DNA of 64,000 nucleotides from positions 186,001-250,000 of the forward strand of contig NZ_JBAWKJ010000003.1 of the NCBI RefSeq assembly GCF_037095755.1, written 5' to 3'. Source of the stretch: Sphingopyxis sp. CCNWLW2. GTDB lineage: Bacteria > Pseudomonadota > Alphaproteobacteria > Sphingomonadales > Sphingomonadaceae. How positions within the stretch are numbered: position 1 is the first letter of the stretch; each line of letters starts with the position of its first letter. Below, one piece after another: positions 1 to 64,000 of this stretch. Under the pieces are notes generated by a model. That model was not told the origin of the DNA. It made no database searches and was given only the letters and a program-made list of their open reading frames with translations. The translations under genes and the position numbers were made by a program.

Positions 1-2
1 TG

Positions 3-401
3 AAGCCGCTCTTCGCCTTCGGACACGGGCTCAGCTACACAAGCTTTGCCTATTCGGCGCTGTCGGCGCCCACGCGCGTCAAAGGCGGCGAAGCGGTTTC
101 GGCGAAACTTACCCTCCGCAACACCGGCAAGCGCGCGGGCAAGGAAGTGGTGCAAATCTATGTCGCGCCGCTCGCACCCGCGGCGGGTGATCCGCCGATC
201 GCGCTGCGCGGCTTTGCCAAAGTCGACATCGCGCCCGGCGCGCGCCGCTCGGTCAGCGTGACACTTGACCCCCGCGCCTTTTCGCAGTTCGACGCCGAAC
301 GCGGCCAGTGGCGCGTCGTCCCCGGCCGCTACCGGATCATGGCCGGGTCGTCGTCAGCCGATATTCGCCAGCAGCGCGAGATCGACGTGACGGCCGAGTG
401 A
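3..401 (+). CDS. Glycoside hydrolase family 3 beta-glucosidase, C-terminal fragment
   Basis: This is the 3' end of a gene that begins left of the window; the frame is open from base 3 to a TGA at 399-401. The first residues read KPLFAFGHGLSYTSF, the conserved junction of GH3 enzymes between the second catalytic-side domain and the C-terminal fibronectin III-like domain. The rest is a beta-sandwich-like stretch typical of that FnIII-like domain. GH3 enzymes remove terminal beta-linked glucose or xylose from oligosaccharides and are often periplasmic in Gram-negatives. The catalytic residues lie outside the window, so substrate cannot be judged. The next gene is convergent, starting from its stop at 441, so this is the end of a separate transcript. 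Confidence 0.85.
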   Translation, partial: KPLFAFGHGLSYTSFAYSALSAPTRVKGGEAVSAKLTLRNTGKRAGKEVVQIYVAPLAPAAGDPPIALRGFAKVDIAPGARRSVSVTLDPRAFSQFDAERGQWRVVPGRYRIMAGSSSADIRQQREIDVTAE

Positions 402-440
402 AATGGGACCGCGATCGGGGGTATGCGATAGCTGCCCTGA

Positions 441-2390
441 TCAATCCTCGACGTATAGATACTGGGTCTGCTGGCCGTCGTTGATGTTGAGCGTGCGCTT
501 GCCATCCTTGGTGCCGACCAGCGCATCGACTCCGATATTGCCGGGGCCGACCGAGACGATCGACATGCTGCCGTCGGCGTTCTTGCGCGTGGCGATCGGC
601 CCCTCGACGAAGCCGGCCTTGATCCATTTCTGGCCGTTCTTCTCGCTGATGCTGATCTGACCGACCGAGGGATCGCTATAGTGTCCGGCGAGGCCCGCGA
701 GCACCGCGGGATCGCCCGGATAGGTCAGCCGCTCGCGCTTCGCACTGGCCTGCGCCTTGATCCGCGTCGCGGCGGCGGTGATGTCGCGCGCTGCCTCGGG
801 CTGGCCGTCGTAGAGTATTTCGAGCAGGCGGCGGAGTGTCGGCGCAAGCATCGACGCACCCGGATCGCTGTTGACCAGGATCACGAGGCCGACGCCGGAC
901 TCGGGCAGCGCAAACCATGTGCTGTGATAACCCATCAGCGTGCCGCCATGCGTGACGACCTGCACCCCCGAGGCGTCGCGCTGGAACAACCCCATGCCGT
1001 ACCAGCTGTCGGGTCCCACCTGCACACCCTTCTCGCGCCGCGCGAGCAGGTTGGTTTCGCTCACCACGCGCTTGCCGTCGAGCATGCCTTTGCCGAGTTC
1101 GAGCTGGACGTAGCGGACCATATCGGCGGTGGTGGAAAAGGCCGCGCCCGCCGGACGATAGGGATAGGGCGCCCAGTTGAAGTCGTTCGACATCAGCGTC
1201 ACCTTGCCGTCGATGTCGAGGCCGTGCGGTGCCGCCCAATTGCCCGCCATGCCCTCGGCATAATCGAAGCTGCTGTCCTTCATGCCGAGCGGCTGGAAGA
1301 CCTTTTCTTCCATCGCGCGGTCATAGGCGGCGCCGAATTCCATCTTCGGATAGAGGATATGCCCGCCGACATAGCCCGCCGCTGAGGCGAGCTGGTTGTT
1401 ATACTGGAACAGGTCGCCGAACTTGCTGGTCGGCATGGTGGCGGCAAGCTGCGCAAAGGTGTCCGCGGCCGGCTGGCCCTTGTCGGCGAGGATGAAGCTG
1501 AAGTCCTTGCGCGGCAGGCCGGTGCAGGCGCAGATCAGATGCTTGACGAGCACCGACTTGGTGACCTCGTCGTTGCCGAGGCGGAATTCGGGATAGAGAT
1601 CGACGACCTTCTCGTCCCAGCGCAGCTTGCCCTCGTCGGCGAGCGTCGAGAGGAGCAGCGTGGTCATCCCCTTGGTGTTCGACGCGATCATGAATTTGGT
1701 GTGTTCGTCGACCTTTTCGGGCGAGCCGAGCGCACGGACGCCGAAGCCGCCCTGCCAAAGCACCTTGCCATCATCGATCAGCGCAAAGCCGACGCCGGGG
1801 ACTTCGAGTTCCTGCCGGCTCTGCTCGACGAAATCGGTGAGCAGCTTGACGCGCTCGGGCGTGAGTTCGTGCGCGGTCTTGCCCGCGAAGCTTTCCTTCT
1901 GGAAACCGGCGGGGCGCAGTCCCTGCGCGACCACCGACATCGCGGCCGAGCGCTTCGCGGCGGTGCCCGCCGAGCCGTCGACGATCAGCACGGTCCACGC
2001 GGTGCCCTTGCGCAATGCGGTCGCCGCGCGCGCGGCGCGCTCGGTGGGCAGCGTGTCATAGGCGAAACTCACGCGCTCTTCCCAACCGTCGGCCGGGGGA
2101 GCGGCGGTGCTGGTGCGCAGATCCGGCGCGGCGCCCGGGCGGACGATCGCCCACGCCTTTGCGGCCGCGTCCTTGGCATCGGCGGCGGTTCCGACCTCGG
2201 CGACGACGATGCGAAGGTCACCCTCGGGCGAGGTGAAGACGAGCGCGGGGCCCTGCTTCGATGCGGTCCAGTCCTTGGGCTGGACATATTGCACGCCGCT
2301 GGCGAGCTTGCCGGGCGTGTCCGCCGCGACGGTCTGCGCAAGGGCGGCGACGGGCGCGCAGGAGAGCGCGAGGGCGATCAACAGCTTCAT
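441..2390 (-). CDS. Exported S12-family serine hydrolase (beta-lactamase-like), long form
   Basis: 649 residues starting with a signal peptide that ends near ALAQT (residue 19). An N-terminal region of about 150 residues of unknown type precedes a serine beta-lactamase/penicillin-binding-protein fold: S-N-T-K at 237-240 (nucleophile motif), Y-N-N at 330-332 and H-G-G at 481-483. A C-terminal domain of about 100 residues follows. Members of family S12 include D-aminopeptidases, D-Ala-D-Ala carboxypeptidases and esterases, and the motif set alone does not pick one. It is the last gene of a four-gene minus-strand run, 12 bases after the preceding hydrolase, together with a DgcN-like protein and an M19 dipeptidase. 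That context suggests action on D-amino-acid peptides in the periplasm, which is inference. Confidence 0.85.
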   Translation of the reverse strand: MKLLIALALSCAPVAALAQTVAADTPGKLASGVQYVQPKDWTASKQGPALVFTSPEGDLRIVVAEVGTAADAKDAAAKAWAIVRPGAAPDLRTSTAAPPADGWEERVSFAYDTLPTERAARAATALRKGTAWTVLIVDGSAGTAAKRSAAMSVVAQGLRPAGFQKESFAGKTAHELTPERVKLLTDFVEQSRQELEVPGVGFALIDDGKVLWQGGFGVRALGSPEKVDEHTKFMIASNTKGMTTLLLSTLADEGKLRWDEKVVDLYPEFRLGNDEVTKSVLVKHLICACTGLPRKDFSFILADKGQPAADTFAQLAATMPTSKFGDLFQYNNQLASAAGYVGGHILYPKMEFGAAYDRAMEEKVFQPLGMKDSSFDYAEGMAGNWAAPHGLDIDGKVTLMSNDFNWAPYPYRPAGAAFSTTADMVRYVQLELGKGMLDGKRVVSETNLLARREKGVQVGPDSWYGMGLFQRDASGVQVVTHGGTLMGYHSTWFALPESGVGLVILVNSDPGASMLAPTLRRLLEILYDGQPEAARDITAAATRIKAQASAKRERLTYPGDPAVLAGLAGHYSDPSVGQISISEKNGQKWIKAGFVEGPIATRKNADGSMSIVSVGPGNIGVDALVGTKDGKRTLNINDGQQTQYLYVED

Positions 2391-2402
2391 GATGGCTTCT
2401 CC

Positions 2403-3887
2403 TCAGGGCTGGACGAAATGATAGAGAACATGCGGTTGCGACGTGAACGACAGGCGCCAGCGCCCCTCGGCGCCGTGGAATAGCAATTGCTCATAAGGGC
2501 CGCCGGCGCGCGCGCCGGTGGCCTGTTCGAACCGCATCGGGCCGACGCGTTCCCAATAGCTGGTTTTCCCGTCGTTGGTGACGGTGACGGCATTCGGGCC
2601 CGCCGCGGCGATCTTCAGGTCGCGCTCGGGATTGGGCGCGCGCGCATAGTCGCGCCGGTTTACGCGATAGGCGCCGAGCGGCAGTGTCTCGTTGGCGGGC
2701 GCGGCGACGCGCGGGGCGGGAGCGACCGGGAACAGCCGGCCGATCAGCGCCTCGGTCAGTTCTGTGCGCCCGCCATAGCTGCCCTCGCCGCCGGTCTCGG
2801 AAACGAAGAAGCCCAGCCCCGCCTCGGGCGCCAGGATCATGTTCGAATGGAAGTCGCCGGTGTTGCCGCCATGGCCGACCATACGCGGGCCCTTTTCGCG
2901 GACGACGAAAAAGCCGTGCGCCATGCCGGGCAGCCCGGGGGCGTTGGCGACCGAGTTGGTCATCAGCAATTTGACCGAGGCGGGTTTCAGGATGCGCGCC
3001 TTGCCGAGCGCGCCGCCGTTCATCATCGCCATCATGAAGCGCGCCATGTCGGGGCCGCTGCTCGTTCCCGATCCCGCGGGCATCACCGGGCTGAACAGCT
3101 CGAACGGATCGGCGACGAGCCGCCCGTCCTTGACCTGATAGCCCGACGCCATGCGCGGCGCGAGCGCGGCGGGCAAAGGTTCGCGAAAGGTTGTGGCGTT
3201 CATCCCGAGCGGCGAAAAGATATGCTTTTCGACATAATCGGGAAAGGCTTCGCCCGACACGCGCTCGACGATATAGCCCGCGAGCACCGATCCATAGTTC
3301 GAATAGGAGGTCTCGGTCCCCGGGGCCCAATGGCGTACCGGAATATGCGTCTTCATCCATTCGACATAGGGTTGGATCTTGTCGGGCGTCGGCGCGGTGA
3401 GGCCGCCGACGTCGCTCATCCCCGGCGTGTGCGACAAAAGATCGCGCACGCGGATCGGCTTGCCCTCATACTCGGGGATTTTGAAATCGAGATATTTGTT
3501 CACATCGGCGTCGAGGTCGACGCGGCCTGCTTCGACCTGTTGCAGCAGCGCGGTCCAGGTGAACATCTTCGACACCGATCCCGGGCGGAACAACGTCTGC
3601 TGCCCGTCGACCGCGATGCCCTTGTCGATATCGGCAAAGCCATAGCCGCGCGAGAAAAGCACTTTGTCGCGATAGACGACGGTGACGATCGCGCCCGCGA
3701 CCTCGCGCGTCGCGATCTGCTGTGCCATCACGCCGTCGACGAAATCGGCAAGCCCGCCGATCCGGTCCTGCGGGATGCTATCGGTGGCTTGTGCGGCGGA
3801 CTGCGCCGTGGCGACGGAGGGCAGGGCGATTGAGCCGAGCAGCGCGGCGGCGAATGCGGTGCGGCGCAGGGCCGGGAGTCGGGTCAT
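2403..3887 (-). CDS. Exported S12-family serine hydrolase (beta-lactamase-like)
   Basis: 494 residues with a signal peptide ending near VATAQ (residue 29). Catalytic motifs of the class C beta-lactamase/D-peptidase fold are all visible: S-V-S-K at 104-107, Y-S-N at 195-197 and H-G-G at 338-340. A C-terminal lipocalin-like region of about 120 residues ends in a tryptophan- and arginine-containing beta-rich stretch, as in many S12 D-aminopeptidase/esterase relatives. It lies 25 bases after the DgcN-like gene and 12 bases before a second S12 hydrolase, so all four are probably co-transcribed. The two hydrolases are not recent duplicates: their lengths and domain order differ. Exact substrate unknown. 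Confidence 0.87.
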   Translation of the reverse strand: MTRLPALRRTAFAAALLGSIALPSVATAQSAAQATDSIPQDRIGGLADFVDGVMAQQIATREVAGAIVTVVYRDKVLFSRGYGFADIDKGIAVDGQQTLFRPGSVSKMFTWTALLQQVEAGRVDLDADVNKYLDFKIPEYEGKPIRVRDLLSHTPGMSDVGGLTAPTPDKIQPYVEWMKTHIPVRHWAPGTETSYSNYGSVLAGYIVERVSGEAFPDYVEKHIFSPLGMNATTFREPLPAALAPRMASGYQVKDGRLVADPFELFSPVMPAGSGTSSGPDMARFMMAMMNGGALGKARILKPASVKLLMTNSVANAPGLPGMAHGFFVVREKGPRMVGHGGNTGDFHSNMILAPEAGLGFFVSETGGEGSYGGRTELTEALIGRLFPVAPAPRVAAPANETLPLGAYRVNRRDYARAPNPERDLKIAAAGPNAVTVTNDGKTSYWERVGPMRFEQATGARAGGPYEQLLFHGAEGRWRLSFTSQPHVLYHFVQP

Positions 3888-3912
3888 GCAAGGTCTCCGA
3901 AGGGCAGGGGTT

Positions 3913-4953
3913 TCATGCGAGGCAGCTGTCGACGAGCGCGTCGAATGCGGGCCCGCCGCGGATGGGGTCGGCGACCGGCAAGCCGAGCCGCGCGCTCTCG
4001 CGCGCCATCAGTTCGGTTGCCGCCGCTTCGCCCAGCGCCGACGTGTTGAATGCAAAGCCGCCGCAGCGGATCGCGGGATTGGTCCGGCGGCCGAGCAGCA
4101 GGGTGAGCTCGACGATCTCTTCGACGCTGGTCAGCGTATAGCCCGCGGTGCCGAGCATCTCGGTGCGGCCGGGCTCGTGACAGACGACGAAGACGTCGGG
4201 CTGGCTGCCGTGGAGCAGGCCGAGCGACACCGCCGCATAGGCCGGGTGCGTCAATGCCCCCTGACCCTCGATCACGTCCCAGTGCCCCGCGCGCGCGTCG
4301 GGCGACAAGAGTTCAGCGGCGCCGGCCTCGAAATCGGAGACGACGGCGTCCATCGCGATGCCGCCGTCGGCGATCATGATGCCCGTCTGGCCGCTCGCGC
4401 GGAAATCGGTGTCGACGCCGCGCGCCACGAAGGCGCGGGCCAGCGCCAGCGCGGTATATTTCTTGCCAAGCGCGCAGTCGGTGCCGACGGTCAGCAGTCG
4501 TTTTCCGCTGCGCTTGCGCCCGGTGCCGACGGGGATCTGCGGCGGCGGCACGCGCACGTCGATCAGCTGGCGACCGAGCCGGTGCGCGGCTTCGGCAAGT
4601 TCGGGGATGTCGGAGAGGCGCATGTGCATGCCCGCGATCAGGTCGAGCCCCGCCTCCAGCGCCTCGACCAGCGACGCGCGCCAGTTCGCGGGGATCACGC
4701 CGCCGAGGTTGGCGACACCGATCACCAGCGCACGCGCGCCCCGCGCCCGCGCTTCGGCGGCGGTGAGCGCGTCCAGCCCCGTGGTGACCGTGGCGCCGGG
4801 CAGCCGTAGTTCGCCGACACATTTGTCGGGCGCCCAATCCTTCAGCCCGAAGGCGGTCTTTGCGAAGCCCGGGATGGTCGTGTCGCCAAGGAACAGCACA
4901 TAGGGCTGCGGCAACAAAAGCGCCCCGGCGATGCGATCGGTCAGCGCGTTCAT
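3913..4953 (-). CDS. dgcN: DgcN/DUF1611 family protein (putative D-glutamate N-acetyltransferase)
   Basis: 346 residues from ATG 4953. The stop of the upstream dipeptidase and this ATG overlap as TGATG, which decides the start over an in-frame ATG 12 bases earlier. The protein matches the DUF1611 family by its N-terminal PYVLFLGD segment and a nucleotide-binding-like loop G-T-D-C-A-L-G-K-K-Y-T at about 161-171. One characterised member, DgcN, N-acetylates D-glutamate for later racemisation by the enolase-family partner DgcA. No DgcA gene is in this window; the partners here are an M19 dipeptidase and two S12 hydrolases. Cytoplasmic, as no signal peptide is seen. Family assignment is firm, the D-glutamate reaction is inferred from family knowledge. 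Confidence 0.8.
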   Translation of the reverse strand: MNALTDRIAGALLLPQPYVLFLGDTTIPGFAKTAFGLKDWAPDKCVGELRLPGATVTTGLDALTAAEARARGARALVIGVANLGGVIPANWRASLVEALEAGLDLIAGMHMRLSDIPELAEAAHRLGRQLIDVRVPPPQIPVGTGRKRSGKRLLTVGTDCALGKKYTALALARAFVARGVDTDFRASGQTGIMIADGGIAMDAVVSDFEAGAAELLSPDARAGHWDVIEGQGALTHPAYAAVSLGLLHGSQPDVFVVCHEPGRTEMLGTAGYTLTSVEEIVELTLLLGRRTNPAIRCGGFAFNTSALGEAAATELMARESARLGLPVADPIRGGPAFDALVDSCLA

Positions 4954-6101
4954 CAGCCGCCCCACGTTGCGGTCAGGAGCCGCTGGAAATTGCCGCCGAG
5001 TACCGCGAGGATGTTCGCGTCGGAATATTTGCGGCGCAGCAGTTCTTCGGTCAGGTCGAACATCTTAAGCGGGTGATCGAACCCGTCGACGTCGATCTTC
5101 TCGCGAAAGGCGTAGCTGTCCTTATAGGCGCCGCGCAGCATCTTGTTCATCTCGGGCGAGGTGTCGTCATAGCCATAGAGGTCGGAATCGGTGCCGACGC
5201 CGACATGATCGATCCCGACGAGCTTCACGACATGGTCGATATGGTCGACATAGTTCACGATCGTCGTCGGATCGGTCTTGCTCACGAAATTGCGCACCCC
5301 GGTGATGCCCATCACGCCGCCCTTGGCAGCAAGCGCCTTGATCGCCTCGTCGGTCTTGACGCGCGGATGGTCGATCAGCGCGCGGCAATTGCTGTGCGTG
5401 ATCGCGATCGGCTTCGGCGAAATCTCGATGGCGTCGAGCGTCGTACGGTCGCCGCTGTGCGACACGTCGACGAGCATGCCCACCTCGTTCATCGCCTTGA
5501 TGATCTCGACGCCGAAATCGCTCACGCCGCCATCGACGCGCTCGGTCGACCCCGATCCGATGCGGTTCTGCGAATTATAGGTGAGCTGCGCGCAGCGCTG
5601 GCCAATCTCGTAGAAGGTCTTGACGTCGGCGGGGCGGTTGAAATGGTCGGCGTTCTGCAGCCCCATGATGACCGCGACCTTGCCGTCCTTCTTCGCGCGC
5701 AGGATGTCGGCGAATTTATCGACCCCGGTGAAGACATGGCTGTTGCGCGCGACGAAATTGCCCCAGATCGCGAAGAAGCTGAGCGCCTGTTCCTTCGCCG
5801 TCGGGCCGCCGATGCCCACCGCATGGTGGATGGCGTTGATGCCGCTGGCGCGAAAGTCCGCGGTTTCCTTTTCGCTCAGCGCCTTGGTGTAATAGCTCGG
5901 ATCGAAGTCGATCTTGATCGGTGCGAGCATGTCGACGACGACCGCGCGCTGGACCAGCTCGATCGCGCGCTTCGAATAGGCGCGGTTCGTCGCCGGATTG
6001 ATCTGGAAATGCGCGCGCGCAACATAGGGAGCGGCGAGGGGGGCAGCGAGCGCCGCGCCCGCAGCGCAAATCGCCTGCCGTCGAGAAAATAGCATCATCA
6101 T
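4953..6101 (-). CDS. M19 membrane dipeptidase-like protein with altered metal site
   Basis: 382 residues. The N-terminus has a Tat-like signal (SRRQAICAAGAALAAP). The fold is that of family M19 (renal/membrane dipeptidase), zinc enzymes that cleave L-D and L-L dipeptides and show tolerance for D-residues at the C-terminal position. Canonical ligands H215 (in DVSHS), H236 (in AITHSN) and the acid D305 (in VGVGTD) are present. The usual N-terminal H-x-D pair is replaced by D-M-L-A (57-60), and the bridging glutamate falls on Q149 (GLQNADHF). It is the first gene of a minus-strand operon with DgcN and two serine hydrolases, and is divergent from a TonB receptor across 317 bases. Two ATGs adjoin the start (MMM); 6101 is taken. 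Confidence 0.85.
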   Translation of the reverse strand: MMMLFSRRQAICAAGAALAAPLAAPYVARAHFQINPATNRAYSKRAIELVQRAVVVDMLAPIKIDFDPSYYTKALSEKETADFRASGINAIHHAVGIGGPTAKEQALSFFAIWGNFVARNSHVFTGVDKFADILRAKKDGKVAVIMGLQNADHFNRPADVKTFYEIGQRCAQLTYNSQNRIGSGSTERVDGGVSDFGVEIIKAMNEVGMLVDVSHSGDRTTLDAIEISPKPIAITHSNCRALIDHPRVKTDEAIKALAAKGGVMGITGVRNFVSKTDPTTIVNYVDHIDHVVKLVGIDHVGVGTDSDLYGYDDTSPEMNKMLRGAYKDSYAFREKIDVDGFDHPLKMFDLTEELLRRKYSDANILAVLGGNFQRLLTATWGG

Positions 6102-6418
6102 CCCCTGCTTTGTAATTTTCTGATTAGGACGATATTATCCCATTAGGGCTTCGTCAATCCGTCGCTTTCGAATCCTGAAAAACCTCTTCGCGTTTCACGC
6201 GAGCCGCCAGGCTGAGTGCCATAGCCGCAAGTCGTCGTCCCGGCTTTCGGCCCGATTCGGCACCCGAGGTCGATCGGCTTCAACGGAACTCATGGCAATT
6301 ATGAGCCTAATTTCTCTTAAAAGAAATATATTGTCCTATATAGGACATTGTGGCAGCTTCGACGCGGGGAACCAAAAAAGGCCGCCATCGAGCGGTCCAG
6401 CCAAAGGGGTGGATTGAT
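6102..6418. other. Divergent intergenic region between dipeptidase operon and TonB receptor
   Basis: 317 bases without a gene, AT-richer than the surroundings near its right side (6296-6350). It must hold the promoters of the minus-strand peptidase operon and of the plus-strand receptor. The clearest element is the perfect palindrome at 6332-6347, annotated separately. A second AT-rich patch lies near 6110-6150, close to the dipeptidase start, but I could not define a promoter there with confidence. Confidence 0.6.
6332..6347. promoter_or_regulatory. Perfect 16-bp palindrome, candidate operator
   Basis: TGTCCTATATAGGACA is a perfect inverted repeat, 71 bases upstream of the receptor ATG at 6419. 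It sits inside an AT-rich stretch (AAATATATTG just before it) that could contain the -10 region. Length and symmetry fit a dimeric regulator site such as those of GntR-type repressors, but the regulator is not encoded nearby. Confidence 0.55.
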
Positions 6419-9199
6419 ATGCGTAAGGACAGTGACAAGCTCGGTTACCGGCTCGCGCGCGGCAGCAGCATTGCGGCGTTGGCGGCCGGATTATGGCTCG
6501 CCGTGCCGGCCGCGGCGCAGACCGTCGCCGAAACCGAGGCCACGGCCGACGAGGAGATTCTCGTCACGGGATCGCGCATCGCGCGCGCCGGTTTCGATCA
6601 GCCGACCCCCACGACAGTGATCGGCGAGGATGAACTGCGCCTCGGCGCGCGTCCGAACATCCAGCAGGTGCTGAACGACCTTCCGCAAATCCGCCCGACG
6701 ACCACGCCGACCGTATCGAACGGCAACACCTCGACCGGCACCGCGCCCGTCGACATGCGCGGCCTGGGTGTCAACCGCACGCTGGTGTTGCTCGACGGCC
6801 GCCGCTTCGTCGGCGAGGGCAATCTGAATTTCATCCCGACCAATCTGGTCGAGCGCGTCGAAGTCGTGACCGGCGGCGCCTCGGCCGCCTGGGGCTCGGG
6901 CGCGGTCGCGGGCGTCGTAAACATCCTTCTCGACAAGGATTATGACGGCCTGTCGATCGGCGGCAATGTTGGCGTTTCGTCGCGCGGCGACGGGTTCCGC
7001 TATGGTTTCGATGCGAAATTCGGCACCGGCTTCGCCGACGGGCGCGGCCATTTCATCATCGGCGGCGAATATGTCAAAGACCGCGGCGTGATCAACCGCA
7101 GCACGCGGCCGAACCTCAACAGTCCCGATTTCATTCCGTCGGGCACGGGGTCGGAACTGGTCCGCGACGTGAACTTCGGCAATGTCACGCTGGGCGGCCT
7201 GATCACCAGCGGCGTGCTCGCGGGACAGACGTTCAACGCCGACGGCACGCTGCGTGCTTTCGATCGCGGCACGAGCGTCGGCGCGGGCGCTTTCCCGCTG
7301 CGGATGGTCGGCGGCGCGGATGGCATCAACCTCTATGACACCATTCCCGTCTCCTCGCCTTTCGAACGGCTGAGCACCTATGCCCGGCTGAGCTATGAGG
7401 TCGGCGACGCGACCTTCTGGGTCGACGGCAGCTATGCGCGTTCGCTGTCGAACGCGCCTTTCTTCGGCGACTTTACGGTCGGCGGGGCGCTCGGCCTGCC
7501 TTACCTCACGATCCAGGCGAACAACCCCTATCTGTCGACCGCGATCCGCGATCGCCTTGCCGCCGCGGGCGAGACGAGCTTCACCTTCGGCCGCTATTTC
7601 AACGACATCCTTCAACTGCAGTTCCGCGGCGAGCGGGTCAGCAAGGAAGGAGCGATCGGCGTCGACGGCACGTTCGGCAAGGGCTTCCGCTACAAGGCCT
7701 GGTACAGCCACGGCGAGGTCGAGAGCGAACAGTCGATGGGCAACTCGCGGTTGGTCCGGCAGTTCAGCAACGCGATCAATGCGGTGTCGAGCGGCGGGCA
7801 AATCGTCTGCGGCATCAATGCCGACGCGGACCCGACCAATAATGATCCCGCGTGCCGGCCGCTCAATCCCTTCGGCGCATTGAACGCGTCGCTCGAAGCA
7901 CGCGACTATGTCACCGGGGCGCAGCAATCGTTCGAAACCCGAAAGCTCGATTCGGTGGGCGCCGAAGTTCAGGGCGATCTCTTTTCCTTGTGGGCCGGCC
8001 CGGTGACCGTCGCGATCGGCGCCGAGGCACGCTGGGAGGAACAGGTCTCGTCGCGCGACGATTTCACGATCGCGAACGCCAGCAACTTCGGCATTCTCGT
8101 CTTTTCGACGCCCACGTCGGGCGGGTTCAACGTCAAGGAGGCGTTCGGCGAAGTCCTGTTCCCGCTGCTCAAGCTCGAAAATGCGGTCGAAATCGACCTG
8201 AGCGGCGCCGCGCGCTATTCGGATTACAGCACCAGCGGCGGCATCTGGACGTGGAAAGCCGGGGGCACGGCGCGGCTGTTTGGCGACCTGCTCCTGCGCG
8301 CAACGCGCTCGCGCGACATCCGCTCGCCGGGCATCGGCGAATTGTTCGCGCTCCGCGCGATTAACATCGGGCCGCTCAACGATCAGGACAGGGCCGGGCG
8401 AGCCGCGGCCAACCCCGCATATAATCCGCAGCCGTCGACCGTGACGACATTCACCGGCGGCAACCCCAATCTGGTGCCGGAAGTGAGCTACACGACGGCG
8501 ATCGGCGCAACATATTCGCCGTCCTTCCTGCGCGGCTTCAGCGCTTCGGTCGATTATTACAAGATCAAGATCGACGGTGCGGTCACGGCGCTGAACGGAT
8601 CGAACCTCACGCTCCTGTGCTCCCGCGGGGTCACATCCGCCTGCGATAGCATTACGCGCGATGCAACGGGGACGGTTACCCAGGTGGCCGCCACCCAGCA
8701 GAATATCGCGAGCTTCGAGACGAGCGGGCTCGACATGGAGGCATCCTATGTCGTCAACCTGTCGAACGTCAGTGCGGGCCTGCCGGGCAGCCTGCGCATC
8801 CGCGCACTGGCAACCTATGTCGACAAGCTGGTGTTCGATACCGGGGTTACCCGCGTCGAGACTGCGGGCGATGTCGGCGATTCGGTGCTGCGCGCGACGC
8901 CGAAATGGCGCGGGACGCTCAGCGCGACCTATGAGGATGACAATGTCGGGTTCGACATCCGCGCGCGGTATATCGATGGCGGCAATTTCGACCGGACACG
9001 CACGACCCTGATCAACAACAGGATCGCGTCGCGGACCTATGTCGACCTCGGCGCGCGGTTCAAGATCGACGATCGCTTCATGCTGTTCGGCAATGTGAAC
9101 AATGTGTTCGACCGCGATCCCCCGCTCATCACCGTCAACAGCACGCTGTACGACGTCGTCGGCCGCTACTTCACCGTCGGCGCGAAGGTCGATTTCTAA
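6419..9199 (+). CDS. TonB-dependent outer-membrane receptor
   Basis: 926 residues from ATG 6419, preceded by a GGGGTGG ribosome site; an upstream in-frame GTG at 6350 would put 23 basic, non-signal residues before the signal peptide and is rejected. Signal peptide ends at PAAAQT. A TonB-box-like stretch (DEEILVTGSRI) leads into a plug domain (FNQP-type segment, VLLDGRRFV, VEVVTGGASAAWGSGAVAG) and a C-terminal 22-strand barrel ending in an aromatic residue (KVDF). It imports a substrate across the outer membrane using TonB energy. It is divergent from the peptidase/DgcN operon, so peptides or amino-acid conjugates are the likely cargo; this is inference. A strong hairpin follows the stop. Confidence 0.9.
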   Translation: MRKDSDKLGYRLARGSSIAALAAGLWLAVPAAAQTVAETEATADEEILVTGSRIARAGFDQPTPTTVIGEDELRLGARPNIQQVLNDLPQIRPTTTPTVSNGNTSTGTAPVDMRGLGVNRTLVLLDGRRFVGEGNLNFIPTNLVERVEVVTGGASAAWGSGAVAGVVNILLDKDYDGLSIGGNVGVSSRGDGFRYGFDAKFGTGFADGRGHFIIGGEYVKDRGVINRSTRPNLNSPDFIPSGTGSELVRDVNFGNVTLGGLITSGVLAGQTFNADGTLRAFDRGTSVGAGAFPLRMVGGADGINLYDTIPVSSPFERLSTYARLSYEVGDATFWVDGSYARSLSNAPFFGDFTVGGALGLPYLTIQANNPYLSTAIRDRLAAAGETSFTFGRYFNDILQLQFRGERVSKEGAIGVDGTFGKGFRYKAWYSHGEVESEQSMGNSRLVRQFSNAINAVSSGGQIVCGINADADPTNNDPACRPLNPFGALNASLEARDYVTGAQQSFETRKLDSVGAEVQGDLFSLWAGPVTVAIGAEARWEEQVSSRDDFTIANASNFGILVFSTPTSGGFNVKEAFGEVLFPLLKLENAVEIDLSGAARYSDYSTSGGIWTWKAGGTARLFGDLLLRATRSRDIRSPGIGELFALRAINIGPLNDQDRAGRAAANPAYNPQPSTVTTFTGGNPNLVPEVSYTTAIGATYSPSFLRGFSASVDYYKIKIDGAVTALNGSNLTLLCSRGVTSACDSITRDATGTVTQVAATQQNIASFETSGLDMEASYVVNLSNVSAGLPGSLRIRALATYVDKLVFDTGVTRVETAGDVGDSVLRATPKWRGTLSATYEDDNVGFDIRARYIDGGNFDRTRTTLINNRIASRTYVDLGARFKIDDRFMLFGNVNNVFDRDPPLITVNSTLYDVVGRYFTVGAKVDF

Positions 9200-9213
9200 T
9201 CGGATCCGTTTTC

Positions 9214-9264
9214 GGGGCAGTTCGAAGCAAGGTCACGCAGTCCCGGCCTTGCTTCGGCTGCCCC
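9214..9264. terminator. Bidirectional terminator hairpin between TonB receptor and ridA
   Basis: Two stacked perfect stems: GGGGCAG (9214-9220) pairs with CTGCCCC (9258-9264), and CGAAGCAAGG (9223-9232) pairs with CCTTGCTTCG (9247-9256), with a 14-base loop. It lies between two convergent genes (stops at 9199 and 9275), so it can end transcription in both directions. Confidence 0.75.
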
Positions 9265-9274
9265 GAGGAGGGCG

Positions 9275-9622
9275 TCAGGGCCGGGCGGCGGTGACGATGA
9301 TTTCCACGCGGTAGTCGGGCGTTGCCAGACGGACTTCGCCGGTCGCCCGCGTCGGCGCATTGGCGCCGCCGATCCATTCTTCCCAAACCACGTTCATCGC
9401 GGCGAAATCGGCCATGTCGGCCAGCCAGACCATGGCCGTGAGCAGGTGCGACTTATCGGTGCCGGCCTCGGCGAGCAATTCGTCGATCGATGCGAGAATG
9501 GCGCGCGTTTGCTTCGTCGCGTCCTCGCCCGGCGCGCCAACCTGGCCAGCCAGATAGACGATGCCGCCATGGATCACGGCCTGGCTCATGCGCGGGCCCG
9601 AATGCAGGCGTTCGATGCTCAT
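9275..9622 (-). CDS. RidA family (YjgF/YER057c/UK114) protein
   Basis: 115 residues from ATG 9622, preceded by GGAGATT; a longer frame upstream lacks family similarity. RidA proteins hydrolyse reactive enamine/imine intermediates such as 2-aminoacrylate released by pyridoxal-phosphate enzymes or by amino-acid oxidases. The C-terminal half carries the family pattern with an arginine in APTRATGEVRL and a terminal YRVEIIVTA strand. It is convergent with the TonB receptor and might serve the same catabolic island by removing imines formed from D- or L-amino acids, though RidA paralogs are common and this link is inference. Confidence 0.85.
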   Translation of the reverse strand: MSIERLHSGPRMSQAVIHGGIVYLAGQVGAPGEDATKQTRAILASIDELLAEAGTDKSHLLTAMVWLADMADFAAMNVVWEEWIGGANAPTRATGEVRLATPDYRVEIIVTAARP

Positions 9623-9763
9623 AGGAATCTCCTTTGTTGGGGTTTGTCGAGGGGCGGATGACAGGTCAGGGCCGCTTCGGCAATTTGATCCTGCGTGCGG
9701 TGCCGTCGCGTCGCGGACCGGCGGCGCCTGCAAGGCGCTTCTGAAGCCACTGAAATAGGCTGA

Positions 9764-9839
<76 letters not shown>

Positions 9840-9916
9840 ACGGCTGACCGCCCCTTAGCATTTTTCGGCCGGATGGAAACATCCGACATCGGGAAAATAC
9901 GGCGAGCATGAAATCT

Positions 9917-10786
9917 TCAGATGATGCCAAAGGTCCAGCCCTCGGTTTGCGCGAGCCGGCCCGTCAGCGGCGACGGCGACCAGGGCGCGGCGTCGCCGGC
10001 GATCGCGCGCAGCCAGGCGGCGGTCAGCAGCGCGTCGCTCGCATGGTCGCTGACCGGCCCCGTCAAGCTGCACGGCGGCGAACCCAGCGCGGCGAGCGCC
10101 GCGTCGAGCGCCGCGCCGTCGCGGATCTTGCTGCGCCCCGGCGGCAGCCCGGCCGCGCGCGCGGCGAGGCTGGTGTAGATTTCGACCAGCATCGGTCCCG
10201 TGGCGGGCACCGGATCGCCGGGCCACAGCGGGATGCGGCGCGACAGCCGGTGAAGCAGGCGCATTCCCGACAGGCTGGCCTTGCCGACCTGCGCCGCGCC
10301 GACAAGGTTGAAATTGCTGACGCTCGCCGCCTGTTTCGTCGCCCGCTGGTGATGCTCGACGACGCGCGGCCGCCCCGCGCCGGCTTCGAACCGGTCGCCC
10401 GCCTCGCCGCGGTGGCGGAAATGCCGGCGCGCCTCGGAGTGCGTTAGGAATCCGCCCGTTTCATAATGCGGATCGCCGCCCGCCAGATGTTCGACGAGCG
10501 CCCACAGCGCGCGCATGTCGGCCGGACTTTCCGCCCAGCCGGGGAAATAGGCGCCATGGTCGGCAAAGGCGAAGGCGGCTGAAAAGTCGAAACCGATCAG
10601 CATATTCTCGCGGGCGGCCGCGACACCCTCCAGCCAATCGAGGATTTCGGCCCGCGACCAGATATGCCCTCGCCGCACCAGTGCGGGCGCTGCGCTGCCG
10701 CTGGCGACCGCCAGGGCGATCCCGCGCTGGCGCGGACCCCGTGCGCCCGACCAGTCGAGCGCGGCAAAATGGGTGAAAGGACGCAT
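9917..10786 (-). CDS. Hypothetical protein with RNase H-like (DUF429-type) features
   Basis: 289 residues. The N-terminus contains ALDWSGARG, followed by an acidic IGFDFSAAFAF segment near 64-74 and a C-terminal SDHASDALLTAAWLRA stretch. This D...D...D pattern resembles the ribonuclease H-like fold of the DUF429 group, but I cannot name a function. No signal peptide or membrane segment. It lies between tRNA-Thr and the divergent nfu gene, whose start is about 60 bases away. Typical high-GC codon use, so probably a resident gene. Confidence 0.6.
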   Translation of the reverse strand: MRPFTHFAALDWSGARGPRQRGIALAVASGSAAPALVRRGHIWSRAEILDWLEGVAAARENMLIGFDFSAAFAFADHGAYFPGWAESPADMRALWALVEHLAGGDPHYETGGFLTHSEARRHFRHRGEAGDRFEAGAGRPRVVEHHQRATKQAASVSNFNLVGAAQVGKASLSGMRLLHRLSRRIPLWPGDPVPATGPMLVEIYTSLAARAAGLPPGRSKIRDGAALDAALAALGSPPCSLTGPVSDHASDALLTAAWLRAIAGDAAPWSPSPLTGRLAQTEGWTFGII

Positions 10787-10849
10787 CGCCGCGCCTTAGC
10801 GCATCCATGTCATCTTGCACAAAGCCTCGCTCCGCCCCACATGCACGCC

Positions 10850-11425
10850 ATGCTGATCGAAACCGAATCGACGCCCAATCCCGCGACGCTCAAATTCCTG
10901 CCTGGCCGGGCGGTGATGGAGGCGGGAACCCGCGACTTTGCGAGCCCTGAAGAGGCCGAGGCATCGCCGCTCGCCAGCGCGCTTTTCTCGCTTGGCGACG
11001 TAACGGGCGTCTTCTTCGGCCGCGATTTCGTGTCGGTGACGATCGCGCCCGGCGCCGAATGGGCCGATGTGAAGCCCGACGTGCTCGGTATCGTGATGGA
11101 CCATTTTCTCGCCGACGTACCGCTGTTCAACGCCGCAAGCGCGGGCTTTTCGGTGCCGCCCGAGGATGAAGCCGGCTTCGCCGACGATCCCGCCGACGCC
11201 GACATCATCGAGCAGATCAAGGAGCTCATCGAAACGCGCGTCCGCCCCGCGGTCGCCAACGACGGCGGCGACATCGTCTATCGCGGTTTCGACAAGGGCA
11301 ATGTCTATTTGAAGATGCAGGGCGCGTGCGCCGGATGCCCGTCCTCGACCGCGACGCTGAAGAATGGCATCGAGTCCCTCTTGAAACATTATGTTCCCGA
11401 GGTAACGGCAGTTCACGCCGTCTGA
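10850..11425 (+). CDS. Nfu-type iron-sulfur cluster carrier protein
   Basis: 191 residues from ATG 10850 (an ATG nine bases earlier is possible). The N-terminal Nfu_N domain begins with the typical ESTPNPATLKFLPG pattern, and the C-terminal NifU-like domain has the cluster-binding C-A-G-C at 160-163 in the context MQGACAGCPSS. Such proteins receive Fe-S clusters from the assembly machinery and pass them to client enzymes; Fe-S clients such as MiaB (15.0 kb) and GltB/GltD (57-64 kb) occur in this window. It is followed 25 bases later by a nitroreductase gene preceded by its own AGGAGA site. Confidence 0.92.
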   Translation: MLIETESTPNPATLKFLPGRAVMEAGTRDFASPEEAEASPLASALFSLGDVTGVFFGRDFVSVTIAPGAEWADVKPDVLGIVMDHFLADVPLFNAASAGFSVPPEDEAGFADDPADADIIEQIKELIETRVRPAVANDGGDIVYRGFDKGNVYLKMQGACAGCPSSTATLKNGIESLLKHYVPEVTAVHAV

Positions 11426-11450
11426 CCAAAATCATTTCAGGAGATCTCCC

Positions 11451-12044
11451 ATGAGCGAGCCGCTTTCCGACAGCGCTCTCGACCAGCTGTTTCGTACCGC
11501 GCGCACCTATAATGGCTATCTCGACAAGCCGGTTTCGGAAACGCAGCTGCACGCGATCTGGGATCTGGTGAAATTCGGCCCGACCAGCGCCAACAGCCTG
11601 CCGGCGCGGATCGTCTGGTGCGTGACCGACGAGGCGAAGGCGAAGCTCGCCGAGTTCGCGATACCGGGGAACGAGGAAAAGATCCTGAAGGCGCCGGTCA
11701 CCGCGATCATCGCGAGTGACAATGAATTTTACGAAAACCTGCCCGAATTTTTCCCGCATACCGACGCGCGCAGCTGGTTCGTGGGCAATGAGGCGCTGGC
11801 GCAGACGACCGCTTTCCGCAATGCCACGCTCCAGGGCGCTTATTTCATCCTCGCCGCGCGCGCACTCGGGCTCGATACCGGGCCGATGTCGGGGTTCAAC
11901 AACGCCGGGGTCGACGAGGCCTTCTTTGCCGACCAGCCGAATGTGAAGAGCAATTTCATCTCGACCCTCGGCTATGGCGATGCCGCGACGATCTTCGATC
12001 GCAGCCCGCGCCCCGATTTCGCCCGCTTCAACCGTATCGCCTGA
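11451..12044 (+). CDS. RutE/HadB-like nitroreductase (malonic semialdehyde reductase family)
   Basis: 197 residues, a one-domain FMN nitroreductase. The pattern FRTARTYNGYLDKPVSE near the start, GPTSANSLPARIVW in the middle and the C-terminal GYGDAA match the malonic semialdehyde reductase (RutE) subfamily. RutE reduces malonic semialdehyde to 3-hydroxypropionate in pyrimidine breakdown, but no other rut gene is present here, so a general aldehyde or quinone reductase role is just as likely. AGGAGATCTCCC precedes the ATG. Confidence 0.82.
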   Translation: MSEPLSDSALDQLFRTARTYNGYLDKPVSETQLHAIWDLVKFGPTSANSLPARIVWCVTDEAKAKLAEFAIPGNEEKILKAPVTAIIASDNEFYENLPEFFPHTDARSWFVGNEALAQTTAFRNATLQGAYFILAARALGLDTGPMSGFNNAGVDEAFFADQPNVKSNFISTLGYGDAATIFDRSPRPDFARFNRIA

Positions 12045-12059
12045 GCGCGTTCCACCACT

Positions 12060-12677
12060 ATGCGGTATCTGGTCATCGATTCGGCGAGTGAGGCCTGTTC
12101 GGTGGCGCTGCTGGAGGCCGGAGCGGTCGGCGACCATCGCCACGAGGTGATCGGCCGCGGCCATGCCGAACGGCTGGTTCCGCTGATCGCCGAACTTGCA
12201 GGCGGCGGCCGCGCCGACGTCATCGTCGCGGGATGCGGCCCGGGCAGCTTTGCCGGGGTCCGGATCGGCGTTGCGGCGGCGCGCGCGCTGGCGCTCGGCT
12301 GGCAGGTGCCCGTGCATGGCTTTTCGACACTCGCGCTCGTTGCGGCCGGCGCCGCCGACGAGATCGCGGCCGCCGGCGGCGCGCTGGTGGTGATGGAGGG
12401 CGGGCACGGCCAATACTTTGTCCAGCCGTTCGCGGCCGACCTGACGCCGCGCGGCGAGATACGCTCGCTCCTTCCCGAGGACGCCGTCCTGATTGGCGAC
12501 GAGCTGGTCGTCGGCAATCGCGCCGAGCCCTTTGTCGCGCGCCGCGGCACCGGGCGCGCGCTGGCGGCACTGCCCGACGCGCGCGCCTTCCTGCGGCTGC
12601 CGACTGCCCTGCTGATCGATCAACCAACCCCGATTTACGGCCGCGCGCCCGATGCCAAGCCGATGGCGCCGGCATGA
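12060..12677 (+). CDS. tsaB: tRNA threonylcarbamoyladenosine biosynthesis protein TsaB
   Basis: 205 residues. N-terminal MRYLVIDSASEACSVAL and GHAERLVPLI, then GCGPGSFAGVRIGVAAARAL match TsaB, the ASKHA-fold partner of TsaD in making the t6A modification at position 37 of ANN-decoding tRNAs. Translation is coupled to the next gene: the rimI ATG overlaps this stop as ATGA at 12674-12677. The tsaB-rimI pair is usual in alphaproteobacteria. Confidence 0.93.
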   Translation: MRYLVIDSASEACSVALLEAGAVGDHRHEVIGRGHAERLVPLIAELAGGGRADVIVAGCGPGSFAGVRIGVAAARALALGWQVPVHGFSTLALVAAGAADEIAAAGGALVVMEGGHGQYFVQPFAADLTPRGEIRSLLPEDAVLIGDELVVGNRAEPFVARRGTGRALAALPDARAFLRLPTALLIDQPTPIYGRAPDAKPMAPA

Positions 12678-13156
12678 GTGGCGCCATCCGCCTCGCCACC
12701 GCGCGCGTCGGCGATCTCGCCGCGGTGATGCGCGTGATGGAGGCTGCGTTCGAACCCGCTTATGGCGAAGCGTGGAGCGGCGCGCAGCTTTTGACTTTGT
12801 TCGCGCTGCCCTCGGCGCGCGTGTGCCTCGCGTGGGACGGCGATCATGCGTGCGGCTTCTCGGCGGCGCGCATTGCGGGGCCCGAAAGCGAATTATTATT
12901 GCTCGCGGTCGACCCGCAGTTTCGCAGCCGCGGTATCGGTGCATTACTGATCGACGACTGGCAGGCGTGGGCGGCCGAACAGGGTGCCGAAGACTATTTT
13001 CTTGAAATGCGCGCCGATAATGACGCGGTTCATCTCTATGGGAGTGCGGGGTTTGCAGAGTGCGGCCGACGGCCGGCCTATTACCGCGGTAATGACGGGG
13101 TGGTTCGCGACGCAATTACCATGCGCAGATCGACGCGAGGGCAAAAGCCGGACTGA
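12674..13156 (+). CDS. rimI: GNAT N-acetyltransferase, RimI-like
   Basis: 160 residues from ATG 12674, which overlaps the tsaB stop by four bases and decides the start. It is a GNAT fold with acetyl-CoA loop Q-F-R-S-R-G-I-G (R/Q-x-x-G-x-G type) in the middle and a C-terminal LYGSAGF strand typical of RimI. RimI acetylates the N-terminal alanine of ribosomal protein S18, and some homologs have broader protein targets. The neighbouring tsaB supports the assignment. Confidence 0.88.
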   Translation: MSGAIRLATARVGDLAAVMRVMEAAFEPAYGEAWSGAQLLTLFALPSARVCLAWDGDHACGFSAARIAGPESELLLLAVDPQFRSRGIGALLIDDWQAWAAEQGAEDYFLEMRADNDAVHLYGSAGFAECGRRPAYYRGNDGVVRDAITMRRSTRGQKPD

Positions 13157-13264
13157 TCGGTCATTGCGGAATTCCATCCAAAGTGGCAGTATTCTGGCTG
13201 GCGGAAGAACAAATCCAATATTCGCCGGCATGTCTTCTGGGTAAAATAAACAAGGAATAGTCTC

Positions 13265-13699
13265 ATGTCCGACCAAGCCGATACCAACGAGATGCTCGTT
13301 ACGCTTACTGCTGACATCGTCGCTGCGCATGTCAGCAACAACAGCGTCGCCATTTCTGACCTCTCCATTTTGATAAATAATGTGCACGCGGCGCTGTCGG
13401 GTCTCGGCACCGAACCGGTCGTCGAGGAAAAGCTGGTGCCGGCGGTGTCGATCCGCACCTCGGTCAAGCCCGACTATATCGTCTGTCTCGAGGACGGCAA
13501 AAAGCTCAAGATGCTGCGCCGCCACCTGATGACGCATTATGGTATGACCCCCGACGATTATCGCGCGAAATGGGGCCTGCCCGCCGACTATCCGATGGTC
13601 GCGCCGAACTATGCCGAAAAGCGCCGCGCGCTGGCGAAGGAAATCGGCCTCGGCACCAAGGGCCGCGGCGGCGGGCGCAAGCGCAAGCCCAAGGTCTGA
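13265..13699 (+). CDS. MucR/Ros family transcriptional regulator with incomplete zinc finger
   Basis: 144 residues. The C-terminal half carries the MucR signature YIVCLEDGKK...RRHLMTHYGM and the downstream KWGLPADYPMVAPNYAEKR block. In Ros-type fingers two cysteines and two histidines bind zinc; here C74, H87 and H91 are kept but the second cysteine position is D77, so zinc binding may be lost or altered. MucR proteins are H-NS-like regulators of surface polysaccharides and virulence-type genes in alphaproteobacteria. The C-terminus is very basic (KGRGGGRKRKPKV), suitable for DNA contact. A GGAATAG site precedes the ATG and a terminator follows. Confidence 0.88.
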   Translation: MSDQADTNEMLVTLTADIVAAHVSNNSVAISDLSILINNVHAALSGLGTEPVVEEKLVPAVSIRTSVKPDYIVCLEDGKKLKMLRRHLMTHYGMTPDDYRAKWGLPADYPMVAPNYAEKRRALAKEIGLGTKGRGGGRKRKPKV

Positions 13700-13745
13700 A
13701 CCTTAGGGTCTGGGCCTAAGATAAATCGCTCCATCCGGAGCAGGG

Positions 13746-13774
13746 AAGGGCGGCGTCGTAGGGGTGCCGCCCTT
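13746..13774 (+). terminator. Terminator hairpin after the mucR-like gene
   Basis: AAGGGCGGC (13746-13754) pairs perfectly with GCCGCCCTT (13766-13774) around an 11-base loop. It is 47 bases past the mucR-like stop and before the fur promoter region. The following T-run is weak (GTCCT), so efficiency is uncertain. Confidence 0.6.
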
Positions 13775-13801
13775 GTCCTATCGGCGGGGCGTGCCTATAC
13801 A

Positions 13802-13814
13802 GTTTGTAACAAAC
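13802..13814. promoter_or_regulatory. Short palindrome upstream of fur
   Basis: GTTTGTAACAAAC is a perfect 6-1-6 dyad lying 34 bases before the fur ATG at 13848. Position suggests an operator or promoter-overlapping site, possibly for autoregulation, but it does not look like a standard Fur box. Confidence 0.35.
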
Positions 13815-13847
13815 ATAGACACGGCTGCATCTGCAGGAAAGGCAAGC

Positions 13848-14273
13848 ATGTCCGGCAATATCGATCTCGAAGCCCTGTGCCATGAAAAGGGGCTGCGCAT
13901 CACCGAACAGCGTCGCATCATTGCGCGCGTCATCTCGGATTCGGAGGATCATCCCGACGTCGAGACGCTGTATGAACGCGCGTCAAAGGTCGACAGCGGC
14001 ATCTCGATCGCAACCGTCTACCGCACCGTCCGCCTGTTCGAAGAGGCGGGCATCCTCGACCGCCACGATTTCGGCGACGGCCGCTCGCGCTACGAAGCCG
14101 CGCCCGAGGCGCATCACGACCATCTGATCGACGTCGAAACGGGCAAGGTGATCGAATTCGTCGATCCCGAGCTCGAGGCGTTGCAAAAGGTGATCGCCGA
14201 ACGACTGGGCTACCGCCTCGTCGACCATCGCATGGAGCTTTATGGTGTCGCCATCGATCGCAAGCGCGACTGA
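13848..14273 (+). CDS. fur: Fur-family iron-responsive regulator
   Basis: 141 residues from ATG 13848 with AGGAAAGGC upstream; a longer frame from 13764 has no family match and crosses the likely promoter. The N-terminal winged helix contains LRITEQRRIIARVI and ATVYRTVRLFEEAGIL, the DNA-recognition segment of Fur. The metal site region HHDHLIDVETGKVIEF follows; the CxxC structural zinc motif found in many gammaproteobacterial Fur proteins is absent, as is normal for the alphaproteobacterial Fur/Mur group. A candidate target, a TonB receptor with a Fur-box-like dyad, lies at 18.7 kb. The next gene overlaps its end by 32 bases. Confidence 0.9.
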   Translation: MSGNIDLEALCHEKGLRITEQRRIIARVISDSEDHPDVETLYERASKVDSGISIATVYRTVRLFEEAGILDRHDFGDGRSRYEAAPEAHHDHLIDVETGKVIEFVDPELEALQKVIAERLGYRLVDHRMELYGVAIDRKRD

Positions 14274-15030
14274 TCGCGCCTCGATCACCTGGCGGACAGT
14301 CGCCCGTCTCGCCTTGATGGTGCTGACGCTGCTTTTTCTGATCGTCCCGCACCTCCTCTATCGCGCCGCCCGTCGCCCGTCGCCGATGGTCATGGCCTTC
14401 CTCAACGCCGTCGGCTGGATCGCCGGGCTGCGCATCCGCACGACGGGGACGCGGCTGCGGCGTAATGTCCTGTTCGTGTCGAACCATGTCAGCTGGCTCG
14501 ACATTCTTGCGCTCGGCGGCGCCGCACGCTCGGCGTTCGTGTCGAAGGCCGAGGTCGGCGAAACCCCGCTCGTCGGCTGGCTCGCCGACCAGAACCACAC
14601 CATCTATGTCCAGCGCGAGGCGCGGCGCGAGATTCACAATCAGGCGAACGAGCTGCGGGGCGCGCTCGCGCGCGGCCGTCCGGTGACGCTCTTTCCCGAA
14701 GGTACGACGGGGCCGGGTGACGGTCTGCTGCCCTTCCGCGCCTCGCTGTTCCAGGCGGTGATCCCGACGCCGCCGAACCTGCGCGTCCAGCCGGTATTTC
14801 TCGATTATGGGCATGAGGCGAACGATATCGCCTGGCTCGATCCCGAATCGGGGCTCGATAATTTCAAGCGGCTGCTCGCGCGCAAGCGGCCGATCCATCT
14901 GACGATCCACTATCTCGATCCCTTGCCCGATATCGTCGAGGGCGACCGCAAGCTGCTCGCCGAGGCCGCGCGCGCCTCGATCGCGGCGGAAATTGCACGG
15001 TCTTCCGCCAGCGCGCCGCATCGCCTATAG
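14242..15030 (+). CDS. 1-acyl-sn-glycerol-3-phosphate acyltransferase (PlsC family)
   Basis: 262 residues. One hydrophobic segment near 20-42 anchors it in the inner membrane. The acyltransferase motif N-H-V-S-W-L-D (H82, D87) and the phosphate-binding P-E-G-T-T (151-155) are intact. The enzyme moves an acyl group to lysophosphatidate or an ornithine-lipid-type acceptor. The start overlaps fur by 32 bases in another frame, and miaB begins 7 bases after its stop, so fur-plsC-miaB are probably one transcript. Confidence 0.9.
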
Positions 15031-15037
15031 CGCGCCG

Positions 15038-16375
15038 ATGAAATCCGACTCCCCCAAGACTTTTCACGTCAAATCCTTCGGCTGCCAGATGAACGTCTAT
15101 GACGGCGAGCGCATGGCCGAGATGCTGGGCGCCGAGGGCTATGTGGCCGCCGCCGACGGCGCCGACGCCGACCTTGTCGTACTCAACACGTGCCACATCC
15201 GCGAGAAAGCGGCCGAAAAAGTCTATTCGGACATCGGCCGGCTGAAGCGCGCCGACGGCAGCCGTCCGACGATCGCCGTCGCGGGCTGCGTCGCGCAGGC
15301 CGAGGGCGCCGAAATCGCGCGCCGCGCGCCGACCGTCGATGTCGTCGTCGGCCCGCAGGCGTACCACCGCCTCCCCGACCTGATCGCCCGTGCCGCGCGC
15401 GGCGAGAAAGCGGTCGACCTCGACATGCCGGCCGAGAGCAAGTTCGGCGCGCTGCCCAAACGTGCGGGCGGCCAGCGCCCGACCGCCTTCCTGACCGTGC
15501 AGGAAGGCTGCGACAAATTCTGCACGTACTGCGTCGTGCCCTACACGCGCGGCGCCGAGATCAGCCGGCCGTTCGCCGACCTGATCGCCGAGGCGCGCGC
15601 GCTGGTCGCCGGCGGGGTGCGCGAAATCACCTTGCTCGGCCAGAACGTCAACGCATGGGACGGCGAGGACGACAAGGGCCGGGCGATCGGCCTCGACGGG
15701 CTGATCCGCGAGCTCGCGAAAGAGGATGGGCTGGAGCGCATCCGCTATACCACCAGCCACCCCAACGACATGACCGACGGGTTGATCGCCGCGCATGGTG
15801 AGATCGACAAGCTGATGCCCTTCCTCCACCTGCCGGTGCAGGCGGGTAGCGACCGCATCCTTGCCGCGATGAACCGCAGCCATTCGGTCGAAAGCTATCT
15901 GAAAATCATCGAACGCGTTCGCGCCGTCCGCCCCGACATTGCGATTTCGGGCGACTTCATCGTCGGCTTCCCCGGCGAAACCGACGCCGATTTCGAGGCG
16001 ACGCTCGATATCGTCCGCGCGACCAATTATGCGATGGCGTACAGCTTCAAATATTCACGCCGCCCCGGCACCCCCGCCGCGACGATGGACGGCCAGATCG
16101 ACGAAGCGGTGCTGAACGATCGCCTCCAGCGGCTGCAGGCGTTGCTCAACGAACAGCAGCAGGCGTTCAACGAGGCGACCGTCGGCCGTACGACGCGTCT
16201 TCTCCTCGAGCGCAAGGGCAAGCTCGACGGCCAGCTCATCGGCAAGTCGCCCTGGCTCCAGTCGGTGCACGTCATCGCGCCGGGGCTGAAGATCGGGGAC
16301 ATGATCGATGTCCGCATCATGTCAGCCGGGGCCAACAGCGTCGGCGCCGAAGCGCTGACGGAAGAGGTCGCCTAG
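15038..16375 (+). CDS. miaB: tRNA-2-methylthio-N6-dimethylallyladenosine synthase MiaB
   Basis: 445 residues from ATG 15038. The UPF0004 domain has the three cysteines C16 (FGCQMN), C52 (NTCHIRE) and C84 (AGCVAQ) that hold the sacrificial cluster; the radical SAM motif C158-x3-C162-x2-C165 (GCDKFCTYC) holds the second. A C-terminal TRAM domain follows. MiaB adds a methylthio group to i6A37 of tRNAs that read UNN codons. It lies between plsC and phoH, the usual sphingomonad order. Confidence 0.96.
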
Positions 16376-16505
16376 TGCGCTTGGTGGAACCTGTCTCCCC
16401 GAAGACACACTCCGCCTCCTTCCGTCGCATTCCCCGCCTGCAAGTCATGGACTCACGTCTTGGCGGGAGTACAGTCATGTCGTCGATCGAAGGAGCCTTG
16501 CTTAT

Positions 16506-17513
16506 ATGTCCAAACGCCCGCTGACCGCCTCCACCCCCGCCGAACCCGGCGACCGCGTCCGACTGACCGCGGAATTTGAGCGAACGCAGCTTTTGGGCAT
16601 TCTTTTCGGCGAGTTCGACCGCAACCTCGTCGCGATCGAAAACCGCCTCGGCGTCTATATCTCGGCTCGCGGCAACCGCGTCCAGATCGAGGGCGAGGCC
16701 GAAGCCGCGGCGCGTGCCCGCGACGTGCTCACCGAACTCTATAACCGCATCGAACAGGGGCAGGAGGTCGACACCGGCCTCGTCGACGGCGTGATCGCGA
16801 TGTCGGCGCAGCCGACGCTCGCGGGCATCATCCGCCACGACAAGGACGAAGCGCCGCCGATTATGATCCGCACGCGCAAAAAGACGATCGTCCCGCGCGC
16901 CCCGTCGCAGGTCCCGTATATGCAGGCGCTCGCGCGCGACGACGTGATTTTCGCGCTCGGCCCGGCGGGCACGGGCAAGACCTATCTGGCGGTTGCGCAG
17001 GCGGTCGCGCAGCTGATCACCGGCAGCGTCCAGCGCCTGATCCTCTCGCGCCCCGCGGTCGAGGCGGGCGAGAAGCTCGGCTTCCTTCCCGGCGATATGA
17101 AGGAAAAGGTCGATCCCTACCTCCGCCCGCTCTACGACGCGCTCCACGACTGCCTGCCCGCCGAACAGGTCGAGCGCCGGATCGCGAGCGGCGAAATCGA
17201 AATCGCGCCACTCGCCTTCATGCGCGGGCGCACGCTCGCCGATGCTTTCATCATCCTCGACGAGGCGCAAAACACGACGATCCCGCAGATGAAGATGTTC
17301 CTGACGCGTTTCGGTATGAACAGCCGCATGGTCGTCTGCGGCGACCCCAAGCAGGTGGACTTGCCGATCCCCGCAACCTCGGGCCTCGCCGACGCGGTCG
17401 GCCGGCTCGAAGGGCTGGAGGGCATCAACGTCAGCTACTTCACCAGCGCCGACGTCGTCCGCCACCCGATCGTCGGGCGGATCGTCGATGCCTATGAGGG
17501 GCCGGGGGCTTAG
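16506..17513 (+). CDS. PhoH-like ATPase (YbeZ type)
   Basis: 335 residues with an N-terminal KH-like stretch (about 20-90) and a P-loop domain with Walker A G-P-A-G-T-G-K-T at 152-159 and Walker B LADAFIILDEAQN. YbeZ/PhoH proteins partner with the endoribonuclease YbeY in rRNA handling. In related genomes ybeY follows directly. Here ybeY starts only at 27860, after 10.3 kb of unrelated genes, while the two proteins themselves look intact. No terminator hairpin was recognised directly after the stop. Confidence 0.92.
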   Translation: MSKRPLTASTPAEPGDRVRLTAEFERTQLLGILFGEFDRNLVAIENRLGVYISARGNRVQIEGEAEAAARARDVLTELYNRIEQGQEVDTGLVDGVIAMSAQPTLAGIIRHDKDEAPPIMIRTRKKTIVPRAPSQVPYMQALARDDVIFALGPAGTGKTYLAVAQAVAQLITGSVQRLILSRPAVEAGEKLGFLPGDMKEKVDPYLRPLYDALHDCLPAEQVERRIASGEIEIAPLAFMRGRTLADAFIILDEAQNTTIPQMKMFLTRFGMNSRMVVCGDPKQVDLPIPATSGLADAVGRLEGLEGINVSYFTSADVVRHPIVGRIVDAYEGPGA

Positions 17514-17872
17514 CGCGCGGAACAGCGTCGGCTTGGAGGTAGTGCACCTCTACGGCCTTCTTTCGTCGTCCCGGGTTGGATCCGGAATCCGGTCGGCGCA
17601 AGGGCCGCGCGATATTCCAAAGTTCAGTAAAGTTCAGCTCTATGTGCGCCCCGATTTGGATCTTGCGGCGTGCCGGACGCGCCCGGCGCGCCGCTCCGTG
17701 TCGCACCGGCAAGCCGGGCAGCGACCGCTTTTATCCAACAGATGAAAGAGCCGGTTGAAGGCTGGCACGGCTGGATAATGTAGGAAAGGCCTATTTGGGG
17801 GCGATGCCTGCTTTGGGGTGGTGAGCGGATATAAGGCGGATCGGCCGATCGCTCGGTCTTCGTCGGGTCCAA
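17514..17872. other. Gene-free stretch after phoH, with a dispersed repeat
   Basis: 359 bases with no convincing gene. It looks less coding and lower in GC than its surroundings. Its right part (17765-17788) holds a short repeat shared with the leader of the HTH gene at 51 kb. Minus-strand translation past the repeat gives a frame without recognisable similarity, so this may be the eroded remnant of such a gene or just its leader. It is also the left edge of the DNA that separates phoH from ybeY. Confidence 0.5.
17765..17788 (-). repeat. Dispersed 24-base repeat, copy 1
   Basis: Contains GGATAATGTAGGAAAG and matches the sequence at 51176-51199 at 23 of 24 positions. In the 51-kb copy it lies just upstream of a start codon, so it probably carries a promoter or leader. 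A diverged inverted relative is at 27713-27725. Confidence 0.65.
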
Positions 17873-18379
17873 CTAGCGTGGGGTTTCACGTGCCATCATG
17901 GTATCGGCGTGACGGTGAATCACGCGCCACTGCCCCGCCTCTCTGCGAAGCGCGGTTGTGACGCGATAGTGCCGTTCTGATTCCGTTTGCGAACCCGGCG
18001 GGTAGAACCAGATATGCTCGTACTGCACCACGAGGGCAAAGTCCCCGGCGCTCGTGACCCGGACCCGCTCATTCTGTTGACGACCTCTGGTATATTGTGC
18101 GCTCGCCCATCGCAGCCGAGGACTCACATTGTCCCAACCCATCTCAATTTTTCCTCCGGCGCCGCCCGTCAGCGTCACATCGGAAGCGTGGGACCAGATG
18201 GCCATGGAGGGCTCAGGGTTTCCATTGTGGAACGCAATGTGAGCCGCATCCATCCTCTCGAGCGTTGCCTGCAGGTCAGGATCTTCCGCTCTGACCCCTT
18301 GGGCGTGTGCACACTCCAATGTCGCGATGCTACCGGCAAGAGCTATCCCGACACCGATGAGAAACGAGCCGCGGTTCAT
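17873..18379 (-). CDS. Exported SnoaL/DUF4440-like protein
   Basis: 168 residues from ATG 18379, preceded by GGAGGTGTTT; a longer frame upstream is not protein-like. A signal peptide ends near AHAQG. The remaining 140 residues fit the NTF2-like fold of SnoaL/DUF4440 proteins: an early LERMDAAHIAFHNGN helix, a central GWDNVSPRL segment and a closing GQWRVIHRHADTM strand. Such domains bind small molecules or act as isomerase-like enzymes; no function can be fixed. Codon use is less GC-biased than in neighbouring genes, suggesting acquired DNA. It is divergent from the iron-type TonB receptor. Confidence 0.75.
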   Translation of the reverse strand: MNRGSFLIGVGIALAGSIATLECAHAQGVRAEDPDLQATLERMDAAHIAFHNGNPEPSMAIWSHASDVTLTGGAGGKIEMGWDNVSPRLRWASAQYTRGRQQNERVRVTSAGDFALVVQYEHIWFYPPGSQTESERHYRVTTALRREAGQWRVIHRHADTMMARETPR

Positions 18380-18718
18380 AAACACCTCCAAGAAGGGTGC
18401 GATCGCTACAGAGTGCCTAGTCGATATACCTGGCAAAGTGGGGTGTCCATGGGCCAGATTCCGTGGCGCGACGGCACCTTGTTGAGGCGATGCGTCAGGT
18501 TCACACGAATGATGTGACTTATTGTCCGCAATCGGCCGAAGCCCGTCTTGCATGGTTCCGAGCTTGTTTCCGCGTCACTGCGCTTTGGGCCGGTGGTCGT
18601 GCGCTGCCATGGGTTGTCATTTTTCGAGAACGATTTGCAATAGCATATTGACCCCCCGATTTTGCACGCCTAGATGGCCGCTATTGCGAGTCAGTCGCAA
18701 TTATTCAGGGGAAGAAAA
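18380..18718. other. Divergent intergenic region upstream of the heme/iron receptor
   Basis: 339 bases between the SnoaL-like gene and the TonB receptor. Small open frames here (for example 18463-18651) have no family features. The right end holds a Fur-box-like dyad (18683-18701) and the ribosome site of the receptor. Otherwise nothing definable. Confidence 0.6.
18683..18701. promoter_or_regulatory. Candidate Fur box
   Basis: ATTGCGA-GTCAG-TCGCAAT, a perfect 7-5-7 dyad of 19 bp, similar in size and pattern to Fur sites (AATGCGAATGATTCGCATT type). It ends 17 bases before the TTG start at 18719 of the receptor, so binding would block transcription or early elongation. A fur gene is in this window at 13848. 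Confidence 0.6.
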
Positions 18719-20989
18719 TTGACCATCCGACATTTGCCGTCCGTATCCCGCCTCGCCGCAGGCAGCGCGCTGGGCCTCGCGCTCGCCGCGACCGCTTCGC
18801 CGGCCTTTGCGCAGGACAATGACGGCGAATATTGGGTATCGCTCAAGAATCGCATCGTCGTCACCGCGACGCGCACCGCCGTGAAGGCCGAAGACGTCCC
18901 GGTCACCGTCACCGTGAAGAGCGACGAGCAGATCGCCGACGAGATGGTCACCGACATCCGCGACCTCGTCCGCTTCGAACCCGGCGTCAGCGTCCAGCGC
19001 CAGCCCGCGCGTTTCGGCGCTGCGCTCGGCGCGACGGGGCGCGCCGGCAACGACAGCTTCAACATCCGCGGCATCGGCGGCAATCGCGTGCTGATCCAGG
19101 TCGACGGCGTGCGCGTTCCCGATGGCTTCAGCTTCGGCGCGCAAGCGTCGGGGCGCGGCGACTATGTCGACCTTGGCCTTGTCAAATCGGTCGAGATCCT
19201 GCGCGGCCCGTCGTCGGCGCTCTACGGCAGCGACGGCCTTGCCGGTGCGGTCAGCTTCATCACTTCCGACCCCGTCGATTTCCTCGAAGAGGGCAAGAAT
19301 TTCGGCGGCCTCCTCCGCGCCGGTTACAGCAGCGCCGATGAGGAATTCAGCGAAACCGCGATCCTCGCGGGGCGCAGCGGCGACTGGTCGGTGATGGCCG
19401 CCTATACGCGCCGCGATTACAAGGAACTCGAAAATCAGGGCAGCCTCGGCACCGCGAACGGCATCGGCGCGTCACGCACGCTTGCCAACCCGCAGGACGG
19501 CCGCTCGGATGCCGCGCTCGCGCGCATCGTTTATGATCCCGCGAACGGCCACAAGCTGCGGCTGACCGGCGAATATCTCGACACGCGCCTCTATACCAAC
19601 GGGCTCAGCGGCCTCGGCCCGAACGGCCTCGGCGCGACCGTCGACCGCCTCGAAGGCTTCGACACCGGGACACGCAAGCGCGTCTCGCTCGACTGGAGCT
19701 GGGAAGGCGAGGGCGCGATCGATTTCGCGCGTGTCGCGCTCTACTGGCAGGATGGCGAAGATCGGCAATATACCGAGGAAGACCGCACTCCGTCGGCCGA
19801 CCGCACGCGCCTCAACACCTTCGAAAACCGCGTCTTCGGCGCCTCGGCAGACGCGCGCGCCGATTTCACCACCGGCGCGATCACGCATCGCCTCGTCTTC
19901 GGCGGCGACATCAGCAAGACGCGTCAGCAGGGGCTTCGCGGCGGCACCGTGCCGCCGGCGGGCGAGACCTATCCGACGCGCGCCTTCCCGAGCACCGACT
20001 TCACCCGCGCCGGGCTGTTCGTGGGCGACGAGATCGCGGTCGCCGACGGCCGCCTGCTTCTCTACCCGGCGCTGCGCTTCGACTGGTACGATCTGTCGCC
20101 CGACAACGACCCGCTGCTGCCGACCTTCCGCGGCGCCAAGCAGGACGGCTCGCGCGTGTCGCCCAAGTTCGGCGCGGTGTGGAAAATCACCGACGACGTC
20201 CGGCTGTTCGCCAATTATGCGACCGGCTTCAAGGCGCCCGAACCCGGACAGGTCAACCAGTTCTTCGAAAACCTGACTTCGCCCTTCTTCTCGTACCGCA
20301 CGCTCCCCAATCCCGATCTCGGACCCGAGCGCAGCGAAAGCTTCGAGGGCGGCGTGCGCTTCTCCAGCGACGCGATCAGCCTCGACGTCACCGGCTTTTC
20401 GGCGCGCTACAAGGATTTCATCAGCCAGGAACAGGTCGGCGGTGTCGGCACGATCGCCAATCCCATCCTCTATCAATTCGTGAATCTCGATCGCGTCCGG
20501 GTCAAAGGGGCCGAGGCGCGGTTCGAGGGGCGAGCGTCGTCCGGCCTGTATACGACGCTCGCCCTATCCTATGCGAAGGGTGACATCATCGACCCCGAAG
20601 GCGTGCGCTCGCCGCTGTCGTCGATCGATCCGCTCAAGCTCGTCGCCGGCGTTGGCTACCGCGAGCGCGAAGGGCGCTTCGGCGGTCAGATCATTATGAC
20701 GCACGCGGGCCGCAAGGAAGCGTCGCGCACGACGGGGTTCTGCACCCCCACATGCTTCCGCCCCGATGCCTTCACGATCCTCGACGCGACGGCGTTTGTG
20801 CGGGTGATGGATGCGCTCACGCTGCGCGCGGGTGTCTTCAACATCCTCGACAAGAAATACAGCTGGTGGAGCGATGTGCGCGGCCTCGCGATGGGCGGAA
20901 CGGCAACGGCGCCGACGCTCCCGGCGAGCGCCGACGCCTATACCCAGCCCGGCCGCAACGCGAGCGTGTCGCTGAGCTTCCGCTTTTAA
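18719..20989 (+). CDS. TonB-dependent hemoglobin/heme-type receptor
   Basis: 756 residues if started at TTG 18719, which has AGGGGA at the right distance; an ATG at 18674 is in frame but lies before the Fur-like site and would add 15 residues without a ribosome site. Signal peptide ends at PAFAQD. Plug motifs VVTATRTAVKAEDVPVTV, NIRGIGGNRVLIQVDGVR and EILRGPSSALYGSDGLAG match the hemoglobin/transferrin/lactoferrin receptor class. The barrel includes FANYATGFKAPEPGQ and NPDLGPERSE. The operator position and class both suggest iron or heme import. A DUF6607 gene follows 22 bases later. Confidence 0.9.
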   Translation: MTIRHLPSVSRLAAGSALGLALAATASPAFAQDNDGEYWVSLKNRIVVTATRTAVKAEDVPVTVTVKSDEQIADEMVTDIRDLVRFEPGVSVQRQPARFGAALGATGRAGNDSFNIRGIGGNRVLIQVDGVRVPDGFSFGAQASGRGDYVDLGLVKSVEILRGPSSALYGSDGLAGAVSFITSDPVDFLEEGKNFGGLLRAGYSSADEEFSETAILAGRSGDWSVMAAYTRRDYKELENQGSLGTANGIGASRTLANPQDGRSDAALARIVYDPANGHKLRLTGEYLDTRLYTNGLSGLGPNGLGATVDRLEGFDTGTRKRVSLDWSWEGEGAIDFARVALYWQDGEDRQYTEEDRTPSADRTRLNTFENRVFGASADARADFTTGAITHRLVFGGDISKTRQQGLRGGTVPPAGETYPTRAFPSTDFTRAGLFVGDEIAVADGRLLLYPALRFDWYDLSPDNDPLLPTFRGAKQDGSRVSPKFGAVWKITDDVRLFANYATGFKAPEPGQVNQFFENLTSPFFSYRTLPNPDLGPERSESFEGGVRFSSDAISLDVTGFSARYKDFISQEQVGGVGTIANPILYQFVNLDRVRVKGAEARFEGRASSGLYTTLALSYAKGDIIDPEGVRSPLSSIDPLKLVAGVGYREREGRFGGQIIMTHAGRKEASRTTGFCTPTCFRPDAFTILDATAFVRVMDALTLRAGVFNILDKKYSWWSDVRGLAMGGTATAPTLPASADAYTQPGRNASVSLSFRF

Positions 20990-21011
20990 AACAGAAAGAA
21001 GGACTGCACCG

Positions 21012-21989
21012 ATGAAAACATATCGCAAGATTGCCGCCAGCCTGTTGCTGCTGACTGCCGCGCTGCCGGTCGTCGCTTCGGCGCATCCGCCGATCGCCGC
21101 CGAGGCCGCCGCCGCCAATTTCGAACAGGACCGCGCCGACATCCTCGCGATGGCGGGCAATTACCGCGTCAGCTTCAACATGCAGGAATCGACGCGCTGG
21201 GATCCGACGTATGAGGTGCTCGAGCCCAAGCGCTCGGGCGGTAACGAGGTTGTGCGCGTGATCGAGGATAGCGGCCGCAAGATCAGCCTCCAGCATATGC
21301 TCGTCATCACCGGCGACGACGACAAGAGCATGATCATCAAGCATTGGCGCCAGGACTGGGAATATGAGCCCGCGAAGGTGCTGGTCTACTCCGATCGCAA
21401 CGCGTGGACGTGGGAAGAGGTGCCTGAAAAGATGCGCACAGGCCGCTGGTCGCAAACGGTCTATCAGGTCGACGACAGCCCGCGTTACGGCGGCTGGGGG
21501 CAGTTCGAAACGCAGGGCGGCGTGCGCCGCTGGCGCTCCAACTGGACGTGGCGCCCGCTCGCGCGCCGCGATGCTGTGCGCAACCCGGTCTACGACCGCT
21601 ACCTGTCGATCAACCGCCACCAGCCGAGCCCCGACGGCTGGGTTCATTGGCAGGACAATACGAAAATGGGGACGAAGGACGGCAAACTCGTGCCGATCGT
21701 CCAGGAATATGTCCTCAACACCTATATCAAATATGACCAATATGACGTGAAGGCCGCCGACGATTATTGGGCCGCGACCAAGGATTATTGGGCGGCGGTG
21801 CGCGCCGAATGGGACCGCGTCGCCGTCGCCAAGGGCGGCATCGCGATCGACGAAAAGGCCGACACCGGCACCGTGATCAGCGGCCGCCTGCTCGAAATGG
21901 CCGACGAGGTCCAGGAAAAGAAGCTGACCACAGCCAAGGCGATCGCCGAGGCGAAGAAGCTGATCGAAACGAACACGCGCAAGCTTTGA
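21012..21989 (+). CDS. DUF6607 family exported protein
   Basis: 325 residues with a signal peptide ending near VASAHP. Many tryptophan and aromatic residues (for example KHWRQDWEYEPAK, WQDNTKMGTKDGK) fit the DUF6607 family, whose function is unknown to me. A lysine-rich helix ends the protein. It follows the iron-type receptor by 22 bases with AGAAAGAAGG before the ATG, so both are likely one Fur-controlled operon. A perfect terminator hairpin lies downstream. A periplasmic accessory role in iron or heme uptake is inference from context. Confidence 0.75.
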   Translation: MKTYRKIAASLLLLTAALPVVASAHPPIAAEAAAANFEQDRADILAMAGNYRVSFNMQESTRWDPTYEVLEPKRSGGNEVVRVIEDSGRKISLQHMLVITGDDDKSMIIKHWRQDWEYEPAKVLVYSDRNAWTWEEVPEKMRTGRWSQTVYQVDDSPRYGGWGQFETQGGVRRWRSNWTWRPLARRDAVRNPVYDRYLSINRHQPSPDGWVHWQDNTKMGTKDGKLVPIVQEYVLNTYIKYDQYDVKAADDYWAATKDYWAAVRAEWDRVAVAKGGIAIDEKADTGTVISGRLLEMADEVQEKKLTTAKAIAEAKKLIETNTRKL

Positions 21990-22018
21990 CGACCTTCACC
22001 ATGTGAAGCCCGAAACTG

Positions 22019-22046
22019 GGGGCAGTGCCACAAGGCACTGCCTCCG
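22019..22046. terminator. Terminator after the iron receptor operon
   Basis: GGCAGTGCC (22021-22029) pairs perfectly with GGCACTGCC (22034-22042) around ACAA, followed by TCCGCTTTT. It lies between convergent genes (stops at 21989 and 22060). Confidence 0.75.
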
Positions 22047-22059
22047 CTTTTGCCAAGAG

Positions 22060-22353
22060 TCAGGGCGCACGCTTCGTCTTGCGATTCCTGAACAACGCAA
22101 AAATACCGGTCACCAGAGCCACGGGGGCCAGCAGGCCGGCAAATGTACCGAAAACACCCATCCACAGGCCCGCGACAAGTTCGGACTGCATCAGCGCGGT
22201 ATCGCCAAGCGCGAGGCCCAGGAAAATGCCGCCCCAGCCAGCAACCGACAACAGGCAGCCCGCAATTATCAACGGCTTTGGAGTTGGCCGTTTAGGAAAC
22301 AGGAAAAATGCGATGACCATCGTCACGGTGATCACGACAGGAACGGCTTCCAC
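22060..22353 (-). CDS. Small hypothetical membrane protein
   Basis: 97 residues from a GTG at 22353 with GGGAG upstream. Three hydrophobic segments are visible (about 5-20, 27-50, 62-86), followed by a basic tail NRKTKRAP. It starts 18 bases after the DoxX stop and is probably co-transcribed with it. No family recognised. A shorter version from an internal ATG cannot be ruled out. Confidence 0.55.
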   Translation of the reverse strand: MEAVPVVITVTMVIAFFLFPKRPTPKPLIIAGCLLSVAGWGGIFLGLALGDTALMQSELVAGLWMGVFGTFAGLLAPVALVTGIFALFRNRKTKRAP

Positions 22354-22370
22354 CGCGGCGTTCCCGCTCC

Positions 22371-22751
22371 CTATTTCTTCGCCGCGCCGTCGACGCTCCA
22401 GATGCCCGCGCCGCGCGTCGCGATGAACAGGAAGATGAAGCAGTAGAGCGCGATCGTCTCGCCGCCATTGGCGATCGGAAAGGCGCCCCGGCTGCCGTGC
22501 GCGACCCAGTAACCGACCGCCGCCATGCCGCTGGCGATGAACGCCGCGGGGCGGGTGAACAGGCCGATGACGATCAGGCCGCCGGCGACCAGTTCGATTA
22601 CCCCTGCGGCTTGCAGCATCGGATTGAGCTCCATCGGGAACTTGACCGGGAAATTGAAGAATTTCTGCACGCCATGCGCCATGAACAACAGGCCCGCGAC
22701 GATGCGCAGCAATGCATAGGCCTGTTCGCCGAAACCATCGAGAAACTTCAT
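22371..22751 (-). CDS. DoxX family membrane protein
   Basis: 126 residues from ATG 22751 (GGGGGAAAATC upstream). Four membrane segments, with the typical start LLRIVAGLLFMAHGVQKFF and the FPMELNPMLQAAGVIELVAGGLI block of DoxX. DoxX proteins take part in redox and thiol stress complexes in some bacteria and are frequent neighbours of ECF41 sigma modules. It is divergent from such a module here. Its own upstream region does not show the ECF41 consensus on the minus strand. Confidence 0.88.
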   Translation of the reverse strand: MKFLDGFGEQAYALLRIVAGLLFMAHGVQKFFNFPVKFPMELNPMLQAAGVIELVAGGLIVIGLFTRPAAFIASGMAAVGYWVAHGSRGAFPIANGGETIALYCFIFLFIATRGAGIWSVDGAAKK

Positions 22752-22830
22752 GATTTTCCCCCTCATTCCGATTGTCGAGGCGGGGAGGCTAACCGATTTT
22801 TCGGCCGACGCGAATTTTTTTCGTGTTTCA

Positions 22831-22857
22831 TGTCACACGCGCCGATCCTGTCTCGTC
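22831..22857 (+). promoter_or_regulatory. ECF41-type promoter
   Basis: TGTCACA at 22831-22837, exactly 16 bases, then CGTC at 22854-22857. This equals the known consensus for ECF41 sigma factors (TGTCACA-N16-CGTC). It lies 32 bases before the ATG of the carboxymuconolactone decarboxylase-like gene, which heads the operon containing the sigma gene, so the system should be autoregulated. Confidence 0.85.
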
Positions 22858-22889
22858 ATGTCGGTACAACCGCTTAAAGGAGACATGAC

Positions 22890-23345
22890 ATGACCAAGGT
22901 AACCGACCCCTTCGCCGCCGCGCCGCAGCTGATGAAGCAGTGGATGGGCGTCTCGCTCGCGGTGCAGGACAGCCTCGAAGCAAGCCTGATCGAGCTGGTC
23001 AAGATCCGTTCGTCTATCCTCAACGGCTGCGCCAACTGTATCAACATGCACACCGTCGAGGCCCGCGCGAAGGGCGAGAGTGAACAGCGCATCTACCTGT
23101 TGTCGGCGTGGCACGAGGCGCCCGTCTTTACGCCGCGCGAACGCGCCGCGCTGGCGTGGACCGACGCCTTGACCCGCCTGTCGCAGGGGCACACACAAAG
23201 GCAAGCCAAGGACGAGCTCGAAGCGCATTTCACGCCGGAGGAGCAGGTGAACCTCACGCTGATGATCAACGTCATCAACGGCTGGAACCGTCTCGCGGTC
23301 GGCTTCGACCTCTGGTACGAAGTCCCGGCGGCCAAGGCGGCCTGA
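22890..23345 (+). CDS. Carboxymuconolactone decarboxylase/AhpD-like protein (ECF41 partner)
   Basis: 151 residues. The AhpD-like active-site pattern E-L-V-K-I-R...C47-A-N-C50-x3-H54 is intact, as is the C-terminal NVINGWNRLAVGFD helix. Members reduce peroxides or act as thiol-disulfide or decarboxylating enzymes. AAAGGAGACAT precedes the ATG, and the stop overlaps the sigma factor start as TGATG, so the two are translated together. Such COE proteins (carboxymuconolactone decarboxylase, oxidoreductase, epimerase) are the standard target genes of ECF41 sigma factors. Confidence 0.92.
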   Translation: MTKVTDPFAAAPQLMKQWMGVSLAVQDSLEASLIELVKIRSSILNGCANCINMHTVEARAKGESEQRIYLLSAWHEAPVFTPRERAALAWTDALTRLSQGHTQRQAKDELEAHFTPEEQVNLTLMINVINGWNRLAVGFDLWYEVPAAKAA

Positions 23346-24220
23346 TGACCCCCGAGGGCATCCAGAGTGCCGCGGATGCGGCGGACGCGGCGGCGAGTTT
23401 CGACCCGCTGCGCCCGCTGCTCACCCGCGTTGCGTACCGCATGCTCGGTTCGGTCGCCGACGCGGAGGATGTGGTGCAGGATGCCTTCATCCGCTGGCTC
23501 GCCGCCGACCGCGATGCGGTGCGCGAGCCCGCGGCCTTCCTTCGCCGCACCGTGACGCGGCTCTGCCTCGACCAGATCAAGTCGGCGCGAAACCAGCGCG
23601 AGACCTATGTCGGCCCCTGGCTCCCCGACCCGCTCGTCGAGGAGGAGGAAGAGGATGATGTCACGCTGCCGCTCATGCTCGCACTCGAACGCCTCTCGCC
23701 CTTGGAGCGCGCGGCCTTCCTGCTCCACGACGTCTTCGGCGTGGGGTTCGACGAGGTCGCGAAGACGATCGACCGCGATCCCGCCGCGACGCGCCAGCTC
23801 GCGGCGCGCGCGCGCACCCACGTCCGCGACGCGCGCCCGCGCTACAAGCTCGAGAAAGAGCAGGGGCTTCAGATCGCCAACGCCTTTTTCGCGGCCTCGC
23901 GGAGCGGCGACATGGGCGCGCTCGGCCAGCTCTTGGCCGCCGATGTCGGCATGTGGGCCGATGGCGGCGGCAAGCGCCCCGCCGCGATGGGGCCGGTGCT
24001 GGGGTACGACGTCGTGCTCAAGCTGCACCGCAGCCTCGCGGTGCTGTTCGGCAAATATGGCTCGACGCTCGTCCACGCGGGCACGATCAACGGGCTGCCG
24101 GGCTTCGTCACGCGCGAAGCCGACGGCGAGCTGCAAACCACCGCGCTCGAGATTGCGGACGGCAAGGTCACCGCCATCTATGTCATGCGCAACCCCGACA
24201 AGCTCAAGCACATGCATTGA
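23345..24220 (+). CDS. ECF41-group RNA polymerase sigma factor with SnoaL-like C-terminal domain
   Basis: 291 residues from ATG 23345, overlapping the previous stop (TGATG). Sigma-2 (about 20-85) and sigma-4 (about 105-165) regions are followed by an NTF2/SnoaL-like domain of about 120 residues. The ECF41 signatures are all present: W-L-P-D-P at 92-96 (WLPEP variant), D-G-G-G-K at 206-210 and N-P-D-K-L at 283-287. No anti-sigma gene is next to it; in this group the C-terminal domain itself controls activity, both holding back and enabling the sigma factor. The matching promoter lies at 22831. Confidence 0.93.
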   Translation: MTPEGIQSAADAADAAASFDPLRPLLTRVAYRMLGSVADAEDVVQDAFIRWLAADRDAVREPAAFLRRTVTRLCLDQIKSARNQRETYVGPWLPDPLVEEEEEDDVTLPLMLALERLSPLERAAFLLHDVFGVGFDEVAKTIDRDPAATRQLAARARTHVRDARPRYKLEKEQGLQIANAFFAASRSGDMGALGQLLAADVGMWADGGGKRPAAMGPVLGYDVVLKLHRSLAVLFGKYGSTLVHAGTINGLPGFVTREADGELQTTALEIADGKVTAIYVMRNPDKLKHMH

Positions 24221-24223
24221 CGG

Positions 24224-24715
24224 TCAGGCGGCGCGGCATACCCCCGCGGCGACGAACAGGATCGCGGCGGCAAAGCTCGCCGCGGTCCGCACCGAGTTCC
24301 AGAAGGTCCAATCCCTGAGATAACGCGTCCACAGTGCCGCGCCCTCGGGCGTGCCGACCGGTGTGGCGGTGAGCGCATTGTTGAGCGGCACGTTCAGCGC
24401 CATCGTGATCCCGTCGCAGCCGATCACATAGAGCAGCGCCGCGGCGAGGATCAGCTTGCCGTCGAGCGTGCCGAGCGACCCCAATGCCATCGCCGCCGCG
24501 ATCAGGCACAGTAGCCCGGTGCCGAACAGCGCGGTCATAAAGGCGGGGTTGATCACCGTGACATTGATCGAATTCATCGCGGTCGCACCCTGTTCGGGCG
24601 AAAGCCTTCCGAGCGCCGCCATGACGAAGTTCGAAAAACCGAAGAAGACACCGCCGACCAGCGCCGCGCCGCCCGCGGCGGCAAAGCTGAGGCCGGTCAA
24701 AAGATCATCGGCCAT
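24224..24715 (-). CDS. DUF1772/anthrone oxygenase-like membrane protein
   Basis: 163 residues from ATG 24715 with GGAGGG upstream. Four hydrophobic segments and the motif ALNVPLNNALT near the third helix match DUF1772, the family that includes fungal-type anthrone oxygenases. In bacteria the role is unclear. The stop is only 4 bases from the sigma gene stop (convergent). The start overlaps the end of the PD40 protein gene, so the two minus-strand genes are coupled. Confidence 0.8.
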   Translation of the reverse strand: MADDLLTGLSFAAAGGAALVGGVFFGFSNFVMAALGRLSPEQGATAMNSINVTVINPAFMTALFGTGLLCLIAAAMALGSLGTLDGKLILAAALLYVIGCDGITMALNVPLNNALTATPVGTPEGAALWTRYLRDWTFWNSVRTAASFAAAILFVAAGVCRAA

Positions 24716-25592
24716 GCTGCCCTCCCGACGCGCTGCCCAATACAAGACGATAGGTGATGCGGTACAACTCCATCGATTGCGCTCCTCCCCTCTGGCTCGA
24801 AAAGGTCAGCCGGTCCGGCGCCGACCAGTCGAGCATCGGCCCGTAACTATCCTTGACCGGATCGTTCACTGCGAGGGGTAATATCATTCCCGCACCGTAG
24901 CGGCCACCATGCGATGTCGCGGCGAACAGGTCGACGCGGTCGTCCTTCATGCTCGGCGCGCGCGCGAAGACCAAGGTCCGGCTGTCGGCGAGAAAGCTCG
25001 CGTCGAATTCGTCGGCGGGGGTGTTGATCGCCCCGGGCAGCGGCGCGGCGGCGGCAAAGCCGCGCCCTTTCGACCGCGCGGTGTAAAGATCATGGCGCCC
25101 CGCGCCGCCCGGCCGATCGCTCGAAAACAGCAGCCGCCGGCCGTCGGGCGACAGCATCGGAGCATATTCGCTCGCCGCGCTATTGACCTGCGGCCCCAGA
25201 TTTTCGGGTGTGCCGAACCCCGTCGCGGTCACCGCAACGCGGTAGAGGTCATCCTTGCCGATCCCGCCCGGCCGGTCCGAACAGAAATAGACGAAGCGTC
25301 CGTCGCGCGAGAAGGCGGGGTCGAAATCGCGCCCCGGCGAATTGAACGAAACCGGCGTCGCGGGCGCCCACTCGGTTCCCTCGCGGCGTGCTATCCAGAT
25401 GTCATAGCCGCCGGGTCCGCCGGGCCGGTCGCGGCTGAACCACAAGGCGGTTCGGCCATCGGGGCTGATCGTCAGGCGGATTTCGGCATGATCGGTCGAG
25501 GCGATGCCCGGCGCGAACAGTTCGGCCTCGCCGACGATCTCGACCGCGGGCGTAACGGCGAGCAGCGACAGCGCGAGGGCAAATGCCGCCAT
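24705..25592 (-). CDS. Exported PD40 (TolB-like) beta-propeller protein
   Basis: 295 residues with a short signal peptide. Repeats of the type SPDGR-x-LLFSSDRPGG recur four to five times (for example SRDGRFVYFCSDRPGG and SPDGRRLLFSSDRPGG), the hallmark of WD40-like PD40 blades seen in TolB. No OmpA or peptidase domain follows, so this is a stand-alone propeller, possibly a binding protein. Its stop lies one base... upstream of nothing else: the previous gene (25594 stop) ends just before this start, giving tight spacing with the duplicated-domain protein. Confidence 0.8.
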   Translation of the reverse strand: MAAFALALSLLAVTPAVEIVGEAELFAPGIASTDHAEIRLTISPDGRTALWFSRDRPGGPGGYDIWIARREGTEWAPATPVSFNSPGRDFDPAFSRDGRFVYFCSDRPGGIGKDDLYRVAVTATGFGTPENLGPQVNSAASEYAPMLSPDGRRLLFSSDRPGGAGRHDLYTARSKGRGFAAAAPLPGAINTPADEFDASFLADSRTLVFARAPSMKDDRVDLFAATSHGGRYGAGMILPLAVNDPVKDSYGPMLDWSAPDRLTFSSQRGGAQSMELYRITYRLVLGSASGGQHGR

Positions 25593-25593
25593 C

Positions 25594-26667
25594 TCACGCC
25601 GTCCGTTCGAAATCGCTGATCCAGTTCGTTTCCCAGCTTTGGCCGCCGTCGGCCGACGATGCCTGCTCCCAGCGCGCCGAGTTTGCGGTGATGCGCGACC
25701 ATAAAACGCGCGTCTTGACCGGCCCGCCCTCGAAACTGTCGTCGCCGATGAAGGTGCCGACCCCGCCCGCGAAGCCGCCGCGCACCGGCGGCGCGATGCT
25801 TGTTGGGCTGCGCCCGTCGAGCCACCAACTCAGCCATTCGCCCGTCGCCGGATCGAGCGCGCGGATGCCGACCCCGCGAAACGGCGCATCGGGAAAGTTC
25901 ATCACATTGTCGCCGACATTGCCGCGCCCGCCGAGCACGGGCCAGTTCACCAGCGTCCCGTCGAAATCGATCCAGTCGCGGTTTCCCGCGAGCCGCTTTG
26001 CCAGCCGCCGGTGCCGCACCTTCCAGCTGCCGACCAAAAAGGCGAAGTCGCGGGTGTTCGGCGCCTCTTCGGCAAGCAACGGCAACGGTGTCGGCGTGGT
26101 GCCGGTGCGCGTGAAATAATTGCGCCAGTTGATCTCCCACGTCTTGCCGCCGTCGGTCGAAAACCCCTGATCCCAGTGCGGCCGCGGGCCGTGGACCTCA
26201 TGCCAGCGAAACCGGACCGCGATCTCACGTTCCTTGAATGTGTCGCGCCCGGTAAAGACCCCCTCGTCGCCGTCGAAACGTCCGATCACCGGCGGATCGA
26301 TGCGCGTCGGGTTGCGTCCGTCGACCCACCAGATCGCCCATCGCTGCGTCGCGGCGTCGAAGGCGCGGATTCCGAAGCCGCGATATTCGCCGCCGGGCAG
26401 GTCGAGGATATTATCGTCGATCGTCCCGAGCCCGCCCAGCGTCAGCCAGCACGCGCTCCTGCCGTCGAACTCGGCCCAGTCGTCGCTGCCCGCGAGCCGT
26501 TCCTTCAGTCGCCGGTGCCAGACGTCCCAATTACCCACCAGCCATTGCCAGTCGGTGCGATGCGCGTCGTGGCCCCATGCTGGCAGGCCGAAAGCCGCTG
26601 CGCCACCGGCGAGGATCATCGTTTCGAGCAGGCGGCGGCGGTCGAGCGAAATGGGAAGATGGGTCAT
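25594..26667 (-). CDS. Tat-exported protein made of two copies of one domain
   Basis: 357 residues with a twin-arginine-type signal (DRRRLLETMILAGGAAAFG). The mature part consists of two tandem copies, about 39-187 and 207-355. Shared landmarks in the same order are LVG-x-W, HRRL, RLAG, DW-x-x-FDG, FRG-x-GIRA, WW-x-DGR, PPV and DGG-x-(T/S)WE-x-NW. A single-copy version resembles DUF1579-like lipocalin domains, but I cannot name it with certainty. No catalytic motif is apparent. It heads a minus-strand set with the PD40 and DUF1772 genes and is divergent from a LysR regulator, which may control it. Confidence 0.75.
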   Translation of the reverse strand: MTHLPISLDRRRLLETMILAGGAAAFGLPAWGHDAHRTDWQWLVGNWDVWHRRLKERLAGSDDWAEFDGRSACWLTLGGLGTIDDNILDLPGGEYRGFGIRAFDAATQRWAIWWVDGRNPTRIDPPVIGRFDGDEGVFTGRDTFKEREIAVRFRWHEVHGPRPHWDQGFSTDGGKTWEINWRNYFTRTGTTPTPLPLLAEEAPNTRDFAFLVGSWKVRHRRLAKRLAGNRDWIDFDGTLVNWPVLGGRGNVGDNVMNFPDAPFRGVGIRALDPATGEWLSWWLDGRSPTSIAPPVRGGFAGGVGTFIGDDSFEGGPVKTRVLWSRITANSARWEQASSADGGQSWETNWISDFERTA

Positions 26668-26755
26668 CGGGCCTCCGGCGAATGGGTGGCTGGGTTTGCC
26701 CCGCGCGCGACGCTTTGAGGATGCGAAGAATGGAAGGAGAGGCTAAGTCATATTT

Positions 26756-27694
26756 ATGGTCCGCTCCGACAAGCTTCCGCCCTTGCCCTCGATCCGCGCC
26801 TTCGAAGCGGCGGCGCGGCTGGAGAGTTTCGCCCGCGCCGCGCAGGAGCTCGGCACCACCGCCGCGTCGGTCAGCTACCATGTCCGCCAGCTCGAACAGC
26901 AGACCGGGCTGCACCTGTTCGTCCGCCATCCGCACAAGGTCGTGCTGACCGCCGCCGGTGCCGCGATCGCGCGCGAGGCGACGGCCGCCTTCGCGGCGCT
27001 GCACGCGAGCTTCGTAAAGGTACAGGACCGCGACGAGGCACGGCTGTCGCTGACGACGCTTCCGACCTTCGGGACGAGCTGGCTCACCCCGCGGCTCGGG
27101 CTGTTCCGCGCGCGCCACCCCGACATCGCGATCGAACTCGAATTGTCGGCCGAGCCGCAGGCGCTGGGCGATGGCCGGTTCGACGCCGCGGTCCGCCACG
27201 GGCTTGGCGACTGGCGCGGCCTCCGGAGCGTTCGGCTGTTCCCGGTCCTGTTCATGCCGCTTTGCGCGCCCGCACTGAAGGTCGCGGCGGCCGGTCTGGA
27301 GGATCCCGGCAAAGCGCTCGACGTCCCGCTGCTCGGCCGGCCCGACTGGTGGGCGCTGTGGTATCGCGCGCTCGGCATCGCCCCGGGGCCGCCACCCGAC
27401 CGCTTCGGCACCAGCCTCGCCGCCGAGCATATGGATATCGCCGCGGCGATCGCGGGCCACGGGATCGCGATCGGCTCGCCGATCCTGTTCCGCGACGAAA
27501 TCGCCGCCGGGCGCCTTGTCCCCGCGCACGACCTCGTCGCGGGCGACGGCCGCGCCTTCTGGTTCGTCTATCCGGTCGCGCGGCTGCAAAGCGCGAAGAT
27601 CGCCCGCTTCCGCGACTGGCTGAGCGAGGCGGCCGCCGCCGAACTGGCGCACGCGCGGGCCCTTGCCGGGCGTGCGATCATTCTCGACCCATGA
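26756..27694 (+). CDS. LysR-type regulator, GcvA-like
   Basis: 312 residues. The N-terminal helix-turn-helix reads LPSIRAFEAAARLESFARAA with SVSYHVRQLEQQTG, typical for the GcvA subgroup; the C-terminal effector domain starts near residue 95. It is divergent from the duplicated-domain Tat protein gene (89 bases apart), the normal layout for a LysR protein and its target operon (25594, 24705, 24224). Inducer unknown. It is the last gene before the ybeY-corC pair resumes. Confidence 0.9.
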   Translation: MVRSDKLPPLPSIRAFEAAARLESFARAAQELGTTAASVSYHVRQLEQQTGLHLFVRHPHKVVLTAAGAAIAREATAAFAALHASFVKVQDRDEARLSLTTLPTFGTSWLTPRLGLFRARHPDIAIELELSAEPQALGDGRFDAAVRHGLGDWRGLRSVRLFPVLFMPLCAPALKVAAAGLEDPGKALDVPLLGRPDWWALWYRALGIAPGPPPDRFGTSLAAEHMDIAAAIAGHGIAIGSPILFRDEIAAGRLVPAHDLVAGDGRAFWFVYPVARLQSAKIARFRDWLSEAAAAELAHARALAGRAIILDP

Positions 27695-27712
27695 TGCGGC
27701 CAAATATCGCTG

Positions 27713-27725
27713 TCCTACATAATCC
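27713..27725 (+). repeat. Diverged copy of the dispersed repeat, inverted relative to copy 1
   Basis: TCCTACATAATCC differs from the reverse complement of the core of copy 1 (TCCTACATTATCC) at one position. Extending the comparison to 33 bases gives about 26 matches with 17763-17795. It lies between the LysR gene and ybeY, at the right edge of the DNA that splits phoH from ybeY. Confidence 0.5.
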
Positions 27726-27859
27726 CGCCGCGATAACGAGGCGGTGATGACCTGCCTTTACCCAACCTTCGCCATCCGCCGTCCCGATCGCCGTCGCAAA
27801 ACGCGAATCGCGAATGAAGTTACGCAGTTTTCTGCCGATTTTCCTTCTCCGGATTTTTC

Positions 27860-28366
27860 ATGCTGAGCGTCGAAACCCACGCCGCGACGCCGTGGCCCGA
27901 TCCGCTCGACTGGGAGGTGCGGGCAGGGGAGGCGGTCGCCGCCGCGCTCGCGCTGACGCCCTACGCCGAGCTTGCCGACGCCGCGCCGCTCGTCGAGGTC
28001 TCGGTGCGGCTGACCGACGACGCCGAGGTGCATATACTCAACCGCGATTTCCGCGATAAGGACAAGCCGACCAACGTCCTGTCCTTTCCGCAGGTCCAGG
28101 AGGATTTGCTCGAAAGCCTCGCGAACAGCGACGACGGGGAAATTCTGCTCGGCGATATCGTGCTCGCGCGCGAGACCTGCGCGCGCGAGGCGGAGGAGAA
28201 GAGGATTTCGATCGCCGATCATGCGACGCATCTGATCGTCCACGGTACGCTGCATCTCGTCGGTTACGACCATATGGACGATCACTCGGCCGCCGCGATG
28301 GAGGCGCTCGAGGTGAAAGCGCTTGCATCGCTGGGCATCGCCAATCCATATGCGGAACTCGACTAG
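27860..28366 (+). CDS. ybeY: Endoribonuclease YbeY
   Basis: 168 residues. The zinc motif H128-G-T-L-H132-L-V-G-Y-D-H138 is complete, and NRDFRDKDKPTNVLSFP (61-77) is the family signature. YbeY processes rRNA and takes part in ribosome quality control, usually with the PhoH-like ATPase. Here it is separated from phoH (ends 17513) and should need its own promoter in 27695-27859. The CorC-like gene follows after 18 bases. Confidence 0.95.
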   Translation: MLSVETHAATPWPDPLDWEVRAGEAVAAALALTPYAELADAAPLVEVSVRLTDDAEVHILNRDFRDKDKPTNVLSFPQVQEDLLESLANSDDGEILLGDIVLARETCAREAEEKRISIADHATHLIVHGTLHLVGYDHMDDHSAAAMEALEVKALASLGIANPYAELD

Positions 28367-28384
28367 CAGGGAAACGACACGCAC

Positions 28385-29323
28385 ATGCCCGACGACCAGG
28401 GATCTTCGAGCCGATCGGAAGAGGACAGTAGTAGACCCGGACTATTGTCCGGGCTGAAGAATCTTTTGTTCGGCGGTGACAAGGAACCGTCGCTGCGCGA
28501 GCAGATCGAAGAGGTCATCGACGAGGCTGAGGAAGAGGGGCAGGAACGGCGCGGCAGCAGCGTCGTCGGCGACCTGTCGCAGACCGAGCGCAAGATGCTG
28601 CGCAACCTCCTCCACTTTGGCGAGCAGACCGTCGACGATGTCGCGGTGCCGCGTGCCGATATCATCGCGATCCCCGAAAGCGCGAGCTTTGCCGAGATCG
28701 TCGCCTTGTTCGCCGAAGCCGGGCACAGCCGCCTGCCGGTTTACCGCGAGAATCTCGACGAGGTCGTCGGCATGATCCACGTCAAGGACGTGTTCGCGGT
28801 GCTTGCTGAGGGGCGCACCCCGCCGCCCTTGCTCGACCTCATTCGCCAGCCGCTTTACGTCCCGCAATCGATGGGCGTGCTCGACCTGCTCGCCGAGATG
28901 CGCGCGAAACGCACCCACCTTGCGATCGTCATCGACGAATATTCGGGCACCGAGGGGTTGCTGACGATCGAGGACCTGGTCGAGGAAATCGTCGGCGAGA
29001 TCGAGGACGAGCATGATGACGAGCCGACCGCGCTGTTCGCGCCCGGCGAGGGCGGTTGCTGGGAAGCTGACGCGCGCGCCGAACTCGACGACGTCGGCGA
29101 GGCGATCGACTCGCGGCTTGCCGAGATCGAGGAAGATGTAGACACACTGGGCGGCCTCGCCGCGGTGCTCGCGGGCCATGTCCCCGAGGTCGGGGAAATC
29201 CTCGTCCACCCGAGCGGCTGGCGCATCGAGGTGACTGAGGCCGACGAGCGCCGCGTCCACCGCCTGCGCCTCCACCCGCCGGTGGTGATCGATCTCGAGG
29301 CACCGTCGGAAACCGGGGACTAG
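28385..29323 (+). CDS. CorC/HlyC-type CBS-domain protein
   Basis: 312 residues. A short acidic N-terminus leads to a CBS pair (about 90-210, with the motifs VPRADIIAIP, HSRLPVYRENLDEVVGMIHVKD and THLAIVIDEYSGTEGLLTIEDLVEEIVGEIEDE) and a C-terminal CorC_HlyC domain (about 230-305). Members are linked to magnesium and cobalt resistance in cells with CorA or CNNM-like transporters. No transmembrane segments are seen. It pairs with ybeY. The apolipoprotein N-acyltransferase gene that often follows is not here. Confidence 0.92.
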   Translation: MPDDQGSSSRSEEDSSRPGLLSGLKNLLFGGDKEPSLREQIEEVIDEAEEEGQERRGSSVVGDLSQTERKMLRNLLHFGEQTVDDVAVPRADIIAIPESASFAEIVALFAEAGHSRLPVYRENLDEVVGMIHVKDVFAVLAEGRTPPPLLDLIRQPLYVPQSMGVLDLLAEMRAKRTHLAIVIDEYSGTEGLLTIEDLVEEIVGEIEDEHDDEPTALFAPGEGGCWEADARAELDDVGEAIDSRLAEIEEDVDTLGGLAAVLAGHVPEVGEILVHPSGWRIEVTEADERRVHRLRLHPPVVIDLEAPSETGD

Positions 29324-29332
29324 CTTTTTCCG

Positions 29333-30052
29333 CTAATCCGGGTCGATGTTGACCACATTATATTTGAGCGCCTCTTTCCGCGTCAGGCATCGCCGTGTCG
29401 ACCGGTCTTCCCCGGTCGCGATCGATTTCTGCCGGTACATGATATCGGACAGCAGGTCGCGCGAGACATCGAGCCGGATGAGCAGATCATTGTCCTCGGT
29501 CGCCATCAGCGCGGCCTCCCGTTCGACGTCGCTGATCAACTCGGTGGTGGACTCGGTGCCCAGCGCGACGCTCGACTGAATGGCGTTCTTGTCGCCGGTC
29601 ATGGTGAACATATGGACCATGAAGTACCCGCCCGGGTCGATCGTGCGGGCGCGGCCGCCCATGAAGACGAAATTGCAGGCGCTGAAACAGGTCCATCCCG
29701 ACGGGATGCGGGTCACCATCTGACGCTCCTTGCTGAACTTGCGGATCAGCAATCCCGCCGCATTTCCGGCGCGGGCGTCGCCGCCCGGCGACCGGATCCA
29801 GATTTCGCTGATCGACGGATTGTCGGTCAGCACCTTTTCAAGGCGCGCCGGAAGTTCGCTGTCGACGCGGCCCTCGGCCAGCAACACGGTTTCGCCGCTA
29901 CGCTGGAACGGGGTCAGCACCATGGTCTTATAGTCGGACCAGCTGGGATTGGCGGGGCAGGTCGGGTTGTCGGGGTCCATGCCGGGCGGCGTCGCGGCGG
30001 TGCACGCGAGCGCCCCGACAAGCGCAGTGACCGATTTGATCCAATGGTTCAT
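29333..30052 (-). CDS. Exported ClpP-fold (COG3904-like) protein
   Basis: 239 residues with an N-terminal hydrophobic segment and a cysteine at 17 (ALVGALAC) that might be a lipoprotein anchor, though the lipobox is imperfect. The core has the ClpP/crotonase-like pattern: EIWIRSPGGDARAG (84-96) and TCFSACNFVFMGG (121-133), where S124 occupies the nucleophile position, then DPGGYFMVHMF. This resembles predicted periplasmic proteins of the COG3904 type, whose function is not established. It is convergent with the CorC-like gene, 9 bases apart, and divergent from a glycine-zipper protein. Confidence 0.7.
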   Translation of the reverse strand: MNHWIKSVTALVGALACTAATPPGMDPDNPTCPANPSWSDYKTMVLTPFQRSGETVLLAEGRVDSELPARLEKVLTDNPSISEIWIRSPGGDARAGNAAGLLIRKFSKERQMVTRIPSGWTCFSACNFVFMGGRARTIDPGGYFMVHMFTMTGDKNAIQSSVALGTESTTELISDVEREAALMATEDNDLLIRLDVSRDLLSDIMYRQKSIATGEDRSTRRCLTRKEALKYNVVNIDPD

Positions 30053-30228
30053 ACGATCATCCCCACATGAGGCGGACCCCTAACCGCAGATGCGATCATG
30101 CTATGTCATCGCCACGGTCAAAACAATATCACGACGCGCAGTTCTGGCGGTGTGATCCGCGTCATTGACCCCGCTTGTGAGGCCGTCCATTCGGGCTTAG
30201 CCTTGGAGACAAGGGATGGGAGTCAGCC

Positions 30229-31290
30229 ATGCGGGCAAAGCTGCGATATCGGTCAGGGGTCGGCGCCATTTTTTTGGTGCTGCTGTCGAGCAGCGCTGTG
30301 GCCGCAGCTTGGCAAAGCGCACCCAGCGAAGGCGACAAGGCCTTTGTCCCTGCACCGGTCGCCGAACCGGCACTACCCGATCTTCCCGAGCGCCCCGCGC
30401 TCGACACCCGCAGCTATCCCAAATGCCGTGAGGATTATAAGAAGATCGACGCGCCGTTCGACAAGGCGGCAGCCATCAACCGCTGCACGGTGGCGATCGA
30501 TACATATTATTCGCAAAAAATGCTGCCGTATCGCGAGGCGATGATCGTCTATCAAAACGCGCTGTCGTCGCTTTATACGGCCAAGGTCGGGGGAAATATG
30601 CGCTATTCGCCGGCGACCCAGGACCGTTTCTATAAAGCCGTCATGGCGGAACATGCGGCCTCCGGTCCTGAAGGCGCAAACCTCGCTGCCTATCGCGGGC
30701 TTGAGGCGCAGTATCAGACCGACCGCGCCTACCTCGCCGATCGGTTCTGCTTCAACACCGGCTGCAACGGTTATCCGGTTCCCGCAGCGGGCGTCAAAAT
30801 CGCCGCGCCCGAAGCCACAGGGAAACCGCCAAAAAAGAGGGGCGACGAGACAAAGCGCGCCAGCAGCGATGCGCCCGATCCGAAATGCAAGAAGGCGCGC
30901 AAGCGTGGCGGGGCGCTCGGCGGGCTGCTTGGCGGTGTCGCGGGCAGCGCCGTGGGGCTCAAGGGCGTCGGCACGCTCGTGTCGGGACTGGTTGGCGCGG
31001 TGCTCGTCGCCGAAATCGCCTGCCAGCTCGACGAAAAGGAGCAGAAAGTCGCGGCCGAGGCGACCGTGGCGGTCACCAAAAAGGAAGAAGTCGGCGCGAC
31101 CGCCAAATGGACAAGCCCGACGCGCGAAGGTGTGGCGGGATCATCGACGATCACTGCGCTCAACACCGAGCCCAATGGCAGCAAATGCCTGTCGATCACC
31201 GACATTGCCATTGTTGAGGGCGAGGAAACGCGCGTGTCGAAACGCATGTGCCGTTCGAAGCCGGGCGAACCATATAGCATCATGGCCTGA
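30229..31290 (+). CDS. Exported hypothetical protein with a glycine-zipper segment
   Basis: 353 residues with a signal peptide ending near AVAAAW. A proline-rich stretch (40-60) precedes a helical cysteine-containing region (C66, C86, C174, C179), then a lysine-rich linker (198-228). The segment 227-262 is a run of small residues with glycines spaced as in glycine-zipper membrane segments (GGALGGLLGGVAGSAVG), as found in outer-membrane lipoprotein-like proteins. A beta-rich C-terminal domain follows. No specific family recognised; an envelope role is likely. Preceded by GGGATGGGAG. Confidence 0.65.
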   Translation: MRAKLRYRSGVGAIFLVLLSSSAVAAAWQSAPSEGDKAFVPAPVAEPALPDLPERPALDTRSYPKCREDYKKIDAPFDKAAAINRCTVAIDTYYSQKMLPYREAMIVYQNALSSLYTAKVGGNMRYSPATQDRFYKAVMAEHAASGPEGANLAAYRGLEAQYQTDRAYLADRFCFNTGCNGYPVPAAGVKIAAPEATGKPPKKRGDETKRASSDAPDPKCKKARKRGGALGGLLGGVAGSAVGLKGVGTLVSGLVGAVLVAEIACQLDEKEQKVAAEATVAVTKKEEVGATAKWTSPTREGVAGSSTITALNTEPNGSKCLSITDIAIVEGEETRVSKRMCRSKPGEPYSIMA

Positions 31291-31334
31291 CGGCGGCGTT
31301 GCGTTTGCGCCGCGAGGGGATTAGCGCAGGCGCG

Positions 31335-32492
31335 ATGGACGTCTCCGACCTTCGCATCGCCCTGTTCAGCGGCAATTATAACATGACCACCGACGGCGCG
31401 AACAAGGCGCTGAACCGTCTGGTCGGCTATCTTCTGGCCCACGGCGCCGCGGTTCGCGTCTATTCGCCAACCGTCGCGCACCCCGCTTTCGAGCCGACGG
31501 GCGATCTGGTCAGCGTGCCGTCGATCGCGATTCCGGGCCGCAGCGAATATCGCATTCCCGTGTCCTTCTCGTCGCGGGTCCGCGAGGACATCGTCAATTT
31601 CGCGCCCAATATCGTCCATATCTCCAGCCCCGATCGCGTGGCGCGGCAGGCGGCGGCCTGGGCGCGGCGCCGGCGGCTCCCGGTCGCCTGTTCGGTGCAC
31701 ACGCGCTTTGAAACCTACGTCCGCTATTATAATCTGTCGTTCCTCGAACCCGTGATGGTCGCCTGGCTGCGCAAGCTGTACCGCAAATGCGATGCGCTCA
31801 TCGCGCCGTCCGAAAGCTTTGCGCAGGTGCTGCGCGAGCAGCGGATGAATTACGACATCGGCATCTGGACCCGCGGCGTCGAGCAGTCGGTCTTCAATCC
31901 CGGCCGCCGCGACATGGCATGGCGCCGCTCGCTCGGGATCGAAGATGACGTGCCCGCCATCGCTTTCCTCGGCCGGCTGGTGATGGAAAAGGGACTCGAC
32001 GTGTTTGCCGACGCGATCGACGTGCTCCAGCGGCGCGGCGTCCCGCACAAGGTGGTGGTGATCGGCGAGGGCCCCGCGGGCGAATGGTTCGAATCGCGCC
32101 TGCCGAACGCCAACTTCGTCGGCTTCCAGGGCGGCGCCGATCTCGCGCATGCGCTGGCGTCGTGCGACATTTTCTTCAACCCGTCGGTGACCGAAACCTT
32201 CGGCAATGTGACCCTCGAGGCGATGGCGTGCGGCCTGCCCGTCGTCGCGGCGCGCGCGACCGGCAGCGCGAGCATCGTCAAGCATGGACAGACGGGTTAT
32301 CTCGTCGCGCCCGGTTCAATCACGGGCTTTGCCGACCATCTCCAGCGCTATTGCCGCGACATCCAGCTGCGCGCCGAGCATGGCGCGGCGGCGGTGCTCG
32401 AAAGCGGCGCCTATCAGTGGGACGCCATCAACCAGGCGGTGGCCGACACCTATATCCGCCTGATCCGCCAGAAACAGCGGCGCCGGAGCTGA
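31335..32492 (+). CDS. GT4-family glycosyltransferase
   Basis: 385 residues from ATG 31335; an upstream in-frame start at 31299 would precede the fold by 12 unlikely residues. The GT-B fold starts with RIALFSGNYNMTTDGANKAL and includes HTRFETY and, in the C-terminal domain, GRLVMEKGLDVF and the E-x7-E motif region TETFGNVTLEAMACGLPVVA. It resembles glycosyltransferases that modify glycolipids with GDP-mannose or UDP-sugars (MgtA/SQD2-like). Cytoplasmic face of the inner membrane. rarA follows after 7 bases. Confidence 0.88.
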   Translation: MDVSDLRIALFSGNYNMTTDGANKALNRLVGYLLAHGAAVRVYSPTVAHPAFEPTGDLVSVPSIAIPGRSEYRIPVSFSSRVREDIVNFAPNIVHISSPDRVARQAAAWARRRRLPVACSVHTRFETYVRYYNLSFLEPVMVAWLRKLYRKCDALIAPSESFAQVLREQRMNYDIGIWTRGVEQSVFNPGRRDMAWRRSLGIEDDVPAIAFLGRLVMEKGLDVFADAIDVLQRRGVPHKVVVIGEGPAGEWFESRLPNANFVGFQGGADLAHALASCDIFFNPSVTETFGNVTLEAMACGLPVVAARATGSASIVKHGQTGYLVAPGSITGFADHLQRYCRDIQLRAEHGAAAVLESGAYQWDAINQAVADTYIRLIRQKQRRRS

Positions 32493-32499
32493 GCGTCTG

Positions 32500-33819
32500 A
32501 TGGCCGGGGACCTGTTCGGCGAAGACGTGCCCGCGGCCAGGCAGGGTGGTGCCACCGGCCCTGTCCCGCTCGCCGAACGGCTGCGCCCGCGCGGGCTCGC
32601 CGACGTCGTCGGGCAGGAGCATCTGACCGGACCCGAAGGCGCGATCGGCCGGATGGTCGCGGCGGGGCAATTGTCGTCGATCATCCTCTGGGGACCGCCG
32701 GGCACCGGCAAGACGACGATCGCGCGGCTGCTCGCCGAAGCCGTCGGTATGCGTTTCGCACCGCTGTCGGCGGTCTTCTCGGGCGTTGCCGACCTCCGGC
32801 AAGCCTTCGCCGATGCCGAGAAGATGGCGGCGGCGGGCAAGCGCACCTTGCTCTTTGTCGACGAGATCCATCGCTTCAATCGCGCGCAGCAGGACGGGTT
32901 CCTGCCCTATGTCGAGCGCGGCACGGTGGTGCTCGTCGGCGCGACGACCGAGAACCCGAGCTTCGCGCTCAACGCGGCGCTCCTGTCGCGGGCGCAGGTG
33001 TTGGTGCTGAACCGCTTGGGCGAAGGCGCGCTGGCGACGCTGGTTGAGCGCGCCGAGGCGGAGGTCGGGCGAAGCCTTCCCGTCACCGACGACGCCAGCG
33101 CGGCGCTGATCTCGAGCGCCGACGGCGATGGTCGCTTCCTGCTCAACCAGGTCGAAACGCTGTTCGCGACCGCGATCGACACCCCGCTCGACCCCGCCGA
33201 ACTCGCGCAGTTCCTGCATCGCCGCATGCCCGTCTACGACAAGGATCGCGACGGCCATTATAACCTGATCTCGGCGCTGCATAAGGCGCTGCGCGGGTCG
33301 GACCCGCAGGCGTCGCTCTATTGGCTCGCGCGCATGCTGGTGGCGGGCGAGGAGCCGCTTTACGTCCTCCGCCGAATCGTCCGCTTCGCGAGCGAGGATA
33401 TCGGCCTCGCCGACCCGCAGGCGCTCGTGCAATGCCTCGCCGCAAAGGATGCCTATCAGTTCCTCGGCTCGCCCGAAGGCGAACTCGCGATCGTGCAGGC
33501 GTGCCTCTATTGCGCGACCGCGCCCAAGTCGAACGCCGCCTATGCGGCACAGAAAGCGGCATGGGCGGCGGCACGCGAAACCGGCAGCCTCGCGCCGCCC
33601 GCCAATATCCTCAACGCCCCGACCAAGCTGATGAAAGACTTGGGTTACGGCGAGGGCTATAGCTACGACCATGATGCGCCCGACGGTTTCTCGGGCGACA
33701 ATTATTGGCCCGACGGCATGGCGCCGGCCGGCTTCTATCGCCCCGTCGACCGCGGTTTCGAAAAGCGGATCGCCGAACGCCTCGCCTGGTGGGACGAACG
33801 GCGCCGCGCGAGGAGCTGA
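32500..33819 (+). CDS. rarA: Replication-associated recombination protein RarA (MgsA)
   Basis: 439 residues. AAA+ ATPase with Walker A G-P-P-G-T-G-K-T at 65-72 and Walker B LLFVDEIHRFN near 117-127, sensor 1 GATTENPSF, and the C-terminal MgsA tetramerisation part (NAPTKLMKDLGYGEGYSYDHD). RarA acts at stalled replication forks with SSB and RecA. It overlaps or closely follows the glycosyltransferase gene without a functional link known to me. Confidence 0.95.
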   Translation: MAGDLFGEDVPAARQGGATGPVPLAERLRPRGLADVVGQEHLTGPEGAIGRMVAAGQLSSIILWGPPGTGKTTIARLLAEAVGMRFAPLSAVFSGVADLRQAFADAEKMAAAGKRTLLFVDEIHRFNRAQQDGFLPYVERGTVVLVGATTENPSFALNAALLSRAQVLVLNRLGEGALATLVERAEAEVGRSLPVTDDASAALISSADGDGRFLLNQVETLFATAIDTPLDPAELAQFLHRRMPVYDKDRDGHYNLISALHKALRGSDPQASLYWLARMLVAGEEPLYVLRRIVRFASEDIGLADPQALVQCLAAKDAYQFLGSPEGELAIVQACLYCATAPKSNAAYAAQKAAWAAARETGSLAPPANILNAPTKLMKDLGYGEGYSYDHDAPDGFSGDNYWPDGMAPAGFYRPVDRGFEKRIAERLAWWDERRRARS

Positions 33820-33895
33820 CGCCGACCTTGCCTCGATGGGCGCATGAGTATAGTTTTGGGACAAGTCGGGTCGCGCCGGAACTGGGGTAGTCATC

Positions 33896-34642
33896 ATGGC
33901 ATTGGCGCTTGTCCTTGCCGCCGCAGCGACACCGATCCTGTCCTGTCCAGGCGGCACTATCGAAACCAAATGTACCGCCGCGGAGGTGACAGCGAAGATC
34001 GCGCTGACGCGCGCGCGCGTCACCAATATCGCGCAGCGATGCCTCTACGACTTCGGCGGGAAATGCAGCGTCGAGGCGAGCGGACGGATCAACGGCCGCG
34101 ATCCCGGCACCAGCTTGCTCTGGCAGAAAATGCGCCTTGCGCCGCGCGACGGGCCGCAGGCACGGATGCTTGTGCTGCTGTCGCAGGACAAGGCAGGGAA
34201 GGCGGCGCTTGCGGGGTTCGCCGAAAGCTCGGGATCGATCGGGACGCCCGATCTGGTGGTGGACGATGACAAGCGCCGGATGATCCATGTCGGCGGTACG
34301 CTGGCTGGCAGCGGCGGGGGCAACGCCGATGCGCTGTTCGTCAGCGAGGCCGCCGCGCCCAAATGGCGCCGCGTCGACCTGTCCGACTGGTCGGAGCAGG
34401 GTGGCAAGCTGCTGCCGACGGGCTATTGGCTGCGTGGGCCCGCGCAATTCGCCTTCGACGAGATGTTCGCCTCGGTGCCCGTGGCGCGCGACGGCGACGG
34501 CAATTGCTGCCCGCGCGGCGGCAACGCCTTCTATGATCTCGATATTCAGGGCGACCGGCTGGTGTTGACGCGCCTGCGCTTCCAGCCCATGCAGCCGTTG
34601 GGGCGCGACATAGAGGTCACCGCCGGGACATTGGAAGACTGA
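33896..34642 (+). CDS. Hypothetical exported protein
   Basis: 248 residues with a short signal-like N-terminus (MALALVLAAAATPILS). Cysteines C17, C26, C49, C58 and a CC pair (NCCPRGG, near 203) suggest disulfide bonds in the periplasm. A central DDDKRRMIHVGGTLAG segment and a beta-rich C-terminus are visible. No family recognised. It is followed 13 bases later by a YjbR-type gene. Confidence 0.65.
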   Translation: MALALVLAAAATPILSCPGGTIETKCTAAEVTAKIALTRARVTNIAQRCLYDFGGKCSVEASGRINGRDPGTSLLWQKMRLAPRDGPQARMLVLLSQDKAGKAALAGFAESSGSIGTPDLVVDDDKRRMIHVGGTLAGSGGGNADALFVSEAAAPKWRRVDLSDWSEQGGKLLPTGYWLRGPAQFAFDEMFASVPVARDGDGNCCPRGGNAFYDLDIQGDRLVLTRLRFQPMQPLGRDIEVTAGTLED

Positions 34643-34655
34643 TCTGCACCGGGAT

Positions 34656-35009
34656 ATGGCGCTGACATTCGACAGTTGGGACGATGTGGTCGCGTTCGCG
34701 TGCGCGCTTCCCGATGTCGAAATGCTTTCCTTTTATGGCACCCCCTGTCCGAAGCTTAACGGCAAGGCGCTCGCCTCGCCGGGGCGCGAGCCCGGCAGTT
34801 TTGCCGTGATGTGCAAGCCCGACGAAAAGGAAATCCTGCTTGAAACCGATCCCGACACCTTCTGGCAAACGCCACATTATGAAGGCTGGCACGCGCTGCT
34901 CGTCCGCTTCGGGTCGGACGATCCCGATCGCGTCGCCGATGTCATCCGCCGGGCCTGGTGGGATAGCGCCAAGAAAGCGCAGCGGCAGGCTTTCGGCGAT
35001 CGCCCCTGA
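34656..35009 (+). CDS. MmcQ/YjbR family protein
   Basis: 117 residues. The YjbR fold is indicated by TFDSWDDVVAFACALPDVE at the start, the SFYGTPCPKLNGK and GSFAVMCKPDEKE strands, the central TPHYEGWHALLVRF and the last helix IRRAWWDSAKKAQ. Members form a small alpha/beta domain proposed to bind DNA, though evidence is thin. Its end overlaps the predicted start of the next serine hydrolase by 71 bases in another frame. Confidence 0.85.
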   Translation: MALTFDSWDDVVAFACALPDVEMLSFYGTPCPKLNGKALASPGREPGSFAVMCKPDEKEILLETDPDTFWQTPHYEGWHALLVRFGSDDPDRVADVIRRAWWDSAKKAQRQAFGDRP

Positions 35010-36360
35010 CCTGCTGCGCGTCCTCGGCGCCGCGCTGCTTGCCGGTGCCGTGCCCGCAGCGGCGCAGGCGCCGAAACCCAATGCCGAGCTGAGCCGCGCA
35101 TGGGCGGCGGGCTATCGCGCGGCCTTCGTCTGTTCGTCGCTGTGGAACGGTGCGGGCAAGCCGATCGAGGCGATCGAACGCGACGAGCTTACGGGCATCT
35201 ATCCCGAGATCGAGGCCGATGTCCGTGCGCTGAAGGCCGATGTCGACGCCGGCGCGAAGCGGGTGAGCGTTCGCTATCGCGACGATATGCCGCCGCGGAT
35301 CGCGCAATGGAGCGGGCGCGAAGGCTGCGTCACGCTGCCGATCGGCGCGCAGCCGGCGGCGGCGCCCGCCGTCGGCCGTCGCCTCGACCTCGACGCCCGG
35401 CCGTGGCCGACCGGCGACAGGGCCGCGCGCCTGCCGGTCCCGAAGGGCGAGAGCAAGTTCGAGCAGACGGCAACGAACATCGCCGGGTTCGGCGGCCGCA
35501 CCAGTTCGCTGCTGATCGTCAAGAACGGCCGGATCGCGCTTGAACGCTATTGGGGCGGGCACGATGTTCACACCGCGCAGCGCACCTTCTCGGTCGCCAA
35601 GTCGATGGCCGCGACCTTGATCGGCCATGCGGTGCAGCAAGGCTCGATCGACGTGACGCAGCTCGCGATGATCGCCGAATGGCAGTTGCCGGGCGACGCG
35701 CGCGCGGCGATCACCACCGAGCAGCTGATGCGCATGGCGAGCGGCCTCACCAGCGATACCGCGGGCAATCGCAGCGACGCCATCTATATGGGCGGCGCTT
35801 CGGTGCGTCAGTGGACGACGCAATGGCCGCTGCTCAATCCGCCGAACACGCATTATCGTTATGCCAACAATGACACATTGCTCGCGACATTGTCGCTGAA
35901 AGCCGCGCTGCAAAAGGCGGGGACACCGCTTGACCCCGCCGCCTTCTTCGACCGGCTCGGCATGACGCGCACCTTCGTCGAGCATGACAAGGATGGCGAC
36001 TATATATTGTCGAGCCAGGTGTGGACCACCGCGCGCGACCTCGCGCGGCTCGGTCTCCTCTATCAGAACGACGGGATGTGGCAGGGCGAGCGCCTGCTCC
36101 CCGCCGACTGGCGCGGCTTCGTCACGACGCCCAGCGGGCCGCAGCCCGACGGCGCGTTCGGCTATGGTGCGGGCTTCTGGCTGCTGGGCAAGTCGGACGG
36201 CATCCCCGCCGACGCCTTTGGCGGCTTTGGCAACCGCGGCCAATATGTCATCGTCATCCCGTCGCGCGAACTGGTGATCGTGCGGCAGGGTTATGACGAC
36301 GACAAGGCCCGGCTCGACATCGCAAAGCTCGTCAAGGCGGTCGTCGCCGCCGACCGCTGA
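34939..36360 (+). CDS. Exported S12-family serine hydrolase
   Basis: 473 residues if started at ATG 34939, giving a long basic n-region and a signal peptide ending at PAAAQA; the ATG at 34840 adds only unlikely sequence. Motifs S-V-A-K (218-221) and Y-A-N (308-310) are present, and the third motif region is FGGFGNRGQYVIVIP. An N-terminal domain of about 120 residues precedes the catalytic one. Substrate unknown; esterase, D-peptidase or 6-aminohexanoate-dimer hydrolase-like activity is possible. The overlap with the upstream gene implies either translational coupling or a later start. Confidence 0.82.
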   Translation: MSSAGPGGIAPRKRSGRLSAIAPDLLRVLGAALLAGAVPAAAQAPKPNAELSRAWAAGYRAAFVCSSLWNGAGKPIEAIERDELTGIYPEIEADVRALKADVDAGAKRVSVRYRDDMPPRIAQWSGREGCVTLPIGAQPAAAPAVGRRLDLDARPWPTGDRAARLPVPKGESKFEQTATNIAGFGGRTSSLLIVKNGRIALERYWGGHDVHTAQRTFSVAKSMAATLIGHAVQQGSIDVTQLAMIAEWQLPGDARAAITTEQLMRMASGLTSDTAGNRSDAIYMGGASVRQWTTQWPLLNPPNTHYRYANNDTLLATLSLKAALQKAGTPLDPAAFFDRLGMTRTFVEHDKDGDYILSSQVWTTARDLARLGLLYQNDGMWQGERLLPADWRGFVTTPSGPQPDGAFGYGAGFWLLGKSDGIPADAFGGFGNRGQYVIVIPSRELVIVRQGYDDDKARLDIAKLVKAVVAADR

Positions 36361-36777
36361 TTATTCGAAGGGCGGGTAGCGCTCGAACGCGGGCAGGTCG
36401 TTCAGCTTTTCCATCCAGCCGATGCGTTCGGCGGTCTGGATCTGCGCCTGCGCGGGGATGAGGTCGGGATCGTCGAGCGTTGCGGTCTGCACGTCGATCT
36501 GGCCCGGAAAGATCGCCTCGTTCGAATAGAAGAGCCCGGTGCCGCAATCGGCGCAGAAATGGCGGCGGCCATGCTCGGACGAGGCGTAGATCTTCGCGGT
36601 GCCGTCGATCTCTATTTCATCGTTTCCGACGAGCGCCCAGCCGACGAGCGGCGCACCCGAATGACGGCGGCAGTCGCTGCAATGGCACAGCGCATGATGC
36701 TGCACCGCGGTGGTCATCGAATAACGGATCGCGCCGCAATGACATTGGCCGCTGGCACGGGGGGCTTGCTCGCTCAT
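36361..36777 (-). CDS. GFA-domain (CENP-V/Gfa-like) protein
   Basis: 138 residues from ATG 36777 with GAGGAGAG upstream. Seven cysteines typical of the Gfa zinc fold: C12 and C14 (QCHCGAIRYS), C31, C33 and C36 (LCHCSDCRRHSG), C75 and C78 (FCADCGTGLFY). The founding member catalyses formation of S-hydroxymethylglutathione, but most paralogs have unknown substrates. It is convergent with the serine hydrolase, the stops adjoining with no gap. Confidence 0.88.
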   Translation of the reverse strand: MSEQAPRASGQCHCGAIRYSMTTAVQHHALCHCSDCRRHSGAPLVGWALVGNDEIEIDGTAKIYASSEHGRRHFCADCGTGLFYSNEAIFPGQIDVQTATLDDPDLIPAQAQIQTAERIGWMEKLNDLPAFERYPPFE

Positions 36778-36903
36778 CACTCTCTCCTCGAGGAATCGAA
36801 TGAAGAACATATCATAAACAAAAGGCAAGTCCAGTGCTCACGGGGCGTTGTTGTAGGGTTGTTAACCACATCTGTTTAGACCGCTCGCTGACCACAGCGA
36901 GGG

Positions 36904-38040
36904 ATGCAAATGCTGATTACTGCCTCGAAATCCTCCGCCCACAGCGCGCCCGATCGCTGCTCGGTTGATGAGAGCAGTCGCGGGAATTTTGCCGGCGAGA
37001 TTGACTGCGGTGCTGCGCCTTCGGCCAATGTACGGCTGCTGTCGGTGGTCGTCCCCTGCTACAACGAAGTGGAGGGACTGGCTGAACTGCATCGCCGGGT
37101 AACTTCGGTCTGCCGGGAGGTGGTCGGCGATGCTTATGAACTCATCCTCGTCAACGATGGCTCGCGAGATGCGAGTTGGGAGATGATGGCCGGCTTGGCG
37201 AGCGACGATCCGCGGCTGACATGCGTCGATCTTTCGCGCAATCATGGACACCAGATCGCGCTGACTGCCGGACTCACGGTTGCGAGGGGCAGCCATATTC
37301 TGATCCTTGACGCCGACCTTCAAGATCCCCCCGAACTTCTCGGCGCGATGCTCGATCGCATGGGCGAGGGTTATGACGTGGTATACGGCCAACGTCGCTC
37401 CCGCGCCGGGGAAAGCATGTTCAAACGCGCTTCGGCAACGCTCTTCTATCGCCTGGTCGATGCGATGTCGGACGTAGCCATTCCGCGTGACACCGGCGAT
37501 TTTCGCCTGATGAGCCGCCGGGCGCTTGATCGTTTGCTCGCCATGCCCGAGCATTTCCGCTTCATTCGCGGGATGGTCAGTTGGATCGGTTACCGCCAAT
37601 CGCCGTTGCTGTTCGACCGGGACGCACGATTTGCGGGGGAAACGCACTATCCGCTTCGGCGCATGATCAGGTTCGCCATCGATGCCGTGACCAGTTTCTC
37701 GATCGTACCGCTGCGCCTGGCATCCCATCTTGGTATCGTCGCGGCGGTCTGCTCGATCGCCATGATCGGCTTTCTGATCTTTGCGTGGGCGTCCGGGGAT
37801 ACGGTGCCGGGCTGGACCAGCATCGCTGCGCTGATCTTGTTTATTGGCGGTATCCAACTGTTTATGTTGGGCGTGATCGGCGAGTATCTGGGCCGGATGT
37901 ATCTGGAAAATAAGCGGCGCCCGCTCTTTACGATCCAGTCCATCGTGGGCGCCGACGATGCGGCGGCCGAAGGGCCCGCCCGGGAATTGCAGCGTTCGGT
38001 ACGGGCGCGCTTGGAGACAGGCGTGGCGCGCCATGGATAG
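36904..38040 (+). CDS. GtrB-like polyprenyl-phosphate glycosyltransferase (GT2)
   Basis: 378 residues, from ATG 36904 or 36910. The GT2 domain (about 45-250) has VVVPCYNE (48-55), NDGS (84-87) and the metal-binding D-A-D-L-Q-D-P-P-E (136-144). Two C-terminal membrane segments (about 265-325) are typical for GtrB/ArnC/DPM1-like enzymes that load a sugar from a nucleotide donor onto undecaprenyl phosphate. It starts a plus-strand operon whose next gene overlaps it by 8 bases. Base composition is visibly lower in GC than in rarA or ptsP, suggesting transfer. Confidence 0.9.
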   Translation: MQMLITASKSSAHSAPDRCSVDESSRGNFAGEIDCGAAPSANVRLLSVVVPCYNEVEGLAELHRRVTSVCREVVGDAYELILVNDGSRDASWEMMAGLASDDPRLTCVDLSRNHGHQIALTAGLTVARGSHILILDADLQDPPELLGAMLDRMGEGYDVVYGQRRSRAGESMFKRASATLFYRLVDAMSDVAIPRDTGDFRLMSRRALDRLLAMPEHFRFIRGMVSWIGYRQSPLLFDRDARFAGETHYPLRRMIRFAIDAVTSFSIVPLRLASHLGIVAAVCSIAMIGFLIFAWASGDTVPGWTSIAALILFIGGIQLFMLGVIGEYLGRMYLENKRRPLFTIQSIVGADDAAAEGPARELQRSVRARLETGVARHG

Positions 38041-38731
38041 AGCCGAATTCGACGCTATCGCCGCGGATTATAGGCAGCAACATGCCGCCAGCATTCGCCT
38101 GTCGGGAGAAGGCCCCGACTATTTTGCCGAATATAAGATCGCAGATGTCGCGGGTGGACTGGCCGATATCGGCATCGCACCGAGCGAAATATTGGACTTC
38201 GGTTGTGGTATCGGTGAGTCGCTGCCGTTCCTGCATCGCCATTTCCCCGCCGCGCGCCTCTCTGGCGTCGATGTAAGCGGCGACAGCCTGGCACTTGCGG
38301 CTGAGCGTTTTGGGACGATGGCATCGTTGACGCGCTATGACGGCGAGCGGCTGCCCTTTGCCGACGCCAGCTTCGACCTCGTCTTTACCGCTTGTGTCTT
38401 CCACCACATTCCGCCTGCCGATCACGCGCGCTTGCTCAAGGAAATCCACCGGGTTTTGCGACCGTCCGGGCATTTCTTCTTGTTTGAACATAATCCCTGG
38501 AATCCCGCGACGCGCCATGCGGTGGCCAACTGCCCCTTCGACGCCAATGCCATCCTGATTTCGGCCCCCGATATGAAGCAGCGGATGGCCGAAGCCGGCT
38601 TCCCCGCCGTCCGTTATCGCTACCGCCTGTTCTTTCCGCATCTGCTTCGGTGGTTGCGGCCGCTTGAACGGCAACTGACTTGGCTCCCGCTTGGGGCGCA
38701 ATATTTCTGTTGGTCACGGGGGGCGGCGTGA
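38033..38731 (+). CDS. Class I SAM-dependent methyltransferase
   Basis: 232 residues from ATG 38033, inside the end of the GtrB gene. The SAM-binding motif I D-F-G-C-G-I-G-E-S is near residue 57, followed by VDVSGDSLALA and FDLVFTACVFHHIP, then the usual HRVLRPSGHFFLFEHN strand. It probably methylates a sugar or lipid-linked intermediate of the surface glycan made by the neighbouring enzymes; this is inferred from the operon. The next gene starts at a GTG overlapping its stop (GTGA). Confidence 0.87.
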   Translation: MDRAEFDAIAADYRQQHAASIRLSGEGPDYFAEYKIADVAGGLADIGIAPSEILDFGCGIGESLPFLHRHFPAARLSGVDVSGDSLALAAERFGTMASLTRYDGERLPFADASFDLVFTACVFHHIPPADHARLLKEIHRVLRPSGHFFLFEHNPWNPATRHAVANCPFDANAILISAPDMKQRMAEAGFPAVRYRYRLFFPHLLRWLRPLERQLTWLPLGAQYFCWSRGAA

Positions 38732-40695
38732 CGCCAGCCGCGGCGCTGATGCAACAAGGACGGCGATTTGCCGTTGTCGGCGCGCTGAATAGCGTTGTCG
38801 GCTATGCCGTGATTGTCGCCGCGCTCATGCTGGGCGCCTCGGACTATCTGGCCAATATATTTGGTTATGCGGTCGGTCTCGGTAGCGGTTTCCTGTTGCA
38901 CCGCCATTGGGCCTTTGCCGGATCGGATCGGCCCAGGCGGTCGGCGGGATCGCGTTACATGATCGCCTTTGCGATCTCCTATTCGGTGAATATCGCGATC
39001 GTTGCGGTCGCGCGCCGGTTTGGAATGATCGATATGCCGATCACGCATATCGCGGCCATGGCCGGTTACAGCCTGTGCTTCTTCTTGCTTGCTCGCCACT
39101 ATGTTTTTTCTCGAGCCGACGAGGAAGTCGGGGGAAGGGGGCTGTCCGGTTGGATTCCCGGGGCGCTCCGTGCCGCGGCGATTGTTGCCTGCGCCACTGC
39201 CTATTTTGCCGTGGTTCTCGCGAATCCCACCACCCATGACGTGGCTTGGCAATTGTGGATTGGTGACCGACTGTACGGCGGTTCGCGCCTCTATATCGAC
39301 ATCATGGAAATGAATCCGCCGCTCTGGTTCTGGATGGCGCAGGGGGTTGCCGCCGTTGGCGACGTCCTGTTGCTGGAAAGCCGGACGATTTTGGTTGCGG
39401 CTATCGTGCTGTGGAGTGCCGCCGCGGCGAATCTGGTTTTGCGCCTGTTGTCGGACCTTCCGGGCGCGCGTGTTTTTGTCGCATTGCTCTGCGCCATGGT
39501 GGCGGCATATAGTCTCCGCTATTTCGGACAGCGCGAGCATCTCGCGCTGCTCGCCGCGGTCCCCTATGCGGTTCTGATTGCCCGACGCCGCGGAGGCGAG
39601 CCCATCGATGTGCGCTTGGCGATCGTGGTTGCGCTACTCGGTAGCGCGGGTTTTGCACTCAAGCATTATTTTATCGCCATTCCCGTCTTGCTTGAACTCT
39701 GGCTCGCGGCCGGGCTGATCGGCCGACGTGGTTATGCCTGGCTCCGGCCTGAAACGGCGATACTGGGCGTCTGCGCCCTTTGCTATGCGATCGCTGCGCC
39801 GTTGCTGACCCCCGATTTCTTTCGTGTCATCGTGCCGATGGTGGCTCTGGCTTATCACGGTTTCAACGCGGCCGATTGGTATACCCTCCTAATTCAGCCT
39901 CAACTGAGCTTCAGCTTGATTGCGATTATCCTTGTCCGCAGCATCGCCCGCCGCGACCACGGCGGCGGCCGCCAGATTTGCGAGGCGCGCGACAATATCG
40001 TCATCGCTCTGGTCCTCACGACGATTGGTTTCGTTTTTTCCTTCCTCGCCCAGAAAAAGGGCTGGTCCTATCATGGCTTGCCGATGATACTTGCGGCGTT
40101 TTCCGCTTTGGCTGCGGCGCTCACGCTCGGTGATCGGCTCTCCCGCCGTATTTCATCCTATCCCTTGGCGGCCGCGTTGATCGGTTTTCTCCTCTATTTG
40201 GGCGTCAGCTCGGGCGCCTATTCCAATCCTGTGAGTGGCAGCGTCGAGCGCATGATCGCGCAGGTTCCCCAGAAAGAACCGGTTGCAGCTCTCAGCAGCG
40301 ATCCAATGATCGCTTGGCCGATGGTGACGGAACGCCGCCATCCTTGGCCGCTTCGCCATTACTCGCTGTGGATGCTCGGGACGCTGGTCGAAAACGAAGC
40401 GCGTGCCAATCCCGATCCCGATTTGCTTCGCCTTGGAGACCGGATCCGGCGTGAAACCGCGATCGATCTTGCGTGCCGGCCGCCGCGTTTGATTCTGGTT
40501 GATGACGCCGAAGAACGGCTCGGCCTTTCCGAGGGCTCATTTGACCTGCTTGACTGGCTTAATCGCGATCCGCGCTTTGCGGAGGTCTTCAGCCATTACC
40601 GGTTGGTGAACTCGGGCGACTTCGGCGTTCGCGCTTTTGCCACGTCTGCGCCGCTCCATCCCCGGCCTTCGCCCGACTGTCGGCGCTTGCCCTGA
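38728..40695 (+). CDS. GtrA-domain fused to a GT-C integral-membrane glycosyltransferase
   Basis: 655 residues from GTG 38728, overlapping the methyltransferase stop as GTGA. Residues about 10-128 form a GtrA domain with four membrane helices (RRFAVVGALNSVVGYAV, LANIFGYAVGLGSGFLLHRHWAF, YSLCFFLLARHYVF), the putative flippase for polyprenyl-linked sugar. From about 145 the protein is a GT-C-type transferase with many membrane helices and an acidic first loop (Y-I-D-I-M-E-M-N-P-P at 189-198) that should carry the catalytic acids. A soluble C-terminal part of about 130 residues follows. GtrA and the transferase are separate proteins in classic gtrABC cassettes. Confidence 0.85.
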   Translation: MTPAAALMQQGRRFAVVGALNSVVGYAVIVAALMLGASDYLANIFGYAVGLGSGFLLHRHWAFAGSDRPRRSAGSRYMIAFAISYSVNIAIVAVARRFGMIDMPITHIAAMAGYSLCFFLLARHYVFSRADEEVGGRGLSGWIPGALRAAAIVACATAYFAVVLANPTTHDVAWQLWIGDRLYGGSRLYIDIMEMNPPLWFWMAQGVAAVGDVLLLESRTILVAAIVLWSAAAANLVLRLLSDLPGARVFVALLCAMVAAYSLRYFGQREHLALLAAVPYAVLIARRRGGEPIDVRLAIVVALLGSAGFALKHYFIAIPVLLELWLAAGLIGRRGYAWLRPETAILGVCALCYAIAAPLLTPDFFRVIVPMVALAYHGFNAADWYTLLIQPQLSFSLIAIILVRSIARRDHGGGRQICEARDNIVIALVLTTIGFVFSFLAQKKGWSYHGLPMILAAFSALAAALTLGDRLSRRISSYPLAAALIGFLLYLGVSSGAYSNPVSGSVERMIAQVPQKEPVAALSSDPMIAWPMVTERRHPWPLRHYSLWMLGTLVENEARANPDPDLLRLGDRIRRETAIDLACRPPRLILVDDAEERLGLSEGSFDLLDWLNRDPRFAEVFSHYRLVNSGDFGVRAFATSAPLHPRPSPDCRRLP

Positions 40696-40706
40696 TCGCG
40701 GCCCAT

Positions 40707-43004
40707 TCAATCGCCCAAATCGACCTGATGTTGCTGCGCCCATGCCTGATACTGGCCGCGCGGGTCGGATGAAGGTTGCGCCAGGATCGCCGCCATGTCG
40801 GCGCGCAGCGCGCCGAGGTCGAGCGAACGGATCATCGCCTTCACCGGGCCGACGCCGGCGGGGGTGATCGACAGGCGCTCGATGCCGACGCCAAGCAGCG
40901 CCATCGCCTCGAGCGGGCGGCCGCCCATTTCGCCGCACACGCCGAGCGCGACCTTCGATCCCGACACCGTGCGGACGACGCGCGCGAGATAGCGCATGAC
41001 CGTCGGCGACAGCCAGTCATAGCGTTCGGCAAGCCGCGGGTGCGCGCGGTCGGCGGCGAACAGGAACTGCGTCAGGTCGTTGGTGCCGACCGACAGAAAG
41101 TCGAGGTGCGGCAGCATCAGGTCGAGCGTTTCGAGCAGGCCCGGGACTTCGAGCATCGCGCCATAGCGGATCGCGACCGGTAATTTCTTGTTGTGGCTCG
41201 CGAGCCAGGCCCGCTGGCCGACGAACAGGTTACGCGCGGCTTCATATTCCCAGGGTTCGGACACCATCGGGAACATCACGTTGAGCGTGCGCCCGGCCGC
41301 CGCCTCCATCAACGCGCGTGCTTGGACCTTCAGCAACCCTTCGCGCTCGAGCGCCAAGCGGAGCGCGCGCCAGCCCATCGCCGGATTTTCCTCATGCGCG
41401 CTGTCACCGGCATTCATATAGGGCAGCGCCTTGTCGCCGCCGATGTCGACGGTGCGAAAGATCACCGGCCGGTCACCCGCGGCGTCGAGCACGTCGCGAT
41501 AGAGCCGCTGCTGGCGGTCGCGCGAGGGCAAGGTTGCCGACACAAGGAACTGGAATTCGGTGCGGAACAGCCCGATCCCGCGTGCGCCGGTGAGGTCGAG
41601 CGCGGCGATATCTTCGCGCAGCCCCGCGTTGATCATCAACTCGATCGGTACGCCGTCCTTAGTGACCGCGGGCAGATCGCGCAGCGATGCGAGGTTGGCG
41701 CGGCGCTTTTGCGAAATCTCCAGCTTGGCGTCGAACGCGTCCTGCACCGCCTGCGTTGGCCGGACATGCACTGTTCCCGCAGCTGAATCGAGCAACAGCA
41801 AATCGCCTTCGCGGATCGACGCGCGCACGTCGCTGACGCGGCCCATAACGGGCACTCCCATCGCGCGCGCGACGATGATGACGTGTGCGGTGAGCGATCC
41901 TTCCTCAAGCACTACGCCCTTCAGGCGACGGCGGTCATATTCGAGCAGCTCGGCGGGGCCGAGGTTGCGCGCGATCAGGATCGAATCCTGCCGAAGGCCC
42001 ATTTGCGCCGCGGTGCCCATCTGCCCCGACACGATGCGGATCAGGCGGTTCGACAGATCCTCGAGGTCGTGCATGCGGTCGCGCAGCAACGGGTCGTCGA
42101 TCTGGCGCATCCGCATGCGGGTGCGCTGCTGGACGCGCTCGATCGCCGCCTCGGCGGTCAGGCCGCTGTCGATCGCTTCGTTGATGCGCCGCGACCACCC
42201 CTCGTCATAGGCGAACATCTTGTAGGTCTCGATGACCTCCTCATGCTCGCCGCCGACGCCGAAGTCGGCCGAACTCGCCATGCGGTCGATCTGCTCGCGC
42301 ATCTTGTCGAAGGCGGCGTAGACGCGGTGGCGCTCGGCCTCGGTGTCATCGGCGACCGTGTGCTCGATCGTGATGCGCGGCTGGTGGAACACCGCGACCC
42401 CGGCGCCCATGCCGTCGACCAGCTTCTGACCGTTCAGCCGCTGCGCCGACTGGTCGGCCGCGGCGGCGTCGGTGCGCGCGGCGGTGTCGACCAGATCGGC
42501 GTTGGCGATCAGTTCGGACAGCACCATCGCGACGGTCTGTAGCGTTTCGATCTCGATATCGTCATACCGCCGCGGATCGCTGTGCTGGACGCACAGCACA
42601 CCGACCGCGCGCTCGCGCCGGATGATCGGCACGCCGGCAAAGCTGTGGAACAATTCTTCGCCGGTTTCGGGGCGATAGGAAAAGTCGGGGTGCGCGGCGG
42701 CTTCGTCGAGGTTCAGCGTCTCGATCTGGTCGGCGATCATGCCGACCAGCCCTTCGCCGAGGCCGAGGCGCGTGACGTGCACCGCCTCCTGCTTCAGCCC
42801 GCGGGTCGCATAAAGTTCGAGCGCGCCATCGCGCAGCAGGTAGATCGAGCAGACCTCGCTATCGAGGCATTCGCCGATGATGCCGACGACCTGATTGAGC
42901 TTGCCCTGCGCATTGGAACGCGATGCCATGACCTCGTGCAACCGAGTCAGGATGGTGCGCGCCGACTGGGCGGCCGACGAGGGCGGAGGCGGGGCGTTGG
43001 TCAT
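40707..43004 (-). CDS. ptsP: PtsP, nitrogen-PTS phosphoenolpyruvate-protein phosphotransferase
   Basis: 765 residues. N-terminal GAF domain (about 20-165), EI N-terminal domain with the phosphohistidine segment GSLTAHVIIVARAMGVP, and the PEP-binding barrel with GIGLFRTEFQFL, DIGGDKALPY, SVGTNDLTQFLFAADR and GVCGEMGG. It passes phosphate from PEP to NPr and EIIA-Ntr and senses nitrogen status through the GAF domain. In many alphaproteobacteria ptsP lies beside lysC; here lysC (52846-54093, same strand) is 9.8 kb upstream. It is convergent with the GtrA fusion gene. Confidence 0.95.
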   Translation of the reverse strand: MTNAPPPPSSAAQSARTILTRLHEVMASRSNAQGKLNQVVGIIGECLDSEVCSIYLLRDGALELYATRGLKQEAVHVTRLGLGEGLVGMIADQIETLNLDEAAAHPDFSYRPETGEELFHSFAGVPIIRRERAVGVLCVQHSDPRRYDDIEIETLQTVAMVLSELIANADLVDTAARTDAAAADQSAQRLNGQKLVDGMGAGVAVFHQPRITIEHTVADDTEAERHRVYAAFDKMREQIDRMASSADFGVGGEHEEVIETYKMFAYDEGWSRRINEAIDSGLTAEAAIERVQQRTRMRMRQIDDPLLRDRMHDLEDLSNRLIRIVSGQMGTAAQMGLRQDSILIARNLGPAELLEYDRRRLKGVVLEEGSLTAHVIIVARAMGVPVMGRVSDVRASIREGDLLLLDSAAGTVHVRPTQAVQDAFDAKLEISQKRRANLASLRDLPAVTKDGVPIELMINAGLREDIAALDLTGARGIGLFRTEFQFLVSATLPSRDRQQRLYRDVLDAAGDRPVIFRTVDIGGDKALPYMNAGDSAHEENPAMGWRALRLALEREGLLKVQARALMEAAAGRTLNVMFPMVSEPWEYEAARNLFVGQRAWLASHNKKLPVAIRYGAMLEVPGLLETLDLMLPHLDFLSVGTNDLTQFLFAADRAHPRLAERYDWLSPTVMRYLARVVRTVSGSKVALGVCGEMGGRPLEAMALLGVGIERLSITPAGVGPVKAMIRSLDLGALRADMAAILAQPSSDPRGQYQAWAQQHQVDLGD

Positions 43005-43091
43005 CGCAATCCTGCTAACAGAAGGATGCGGTGCGCGCCAATACCCCGCGCGCGATTGGCCAATCTATTCCTATGCAGTCCGAAACCGGCG

Positions 43092-43814
43092 TCAGTGCTT
43101 GCTGGTCGGAACAGTCACGGAAGCGGTCGGGCCGACCGGTGATGCTGGCGCCGGGGTATTCATAATCGCCGGCCTCGGCGCATATTTCGCGTCCCACGCG
43201 ACAGCGTCGACCTGATATTGGGCATAGGCCTGATAAAATTCGTTGAAGGGCTCGTCGAGCCGCGCGAGATGTGCGGGTGCCTGTTCGACGAGCTGCGCGG
43301 TCGGGGTCGACGACACGACCTGGGCGATCTCGTTGGCGCGGGCGCAGAAACCGCGCTGCGCCGGCGGCTGTGCGAAATAGTTGAACAGCTGCGTCGAAAG
43401 GCGGTCGCGCGGCGCGATGCCGTTGTTCTTATGTTCCTTGCCGAGCTGGGTGATGACGCTCTTTTCGGTCGATTTGATCACCTTGCCGTGCGTTTTGATG
43501 ATGTTGTTGTACGCCGAAATGAGCGTCGTTTCCTCGATCCCGCGGCAGCCGATCGCTGCAACGTTGAGCCCGATCTTGAGCTGCCAGAAAGCCTTGTCGC
43601 CGGTCACGCCGCTGTTCGCGGTGACGAAGCGTCCGTCGATCCCGCGGCCGGGCAGGATCTGCGTCACTGCAGCATTGCCCGGCGGCATCGGCCGCGGCGG
43701 GATGACGGTCGCCACGGGCGGCGGCGGGGGCGGCGGCGGCGGCGGGGGCTTGGGCGCACAGGCGACGACGCTCGCCAGCAGACCGGCTACGATGATCTTA
43801 CGCGACAGTTTCAT
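43092..43814 (-). CDS. Proline-rich lipoprotein of unknown function
   Basis: 240 residues. The N-terminus LLASVVAC is a lipobox with cysteine at about 19, followed by an uninterrupted run of eleven prolines (about 23-33), then a helical domain with cysteines in AIGCRGIEE and RGFCARANEI. The proline run could span the periplasm or peptidoglycan. No family recognised beyond that. It stands alone between ptsP and the nitronate monooxygenase gene, all on the minus strand. Confidence 0.7.
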   Translation of the reverse strand: MKLSRKIIVAGLLASVVACAPKPPPPPPPPPPPVATVIPPRPMPPGNAAVTQILPGRGIDGRFVTANSGVTGDKAFWQLKIGLNVAAIGCRGIEETTLISAYNNIIKTHGKVIKSTEKSVITQLGKEHKNNGIAPRDRLSTQLFNYFAQPPAQRGFCARANEIAQVVSSTPTAQLVEQAPAHLARLDEPFNEFYQAYAQYQVDAVAWDAKYAPRPAIMNTPAPASPVGPTASVTVPTSKH

Positions 43815-43845
43815 GACCCACTCCCCATCCGCATATTATGCGGGA

Positions 43846-44850
43846 TCAACCCCGAGCGTGCAACGCCGCTTCGGCCTGTTGCACCAGAGATGCGACGATT
43901 GCTGCCGCGCTCTCTTCTTCCGATACCATACCGACAGATTGCCCTGCCATTAACGAACCATTTTCGACGTCGCCGTCGATGACCGCGCGGCGCAGCGCGC
44001 CCGCCCAATAATGCTCGATTTCCAGCTGTGCTTCCATCATGTCGACGTCGCCCTTGTCGAGCTTGTTCGCGACTTCGCGCTGCTTGGCGGTGAAGGCTTC
44101 GGTCCCCGCATTTTTGAGTGCGCGGACCGGGATCACGGGCAGGCGCGGGTCGATCTGGACGCTCGCGACCGCTTCGCGTGCCGAGGCGCGCATGAATGCC
44201 TTTTTGAAATTGGGATGCGCGATGCTCTCGGTCGCGCAGACGAAGCGCGTGCCGAGCTGGACCCCCGATGCGCCCATCTCCAGATAGGCGGCGATCGCCT
44301 CGCCGCGGCCGATGCCGCCCGCGACAAAAACCGGAACTTCATCGGCCAGGGTGGGCAGGATTTCCTGCGCCAGCACGCTCGTCGACACCGGGCCGATATG
44401 GCCGCCGGCCTCCATTCCCTCGATCACCAGAGCATCGACGCCCGAACGAACGAGCTTTTTAGCGAGCGCGAGCGTCGGGGCGAAGCAGATGACCTTGGCC
44501 CCCGATGCCTTGATCGCCTCGAGGCTGCCCTTGGGCGGCAGGCCGCCCGCGAGCACGACATGGCCGACCTTGTGCTTCGCGCACACGTCGATCAGTTCGA
44601 AGAGCTGCGGGTGCATGGTGATCAGGTTGACCCCGAAATTGCGCTTCGCCAGCGCCTTGGTCGCCGCGATTTCGGTGTCGAGAAGCTCGGGCGTCATCGC
44701 GCCGCACGCGATCACGCCGAACCCGCCGGCATTGCTGATCGCGCTGACCAGATGGCGTTCGGAAACCCAGCTCATCGCACCGCAGAGAATGGCATAGTCG
44801 CTGCCGAGAAGCTCGGTTCCGCGGGCCATCAGATCGTTAATTTTGCTCAT
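43846..44850 (-). CDS. Nitronate monooxygenase (2-nitropropane dioxygenase-like)
   Basis: 334 residues from ATG 44850; longer frames upstream lack similarity. An FMN TIM-barrel with AISNAGGFGVIACGAMTPE, GHVVLAGGLPP, VIEGMEAGGHIGP and AGGIGRGEAIAAYLEMGASGVQLGTRFVC, the phosphate-binding core of the NMO/FabK superfamily. Activity on nitronates is likely; an enoyl-ACP reductase role (FabK) is less so. It is divergent from the YezD-TonB receptor genes with about 200 bases between. Confidence 0.88.
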   Translation of the reverse strand: MSKINDLMARGTELLGSDYAILCGAMSWVSERHLVSAISNAGGFGVIACGAMTPELLDTEIAATKALAKRNFGVNLITMHPQLFELIDVCAKHKVGHVVLAGGLPPKGSLEAIKASGAKVICFAPTLALAKKLVRSGVDALVIEGMEAGGHIGPVSTSVLAQEILPTLADEVPVFVAGGIGRGEAIAAYLEMGASGVQLGTRFVCATESIAHPNFKKAFMRASAREAVASVQIDPRLPVIPVRALKNAGTEAFTAKQREVANKLDKGDVDMMEAQLEIEHYWAGALRRAVIDGDVENGSLMAGQSVGMVSEEESAAAIVASLVQQAEAALHARG

Positions 44851-45054
44851 TGAGCCAGCCTTTGCCAGCACTGGGACTCGCGCGCAATCCCTGGCGTCGT
44901 TGCGGGCGTCGGCCCGTCGCATGCCTGAATCCGTTCGGCGCGGTCCGTTTGGCGCAACAACCCAACCTTTCGGCGCAGAAAGCAAATCAATCATTGTCTA
45001 CTAAATTACTTGGCATATGCTTGGCCGACGAATCCACGAGGGAAAGGAATTACC

Positions 45055-45225
45055 ATGAGCGCTATCAACGAAGTCGCCAAAGGCGGCTCCGAAGACGTGC
45101 CGCGCGCCATTCAGACCGTGCTCGAAGCACTCGACAAGCTGAAGTTCGGCGCGATCCAGCTGACCGTGCACGAGGGCCGTCTTGTGCAGGTCGATGTGAC
45201 CGAGCGGCACCGCTACCCCAACTGA
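45055..45225 (+). CDS. YezD family small protein (DUF2292)
   Basis: 56 residues from ATG 45055, preceded by GGAAAGGAATTACC; an in-frame ATG at 45010 would add 15 residues without a ribosome site. LKFGAIQLTVHEGRLVQVDVTERHRY is the DUF2292 signature (split here over positions 28-54). YezD genes commonly sit with sulfate, sulfonate or cysteine-related transport genes. The adjacent TonB receptor lies 91 bases downstream, so sulfur-compound uptake is a reasonable inference. Confidence 0.85.
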   Translation: MSAINEVAKGGSEDVPRAIQTVLEALDKLKFGAIQLTVHEGRLVQVDVTERHRYPN

Positions 45226-45242
45226 GTTTTTGAGCTCCCAAA

Positions 45243-45258
45243 GGGGACATGCGTCCCC
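45243..45258 (+). promoter_or_regulatory. Hairpin between yezD-like gene and TonB receptor
   Basis: GGGGACATGCGTCCCC forms a 6-bp GC-rich stem with a 4-base loop, 17 bases after the yezD-like stop and 58 before the receptor ATG. Without a T-run it could stabilise or attenuate the shared transcript rather than terminate it. Confidence 0.4.
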
Positions 45259-45316
45259 ACTTGCCGCAGACCGGACCGCCGGATGTGGTGATTTCTTATG
45301 CAACAGGAAATGACCC

Positions 45317-47806
45317 ATGACTGCGAAATATCCTTCGGTCCGCCGCCGCGTGCGGGCCTCGTCGCTTACCTTGTCCTTCTTGCTCGCGTGCGCCGCGACG
45401 CCCGCCGCCGCCAACGAGGCTGCGGTGACTGACGACGCCGGGGCGGCAACGTCGGCGGCCGCTGACGATGCCGCCGCGCAAGCCGAGGGCGGCAGCTATG
45501 GCGGCGAAATCATCGTTACCGCGCGCCGCCGCCTGGAAACCGCGCAGGATGTGCCGATCGCCATCTCGGTCGTCGCGGGCGAACAGATCGACAATACGGG
45601 CAGCTTCAATGTCGGCCGCCTGACTCAGCTGGCGCCGACGCTGCAATTCTATTCGTCGAACCCGCGCAACACGGCGGTCAATATCCGCGGTATCGGCGCG
45701 CCGTTCGGCCTGACCAACGACGGGATCGAGCAGGGCGTCGGCATCTATGTCGACGACGTCTATTATTCGCGCGTCGCGTCCTCGACCTTCGACTTCCTCG
45801 ACGTCGCACAGATCGAAGTGCTGCGCGGTCCGCAGGGCACGCTTTACGGCAAGAACACCACGGCGGGCGCGATCAACATCACGACCAACCAGCCGACCTT
45901 CGACTTCGAGGGCAAGGCCGAGGTCAGCATCGGCAATTTCAATTTCAAGCAGGCGAAGGCCGCGATCTCGGGTCCGCTGTCCGACACGCTTGCGGCGCGC
46001 ATCGCGGTGTCGTCGACCAGCCGCCGCGGCACGATCTATAACGTCACCAGCGACCGCTGGACGCAGAGCCAGGATAATATCGGCATCCGCGGGCAATTGC
46101 TGTGGCAGCCGAACGACGATCTCAGCATCACGCTCTCGGGCGACTGGAACAAGCAGGACGCGGTGTGCTGCAGCTCGGTCTTCGTCCGCACCGGTGCGAC
46201 GCAGCGCCCGCTGAACCGCCAATATGCCGCGCTCGCTGCAGCACAGAGCTATGTGGTGCCGAGCACCAACCCCTATGACCGGGTGACCGACCTCGACGCG
46301 AACCTCAATGCCGGCAACGAGATCGGCGGCGCCGCGCTGCGCGTCAAATGGGATATCGGCCCGGGCACGCTGACTTCGGTTACAGCGTGGCGCTATTGGG
46401 ACTGGCAACCCGAAAACGATCGCGATTTCACGGGCTTGCCGATCGTCACCAAATCGCAGAACCCGTCGCAGCAGGACCAGTATACACAGGAACTGCGCTA
46501 CAACTACACCGGCGACCGCTTCGATTTCGTGATCGGCGGCTTCTATTATTACCAGCGCATCGACACGCAGGGCACCGAAGCGCACGGCCCGGCGTCGAGC
46601 CGCTGGACGCTCAACCCGACCAGCGCGCTCGCCAATAATCCGGCGGTGCTGAACGGGCTGACCGCGATCAACACCCAATATCTGAAGAACACCAGCGCGG
46701 CGCTGTTCGGGCAGGCGAGCTGGAAGATCACCGACCAGTTCACGATCCAGCCGGGCGTGCGACTGAACTATGACAAGAAGGACGGTTTCTATCAGCGCCG
46801 CGTTTTCGCGGGCGATGGCACGCCGGTCGTCTTTGGCCCGACCGACGCGATCACCGTCGCGCGGCTCGGCGTGTTCGCGCCGCAGGAAATCTCGCCGTCG
46901 TTCAGCGACTGGAACTTCAGCTACGACCTGACTGCGACGTACAAGGCGACCCAGGATCTGCTGTTTTACGCCACCTATGCCAAGACGTTCAAATCGGGCG
47001 GCATCAACCAGAACGGCGTTCCGAGCGACGCCGCGAACAACCCGATCCTCGACGCGGCAACGGTGAAGCCTGAATCGGTCAACCATTATGAAGCGGGCGT
47101 CAAAGCCGAATTCCTCGATCGCGAGGTGACGCTGAATCTCACCGCCTTTCGCACCGACATCAAAAATTATCAGGCCAATGTGAACAATGGCCAGTTCGGC
47201 GTGCTGCGCGGCTATCTCGCCAATGCGGGCAAGGTGCGAACGCAGGGTGTCGAGTTCGACTTTTCGGCGCGTCCGAGCGAGCGGTTCCGTTCCTATGTCA
47301 ACGGCGCCTACACCGACGCCAAATACAAGCGCTTCGTCGACGCGCCGTGCCCCCCCGAACTTTCCGGCGGGACCACCGTCGGCGCGGGGCAGACGCCGGG
47401 TGCGCCCGGCCGGCCCGGCCTCAGCCCCGCGAACTGCGACATTTCGGGCCAGCGCCTGCCGGGCGTGTCGAAATGGGCTTTCTCTTTCGGGGCGGAGGCG
47501 AATGCCGAATCGAAGCTGTTCGGGCAGGATGGCCAATTTTATCTGGGATATGACGGCAGCTATCGGTCGCGCTTCTCGTCGAACCCGTCGCCGTCGGCCT
47601 ACACCTGGATCGAGGGCTATTCGCTGTCGAACTTCCGCGCCGGGTTCCGCACGGAGAATGGCATCGACATCTTTGGCTGGGTCCGCAACGCGTTCGACAA
47701 GAAATATCTTGAGCAGCTGAGCGTCGGGCCGGGCAACACCGGTTTGATCGTCGGCCTGCCGGGCGACCCGCGGACGTGGGGCGGGACGATCAAGGCCAGC
47801 TTCTGA
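45317..47806 (+). CDS. TonB-dependent outer-membrane receptor, YezD-linked
   Basis: 829 residues with a signal peptide ending near PAAANE, then a low-complexity alanine/aspartate linker and a TonB box/plug start (GGEIIVTARRRLETAQDVPIAI is the region 64-85). Plug motifs include NIRGIGAPFGLTNDGIEQGVGIYVDDVYY and EVLRGPQGTLYGKNTTAGAIN. The barrel ends in IKASF. AGGAAA precedes the ATG. A YezD gene directly upstream suggests an organosulfur substrate such as a sulfate ester, but this is only context. A perfect 28-base palindromic terminator follows. Confidence 0.9.
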   Translation: MTAKYPSVRRRVRASSLTLSFLLACAATPAAANEAAVTDDAGAATSAAADDAAAQAEGGSYGGEIIVTARRRLETAQDVPIAISVVAGEQIDNTGSFNVGRLTQLAPTLQFYSSNPRNTAVNIRGIGAPFGLTNDGIEQGVGIYVDDVYYSRVASSTFDFLDVAQIEVLRGPQGTLYGKNTTAGAINITTNQPTFDFEGKAEVSIGNFNFKQAKAAISGPLSDTLAARIAVSSTSRRGTIYNVTSDRWTQSQDNIGIRGQLLWQPNDDLSITLSGDWNKQDAVCCSSVFVRTGATQRPLNRQYAALAAAQSYVVPSTNPYDRVTDLDANLNAGNEIGGAALRVKWDIGPGTLTSVTAWRYWDWQPENDRDFTGLPIVTKSQNPSQQDQYTQELRYNYTGDRFDFVIGGFYYYQRIDTQGTEAHGPASSRWTLNPTSALANNPAVLNGLTAINTQYLKNTSAALFGQASWKITDQFTIQPGVRLNYDKKDGFYQRRVFAGDGTPVVFGPTDAITVARLGVFAPQEISPSFSDWNFSYDLTATYKATQDLLFYATYAKTFKSGGINQNGVPSDAANNPILDAATVKPESVNHYEAGVKAEFLDREVTLNLTAFRTDIKNYQANVNNGQFGVLRGYLANAGKVRTQGVEFDFSARPSERFRSYVNGAYTDAKYKRFVDAPCPPELSGGTTVGAGQTPGAPGRPGLSPANCDISGQRLPGVSKWAFSFGAEANAESKLFGQDGQFYLGYDGSYRSRFSSNPSPSAYTWIEGYSLSNFRAGFRTENGIDIFGWVRNAFDKKYLEQLSVGPGNTGLIVGLPGDPRTWGGTIKASF

Positions 47807-47829
47807 TTTCGCGTTTCGCGCACAAAAGA

Positions 47830-47857
47830 AAAGGGCGGCCCCGCGGGGCCGCCCTTT
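47830..47857. terminator. Strong bidirectional terminator
   Basis: A perfect palindrome of 28 bases: AAAGGGCGGCCCC pairs with GGGGCCGCCCTTT around GC. It lies 24 bases after the TonB receptor stop and 20 bases before the stop of a small minus-strand gene, so it serves both. Confidence 0.85.
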
Positions 47858-47876
47858 CTCATGCAGGCTGACGGCG

Positions 47877-48032
47877 TCAGCGCTGCTGCGGGTTCTGGCG
47901 GCCCTGATCGGGACGCTGGTCGCTGCCGGGCTGGCGGTTCTGGCCGCCCTGCTGCTGTTGCTGGCGGCGCTGCTCTTCGTCGCGGTCCGCCTGCGGTTTC
48001 TTTTCATTCGGCTGGTTGGGGGTGTTAGCCAC
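47877..48032 (-). CDS. Small glutamine-rich protein
   Basis: 51 residues from a GTG at 48032 with AGGAGATGGAAA upstream. Composition is extreme: about one third glutamine with arginine, asparagine and proline, including a run of five Q (EEQRRQQQQQGGQNRQ). It is likely disordered. No family known to me; similar short Q/N-rich proteins occur as hypothetical genes in sphingomonads. A frame extending upstream to 48194 exists but lacks a ribosome site. Confidence 0.5.
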   Translation of the reverse strand: MANTPNQPNEKKPQADRDEEQRRQQQQQGGQNRQPGSDQRPDQGRQNPQQR

Positions 48033-50595
<2,563 letters not shown>

Positions 50596-50736
50596 TCCGG
50601 CGCCGCCGGTCCTGCATCATGCCGCGGGACCGGCGGCGGCCAAAGGACGACGGGTCGCGGCCCGCCTCCGGGGACATGGGCCCGGGGGCGGGTCTTCTTT
50701 TGGGCTTAAAGCGACAAAAGATACGCATGCGCGCGT

Positions 50737-51162
50737 TCATTCTGTCTCCTTTGTCGCTTTAGCGAAGCTCTCGTCGCGCAGGATAGCATTCACGATCGCC
50801 ATGTCGGGGCCGCCGCTGACGTCGATCGCGCCGCCTTTGAATACACGGACCACTGTGACGCCGTTGAGCGCGCGGTCCATCGCGATGCTGAACTGGTGTA
50901 TGCGGCCTGTCGCGATCGCGCGATCCCATGCGCACGCGAAACTTGCGGCGTCGGGTCGTTCGCGCAGGCGGTAAGCCGAGGCGCGGCCCATGCCGACAGC
51001 GCGCGCGGCCTTGCCGACCGAGCCCATCGCTTCGAGCGCGCGGATGAAATTCGCCTGCGTCACGGGCGTCCAGCCGTCGGCGCGGCACCGCTGCTGCGGA
51101 ACAGGGGTGAAGGCGAGGCAGGTGTCGGCGAGCAGCGGAGGAGGCGGCGTGAGTTGTTCCAT
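50737..51162 (-). CDS. Helix-turn-helix protein, sphingomonad repeat-associated type
   Basis: 141 residues. The central part GWTPVTQANFIRALEAMGSV followed by GKAARAVGMGRASAYRLRER is a clear helix-turn-helix, similar to terminase small-subunit-like or transposase-like DNA-binding domains. The N-terminal 25 residues are proline-rich and the C-terminal part is helical. Similar proteins occur in several copies in sphingomonad genomes as far as I recall, with no known function. No phage gene is near. The 24-base repeat at 51176-51199 lies just before its ATG. Confidence 0.65.
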   Translation of the reverse strand: MEQLTPPPPLLADTCLAFTPVPQQRCRADGWTPVTQANFIRALEAMGSVGKAARAVGMGRASAYRLRERPDAASFACAWDRAIATGRIHQFSIAMDRALNGVTVVRVFKGGAIDVSGGPDMAIVNAILRDESFAKATKETE

Positions 51163-51175
51163 CGGCCAGTATGGA

Positions 51176-51199
51176 GCACGGCCGGATAATGTAGGAAAG
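51176..51199 (-). repeat. Dispersed 24-base repeat, copy 2 (leader of HTH gene)
   Basis: Identical to 17765-17788 at 23 of 24 positions (a T/C difference). It is 14 bases upstream of the HTH gene start. Read toward the gene it contains CTTTCCTACATTATCC, in which TACATT could serve as a -10 element. Confidence 0.7.
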
Positions 51200-51249
51200 A
51201 ATTATTCGAAGTTGGTGTCGGCTTGGGGGTGGGGGCTGCTCCTTGTGCA

Positions 51250-51325
51250 CCCCGGCGAAAGCCGGGGCCCATTGCGGAAATGCGCAGGTTCGCGTTGGAA
51301 TTCTGGACCCCGGCATTCGCCGGGG
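51250..51325. repeat. Pair of REP-like hairpins
   Basis: Two perfect 7-bp stems with the same arms: CCCCGGC-GAAA-GCCGGGG at 51250-51267 and CCCCGGC-ATTC-GCCGGGG at 51308-51325. The first has a GNRA-type loop. Such pairs are typical of dispersed extragenic palindromes in sphingomonads. They lie between the HTH gene and the oxygenase gene. Confidence 0.65.
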
Positions 51326-51394
51326 GCACACATCTTATCCGCGGCTCCCGGTCGAAACCGGACCTGCTACCATCATCGTCGCCGCGAAAGCCGC

Positions 51395-52051
51395 TCAGGC
51401 ATTCAAACTGCCGACGCGTTCCATTTCCGACTTGAGGCGTTGCACATCGAATGCGTGCTGCTCGAATTGGCCACCGCGTTCGACCCAGAACAGAAAAAGA
51501 TGCGCGGACCATTGGTTGGGATTGGGCATGGTTCGGCCGTGGCGCAGATCTATTCCGCGATACAGGACGGCGTCACCGGGCTCCATTTCGACCGCGGAAA
51601 AGGGTTCGTCGCCGAAATCCTCGGTGCACGGGCCCTCTCCGGTCACGCGTGTCGAGCCGACTTCGAGCGGCCATGGCAAATCGTCGCTATAAGCCAGCGT
51701 GAGCGAGACGCTGTGTTCGCATGACGGGCGGTCCGAATGGACGCGGCAGATATCGTCCTTTTGATAGATGCGAAAATAGTCGTAGCTCGGCAGCAAGTCC
51801 GCCCCGGTGAGCTCGCACATGATCGGCGTGAGGCCCCACAGGAAGGTTGTCAGCGGCCGGTAGAAATGGCCCGAAATCTCGATGGTCGGCTGCCTTGAGA
51901 GGGCGTGCGACTGGGCGAAGGTTTCAAAAGATTTCCCCGCGGCTTGAAGGTCAATCTGGATCTGCCGGAACAGGTTCGAGGCGACCTCGGGAGGGATCAG
52001 GCCCCTGATTGTCGCGTAACCGTCGCTGTTATAGTCGCCTTCGATTCGCAT
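51395..52051 (-). CDS. 2-oxoglutarate/Fe(II)-dependent oxygenase-like protein
   Basis: 218 residues from ATG 52051, which has AAGGTAAG at the right distance; an ATG 27 bases upstream is weaker. The cupin-type core has the iron motif H105-S-D107 (CRVHSDRPS) and a distal H171 with R173 (LRHGRTMPNP) that would bind iron and 2-oxoglutarate. The strand pattern around YDYFRIYQ and VEMEPGDAVLYRG fits the phytanoyl-CoA/prolyl-hydroxylase superfamily. Substrate unknown. It is divergent from ispZ, sharing a 208-base intergenic region with paired operator-like sites. Confidence 0.75.
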   Translation of the reverse strand: MRIEGDYNSDGYATIRGLIPPEVASNLFRQIQIDLQAAGKSFETFAQSHALSRQPTIEISGHFYRPLTTFLWGLTPIMCELTGADLLPSYDYFRIYQKDDICRVHSDRPSCEHSVSLTLAYSDDLPWPLEVGSTRVTGEGPCTEDFGDEPFSAVEMEPGDAVLYRGIDLRHGRTMPNPNQWSAHLFLFWVERGGQFEQHAFDVQRLKSEMERVGSLNA

Positions 52052-52169
52052 GGCGTTGCTTACCTTGCTTTGGCCCATTCCCGAAGCCTGAGTTTTCAGG
52101 CACGACTTCGCCGTCCCTGCAGTGGGGTCGCCGCGTGGCTGATCGCTGCGACGCCACGGTCCACCGCTC

Positions 52170-52242
52170 TCAATGTTAACAACGTAAATTTCTGCTTGAC
52201 CCCGGTCCGCGTTGCGATCAATGTTTACGTCGATAACATTGA
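52170..52242. promoter_or_regulatory. Promoter flanked by two inverted operator-like sites
   Basis: TCAATGTTAACAACGTAAA (52170-52188) and, inverted, TTTACGTCGATAACATTGA (52224-52242) match at 17 of 19 positions. Between them is TTGACC (52196-52201), and 17 bases later CAATGT overlaps the second site as a possible -10. The second site also forms its own dyad CAATGTT-N9-AACATTG (52219-52241). ispZ starts at 52260. Confidence 0.55.
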
Positions 52243-52259
52243 GTCGGAAGGACAGGCGG

Positions 52260-52844
52260 ATGAAAACCTTGCTCTACGCTCTCGGGCCGATGCTGTTCGA
52301 CTCGCTCGGTGTGCTCGTTTTTGCGGTGCTGCTCGTTGCCGGTGCGGGGATCGTTCCCGCGACGATCGCGGGCACCGTCGTCGCACTTGCGGTCGTCGGC
52401 TATGAACTGGTGCGCGGCAAGAAGGTCGCGGCGCTGCAATGGATCAGCCTGGCGTCGGTGCTTTTTACCGCCGCGGCGACGCTCTTTACCGGCGACCCGC
52501 GGTTCGTGATGGCGAAGCCGACGATCGTCTATCTGATCGTCGGGTCGGTGATGCTCCGCCGCGGCTGGCTCAATCGCTATATATTGCCCGAACAGCTCGC
52601 GATCGTCGGCGACGTGATGGACCGCTTTGGGATGATCTGGGCGGCGTTGATGTTCACGAGCGCGGGATTGAACCTCGTCATCGCGCTCTTCTTCACCGCA
52701 TGGTGGCCGCTGTTCATCGGGATTTTCCCGCTGGCGTCGAAATTCGGGCTGTTCGCGATCCACATCGCGGTGGTGCATGTCATCACGCAGGCGCGGCTAC
52801 GCCGCCGCGCGGGCGGCGGGCTGCAACCGCTGGTGGCCGAATAG
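52260..52844 (+). CDS. Inner-membrane septation-type protein IspZ/YciB
   Basis: 194 residues from ATG 52260 (GGAAGGACAGGCGG upstream). Five or more hydrophobic segments; the start KTLLYALGPMLFDSLGVLVF, the WISLASVLFTAAATLFTGDPRF loop and KPTIVYLIVGSVMLRR fit the YciB/IspZ family of septation or envelope proteins. It is convergent with lysC, whose stop begins two bases later. The paired operator-like sites upstream suggest unusual regulation. Confidence 0.82.
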   Translation: MKTLLYALGPMLFDSLGVLVFAVLLVAGAGIVPATIAGTVVALAVVGYELVRGKKVAALQWISLASVLFTAAATLFTGDPRFVMAKPTIVYLIVGSVMLRRGWLNRYILPEQLAIVGDVMDRFGMIWAALMFTSAGLNLVIALFFTAWWPLFIGIFPLASKFGLFAIHIAVVHVITQARLRRRAGGGLQPLVAE

Positions 52845-52845
52845 C

Positions 52846-54093
52846 TTACTCGGCATCGAGCCCGTAAGCGGTGTGCAGCACGCGCACCGCAAGTTCGGTC
52901 TCGTCCTCGTCGATCAGCACGCTGACCTTGATCTCGCTGGTCGAGATCGCCTGGATGTTGATGCCGCGATCGGCGAGCGCGCGGAACATCGTGCTCGCGA
53001 CCCCGGCGTGGCTCTTCATGCCGACGCCGACGACACTGATCTTCGCGACCTTGTCGTCGCTGATGATGCGGTTGAAGCCGATCTTGTCCTTCGCGCTCTC
53101 GAGCAGGTCGATCGAGCGGAGAAGGTCGATGGCGGGAACGGTGAAGGTCACGTCGGTCTCGCCCTTTTCGCGGCCGACATTCTGGATGATCATGTCGACG
53201 TTGATCCCGGCCGCGGCGAGCGGGCCGAAGATGTTCGCGACCGCGCCGGGCTTGTCGGGCACGCGCGTGACGATGATCTTCGCTTCATTCTTGTCGTGGG
53301 CGATGCCGGTGATCAGCTGCCGTTCCATCTGATGTTCCTCTATTTCCTCGTCGCTGACGATCATCGTGCCTTTTTTGGGAGCCTCGTCGCCCTCGACGAA
53401 GCTCGAGAGCACCTGCACGCGCACGCCCTCTTTCATCGCGAGCCCGACCGAGCGCGTCTGGAGCACCTTGGCGCCGACGCTCGCGAGTTCGAGCATTTCC
53501 TCATAGGTCACATAGTCGAGCTTGCGCGCGCGCGCGACGATGCGCGGGTCGGTCGTGTAGACGCCGTCGACGTCGGTGTAGATGTCGCAGCGATCGGCCT
53601 TGAGCGCTGCGGCAACCGCGACCGCGCTGGTGTCCGAACCGCCGCGGCCGAGCGTCGAAACGCGGCCGTCGTCCATCAGGCCCTGAAAGCCGGGGATCAC
53701 CGCGACCTCGCCCTTTGCCATCGCGGCGCCGAGCGCGCCGGTGTCGATGTCGGTGATGCGCGCACGGGCGTGCGCTTCTTCGGTGCGGATCGGGAGCTGC
53801 CAGCCGAGCCAGCTGCGCGCGGGGGTGCCCATCGCCTGCAAGGTGAGCGCGAGCAGCCCCGAGGTGATCTGTTCGCCCGCGGCGACGACGACGTCATATT
53901 CGGCGGGGTCGTAGCGCGGGTTTGCCTCGCGGCAGAAATTGACGAGCCGGTCGGTTTCGCCCGCCATCGCCGAGACGACGACCGCGACTTCGTTGCCATT
54001 GGCGACTTCGCGCGCGACGAGTTTCGCCACGGTGCGAATCCGCTCGGTGCCCGCCATCGACGTGCCCCCGAATTTCATCACGATCCGCGCCAT
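52846..54093 (-). CDS. lysC: Aspartate kinase
   Basis: 415 residues from ATG 54093; longer upstream frame has no similarity. N-terminal kinase motif K-F-G-G-T-S (7-12), GGSDTSAVAVAAALKA and DVDGVYTTDPR, followed by two ACT domains (about 265-330 and 345-405), which bind lysine or threonine for feedback control. It makes aspartyl phosphate for lysine, threonine, methionine and diaminopimelate synthesis. In many alphaproteobacteria ptsP follows; here it is 9.8 kb away. Divergent from ubiG with 160 bases between. Confidence 0.96.
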   Translation of the reverse strand: MARIVMKFGGTSMAGTERIRTVAKLVAREVANGNEVAVVVSAMAGETDRLVNFCREANPRYDPAEYDVVVAAGEQITSGLLALTLQAMGTPARSWLGWQLPIRTEEAHARARITDIDTGALGAAMAKGEVAVIPGFQGLMDDGRVSTLGRGGSDTSAVAVAAALKADRCDIYTDVDGVYTTDPRIVARARKLDYVTYEEMLELASVGAKVLQTRSVGLAMKEGVRVQVLSSFVEGDEAPKKGTMIVSDEEIEEHQMERQLITGIAHDKNEAKIIVTRVPDKPGAVANIFGPLAAAGINVDMIIQNVGREKGETDVTFTVPAIDLLRSIDLLESAKDKIGFNRIISDDKVAKISVVGVGMKSHAGVASTMFRALADRGINIQAISTSEIKVSVLIDEDETELAVRVLHTAYGLDAE

Positions 54094-54253
54094 GTCGCCC
54101 CGCTTTCCTGAATAAGTTTCTGCCGCAACTTTTCCGAGCATTTCTGCGGCGCTCGCGTCGTTAGGCAAGGGGGAGGGCGATGGCAAGCGCGCGAACGTAT
54201 GCGCGCGATAGAATTTCTTGCATGGCGCGAGGCACGGTGCCACATCGCAGGGC

Positions 54254-54979
54254 ATGAGTGCCGCCACGATCAATCCGCACGAAGCCGCCCATTTCGGGGC
54301 GCTCGCCGCCGACTGGTGGGATCCGCATGGGTCGTCGGCGATGCTGCACAAGCTCAATCCGGTACGCCTCGCCTATATCCGCGACCAGATCGACGCGCAC
54401 TGGCATGTCGATGCGCGCGAGCGTTATGCGCTGGCCGGACGGAGCGCGATCGATGTCGGTTGCGGCGCCGGCCTGCTCGCCGAGCCGCTCGCGCGGATGG
54501 GCGCCACGGTGACGGGTGTCGATGCGGCGCCCGAGAATATTGCCGCCGCCCGCGATCATGCCGCCGGGCAGGGGCTGGCGATCGGCTATTTCGCCGGCGA
54601 ACTCGCCGCCCTGCCGCGCGCGACCTTCGACCTCGTCACCTCGATGGAGGTCGTCGAGCATGTCGCCGATCCCGCGGCGTTCATCGGCGAACTCGCGGCG
54701 CGGCTTGCGCCCGGCGGGCTGATGATATTGTCGACCCCCAATCGCACGATGCTGTCGAAACTGCTGCTCGTCGAGGCCGCCGAGCGGATTGGCGCGGTAC
54801 CGCTTGGGACGCACGACTGGGACCAGTTTCTGAAGCCCGAAGAGCTGACCAGGCTGCTCGAAGGCGCGGGGCTGGAGGTCGTCGACCGCACCGGCCTGTC
54901 GCCGTCAGCGGCGAAGGGCTTCAAGCTCGGCGGCAGCGAGGCGCTCAACTATCTGGTCGCGGCGCGGTGGCCGGGCTGA
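54254..54979 (+). CDS. ubiG: Ubiquinone biosynthesis O-methyltransferase UbiG
   Basis: 241 residues from ATG 54254. SAM motif I D-V-G-C-G-A-G-L-L near residue 70, N-terminal FGALAADWWDPHGSSAMLHKLNPVRLAYI and the C-terminal GTHDWDQFLKPEEL match UbiG, which performs both O-methylations of ubiquinone synthesis. It is divergent from lysC, the usual alphaproteobacterial arrangement. The next gene starts at a GTG inside its last codons. Confidence 0.96.
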   Translation: MSAATINPHEAAHFGALAADWWDPHGSSAMLHKLNPVRLAYIRDQIDAHWHVDARERYALAGRSAIDVGCGAGLLAEPLARMGATVTGVDAAPENIAAARDHAAGQGLAIGYFAGELAALPRATFDLVTSMEVVEHVADPAAFIGELAARLAPGGLMILSTPNRTMLSKLLLVEAAERIGAVPLGTHDWDQFLKPEELTRLLEGAGLEVVDRTGLSPSAAKGFKLGGSEALNYLVAARWPG

Positions 54980-55569
54980 CCCGCGACCCGCGCGTCGACG
55001 CCTATATCGCGAAGGCGCAGCCCTTTGCGCAACCGATCCTCAATCACCTTCGCGAACTGGTCCACAAATACGCCCCGGGCGCGGAAGAGACGCTGAAATG
55101 GGGCGTGCCGGCCTTCGTGCTGAAGGGGCAAAATCTGGCGGGCATGGCGGCGTTCAAGGGCCATGCGACCTTTGGCTTCTGGCGCGACGAGGAGGTCACC
55201 GGATCGCCGCGCGATACCGGCGCGATGGGCAGCATGGGACGGCTGGCATCGCTCGCCGATCTGCCCTCCGACACCGAGATGGCGGCGTTCATAGTCAAGG
55301 CGGCGGCGCTCTGCTCCGAGGCCAAGCCCAAACGCCCGGCGCCGAAACCCAAGGCGGCGCTGGACCTGCCAGCCGATCTCGGCGCGGCGCTGAAGGCCAA
55401 TGCCGCGGCCCAAGGCCATTGGGAAGCCTTCTCGCCCGGCAAGCGCCGCGATTATATCGAATGGGTGCTCGAAGCGAAGCGCGAGGAAACGCGCGTCAAG
55501 CGCATCGAAACGATCGTCGCGCAGGTCGCCGAGGGCAAGGACCGGAACTGGAAATACAAAGGGTGCTGA
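54967..55569 (+). CDS. YdeI/OmpD-associated-like protein with DUF1801 domain
   Basis: 200 residues from GTG 54967, which overlaps the ubiG end by 13 bases; no other start precedes the conserved region. The N-terminal DUF1801 domain reads VDAYIAKAQPFAQPILNHLR and ETLKWGVPAFVLKG, and the C-terminal part (about 130-200) has the YdeI-type FSPGKRRDYIEWVLEAKREETR motif with conserved basic residues. Function unknown; members are small cytoplasmic proteins. Coupled to ubiG by overlap. Hairpin-rich DNA follows. Confidence 0.82.
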   Translation: MAGLTRDPRVDAYIAKAQPFAQPILNHLRELVHKYAPGAEETLKWGVPAFVLKGQNLAGMAAFKGHATFGFWRDEEVTGSPRDTGAMGSMGRLASLADLPSDTEMAAFIVKAAALCSEAKPKRPAPKPKAALDLPADLGAALKANAAAQGHWEAFSPGKRRDYIEWVLEAKREETRVKRIETIVAQVAEGKDRNWKYKGC

Positions 55570-55603
55570 CTAGCGCGTCGCTCCCGCGAAGGAGTGAAGG
55601 GTC

Positions 55604-55647
55604 GGGTTGTCCCCCGGACAACCCTTGGACATGCGGGGCATGTCCAA
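55604..55647. repeat. Two adjacent perfect hairpins
   Basis: GGGTTGTCC/GGACAACCC (55604-55612 and 55616-55624, 3-base loop) is followed at once by TTGGACATG/CATGTCCAA (55625-55633 and 55639-55647, 5-base loop). Each stem is 9 bp and perfect. The region is non-coding, between convergent genes. Confidence 0.7.
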
Positions 55648-55688
55648 CCCTTAACTGGCCGCTATCGGTGCGGCGCAAGGCTGCAAGC

Positions 55689-55708
55689 GGCCCCTGCCTT
55701 CGCAGGGG
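55689..55708. terminator. Bidirectional terminator, repeated type
   Basis: GCCCCTGC (55689-55696) pairs with GCAGGGGC (55701-55708) around CTTC, 7 bases before the GST stop on the other strand. An almost identical hairpin (19 of 20 bases) lies at 57015-57034 downstream of gltB. Confidence 0.7.
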
Positions 55709-55714
55709 CGACGG

Positions 55715-56386
55715 TCAAAAGTCGACGTCTTCGTAGTATTTCGGCGGGCTGACGATTTCCATCCGCTCCGCCAGCAATGGCCGAAAACTCGGCCGCGATT
55801 TCAGCCCCGAATACCAGCCCTTGGTTTGTTCGTGCCCCGTCCAGTCGATCCCGCCGAGATAGTCGGCGACCGAGATATGCGCGGCGGCGGTCAGGTCGGC
55901 GAGGCTCATCGTCGCGCCGGCGAGCCAGGTGCGGTGGTCGATGAGGTAATCGACATAATCGAGATGGTTGTTCGCGGCCTTCATCGCCTCGCGCAGCGCG
56001 CCGCCGTCGGGCGGCTGGCGGTGGACGATGCGTTTTTGCATGCGTTCGAACAGCAAGGGGCCGGTGACTTCATAATAGAAATCATGGTCGAACCATGACG
56101 TCAGGCGGCGGATCTCGGCGCGGTTCGCAGCGGTGCCGTTGATCATCGCCTTGCCTTCGACGGTTTCCTCGAAATATTCGGCGATCGCCATGCTGTCCAT
56201 CAGCAGCTGGCCGCGCGCCTGATCGACCATCACGGGGGTTCGCCCCGCCGGGTTCAGATCGATGAACTCGTCGCGGCGCTCCCACGGCGATTCGCGCACC
56301 AACTCATAACCGACGCCCTTTTCGCCCAGCAAAAGGCGGACCTTGCGCGAGAAAGGACAGAGCGGGAATTGATAGAGTTGCCACAT
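55715..56386 (-). CDS. Glutathione S-transferase family protein
   Basis: 223 residues from ATG 56386. N-terminal thioredoxin-like domain with LYQFPLCPFSRKVRLLLGEKG (split here as positions 3-23; C-P-F-S resembles a CPxS active site of omega/beta-type GSTs) and the cis-proline NPAGRTPVMVD, then a helical C-terminal domain with WLAGATMSLADLTAAAHI. Substrate unknown; cytoplasmic. It is convergent with the YdeI-like gene and shares the terminator between them. Confidence 0.88.
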   Translation of the reverse strand: MWQLYQFPLCPFSRKVRLLLGEKGVGYELVRESPWERRDEFIDLNPAGRTPVMVDQARGQLLMDSMAIAEYFEETVEGKAMINGTAANRAEIRRLTSWFDHDFYYEVTGPLLFERMQKRIVHRQPPDGGALREAMKAANNHLDYVDYLIDHRTWLAGATMSLADLTAAAHISVADYLGGIDWTGHEQTKGWYSGLKSRPSFRPLLAERMEIVSPPKYYEDVDF

Positions 56387-56463
56387 GCCCCCGGCATAGC
56401 GGCAGCGGGGCGCCGCGCGCAACGGCTATGGCGCGCCGAGGCCCGGCGATTGTGGATTAAGCG

Positions 56464-56889
56464 TCAGCGGCGCGACGCTTCGCGCTCGCGTTCCCATTGC
56501 GCCGCAAAGTCACGCGCCATGTCCTTGAGCACGGGCGCATATGCCGCGAGAGCCGAGGCGGCGTGCCCCGCCATTCGCGTGCTCGCACGGACGTCGGCGC
56601 CCATGCGCTCGGCATATTCGGGGTCGCGGCCGGTCACTTCGCCGAGCGTGGCATCGGGCGGGATATAGGCGGCGTCGGATTCGGGATCGATCTGCGCCAC
56701 GGCTTTCGCGAGCGGCCCGATCTGCATTTGCATCAGCGCGCCGACCATCGCGGTGATGGTGTCGGCCATCCGATCCTGCGCCACGGGGTCGTTGAGCGTC
56801 GCGACGGCGCCTTGCATTTCATTCGCGGCGGCCGGAAGCGGCGCGGCGAGCGCGAGCAGGGGGAGGGCGATCAGGGCAAAACGGGTCAT
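56464..56889 (-). CDS. Hypothetical exported protein
   Basis: 141 residues from ATG 56889 with AAAGGATGG upstream; a longer frame to 57036 overlaps the gltB terminator and is rejected. Signal peptide ends near AAANEM. The rest is helical and acidic with repeated methionines (ITAMVGALMQMQIGPLAK) and an IDPESDAAYIPPDATLGEVTGRD stretch (split around position 70). No family recognised. It sits 154 bases downstream of gltB on the same strand, past a terminator, so it likely has its own promoter. Confidence 0.65.
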   Translation of the reverse strand: MTRFALIALPLLALAAPLPAAANEMQGAVATLNDPVAQDRMADTITAMVGALMQMQIGPLAKAVAQIDPESDAAYIPPDATLGEVTGRDPEYAERMGADVRASTRMAGHAASALAAYAPVLKDMARDFAAQWEREREASRR

Positions 56890-57010
56890 GGCTCCATCCT
56901 TTCGAAGGACGTCAGGTTCAGCAAAGCGGCGTTTATAGGGAAGCGACGCTTTCACTGGGCTGAACGGGTGCCGCGATGCGATAAGGCGCCTCGGGAACGC
57001 GGCAAAATAC

Positions 57011-57038
57011 CGTTGCCCCTGCCGTCGCAGGGGCAACG
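57011..57038 (-). terminator. Terminator after gltB
   Basis: A 12-bp perfect stem, CGTTGCCCCTGC (57011-57022) with GCAGGGGCAACG (57027-57038), loop CGTC. It begins 4 bases after the gltB stop on the minus strand and is followed there by GTATTTT. Confidence 0.8.
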
Positions 57039-57042
57039 TGCA

Positions 57043-60000
57043 TTACTCCGCCGCAACGACCTCGGCTTCGGCATCGCTCAGCGGATGCGCCAGCCTCGTC
57101 AGCATTTCCTTCGGGCAGACCTGCCAGAACTGGTCCCGCCAGCGGTCCCAGTCGGCGAGGACTTCGCTCGACCATTTGCTGCCGGTGGCCTTGGCGTGGT
57201 CTTCGACGAGTTCCTTCAGCACGCCTTCCCAATGCGCGCTGTCGAGCCGCTGCCACACGATCGATTCGGCGTTGGCGCGCCGTTCGAACTGGCCGTCGGT
57301 GTCGAGGATGAAGGCCATGCCGCCGGTCATGCCCGCGCCGAAGTTCGAGCCGACGGGGCCGAGGATCACCGCGGTGCCGCCGGTCATATATTCGCAGCCG
57401 TTCGCGCCGCAGCCTTCGACGACGACCTTGGCGCCCGAATTGCGGACCGCGAAGCGTTCGCCCGCCTGACCCGCCGCGAGCAGCGTGCCCGCGGTCGCGC
57501 CGTAAAGGACGGTGTTGCCGATGATGCTGTTATGCTGGCTGACGAGCGGGCTCGACACGGTGGGGCGCACGACGATGCGGCCGCCCGAGAGACCCTTGCC
57601 GACATAGTCGTTGGCGTCGCCGAATACCTCGAGCGTGATGCCCTGGCACAGGAAGGCGCCCAAGGACTGGCCCGCGGTGCCGCGCAGGCGCACCTGCACA
57701 TGATTGTCGGCGAGTCCCTTCATGCCGAAGCGTGCGGTGACCTCGGCCGACAGGCGGGTGCCGACGGCGCGGTGGGTGTTGCGGACGTTGTACGTCAGCT
57801 GCATGCGCTCGCCGCGCTCGAACAAGGGCTTGGCGTCGTTGAGGATCTGCGCGTCTAGGCTGTCGGGAACCGGGTTGCGGAAGCTCGGCCCCTGCGAACG
57901 GCGTTGATCGTCGGGTGCGTCGACCTTGGCGAGGATCGGGTTGAGATCGAGGTCGTCGAGATGCTCGGCGCCGCGGCTGACCTGACGCAGCAATTCGGTG
58001 CGGCCGATGACCTCGTCGAGGCTGCGGCAACCGAGCTTGGCGAGGATTTCGCGCACCTCCTCGGCGATGAAGGTCATCAGGTTGATGACCTTCTCCGGCG
58101 AGCCGGTGAACTTCTGGCGCAACTTCTCGTCCTGCGTGCAGACGCCGACGGGGCAGGTGTTCGAGTGGCACTGGCGCACCATGATGCAGCCCATCGCGAC
58201 GAGGCTCAAAGTCCCGATGCCATATTCTTCGGCGCCGAGGATCGCGGCGATCACGATGTCGCGCCCGGTCTTCAGCCCGCCGTCGGTGCGGAGGCGAATG
58301 CGGTGGCGAAGCCCGTTGAGTGTCAGCACCTGATTGACTTCGCTGAGGCCCATTTCCCACGGCGTACCGGCGTATTTGACGCTGGTTTGCGGGCTGGCAC
58401 CTGTGCCGCCGGTGTTGCCTGCGACGAGGATGACGTCGGCGTGCGCCTTCGCGACGCCCGCCGCGACGGTGCCGATGCCCGCCGAGCTCACGAGCTTGAC
58501 GCAGACGCGCGCCTTCGGGTTGATCTGCTTCAGGTCGTAGATGAGCTGCGCGAGATCCTCGATCGAATAGATATCGTGGTGCGGCGGCGGCGAGATCAAA
58601 GTCACGCCCGGGGTCGCGTGACGCAGGCGGGCGATGAACTCGGTGACCTTGAAGCCCGGAAGCTGGCCGCCTTCGCCGGGCTTGGCGCCCTGTGCGACCT
58701 TGATCTCGATCTCGTCGCACGCGCCGAGATATTCGGCGGTGACGCCGAAACGGCCGCTCGCGATCTGCTTGATGTTGCTGTTGGCGTTGTCGCCGTTGGC
58801 ATAGGGGCGATAGCGCTCACTCGCTTCGCCGCCTTCGCCCGACACCGCCTTGGCGCCGATGCGATTCATTGCGATTGCCAGCGTCTCATGCGCTTCCGGG
58901 GAAAGCGCGCCCAATGACATGCCGGGGGTGACGAAGCGCTTGCGGATCTCAGTGATCGCCTCGACGCTGTCGAGCGCGACGCCTTGCGCCGGATAGTTGA
59001 ACTCCATCAGATCGCGCAGATAGACGGGGGGCAGGTCGGCGACCCCGCGCGCGAATTGCAGATAGGTCGAATAGCTGTCGGTCGCGACCGCGGTTTGCAG
59101 CAAATGCATCAGCTGCGCCGAATAGGCGTGCGTCTCGCCGCCCGCGCGCTGGCGATAGAAGCCCCCGATCGGCAGCGTGGTGACGCGGCTGTCGAACGCC
59201 GCGCTATGCTTGTCGGTCGCGTTGATGAAGAGCGACTGATAGCCTTCGCCCGAGATCTTCGCCGGCATGCCGGGGAAGAGGTCGTTGACGAGCGCGCGCG
59301 ACAGGCCAACAGCTTCAAAGTTATAACCGCCGCGATAGGAGGAGATCACCGCGATCCCCATCTTGGCGAGGATCTTCAGCAGCCCGTCGTCGATCGCCTT
59401 GCGGAAACGCAGGCGGCAGTCGTCGAGCGAGAGCTCACCGAACAGCCCGCGCGCCTGACGGTCGGCGATCGCCGCTTCGGTCAGATAGGCGTGGACGGTC
59501 GTCGCGCCGACGCCGACGAGCACGGCGAAGGCGTGGGTGTCCAGAACCTCGGCCGAACGGACGTTGATCGAGGCGTAGCTGCGCAGTCCCTTGCGGACGA
59601 GATGCGTGTGGACGGCGGCGGCGGCGAGCACCATCGCCATGCCGACGCGGCCTTCGCCGATCGACTGGTCGCTGAGGAACAGTTCCGAGCGGCCCGCGCG
59701 CACGGCGTCTTCGGCCTCGCGGCGAACGCGTGCGATCGCTTCGCGCAGCGTCGACGCATCGCCGCCCGCGGCAAAGGTGCAGTCGATGTCGGCGACCGCA
59801 TCGCCGAAATAGGCGCGGAGGCGATCCCAGTCGTCGCCGACGAGCACGGGGCTGTCGATCACGAGGACGTGGTCGCTCTGCCCCTTTTCATCGAGGATAT
59901 TCGCAAGGTTCGCGAAGCGCGTCTTCAGGCTCATCACATGCCGTTCGCGCAAGCTGTCGATCGGCGGGTTGGTGACCTGGCTGAAATTCTGGCGGAAGAA

Positions 60001-61572
60001 TTGCGCGACGTGGCGCGGCTTGTCGGAGATGACCGCGAGCGGCGTGTCGTCGCCCATCGAGCCGATCGCTTCCTTCGCATCCTCGACCATTGGCGACAGG
60101 ATCAGCTCCATATCCTCCATGGTCAGCCCCGCGGCGACCTGACGGCGCAGCAGTTCGCTCCGGTCCCATTGCGGCAGCGACGCCTTACCGCCCTTGGGCA
60201 GGTCGGCCATCGTGCGGAAGCCCTTGACGCGCGAGCGATAATCCTGCGCGTCGGCGATCTTGTCCTTGATCGCGAGGTCTTCGTAGAGCGTGCCGTCGTC
60301 GAGATCGACCGCGATCATCTGGCCGGGGCCAAGGCGGCCCTTCTTGCGGATGCTCGCCTCGGGCAGCAGCACCATCCCGCTCTCGGAGCCGACGACGAGC
60401 AGATTGTCGGCGGTGAGCGTGTAGCGCAGCGGGCGGAGCGCGTTGCGGTCCATGCCCGCGACCGCCCAGCGGCCGTCGGTCATCGCGAGCGCGGCGGGGC
60501 CGTCCCACGGCTCCATCACACTGGCGAGGTACGAATACATCGCGCGGTGGTTGTCGGGGACGTCGCATTCGGTCGTCCACGCCTCGGGGACGAGGATCAG
60601 CTTCGCCGTCGGCGCGTCGCGGCCGGCGCGGCACAGCGCCTCGAACACCGCGTCGAGCGCGGCGGTGTCCGATGCGCCCGCCGGGATCACGGGCTTGATG
60701 TCTTCGCTATGCTCGCCGAACGCGAGGCTCGCCATCTTGATCTCGTGGCTCTTCATCCAGTTCTTGTTGCCACGGATCGTGTTGATCTCGCCGTTATGCG
60801 CGAGGCAGCGGAACGGCTGCGCGAGCCACCATTGCGGGAAGGTGTTCGTCGAATAGCGCTGATGGAAGATCGCGACGCGGCTCTCGAACAGCTTGTTCGT
60901 GAGGTCGGGGAAAAAGTCCGCAAGGCTCTCGGCGAGGAAAAGCCCTTTGTAGATGATCGAGCGCGCCGACAGGCTGCAGATATAGAAGTCGGCGATCTGC
61001 GCCGCGATCACCTTTTTCTCGATCCGGCGGCGGACGAGATAGAGCTGCTTTTCGAACTCGGCGATCGACTGTTCGTCGGGCAGAGGGCCCGCGATCATGA
61101 TCTGCTCGATCTCGGGGCGCGTGCGCTGCGCCTTGTCGCCGATCACCGACACGTCGACCGGAACCTGGCGCCAGCCATAGATGGTGAAGCCCGCGTCGAT
61201 GATCTCGGCCTCGACGATCGTGCGGCATTCCTCCTGCGCGCCCAGATCGGTGCGCGGCAGGAAGACCATGCCGACGGCGAGGCGGTTCGGGCGCACCTTG
61301 TGCCCCGACGCCGCGATCGCATCGTCGAAGAAACGGACGGGCAGGTCGACATGGATGCCCGCCCCATCCCCGGTCTTGCCGTCGGCATCGACCGCGCCGC
61401 GGTGCCAGACGGCACGCAGCGCTTCGATCGCCGCCTCGACGACGCGGCGCGACGGCTTGCCGTCGGTCGCCGCGACCATGCCGACGCCGCAGGCATCGGA
61501 TTCCATGTCGGGGCGATACATGCCTTCGGCTTCGAGCCGTGCGTGATCGGGGGTGGGGTAGTGGGTCATCAT
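57043..61572 (-). CDS. gltB: Glutamate synthase (NADPH) large subunit
   Basis: 1509 residues from ATG 61572 (or 61569). The mature N-terminal nucleophile of the class II amidotransferase is C28 (SDACGVGMVA) after a 27-residue propeptide. Then come the central domain, the FMN barrel with GGTGASPQTSVKYAG, and the [3Fe-4S] cysteines in CHSNTCPVGVC, followed by the beta-helix GXGXG domain. It makes two glutamates from glutamine and 2-oxoglutarate with GltD. Preceded by CAGGACGAAG. It is the last gene of gltD-DUF2059-gltB, 20 bases after the DUF2059 gene, and ends at a strong hairpin. Confidence 0.97.
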   Translation of the reverse strand: MMTHYPTPDHARLEAEGMYRPDMESDACGVGMVAATDGKPSRRVVEAAIEALRAVWHRGAVDADGKTGDGAGIHVDLPVRFFDDAIAASGHKVRPNRLAVGMVFLPRTDLGAQEECRTIVEAEIIDAGFTIYGWRQVPVDVSVIGDKAQRTRPEIEQIMIAGPLPDEQSIAEFEKQLYLVRRRIEKKVIAAQIADFYICSLSARSIIYKGLFLAESLADFFPDLTNKLFESRVAIFHQRYSTNTFPQWWLAQPFRCLAHNGEINTIRGNKNWMKSHEIKMASLAFGEHSEDIKPVIPAGASDTAALDAVFEALCRAGRDAPTAKLILVPEAWTTECDVPDNHRAMYSYLASVMEPWDGPAALAMTDGRWAVAGMDRNALRPLRYTLTADNLLVVGSESGMVLLPEASIRKKGRLGPGQMIAVDLDDGTLYEDLAIKDKIADAQDYRSRVKGFRTMADLPKGGKASLPQWDRSELLRRQVAAGLTMEDMELILSPMVEDAKEAIGSMGDDTPLAVISDKPRHVAQFFRQNFSQVTNPPIDSLRERHVMSLKTRFANLANILDEKGQSDHVLVIDSPVLVGDDWDRLRAYFGDAVADIDCTFAAGGDASTLREAIARVRREAEDAVRAGRSELFLSDQSIGEGRVGMAMVLAAAAVHTHLVRKGLRSYASINVRSAEVLDTHAFAVLVGVGATTVHAYLTEAAIADRQARGLFGELSLDDCRLRFRKAIDDGLLKILAKMGIAVISSYRGGYNFEAVGLSRALVNDLFPGMPAKISGEGYQSLFINATDKHSAAFDSRVTTLPIGGFYRQRAGGETHAYSAQLMHLLQTAVATDSYSTYLQFARGVADLPPVYLRDLMEFNYPAQGVALDSVEAITEIRKRFVTPGMSLGALSPEAHETLAIAMNRIGAKAVSGEGGEASERYRPYANGDNANSNIKQIASGRFGVTAEYLGACDEIEIKVAQGAKPGEGGQLPGFKVTEFIARLRHATPGVTLISPPPHHDIYSIEDLAQLIYDLKQINPKARVCVKLVSSAGIGTVAAGVAKAHADVILVAGNTGGTGASPQTSVKYAGTPWEMGLSEVNQVLTLNGLRHRIRLRTDGGLKTGRDIVIAAILGAEEYGIGTLSLVAMGCIMVRQCHSNTCPVGVCTQDEKLRQKFTGSPEKVINLMTFIAEEVREILAKLGCRSLDEVIGRTELLRQVSRGAEHLDDLDLNPILAKVDAPDDQRRSQGPSFRNPVPDSLDAQILNDAKPLFERGERMQLTYNVRNTHRAVGTRLSAEVTARFGMKGLADNHVQVRLRGTAGQSLGAFLCQGITLEVFGDANDYVGKGLSGGRIVVRPTVSSPLVSQHNSIIGNTVLYGATAGTLLAAGQAGERFAVRNSGAKVVVEGCGANGCEYMTGGTAVILGPVGSNFGAGMTGGMAFILDTDGQFERRANAESIVWQRLDSAHWEGVLKELVEDHAKATGSKWSSEVLADWDRWRDQFWQVCPKEMLTRLAHPLSDAEAEVVAAE

Positions 61573-61591
61573 CTTCGTCCTGACGGAGTGT

Positions 61592-62752
61592 TTAGTCGGG
61601 TAGCTTCTTGCGCGCGTTTTCGGCCGCTTCTTCGGCGGCCTGCTGCGCGGCGAGCGAGGCGTTTTCGTAAGCGAGCTCGAGGTCTTCGACGCGCTTGAGG
61701 TCGGCGGCCGACCAGTTGCTGCGGTCATAGGCGGGGTCGGCGACCGCGGCATCGGCCGCGTCCGCCGCCGCGGTCGCAGCATCGGCAGCCGCGTCGACCG
61801 CATAATCGTCGGCCGCCTCGACCGCGACCGCCTCGGTCGCTTCGGCGCTGTCGGTCTTCCACATGTCGCGCTGTTCTTTCAGCACTTTCACATCGACCTT
61901 CATCAGCTTGGCGAGCTTGCCGAGTTCTTTGTCGTCGAAGTCGGAGAGCTGCTTTTCCTTCGGCAGATCCTTGAAATCCTTCTCGAGCTCGGGCGCGCGG
62001 TCGATGAATTTGGTGATCAGCGGCGGCACCGCCTTGATCACCGCCAGCATCACTTCGGGGTCGGCCTGCAACGCCATCCATTCGCTCGCATAGATATTGC
62101 CGGTCGGCGTCGCGAGGAAGGTGTTGAGGTCGGTAAGCTGCGCGCCGGTGAATTTGCGCGCATAGGCCTTGGCGAGCCCGCTCCGCATCGGCGGTTCCAT
62201 GTCGGCGAGCGCTTCGCTGATCAGCGGCTTGATCACCTTGGTGATCTGGTCCTCGCGCTCCTTGCGGTGCGGGTCGAACATGTCGGCGACCTTGCCCTTG
62301 GTCGCCTCGTCGAGCTTGGCGATCTGTTCGCTTTCGACGCCGGTCTGGATCGAGAGCATCAGGTCCGACTGGCCGCCCAGCTCGCCCATGATCGTCTTGA
62401 ACATCTTGCCGTAGAGATTGTCGACCATCTTCTCGACGCTGCCGTTCGGGATCAGCGCGGCGGTGGTCTGCTGCGCGAGCGTCAGGCGTGCGGGATCGAT
62501 CGGCGGCAGGCTGCTCGTGTCGAACATTTTTTCGACGAGCGCGATCGCTTCGTCCATTTCTTTCTGCATCTTGGCCTTTGCCGCTTCGGCAGAGGCTTCG
62601 CTGTCGAAAGGAGCGGCGGCTTCGTCTTCGGTTGCGGGCGCCGCCACGGTTTCGGCGACCGGCGCTTCCTTCTGCGCGGCATGGGCGGGCGCGCCGAGCG
62701 GCAGCATCGCGGCGGCACCGGCAAGCAGGATCGATTGGAACGACGGCATCAT
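61592..62752 (-). CDS. DUF2059-type exported protein within the glutamate synthase operon
   Basis: 386 residues with a signal peptide ending near PAHAAQ. An alanine/glutamate-rich N-terminal part precedes a helical DUF2059 region (KAYARKFTGAQLTDLNTFLATPTG near 210-233). The C-terminal 100 residues are extremely alanine- and aspartate-rich (VDAAADAATAAADAADAA), ending in a coiled-coil-like helix. Function unknown. It lies between gltD (20 bases before it) and gltB (20 bases after), so it is co-transcribed with glutamate synthase. GGAAGGAAATAT precedes the ATG. Confidence 0.8.
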   Translation of the reverse strand: MMPSFQSILLAGAAAMLPLGAPAHAAQKEAPVAETVAAPATEDEAAAPFDSEASAEAAKAKMQKEMDEAIALVEKMFDTSSLPPIDPARLTLAQQTTAALIPNGSVEKMVDNLYGKMFKTIMGELGGQSDLMLSIQTGVESEQIAKLDEATKGKVADMFDPHRKEREDQITKVIKPLISEALADMEPPMRSGLAKAYARKFTGAQLTDLNTFLATPTGNIYASEWMALQADPEVMLAVIKAVPPLITKFIDRAPELEKDFKDLPKEKQLSDFDDKELGKLAKLMKVDVKVLKEQRDMWKTDSAEATEAVAVEAADDYAVDAAADAATAAADAADAAVADPAYDRSNWSAADLKRVEDLELAYENASLAAQQAAEEAAENARKKLPD

Positions 62753-62771
62753 ATATTTCCTTCCCTGTTGG

Positions 62772-64000
62772 TCATGCCGCCTTCTTTTCGCTTTTTGCCT
62801 TCACCTTCAACCACTTTGCCATCTGCTCGCTAACATCGCGGCCGTCGCGGATGCCCCAGACGACCAGGCTGGCACCGCGCACGATGTCGCCTGCGGCGAA
62901 AACGCCGGGCAGGCTGGTCATCATCGTCTGGTGATCGACGCGCAAAGTGCCCCAGCGCGTGACCGACAGGTCGGGCGAACCGAACAGATGCGGCAGTTCC
63001 TCGGGGTCGAAGCCCAGCGCCTTGATCACCATGTCGGCGGGCACGTCGAACTTGCGGCCGGGGTCGGCTTCGGGGCTGCGGCGCCCGCTCGCGTCGGGGG
63101 CGCCGAGGCGCATGCCCGCAACCGCGACCTCTTTCACATGCTTGTCGGCGGTGAAGCTTTCGGGTGCCGAGAGCCAGACGAACTCGACGCCTTCTTCTTC
63201 GGCGTTCGCGACCTCGCGCTGCGACCCCGGCATATTCTCGCGGTCGCGGCGATAGAGGCACTTCACCGACTTCGCGCCCTGGCGCACCGCGGTGCGGACG
63301 CAGTCCATCGCGGTGTCGCCGCCGCCGATGACAACGACATGCTTGTCCTTGGCATCGAGGCGGCCGTCGTCGAACGCCGGAACCGCGTCGCCAAAGCTCT
63401 TGCGGTTCGACGCGATCAGATAGTCGAGCGCCGCGATCACGCCATCGGCGCTGTTGCCGGGAACGTTGATCTCGCGCGCCTTGTAGACGCCGGTCGCGAT
63501 CAGGATCGCGTCATGCTTCTGGCGCAGCGCGTCGAGCGTCGCATCCTCGCCGACCGCGAAGCCGAGGTGGAAGTGGATGCCGCCCTCGACCAGCCGGTCG
63601 ATACGGCGCATCACGACATCCTTTTCCAGCTTGAAGCCGGGGATGCCATAGGTGAGGAGGCCGCCGGCGCGATCGTGGCGGTCATAGACATGCACCTCAT
63701 GCCCCGCGGCGCGCAGATATTCGGCCGCGGTCAGGCCCGCCGGACCCGCGCCGATCACGCCGACCGACTGGCCGGTCGCGGCGCCGACATGCAGCGGCTC
63801 GACCCAGCCCTCGGCCCAGGCGGTGTCGGTGATATATTTCTCGACGCTGCCGATCGTCACCGCGCCGTGACCCGAAAATTCGATGACGCAATTACCTTCG
63901 CACAGGCGATCCTGCGGGCAGATGCGGCCGCAGATCTCGGGCATCGTCGAGGTCGCGTTGCTGAGCTCATAGGCTTCGCGCAGCCGGCCTTCCGCCGTCA
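62772..64000 (-). CDS. gltD: Glutamate synthase small subunit, C-terminal part (cut by window edge)
   Basis: About 408 residues are visible; the start lies beyond the right edge, since the frame continues upstream of the ATG at 63944 with TAEGRLREAYELSNATSTMPEICGR-like family sequence (here written over residues before and after that Met). Fe-S cysteines C-G-R-I-C-P-Q-D-R-L-C-E-G-N-C are at the beginning of the visible part. FAD motif GAGPAGLTAAEYL and NADPH motif GGGDTAMDCVRTAVRQGA follow. It supplies electrons from NADPH to GltB. First gene of the operon. Confidence 0.95.
   Translation of the reverse strand, partial: TAEGRLREAYELSNATSTMPEICGRICPQDRLCEGNCVIEFSGHGAVTIGSVEKYITDTAWAEGWVEPLHVGAATGQSVGVIGAGPAGLTAAEYLRAAGHEVHVYDRHDRAGGLLTYGIPGFKLEKDVVMRRIDRLVEGGIHFHLGFAVGEDATLDALRQKHDAILIATGVYKAREINVPGNSADGVIAALDYLIASNRKSFGDAVPAFDDGRLDAKDKHVVVIGGGDTAMDCVRTAVRQGAKSVKCLYRRDRENMPGSQREVANAEEEGVEFVWLSAPESFTADKHVKEVAVAGMRLGAPDASGRRSPEADPGRKFDVPADMVIKALGFDPEELPHLFGSPDLSVTRWGTLRVDHQTMMTSLPGVFAAGDIVRGASLVVWGIRDGRDVSEQMAKWLKVKAKSEKKAA

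What the first reader, a model, noticed from the sequence alone, without database searches (positions are those of the whole stretch)
441..9622. Candidate system for uptake and breakdown of D-amino-acid-containing peptides
Seen: a four-gene minus-strand run (M19 dipeptidase-like, DgcN/DUF1611, two exported S12 hydrolases) with overlaps or gaps under 30 bases, divergent from a large TonB receptor, with RidA after it. Known: M19 enzymes accept L-D dipeptides, S12 includes D-aminopeptidases, and DgcN acetylates D-glutamate for racemisation by DgcA. Inference: the receptor imports D-residue peptides (peptidoglycan-derived or from D-Glu polymers), periplasmic hydrolases trim them and DgcN handles D-Glu. 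The usual DgcA partner is absent here, which makes the route non-standard.
Basis: partly seen in the sequence, partly recalled or inferred. Interest (0 to 1): 0.75.

Follow-up and report, generated by a model that had tools for sequence, protein, structure and literature searches.

The report
Satellite D-glutamate scavenging gene cluster
A bacterium of the Sphingopyxis group carries a small extra gene cluster that probably helps it take up and break down compounds containing mirror-image (D-) glutamate, and a shared DNA switch suggests it is run together with larger D-glutamate gene clusters elsewhere in the genome.

Summary
The gene run is real: S12 (441-2390), S12 (2403-3887), DgcN/DUF1611 (3913-4953), M19 (4953-6101), divergent from a TonB receptor; RidA is convergent and not part of it. 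'DgcA absent, so non-standard' holds only locally. The genome has four DUF1611 genes; the other three lie 0.5-6 kb from DgcA homologues, one pair over both NCBI cut-offs. The 19 genomes checked with this M19 type all hold DgcA homologues, and in one (Sphingomonas sp. R647) DgcA, a deacylase and a regulator follow the same four genes. A motif learned from promoters beside HTH-cupin genes of related operons has its best site of the whole window between M19 and TonB (29.2; maximum of 100 simulations 17.5) and ranks first in 18 of 21 related loci. I read the cluster as a satellite of a D-glutamate regulon, with DgcA supplied in trans. The M19 protein keeps the fold but lacks three of the usual metal ligands, so the L-D dipeptidase inference is weak. 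Substrate and regulation are inferred, not shown.

The parts
441..2390 (-). Exported S12 serine hydrolase (S12a), with about 180 residues before the catalytic domain; SxxK, YxN and HxG motifs present
   Evidence: PF00144 172.9 bits, residues 186-520; motifs at 237, 330, 481
2403..3887 (-). Exported S12 serine hydrolase (S12b); soluble relative (46% identity over 331 residues) of the first core-operon S12 protein of L018, which has four C-terminal hydrophobic segments
   Evidence: (217.8 bits)
3913..4953 (-). DgcN-like DUF1611 protein of a sister subfamily (class II here); ATG start at 4953 overlaps the M19 stop by 1 bp
   Evidence: 226.5 bits; NF041892 434.6 of 480; 7xrj; tree
4953..6101 (-). 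M19-fold protein, exported, with L, P, Q in place of the HxD and bridging Glu metal ligands
6116..6141 (+). Predicted operator (dyad TTTTCTGATTAGGACGATATTATCCC) shared with HTH-cupin-linked operons
   Evidence: kept in relatives
6129..6157 (-). Possible promoter of the four-gene run: -35 TTGACG (6157-6152), -10 TATCGT (6134-6129), overlapping the operator; placed by eye
6332..6347 (.). Perfect 16-bp palindrome TGTCCTATATAGGACA on the TonB side of the intergenic region; possible second, weaker operator
   Evidence: the second and third best sites of the window (15.3 and 6.3) overlap it
6350..9199 (+). TonB-dependent receptor, likely start ATG 6419; ligand unknown

Best explanation
The cluster is a satellite of a D-glutamate scavenging regulon. 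Shown: a conserved cluster; common ancestry of its DgcN with the DgcN of 'class II' operons that typically also carry DgcA, a YkvI-type membrane protein, S12 and M19 proteins, a TonB receptor and an HTH-cupin gene; DgcA homologues elsewhere in the genome; a shared operator-like site. Inferred: the TonB receptor brings in a compound holding D-Glu (peptidoglycan fragments, other D-Glu peptides or N-acyl-D-Glu); the exported S12 hydrolases, perhaps with the M19-fold protein, release D-Glu or a small D-Glu compound in the periplasm; a carrier (YkvI-type in the other loci) takes it inward; DgcN N-acetylates D-Glu; DgcA, encoded in the other loci, epimerises N-acetyl-D-Glu; a deacylase or general N-acetyl-Glu hydrolase gives L-Glu. 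The HTH-cupin regulator of the core loci controls the satellite in trans through the dyad at 6116-6141.
For: Linkage: within 10 kb of the M19 gene in 80 named loci, S12 in 75, TonB 70 (71 with more TonB queries), DgcN 68, DgcA 52, YkvI-type 50, HTH-cupin 49, in Alpha- and Gammaproteobacteria. DgcA homologues in 19 of 19 genomes checked. In the group of the window's DgcN (support 100/98) the first branch, L029, has M19-DgcN-S12b-S12a-DgcA-deacylase-HTH-cupin in one direction. A deacylase is in 6 of 13 window-type loci, directly after S12a in 5 and after DgcA in L029; it matches best the own-genome L017 deacylase, whose best solved match is N-acyl-D-glutamate deacylase 3gip (213 bits; D-aminoacylase 198). 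Operator; 22 class I DgcN-DgcA loci (407,690 bp) have no site as strong.
Against: No binding, expression or enzyme data. DgcN is under NCBI's equivalog cut-off, so its acceptor may not be D-Glu. The other own-genome deacylase (L016) matches D-aminoacylase (205 bits) better than 3gip (162.5). No inner-membrane carrier in the cluster itself. 12 of 80 M19 loci have no DgcN within 10 kb (3 of them on contigs of 3.9-8.2 kb); four Steroidobacter-type loci (L047, L048, L053, L054) show no other member but one weak TonB match, and in L031 and L032 the M19-S12b-S12a run occurs without DgcN. The window TonB and the core L018 TonB do not match each other at E 1e-5. L037 and L038 lack the operator before M19.
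Confidence: 0.58

Rival explanations
1. Self-contained, non-standard route: receptor, hydrolases and DgcN act without DgcA, N-acetyl-D-Glu being an end product or a detoxified form.
For: DgcA is absent from the window cluster and from 12 of 13 window-type loci.
Against: 19 of 19 genomes checked carry DgcA homologues; the first-branching relative L029 has DgcA inside the cluster; the shared operator ties the satellite to loci with DgcA.
Confidence: 0.08
2. Class II DgcN acetylates another D-amino acid or a D-residue dipeptide, and class II DgcA epimerises that product; the regulon serves a different D-compound, such as D-Asp or D-Asn peptides or a natural product.
For: In this genome class II DgcN (434.6, 443.6, 459.1 of 480) and DgcA (359.2, 375.1 of 400) all miss the equivalog cut-offs, while the class I pair passes (518, 426.9); most class I rows separate from class II in the tree (98/93); the genome keeps both kinds. 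PMC12363236 (passages seen) calls dgcN key to acidic D-amino acids and their amides.
Against: 50% identity of the window DgcN to the class I copy with the region GTDC..GK kept; the core deacylase points to N-acyl-D-Glu, by a small margin.
Confidence: 0.25
3. Beta-lactam resistance or cell-wall maintenance cluster built around the S12 proteins.
For: S12 is the beta-lactamase fold family.
Against: The class C beta-lactamase model scores 44.7 and 82.6 against a cut-off of 415; the company of TonB, DgcN and DgcA points to nutrition.
Confidence: 0.03

Closest known systems
DgcN-DgcA D-glutamate catabolic pathway (Yu et al. 2023, ISME J 17:537-548; paper not held, content recalled; seen only as reference 27 of PMC12363236)
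   Same: DgcN-like acetyltransferase in the cluster; a DgcN-DgcA pair over both NCBIfam cut-offs elsewhere in this genome (L016)
   Different: The window DgcN belongs to a sister subfamily, has no DgcA beside it, and sits with a TonB receptor, S12 and M19 genes
M19 dipeptidases (Sco3058, human renal dipeptidase)
S12 D-aminopeptidase / alkaline D-peptidase / ClbP group
   Same: Catalytic motifs and family
   Different: The equivalog model for D-aminopeptidase is not reached (39.5 and 61.4 of 443)
N-acyl-D-glutamate deacylase (3gip)
   Same: Best solved relative of the L017 deacylase, whose homologues sit in 6 of 13 window-type loci
   Different: Not encoded in the window cluster itself

Membership tests
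DgcN N-acetyltransferase (NF041892) | Score over the curated equivalog cut-off (480) | tested here: not met
   434.6 bits; class I copy L016 reaches 518
DgcN N-acetyltransferase (NF041892) | D-Glu N-acetyltransferase activity | not testable with these tools
   needs an enzyme assay
DgcN-DgcA pathway locus | dgcA beside dgcN | tested here: not met
   the only PF13378 match on this contig is about 570 kb away
DgcN-DgcA pathway locus | DgcA present in the genome | tested here: met
   three DgcA homologues near the other DUF1611 genes, one over its cut-off (426.9 of 400)
Peptidase M19 | Pfam M19 domain and fold | tested here: met
Peptidase M19 | Binuclear metal ligands HxD, Glu, His, His, and the Asp (roles recalled) | tested here: not met
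   L59, P61, Q149 in place of H, D, E; H215, H236, D305 kept; same in 83 of 83 rows of this type, full set in 36 of 36 companion M19 rows. The patterns covered these two places, so the sample leans that way
S12 serine hydrolases | SxxK, Y-x-N, H-x-G motifs | tested here: met
   both window proteins
Class C beta-lactamase | NCBIfam NF033085 cut-off 415 | tested here: not met
   44.7 and 82.6 bits
HTH-cupin-linked class II regulon (named here) | Operator-like dyad in the promoter region | tested here: met
   top site of the window, 29.2; 100 simulated windows, maximum 17.5
HTH-cupin-linked class II regulon (named here) | Binding and regulation by the HTH-cupin protein | not testable with these tools
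   needs binding or expression data

The most novel reading that the evidence does not exclude
Sphingomonads and some Gammaproteobacteria have a dispersed D-glutamate regulon: full core operons (receptor, S12 and M19 hydrolases, YkvI-type carrier, class II DgcN and DgcA, deacylase, HTH-cupin sensor) plus satellites like this one that share the operator and rely on DgcA in trans. An M19-fold protein stripped of its first metal site is a standing part of it, either a one-metal hydrolase of D-Glu compounds or a periplasmic binding protein.
Probability: 0.4. Interest if true: 0.65.

Novelty: new variant of a known kind. Interest (0 to 1): 0.5.

Why it matters
D-Glu in peptidoglycan remnants is a pool of hard-to-use carbon and nitrogen. 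A defined regulon with an operator, a candidate regulator, a receptor and candidate periplasmic hydrolases would turn the question of how Gram-negative bacteria feed on D-Glu compounds into a set of direct tests, and would give a setting to an M19 subfamily that public sources name dipeptidase but that lacks the metal ligands of one.

Tried and rejected
RidA as a member: rejected (convergent; matched in 4 of 80 loci). DgcA lost genome-wide: rejected. An in-frame TAG is reported for DgcA in three relatives; in L060, L078 and L086 (the core loci of the same organisms by title) the DgcA frame is open over the whole match, so I do not read it as decay. Microcystin-degradation link (family PF07364): 0 matches, but no control genome rang either, so nothing follows. 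Anti-phage defence: no PADLOC match for five proteins. The Foldseek PDB search did not run; the VIA second look was used instead.

Literature: no account of this cluster was seen in the listings (1 paper; 20 of 82 listed; 2; 0; 0; 20 of 184 listed; 2; 12 of 14 listed; 8) and 73 (3). Of these I saw titles and starts of abstracts only, plus passages of PMC12363236 and PMC10845958. PMC11747546 (a Rhodobacteraceae strain that uses D-amino-acid peptides) was listed and not opened. The library holds open-licence papers only.

Rows dropped before counts: leave out the own four DUF1611 places and two weak ones (G002, G077), leaving 46 in 29 genomes, of which L124 and L127 overlap; L120 is class II only through one S12 match of 306 bits. 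L001, L002, L003, L004 and L012 are duplicate copies of own-genome genes inside the tree. One search left out L018 and L102 and collapsed the other 59 promoters. One search kept M19 rows over 250 bits. The 22 class I loci are L016 and 21 of the 28 class I loci, chosen by eye as DgcN-DgcA pairs. One search was given the genomes of 19 of the 80 loci.
Full report
Anatomy. The M19 gene overlaps the DgcN start codon at 4953 by one base; the other gaps are 25 and 12 bases. To the left the run ends against a convergent gene (L015). The genome is probably Sphingopyxis: the M19 protein is 97% identical to one of Sphingopyxis sp. OAS728. RidA (9275-9622) runs towards the TonB gene and is not part of the unit.

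The genome holds four DUF1611 genes. Three of them lie 0.5, 4 and 6 kb from enolase-superfamily genes whose best NCBIfam model is DgcA. One pair (L016, beside a LysR-type gene) is over both curated cut-offs: DgcN 518 of 480, DgcA 426.9 of 400. The window DgcN and those of L018 and L017 score 434.6, 443.6 and 459.1 of 480, and DgcA of L018 and L017 359.2 and 375.1 of 400. L018 is an eight-gene run: S12, DgcA, M19 of the window's type, TonB, DgcN, YkvI-type membrane protein, S12, canonical M19 (the YkvI name is the one public sources give).

Linkage in relatives. From an M19 alignment 80 loci were fetched (the best 80 of 100 confirmed). Within 10 kb: S12 75, TonB 70, DgcN 68, DgcA 52, YkvI-type 50, HTH-cupin 49 of 80 (repeated). 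Many are close relatives (Sphingopyxis), so these are not independent events; but DgcN is found near M19 also in Sphingosinicella, Novosphingobium, Erythrobacteraceae, Rudaea, Luteimonas, Povalibacter and one Steroidobacter-type locus (L049). Against: of the 12 loci without DgcN, three are contigs of 3.9-8.2 kb, while L047, L048, L053 and L054 (Steroidobacter type) have nothing of the module nearby apart from one weak TonB match. Starting instead from DUF1611: 32 of 119 family genomes have a match (31 over the cut-off). Of 46 such loci outside the own genome, 18 have S12 (over 300 bits) or a YkvI-type gene within 8 kb (class II) and 28 do not (class I). M19 of the window's type occurs in 10 of 18 class II and 0 of 28 class I loci; DgcA in 14 of 18 and 22 of 28; HTH-cupin in 14 of 18 and 2 of 28; deacylase in 6 of 18 and 18 of 28; TonB in 12 of 18 and 11 of 28. 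TonB alone is weak evidence, as this genome has 99 plug matches.

DgcN tree (119 rows, 108 different, midpoint root). A supported branch (98/93) separates 25 rows, 23 of them class I and including L016, from 94 rows that hold all 68 core and all 15 window-type rows, 7 unlabelled ones and 4 labelled class I (three of these on long branches). Fourteen of 15 window-type rows (with one duplicate of the window's own) form a group with support 100/98; L035 lies outside it. Sphingomonas sp. R647 (L029) branches first. L029 carries M19, DgcN, S12b, S12a, DgcA, deacylase and HTH-cupin gene in one direction, divergent from TonB. So the window form is most simply a reduced form. Of 13 window-type loci (L019-L030, L036), all have TonB divergent and upstream, 1 has DgcA and 6 the deacylase. 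The 19 genomes of L019-L037 all have DgcA matches (best 467 bits or more in each) and DUF1611.

Shared operator. I noticed by eye that the promoter regions of the window M19, L018 and L017 align, and then tested this. HTH-cupin genes are divergent from a gene of the module in 61 loci. A motif of width 34 was learned by EM from random seeds on 35 nonredundant promoters, without the own genome: TTTGACAATTTTCTAATCAGGATCATTATGTCC. It combines a -35 element and a dyad. With the full motif the best site of the 64-kb window is at 6108-6141 (18.1); the next two (5.4, 0.8) lie in the same intergenic region, the best elsewhere scores -2.2. None of 100 order-2 simulated windows (maximum 7.3) and none of 2000 simulations of a 248-bp intergenic stretch (maximum 15.8) reached 18.1; one of six order-1 simulated windows reached 13.3. 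With the first eight columns dropped the site scores 29.2 against a simulated maximum of 17.5; the best site of the whole locus lies within 160 bp before the M19 start in 18 of 21 loci L019-L039 (L034 second; L037 and L038 none; L034 and L037 had each given a training promoter); and 22 class I loci (407,690 bp) hold none of that strength. In the own genome the core operon L018 has the site before its first gene (62.6) and again before its M19 gene (24.4), L017 scores 24.9, L016 at best -9.2. The half-site pattern TTYYCYRATYAGGA has five exact places in 4.6 Mb, of which the three with TTTTC are the two L018 sites and the window (pattern chosen after the sites were known). In nine aligned intergenic regions of window-type loci the dyad is kept while much of the rest varies. 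On the minus strand a possible promoter (TTGACG, 17 bp, TATCGT) overlaps the dyad (by eye). That the HTH-cupin protein binds the site is inference from its position.

S12 proteins. Both have the three catalytic motifs and signal-like N-termini. S12b is a soluble counterpart (46% over 331 residues) of the first protein of the L018 operon, which has four C-terminal hydrophobic segments, an arrangement that recalls ClbP (recalled). No curated specificity model is reached.

Verdict. A new variant of the known DgcN-DgcA pathway: conserved, probably co-regulated with larger operons, with one unusual component. The D-Glu substrate is likely but not shown.

Noticed in passing
L149 and L150 (G000:C2:1097435 and C2:1054114): Two more M19-family genes in this genome with Gln in place of the bridging Glu and no HxD, not near a DUF1611 gene; the first lies between two TonB receptor genes.
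   Followed up: no
window 6310-6327: Inverted repeat ATTTCTCTTAAAAGAAAT next to the TonB-side palindrome, in the same intergenic region.
   Followed up: no
L031 and L032: M19-S12b-S12a runs without DgcN next to them, while the single DUF1611 gene of each genome lies within 1 kb of a DgcA match elsewhere.
   Followed up: partly
G085: A same-family genome with seven DUF1611 genes, several on long tree branches with other neighbours, hinting at further functions of the family.
   Followed up: no
L015 2621-14401 (left of the window): Carbohydrate and aromatic-ester type genes by appearance (rhamnosidase-like, tannase-like, acyl-CoA ligase-like, GH3-like), the last convergent with the cluster; names by eye.
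   Followed up: no
window 6350-9199 versus L018 11503-13734: The receptors of the satellite and of the core operon do not match each other at E 1e-5 although DgcN, M19 and S12b do, as if receptors were exchanged between modules.
   Followed up: partly
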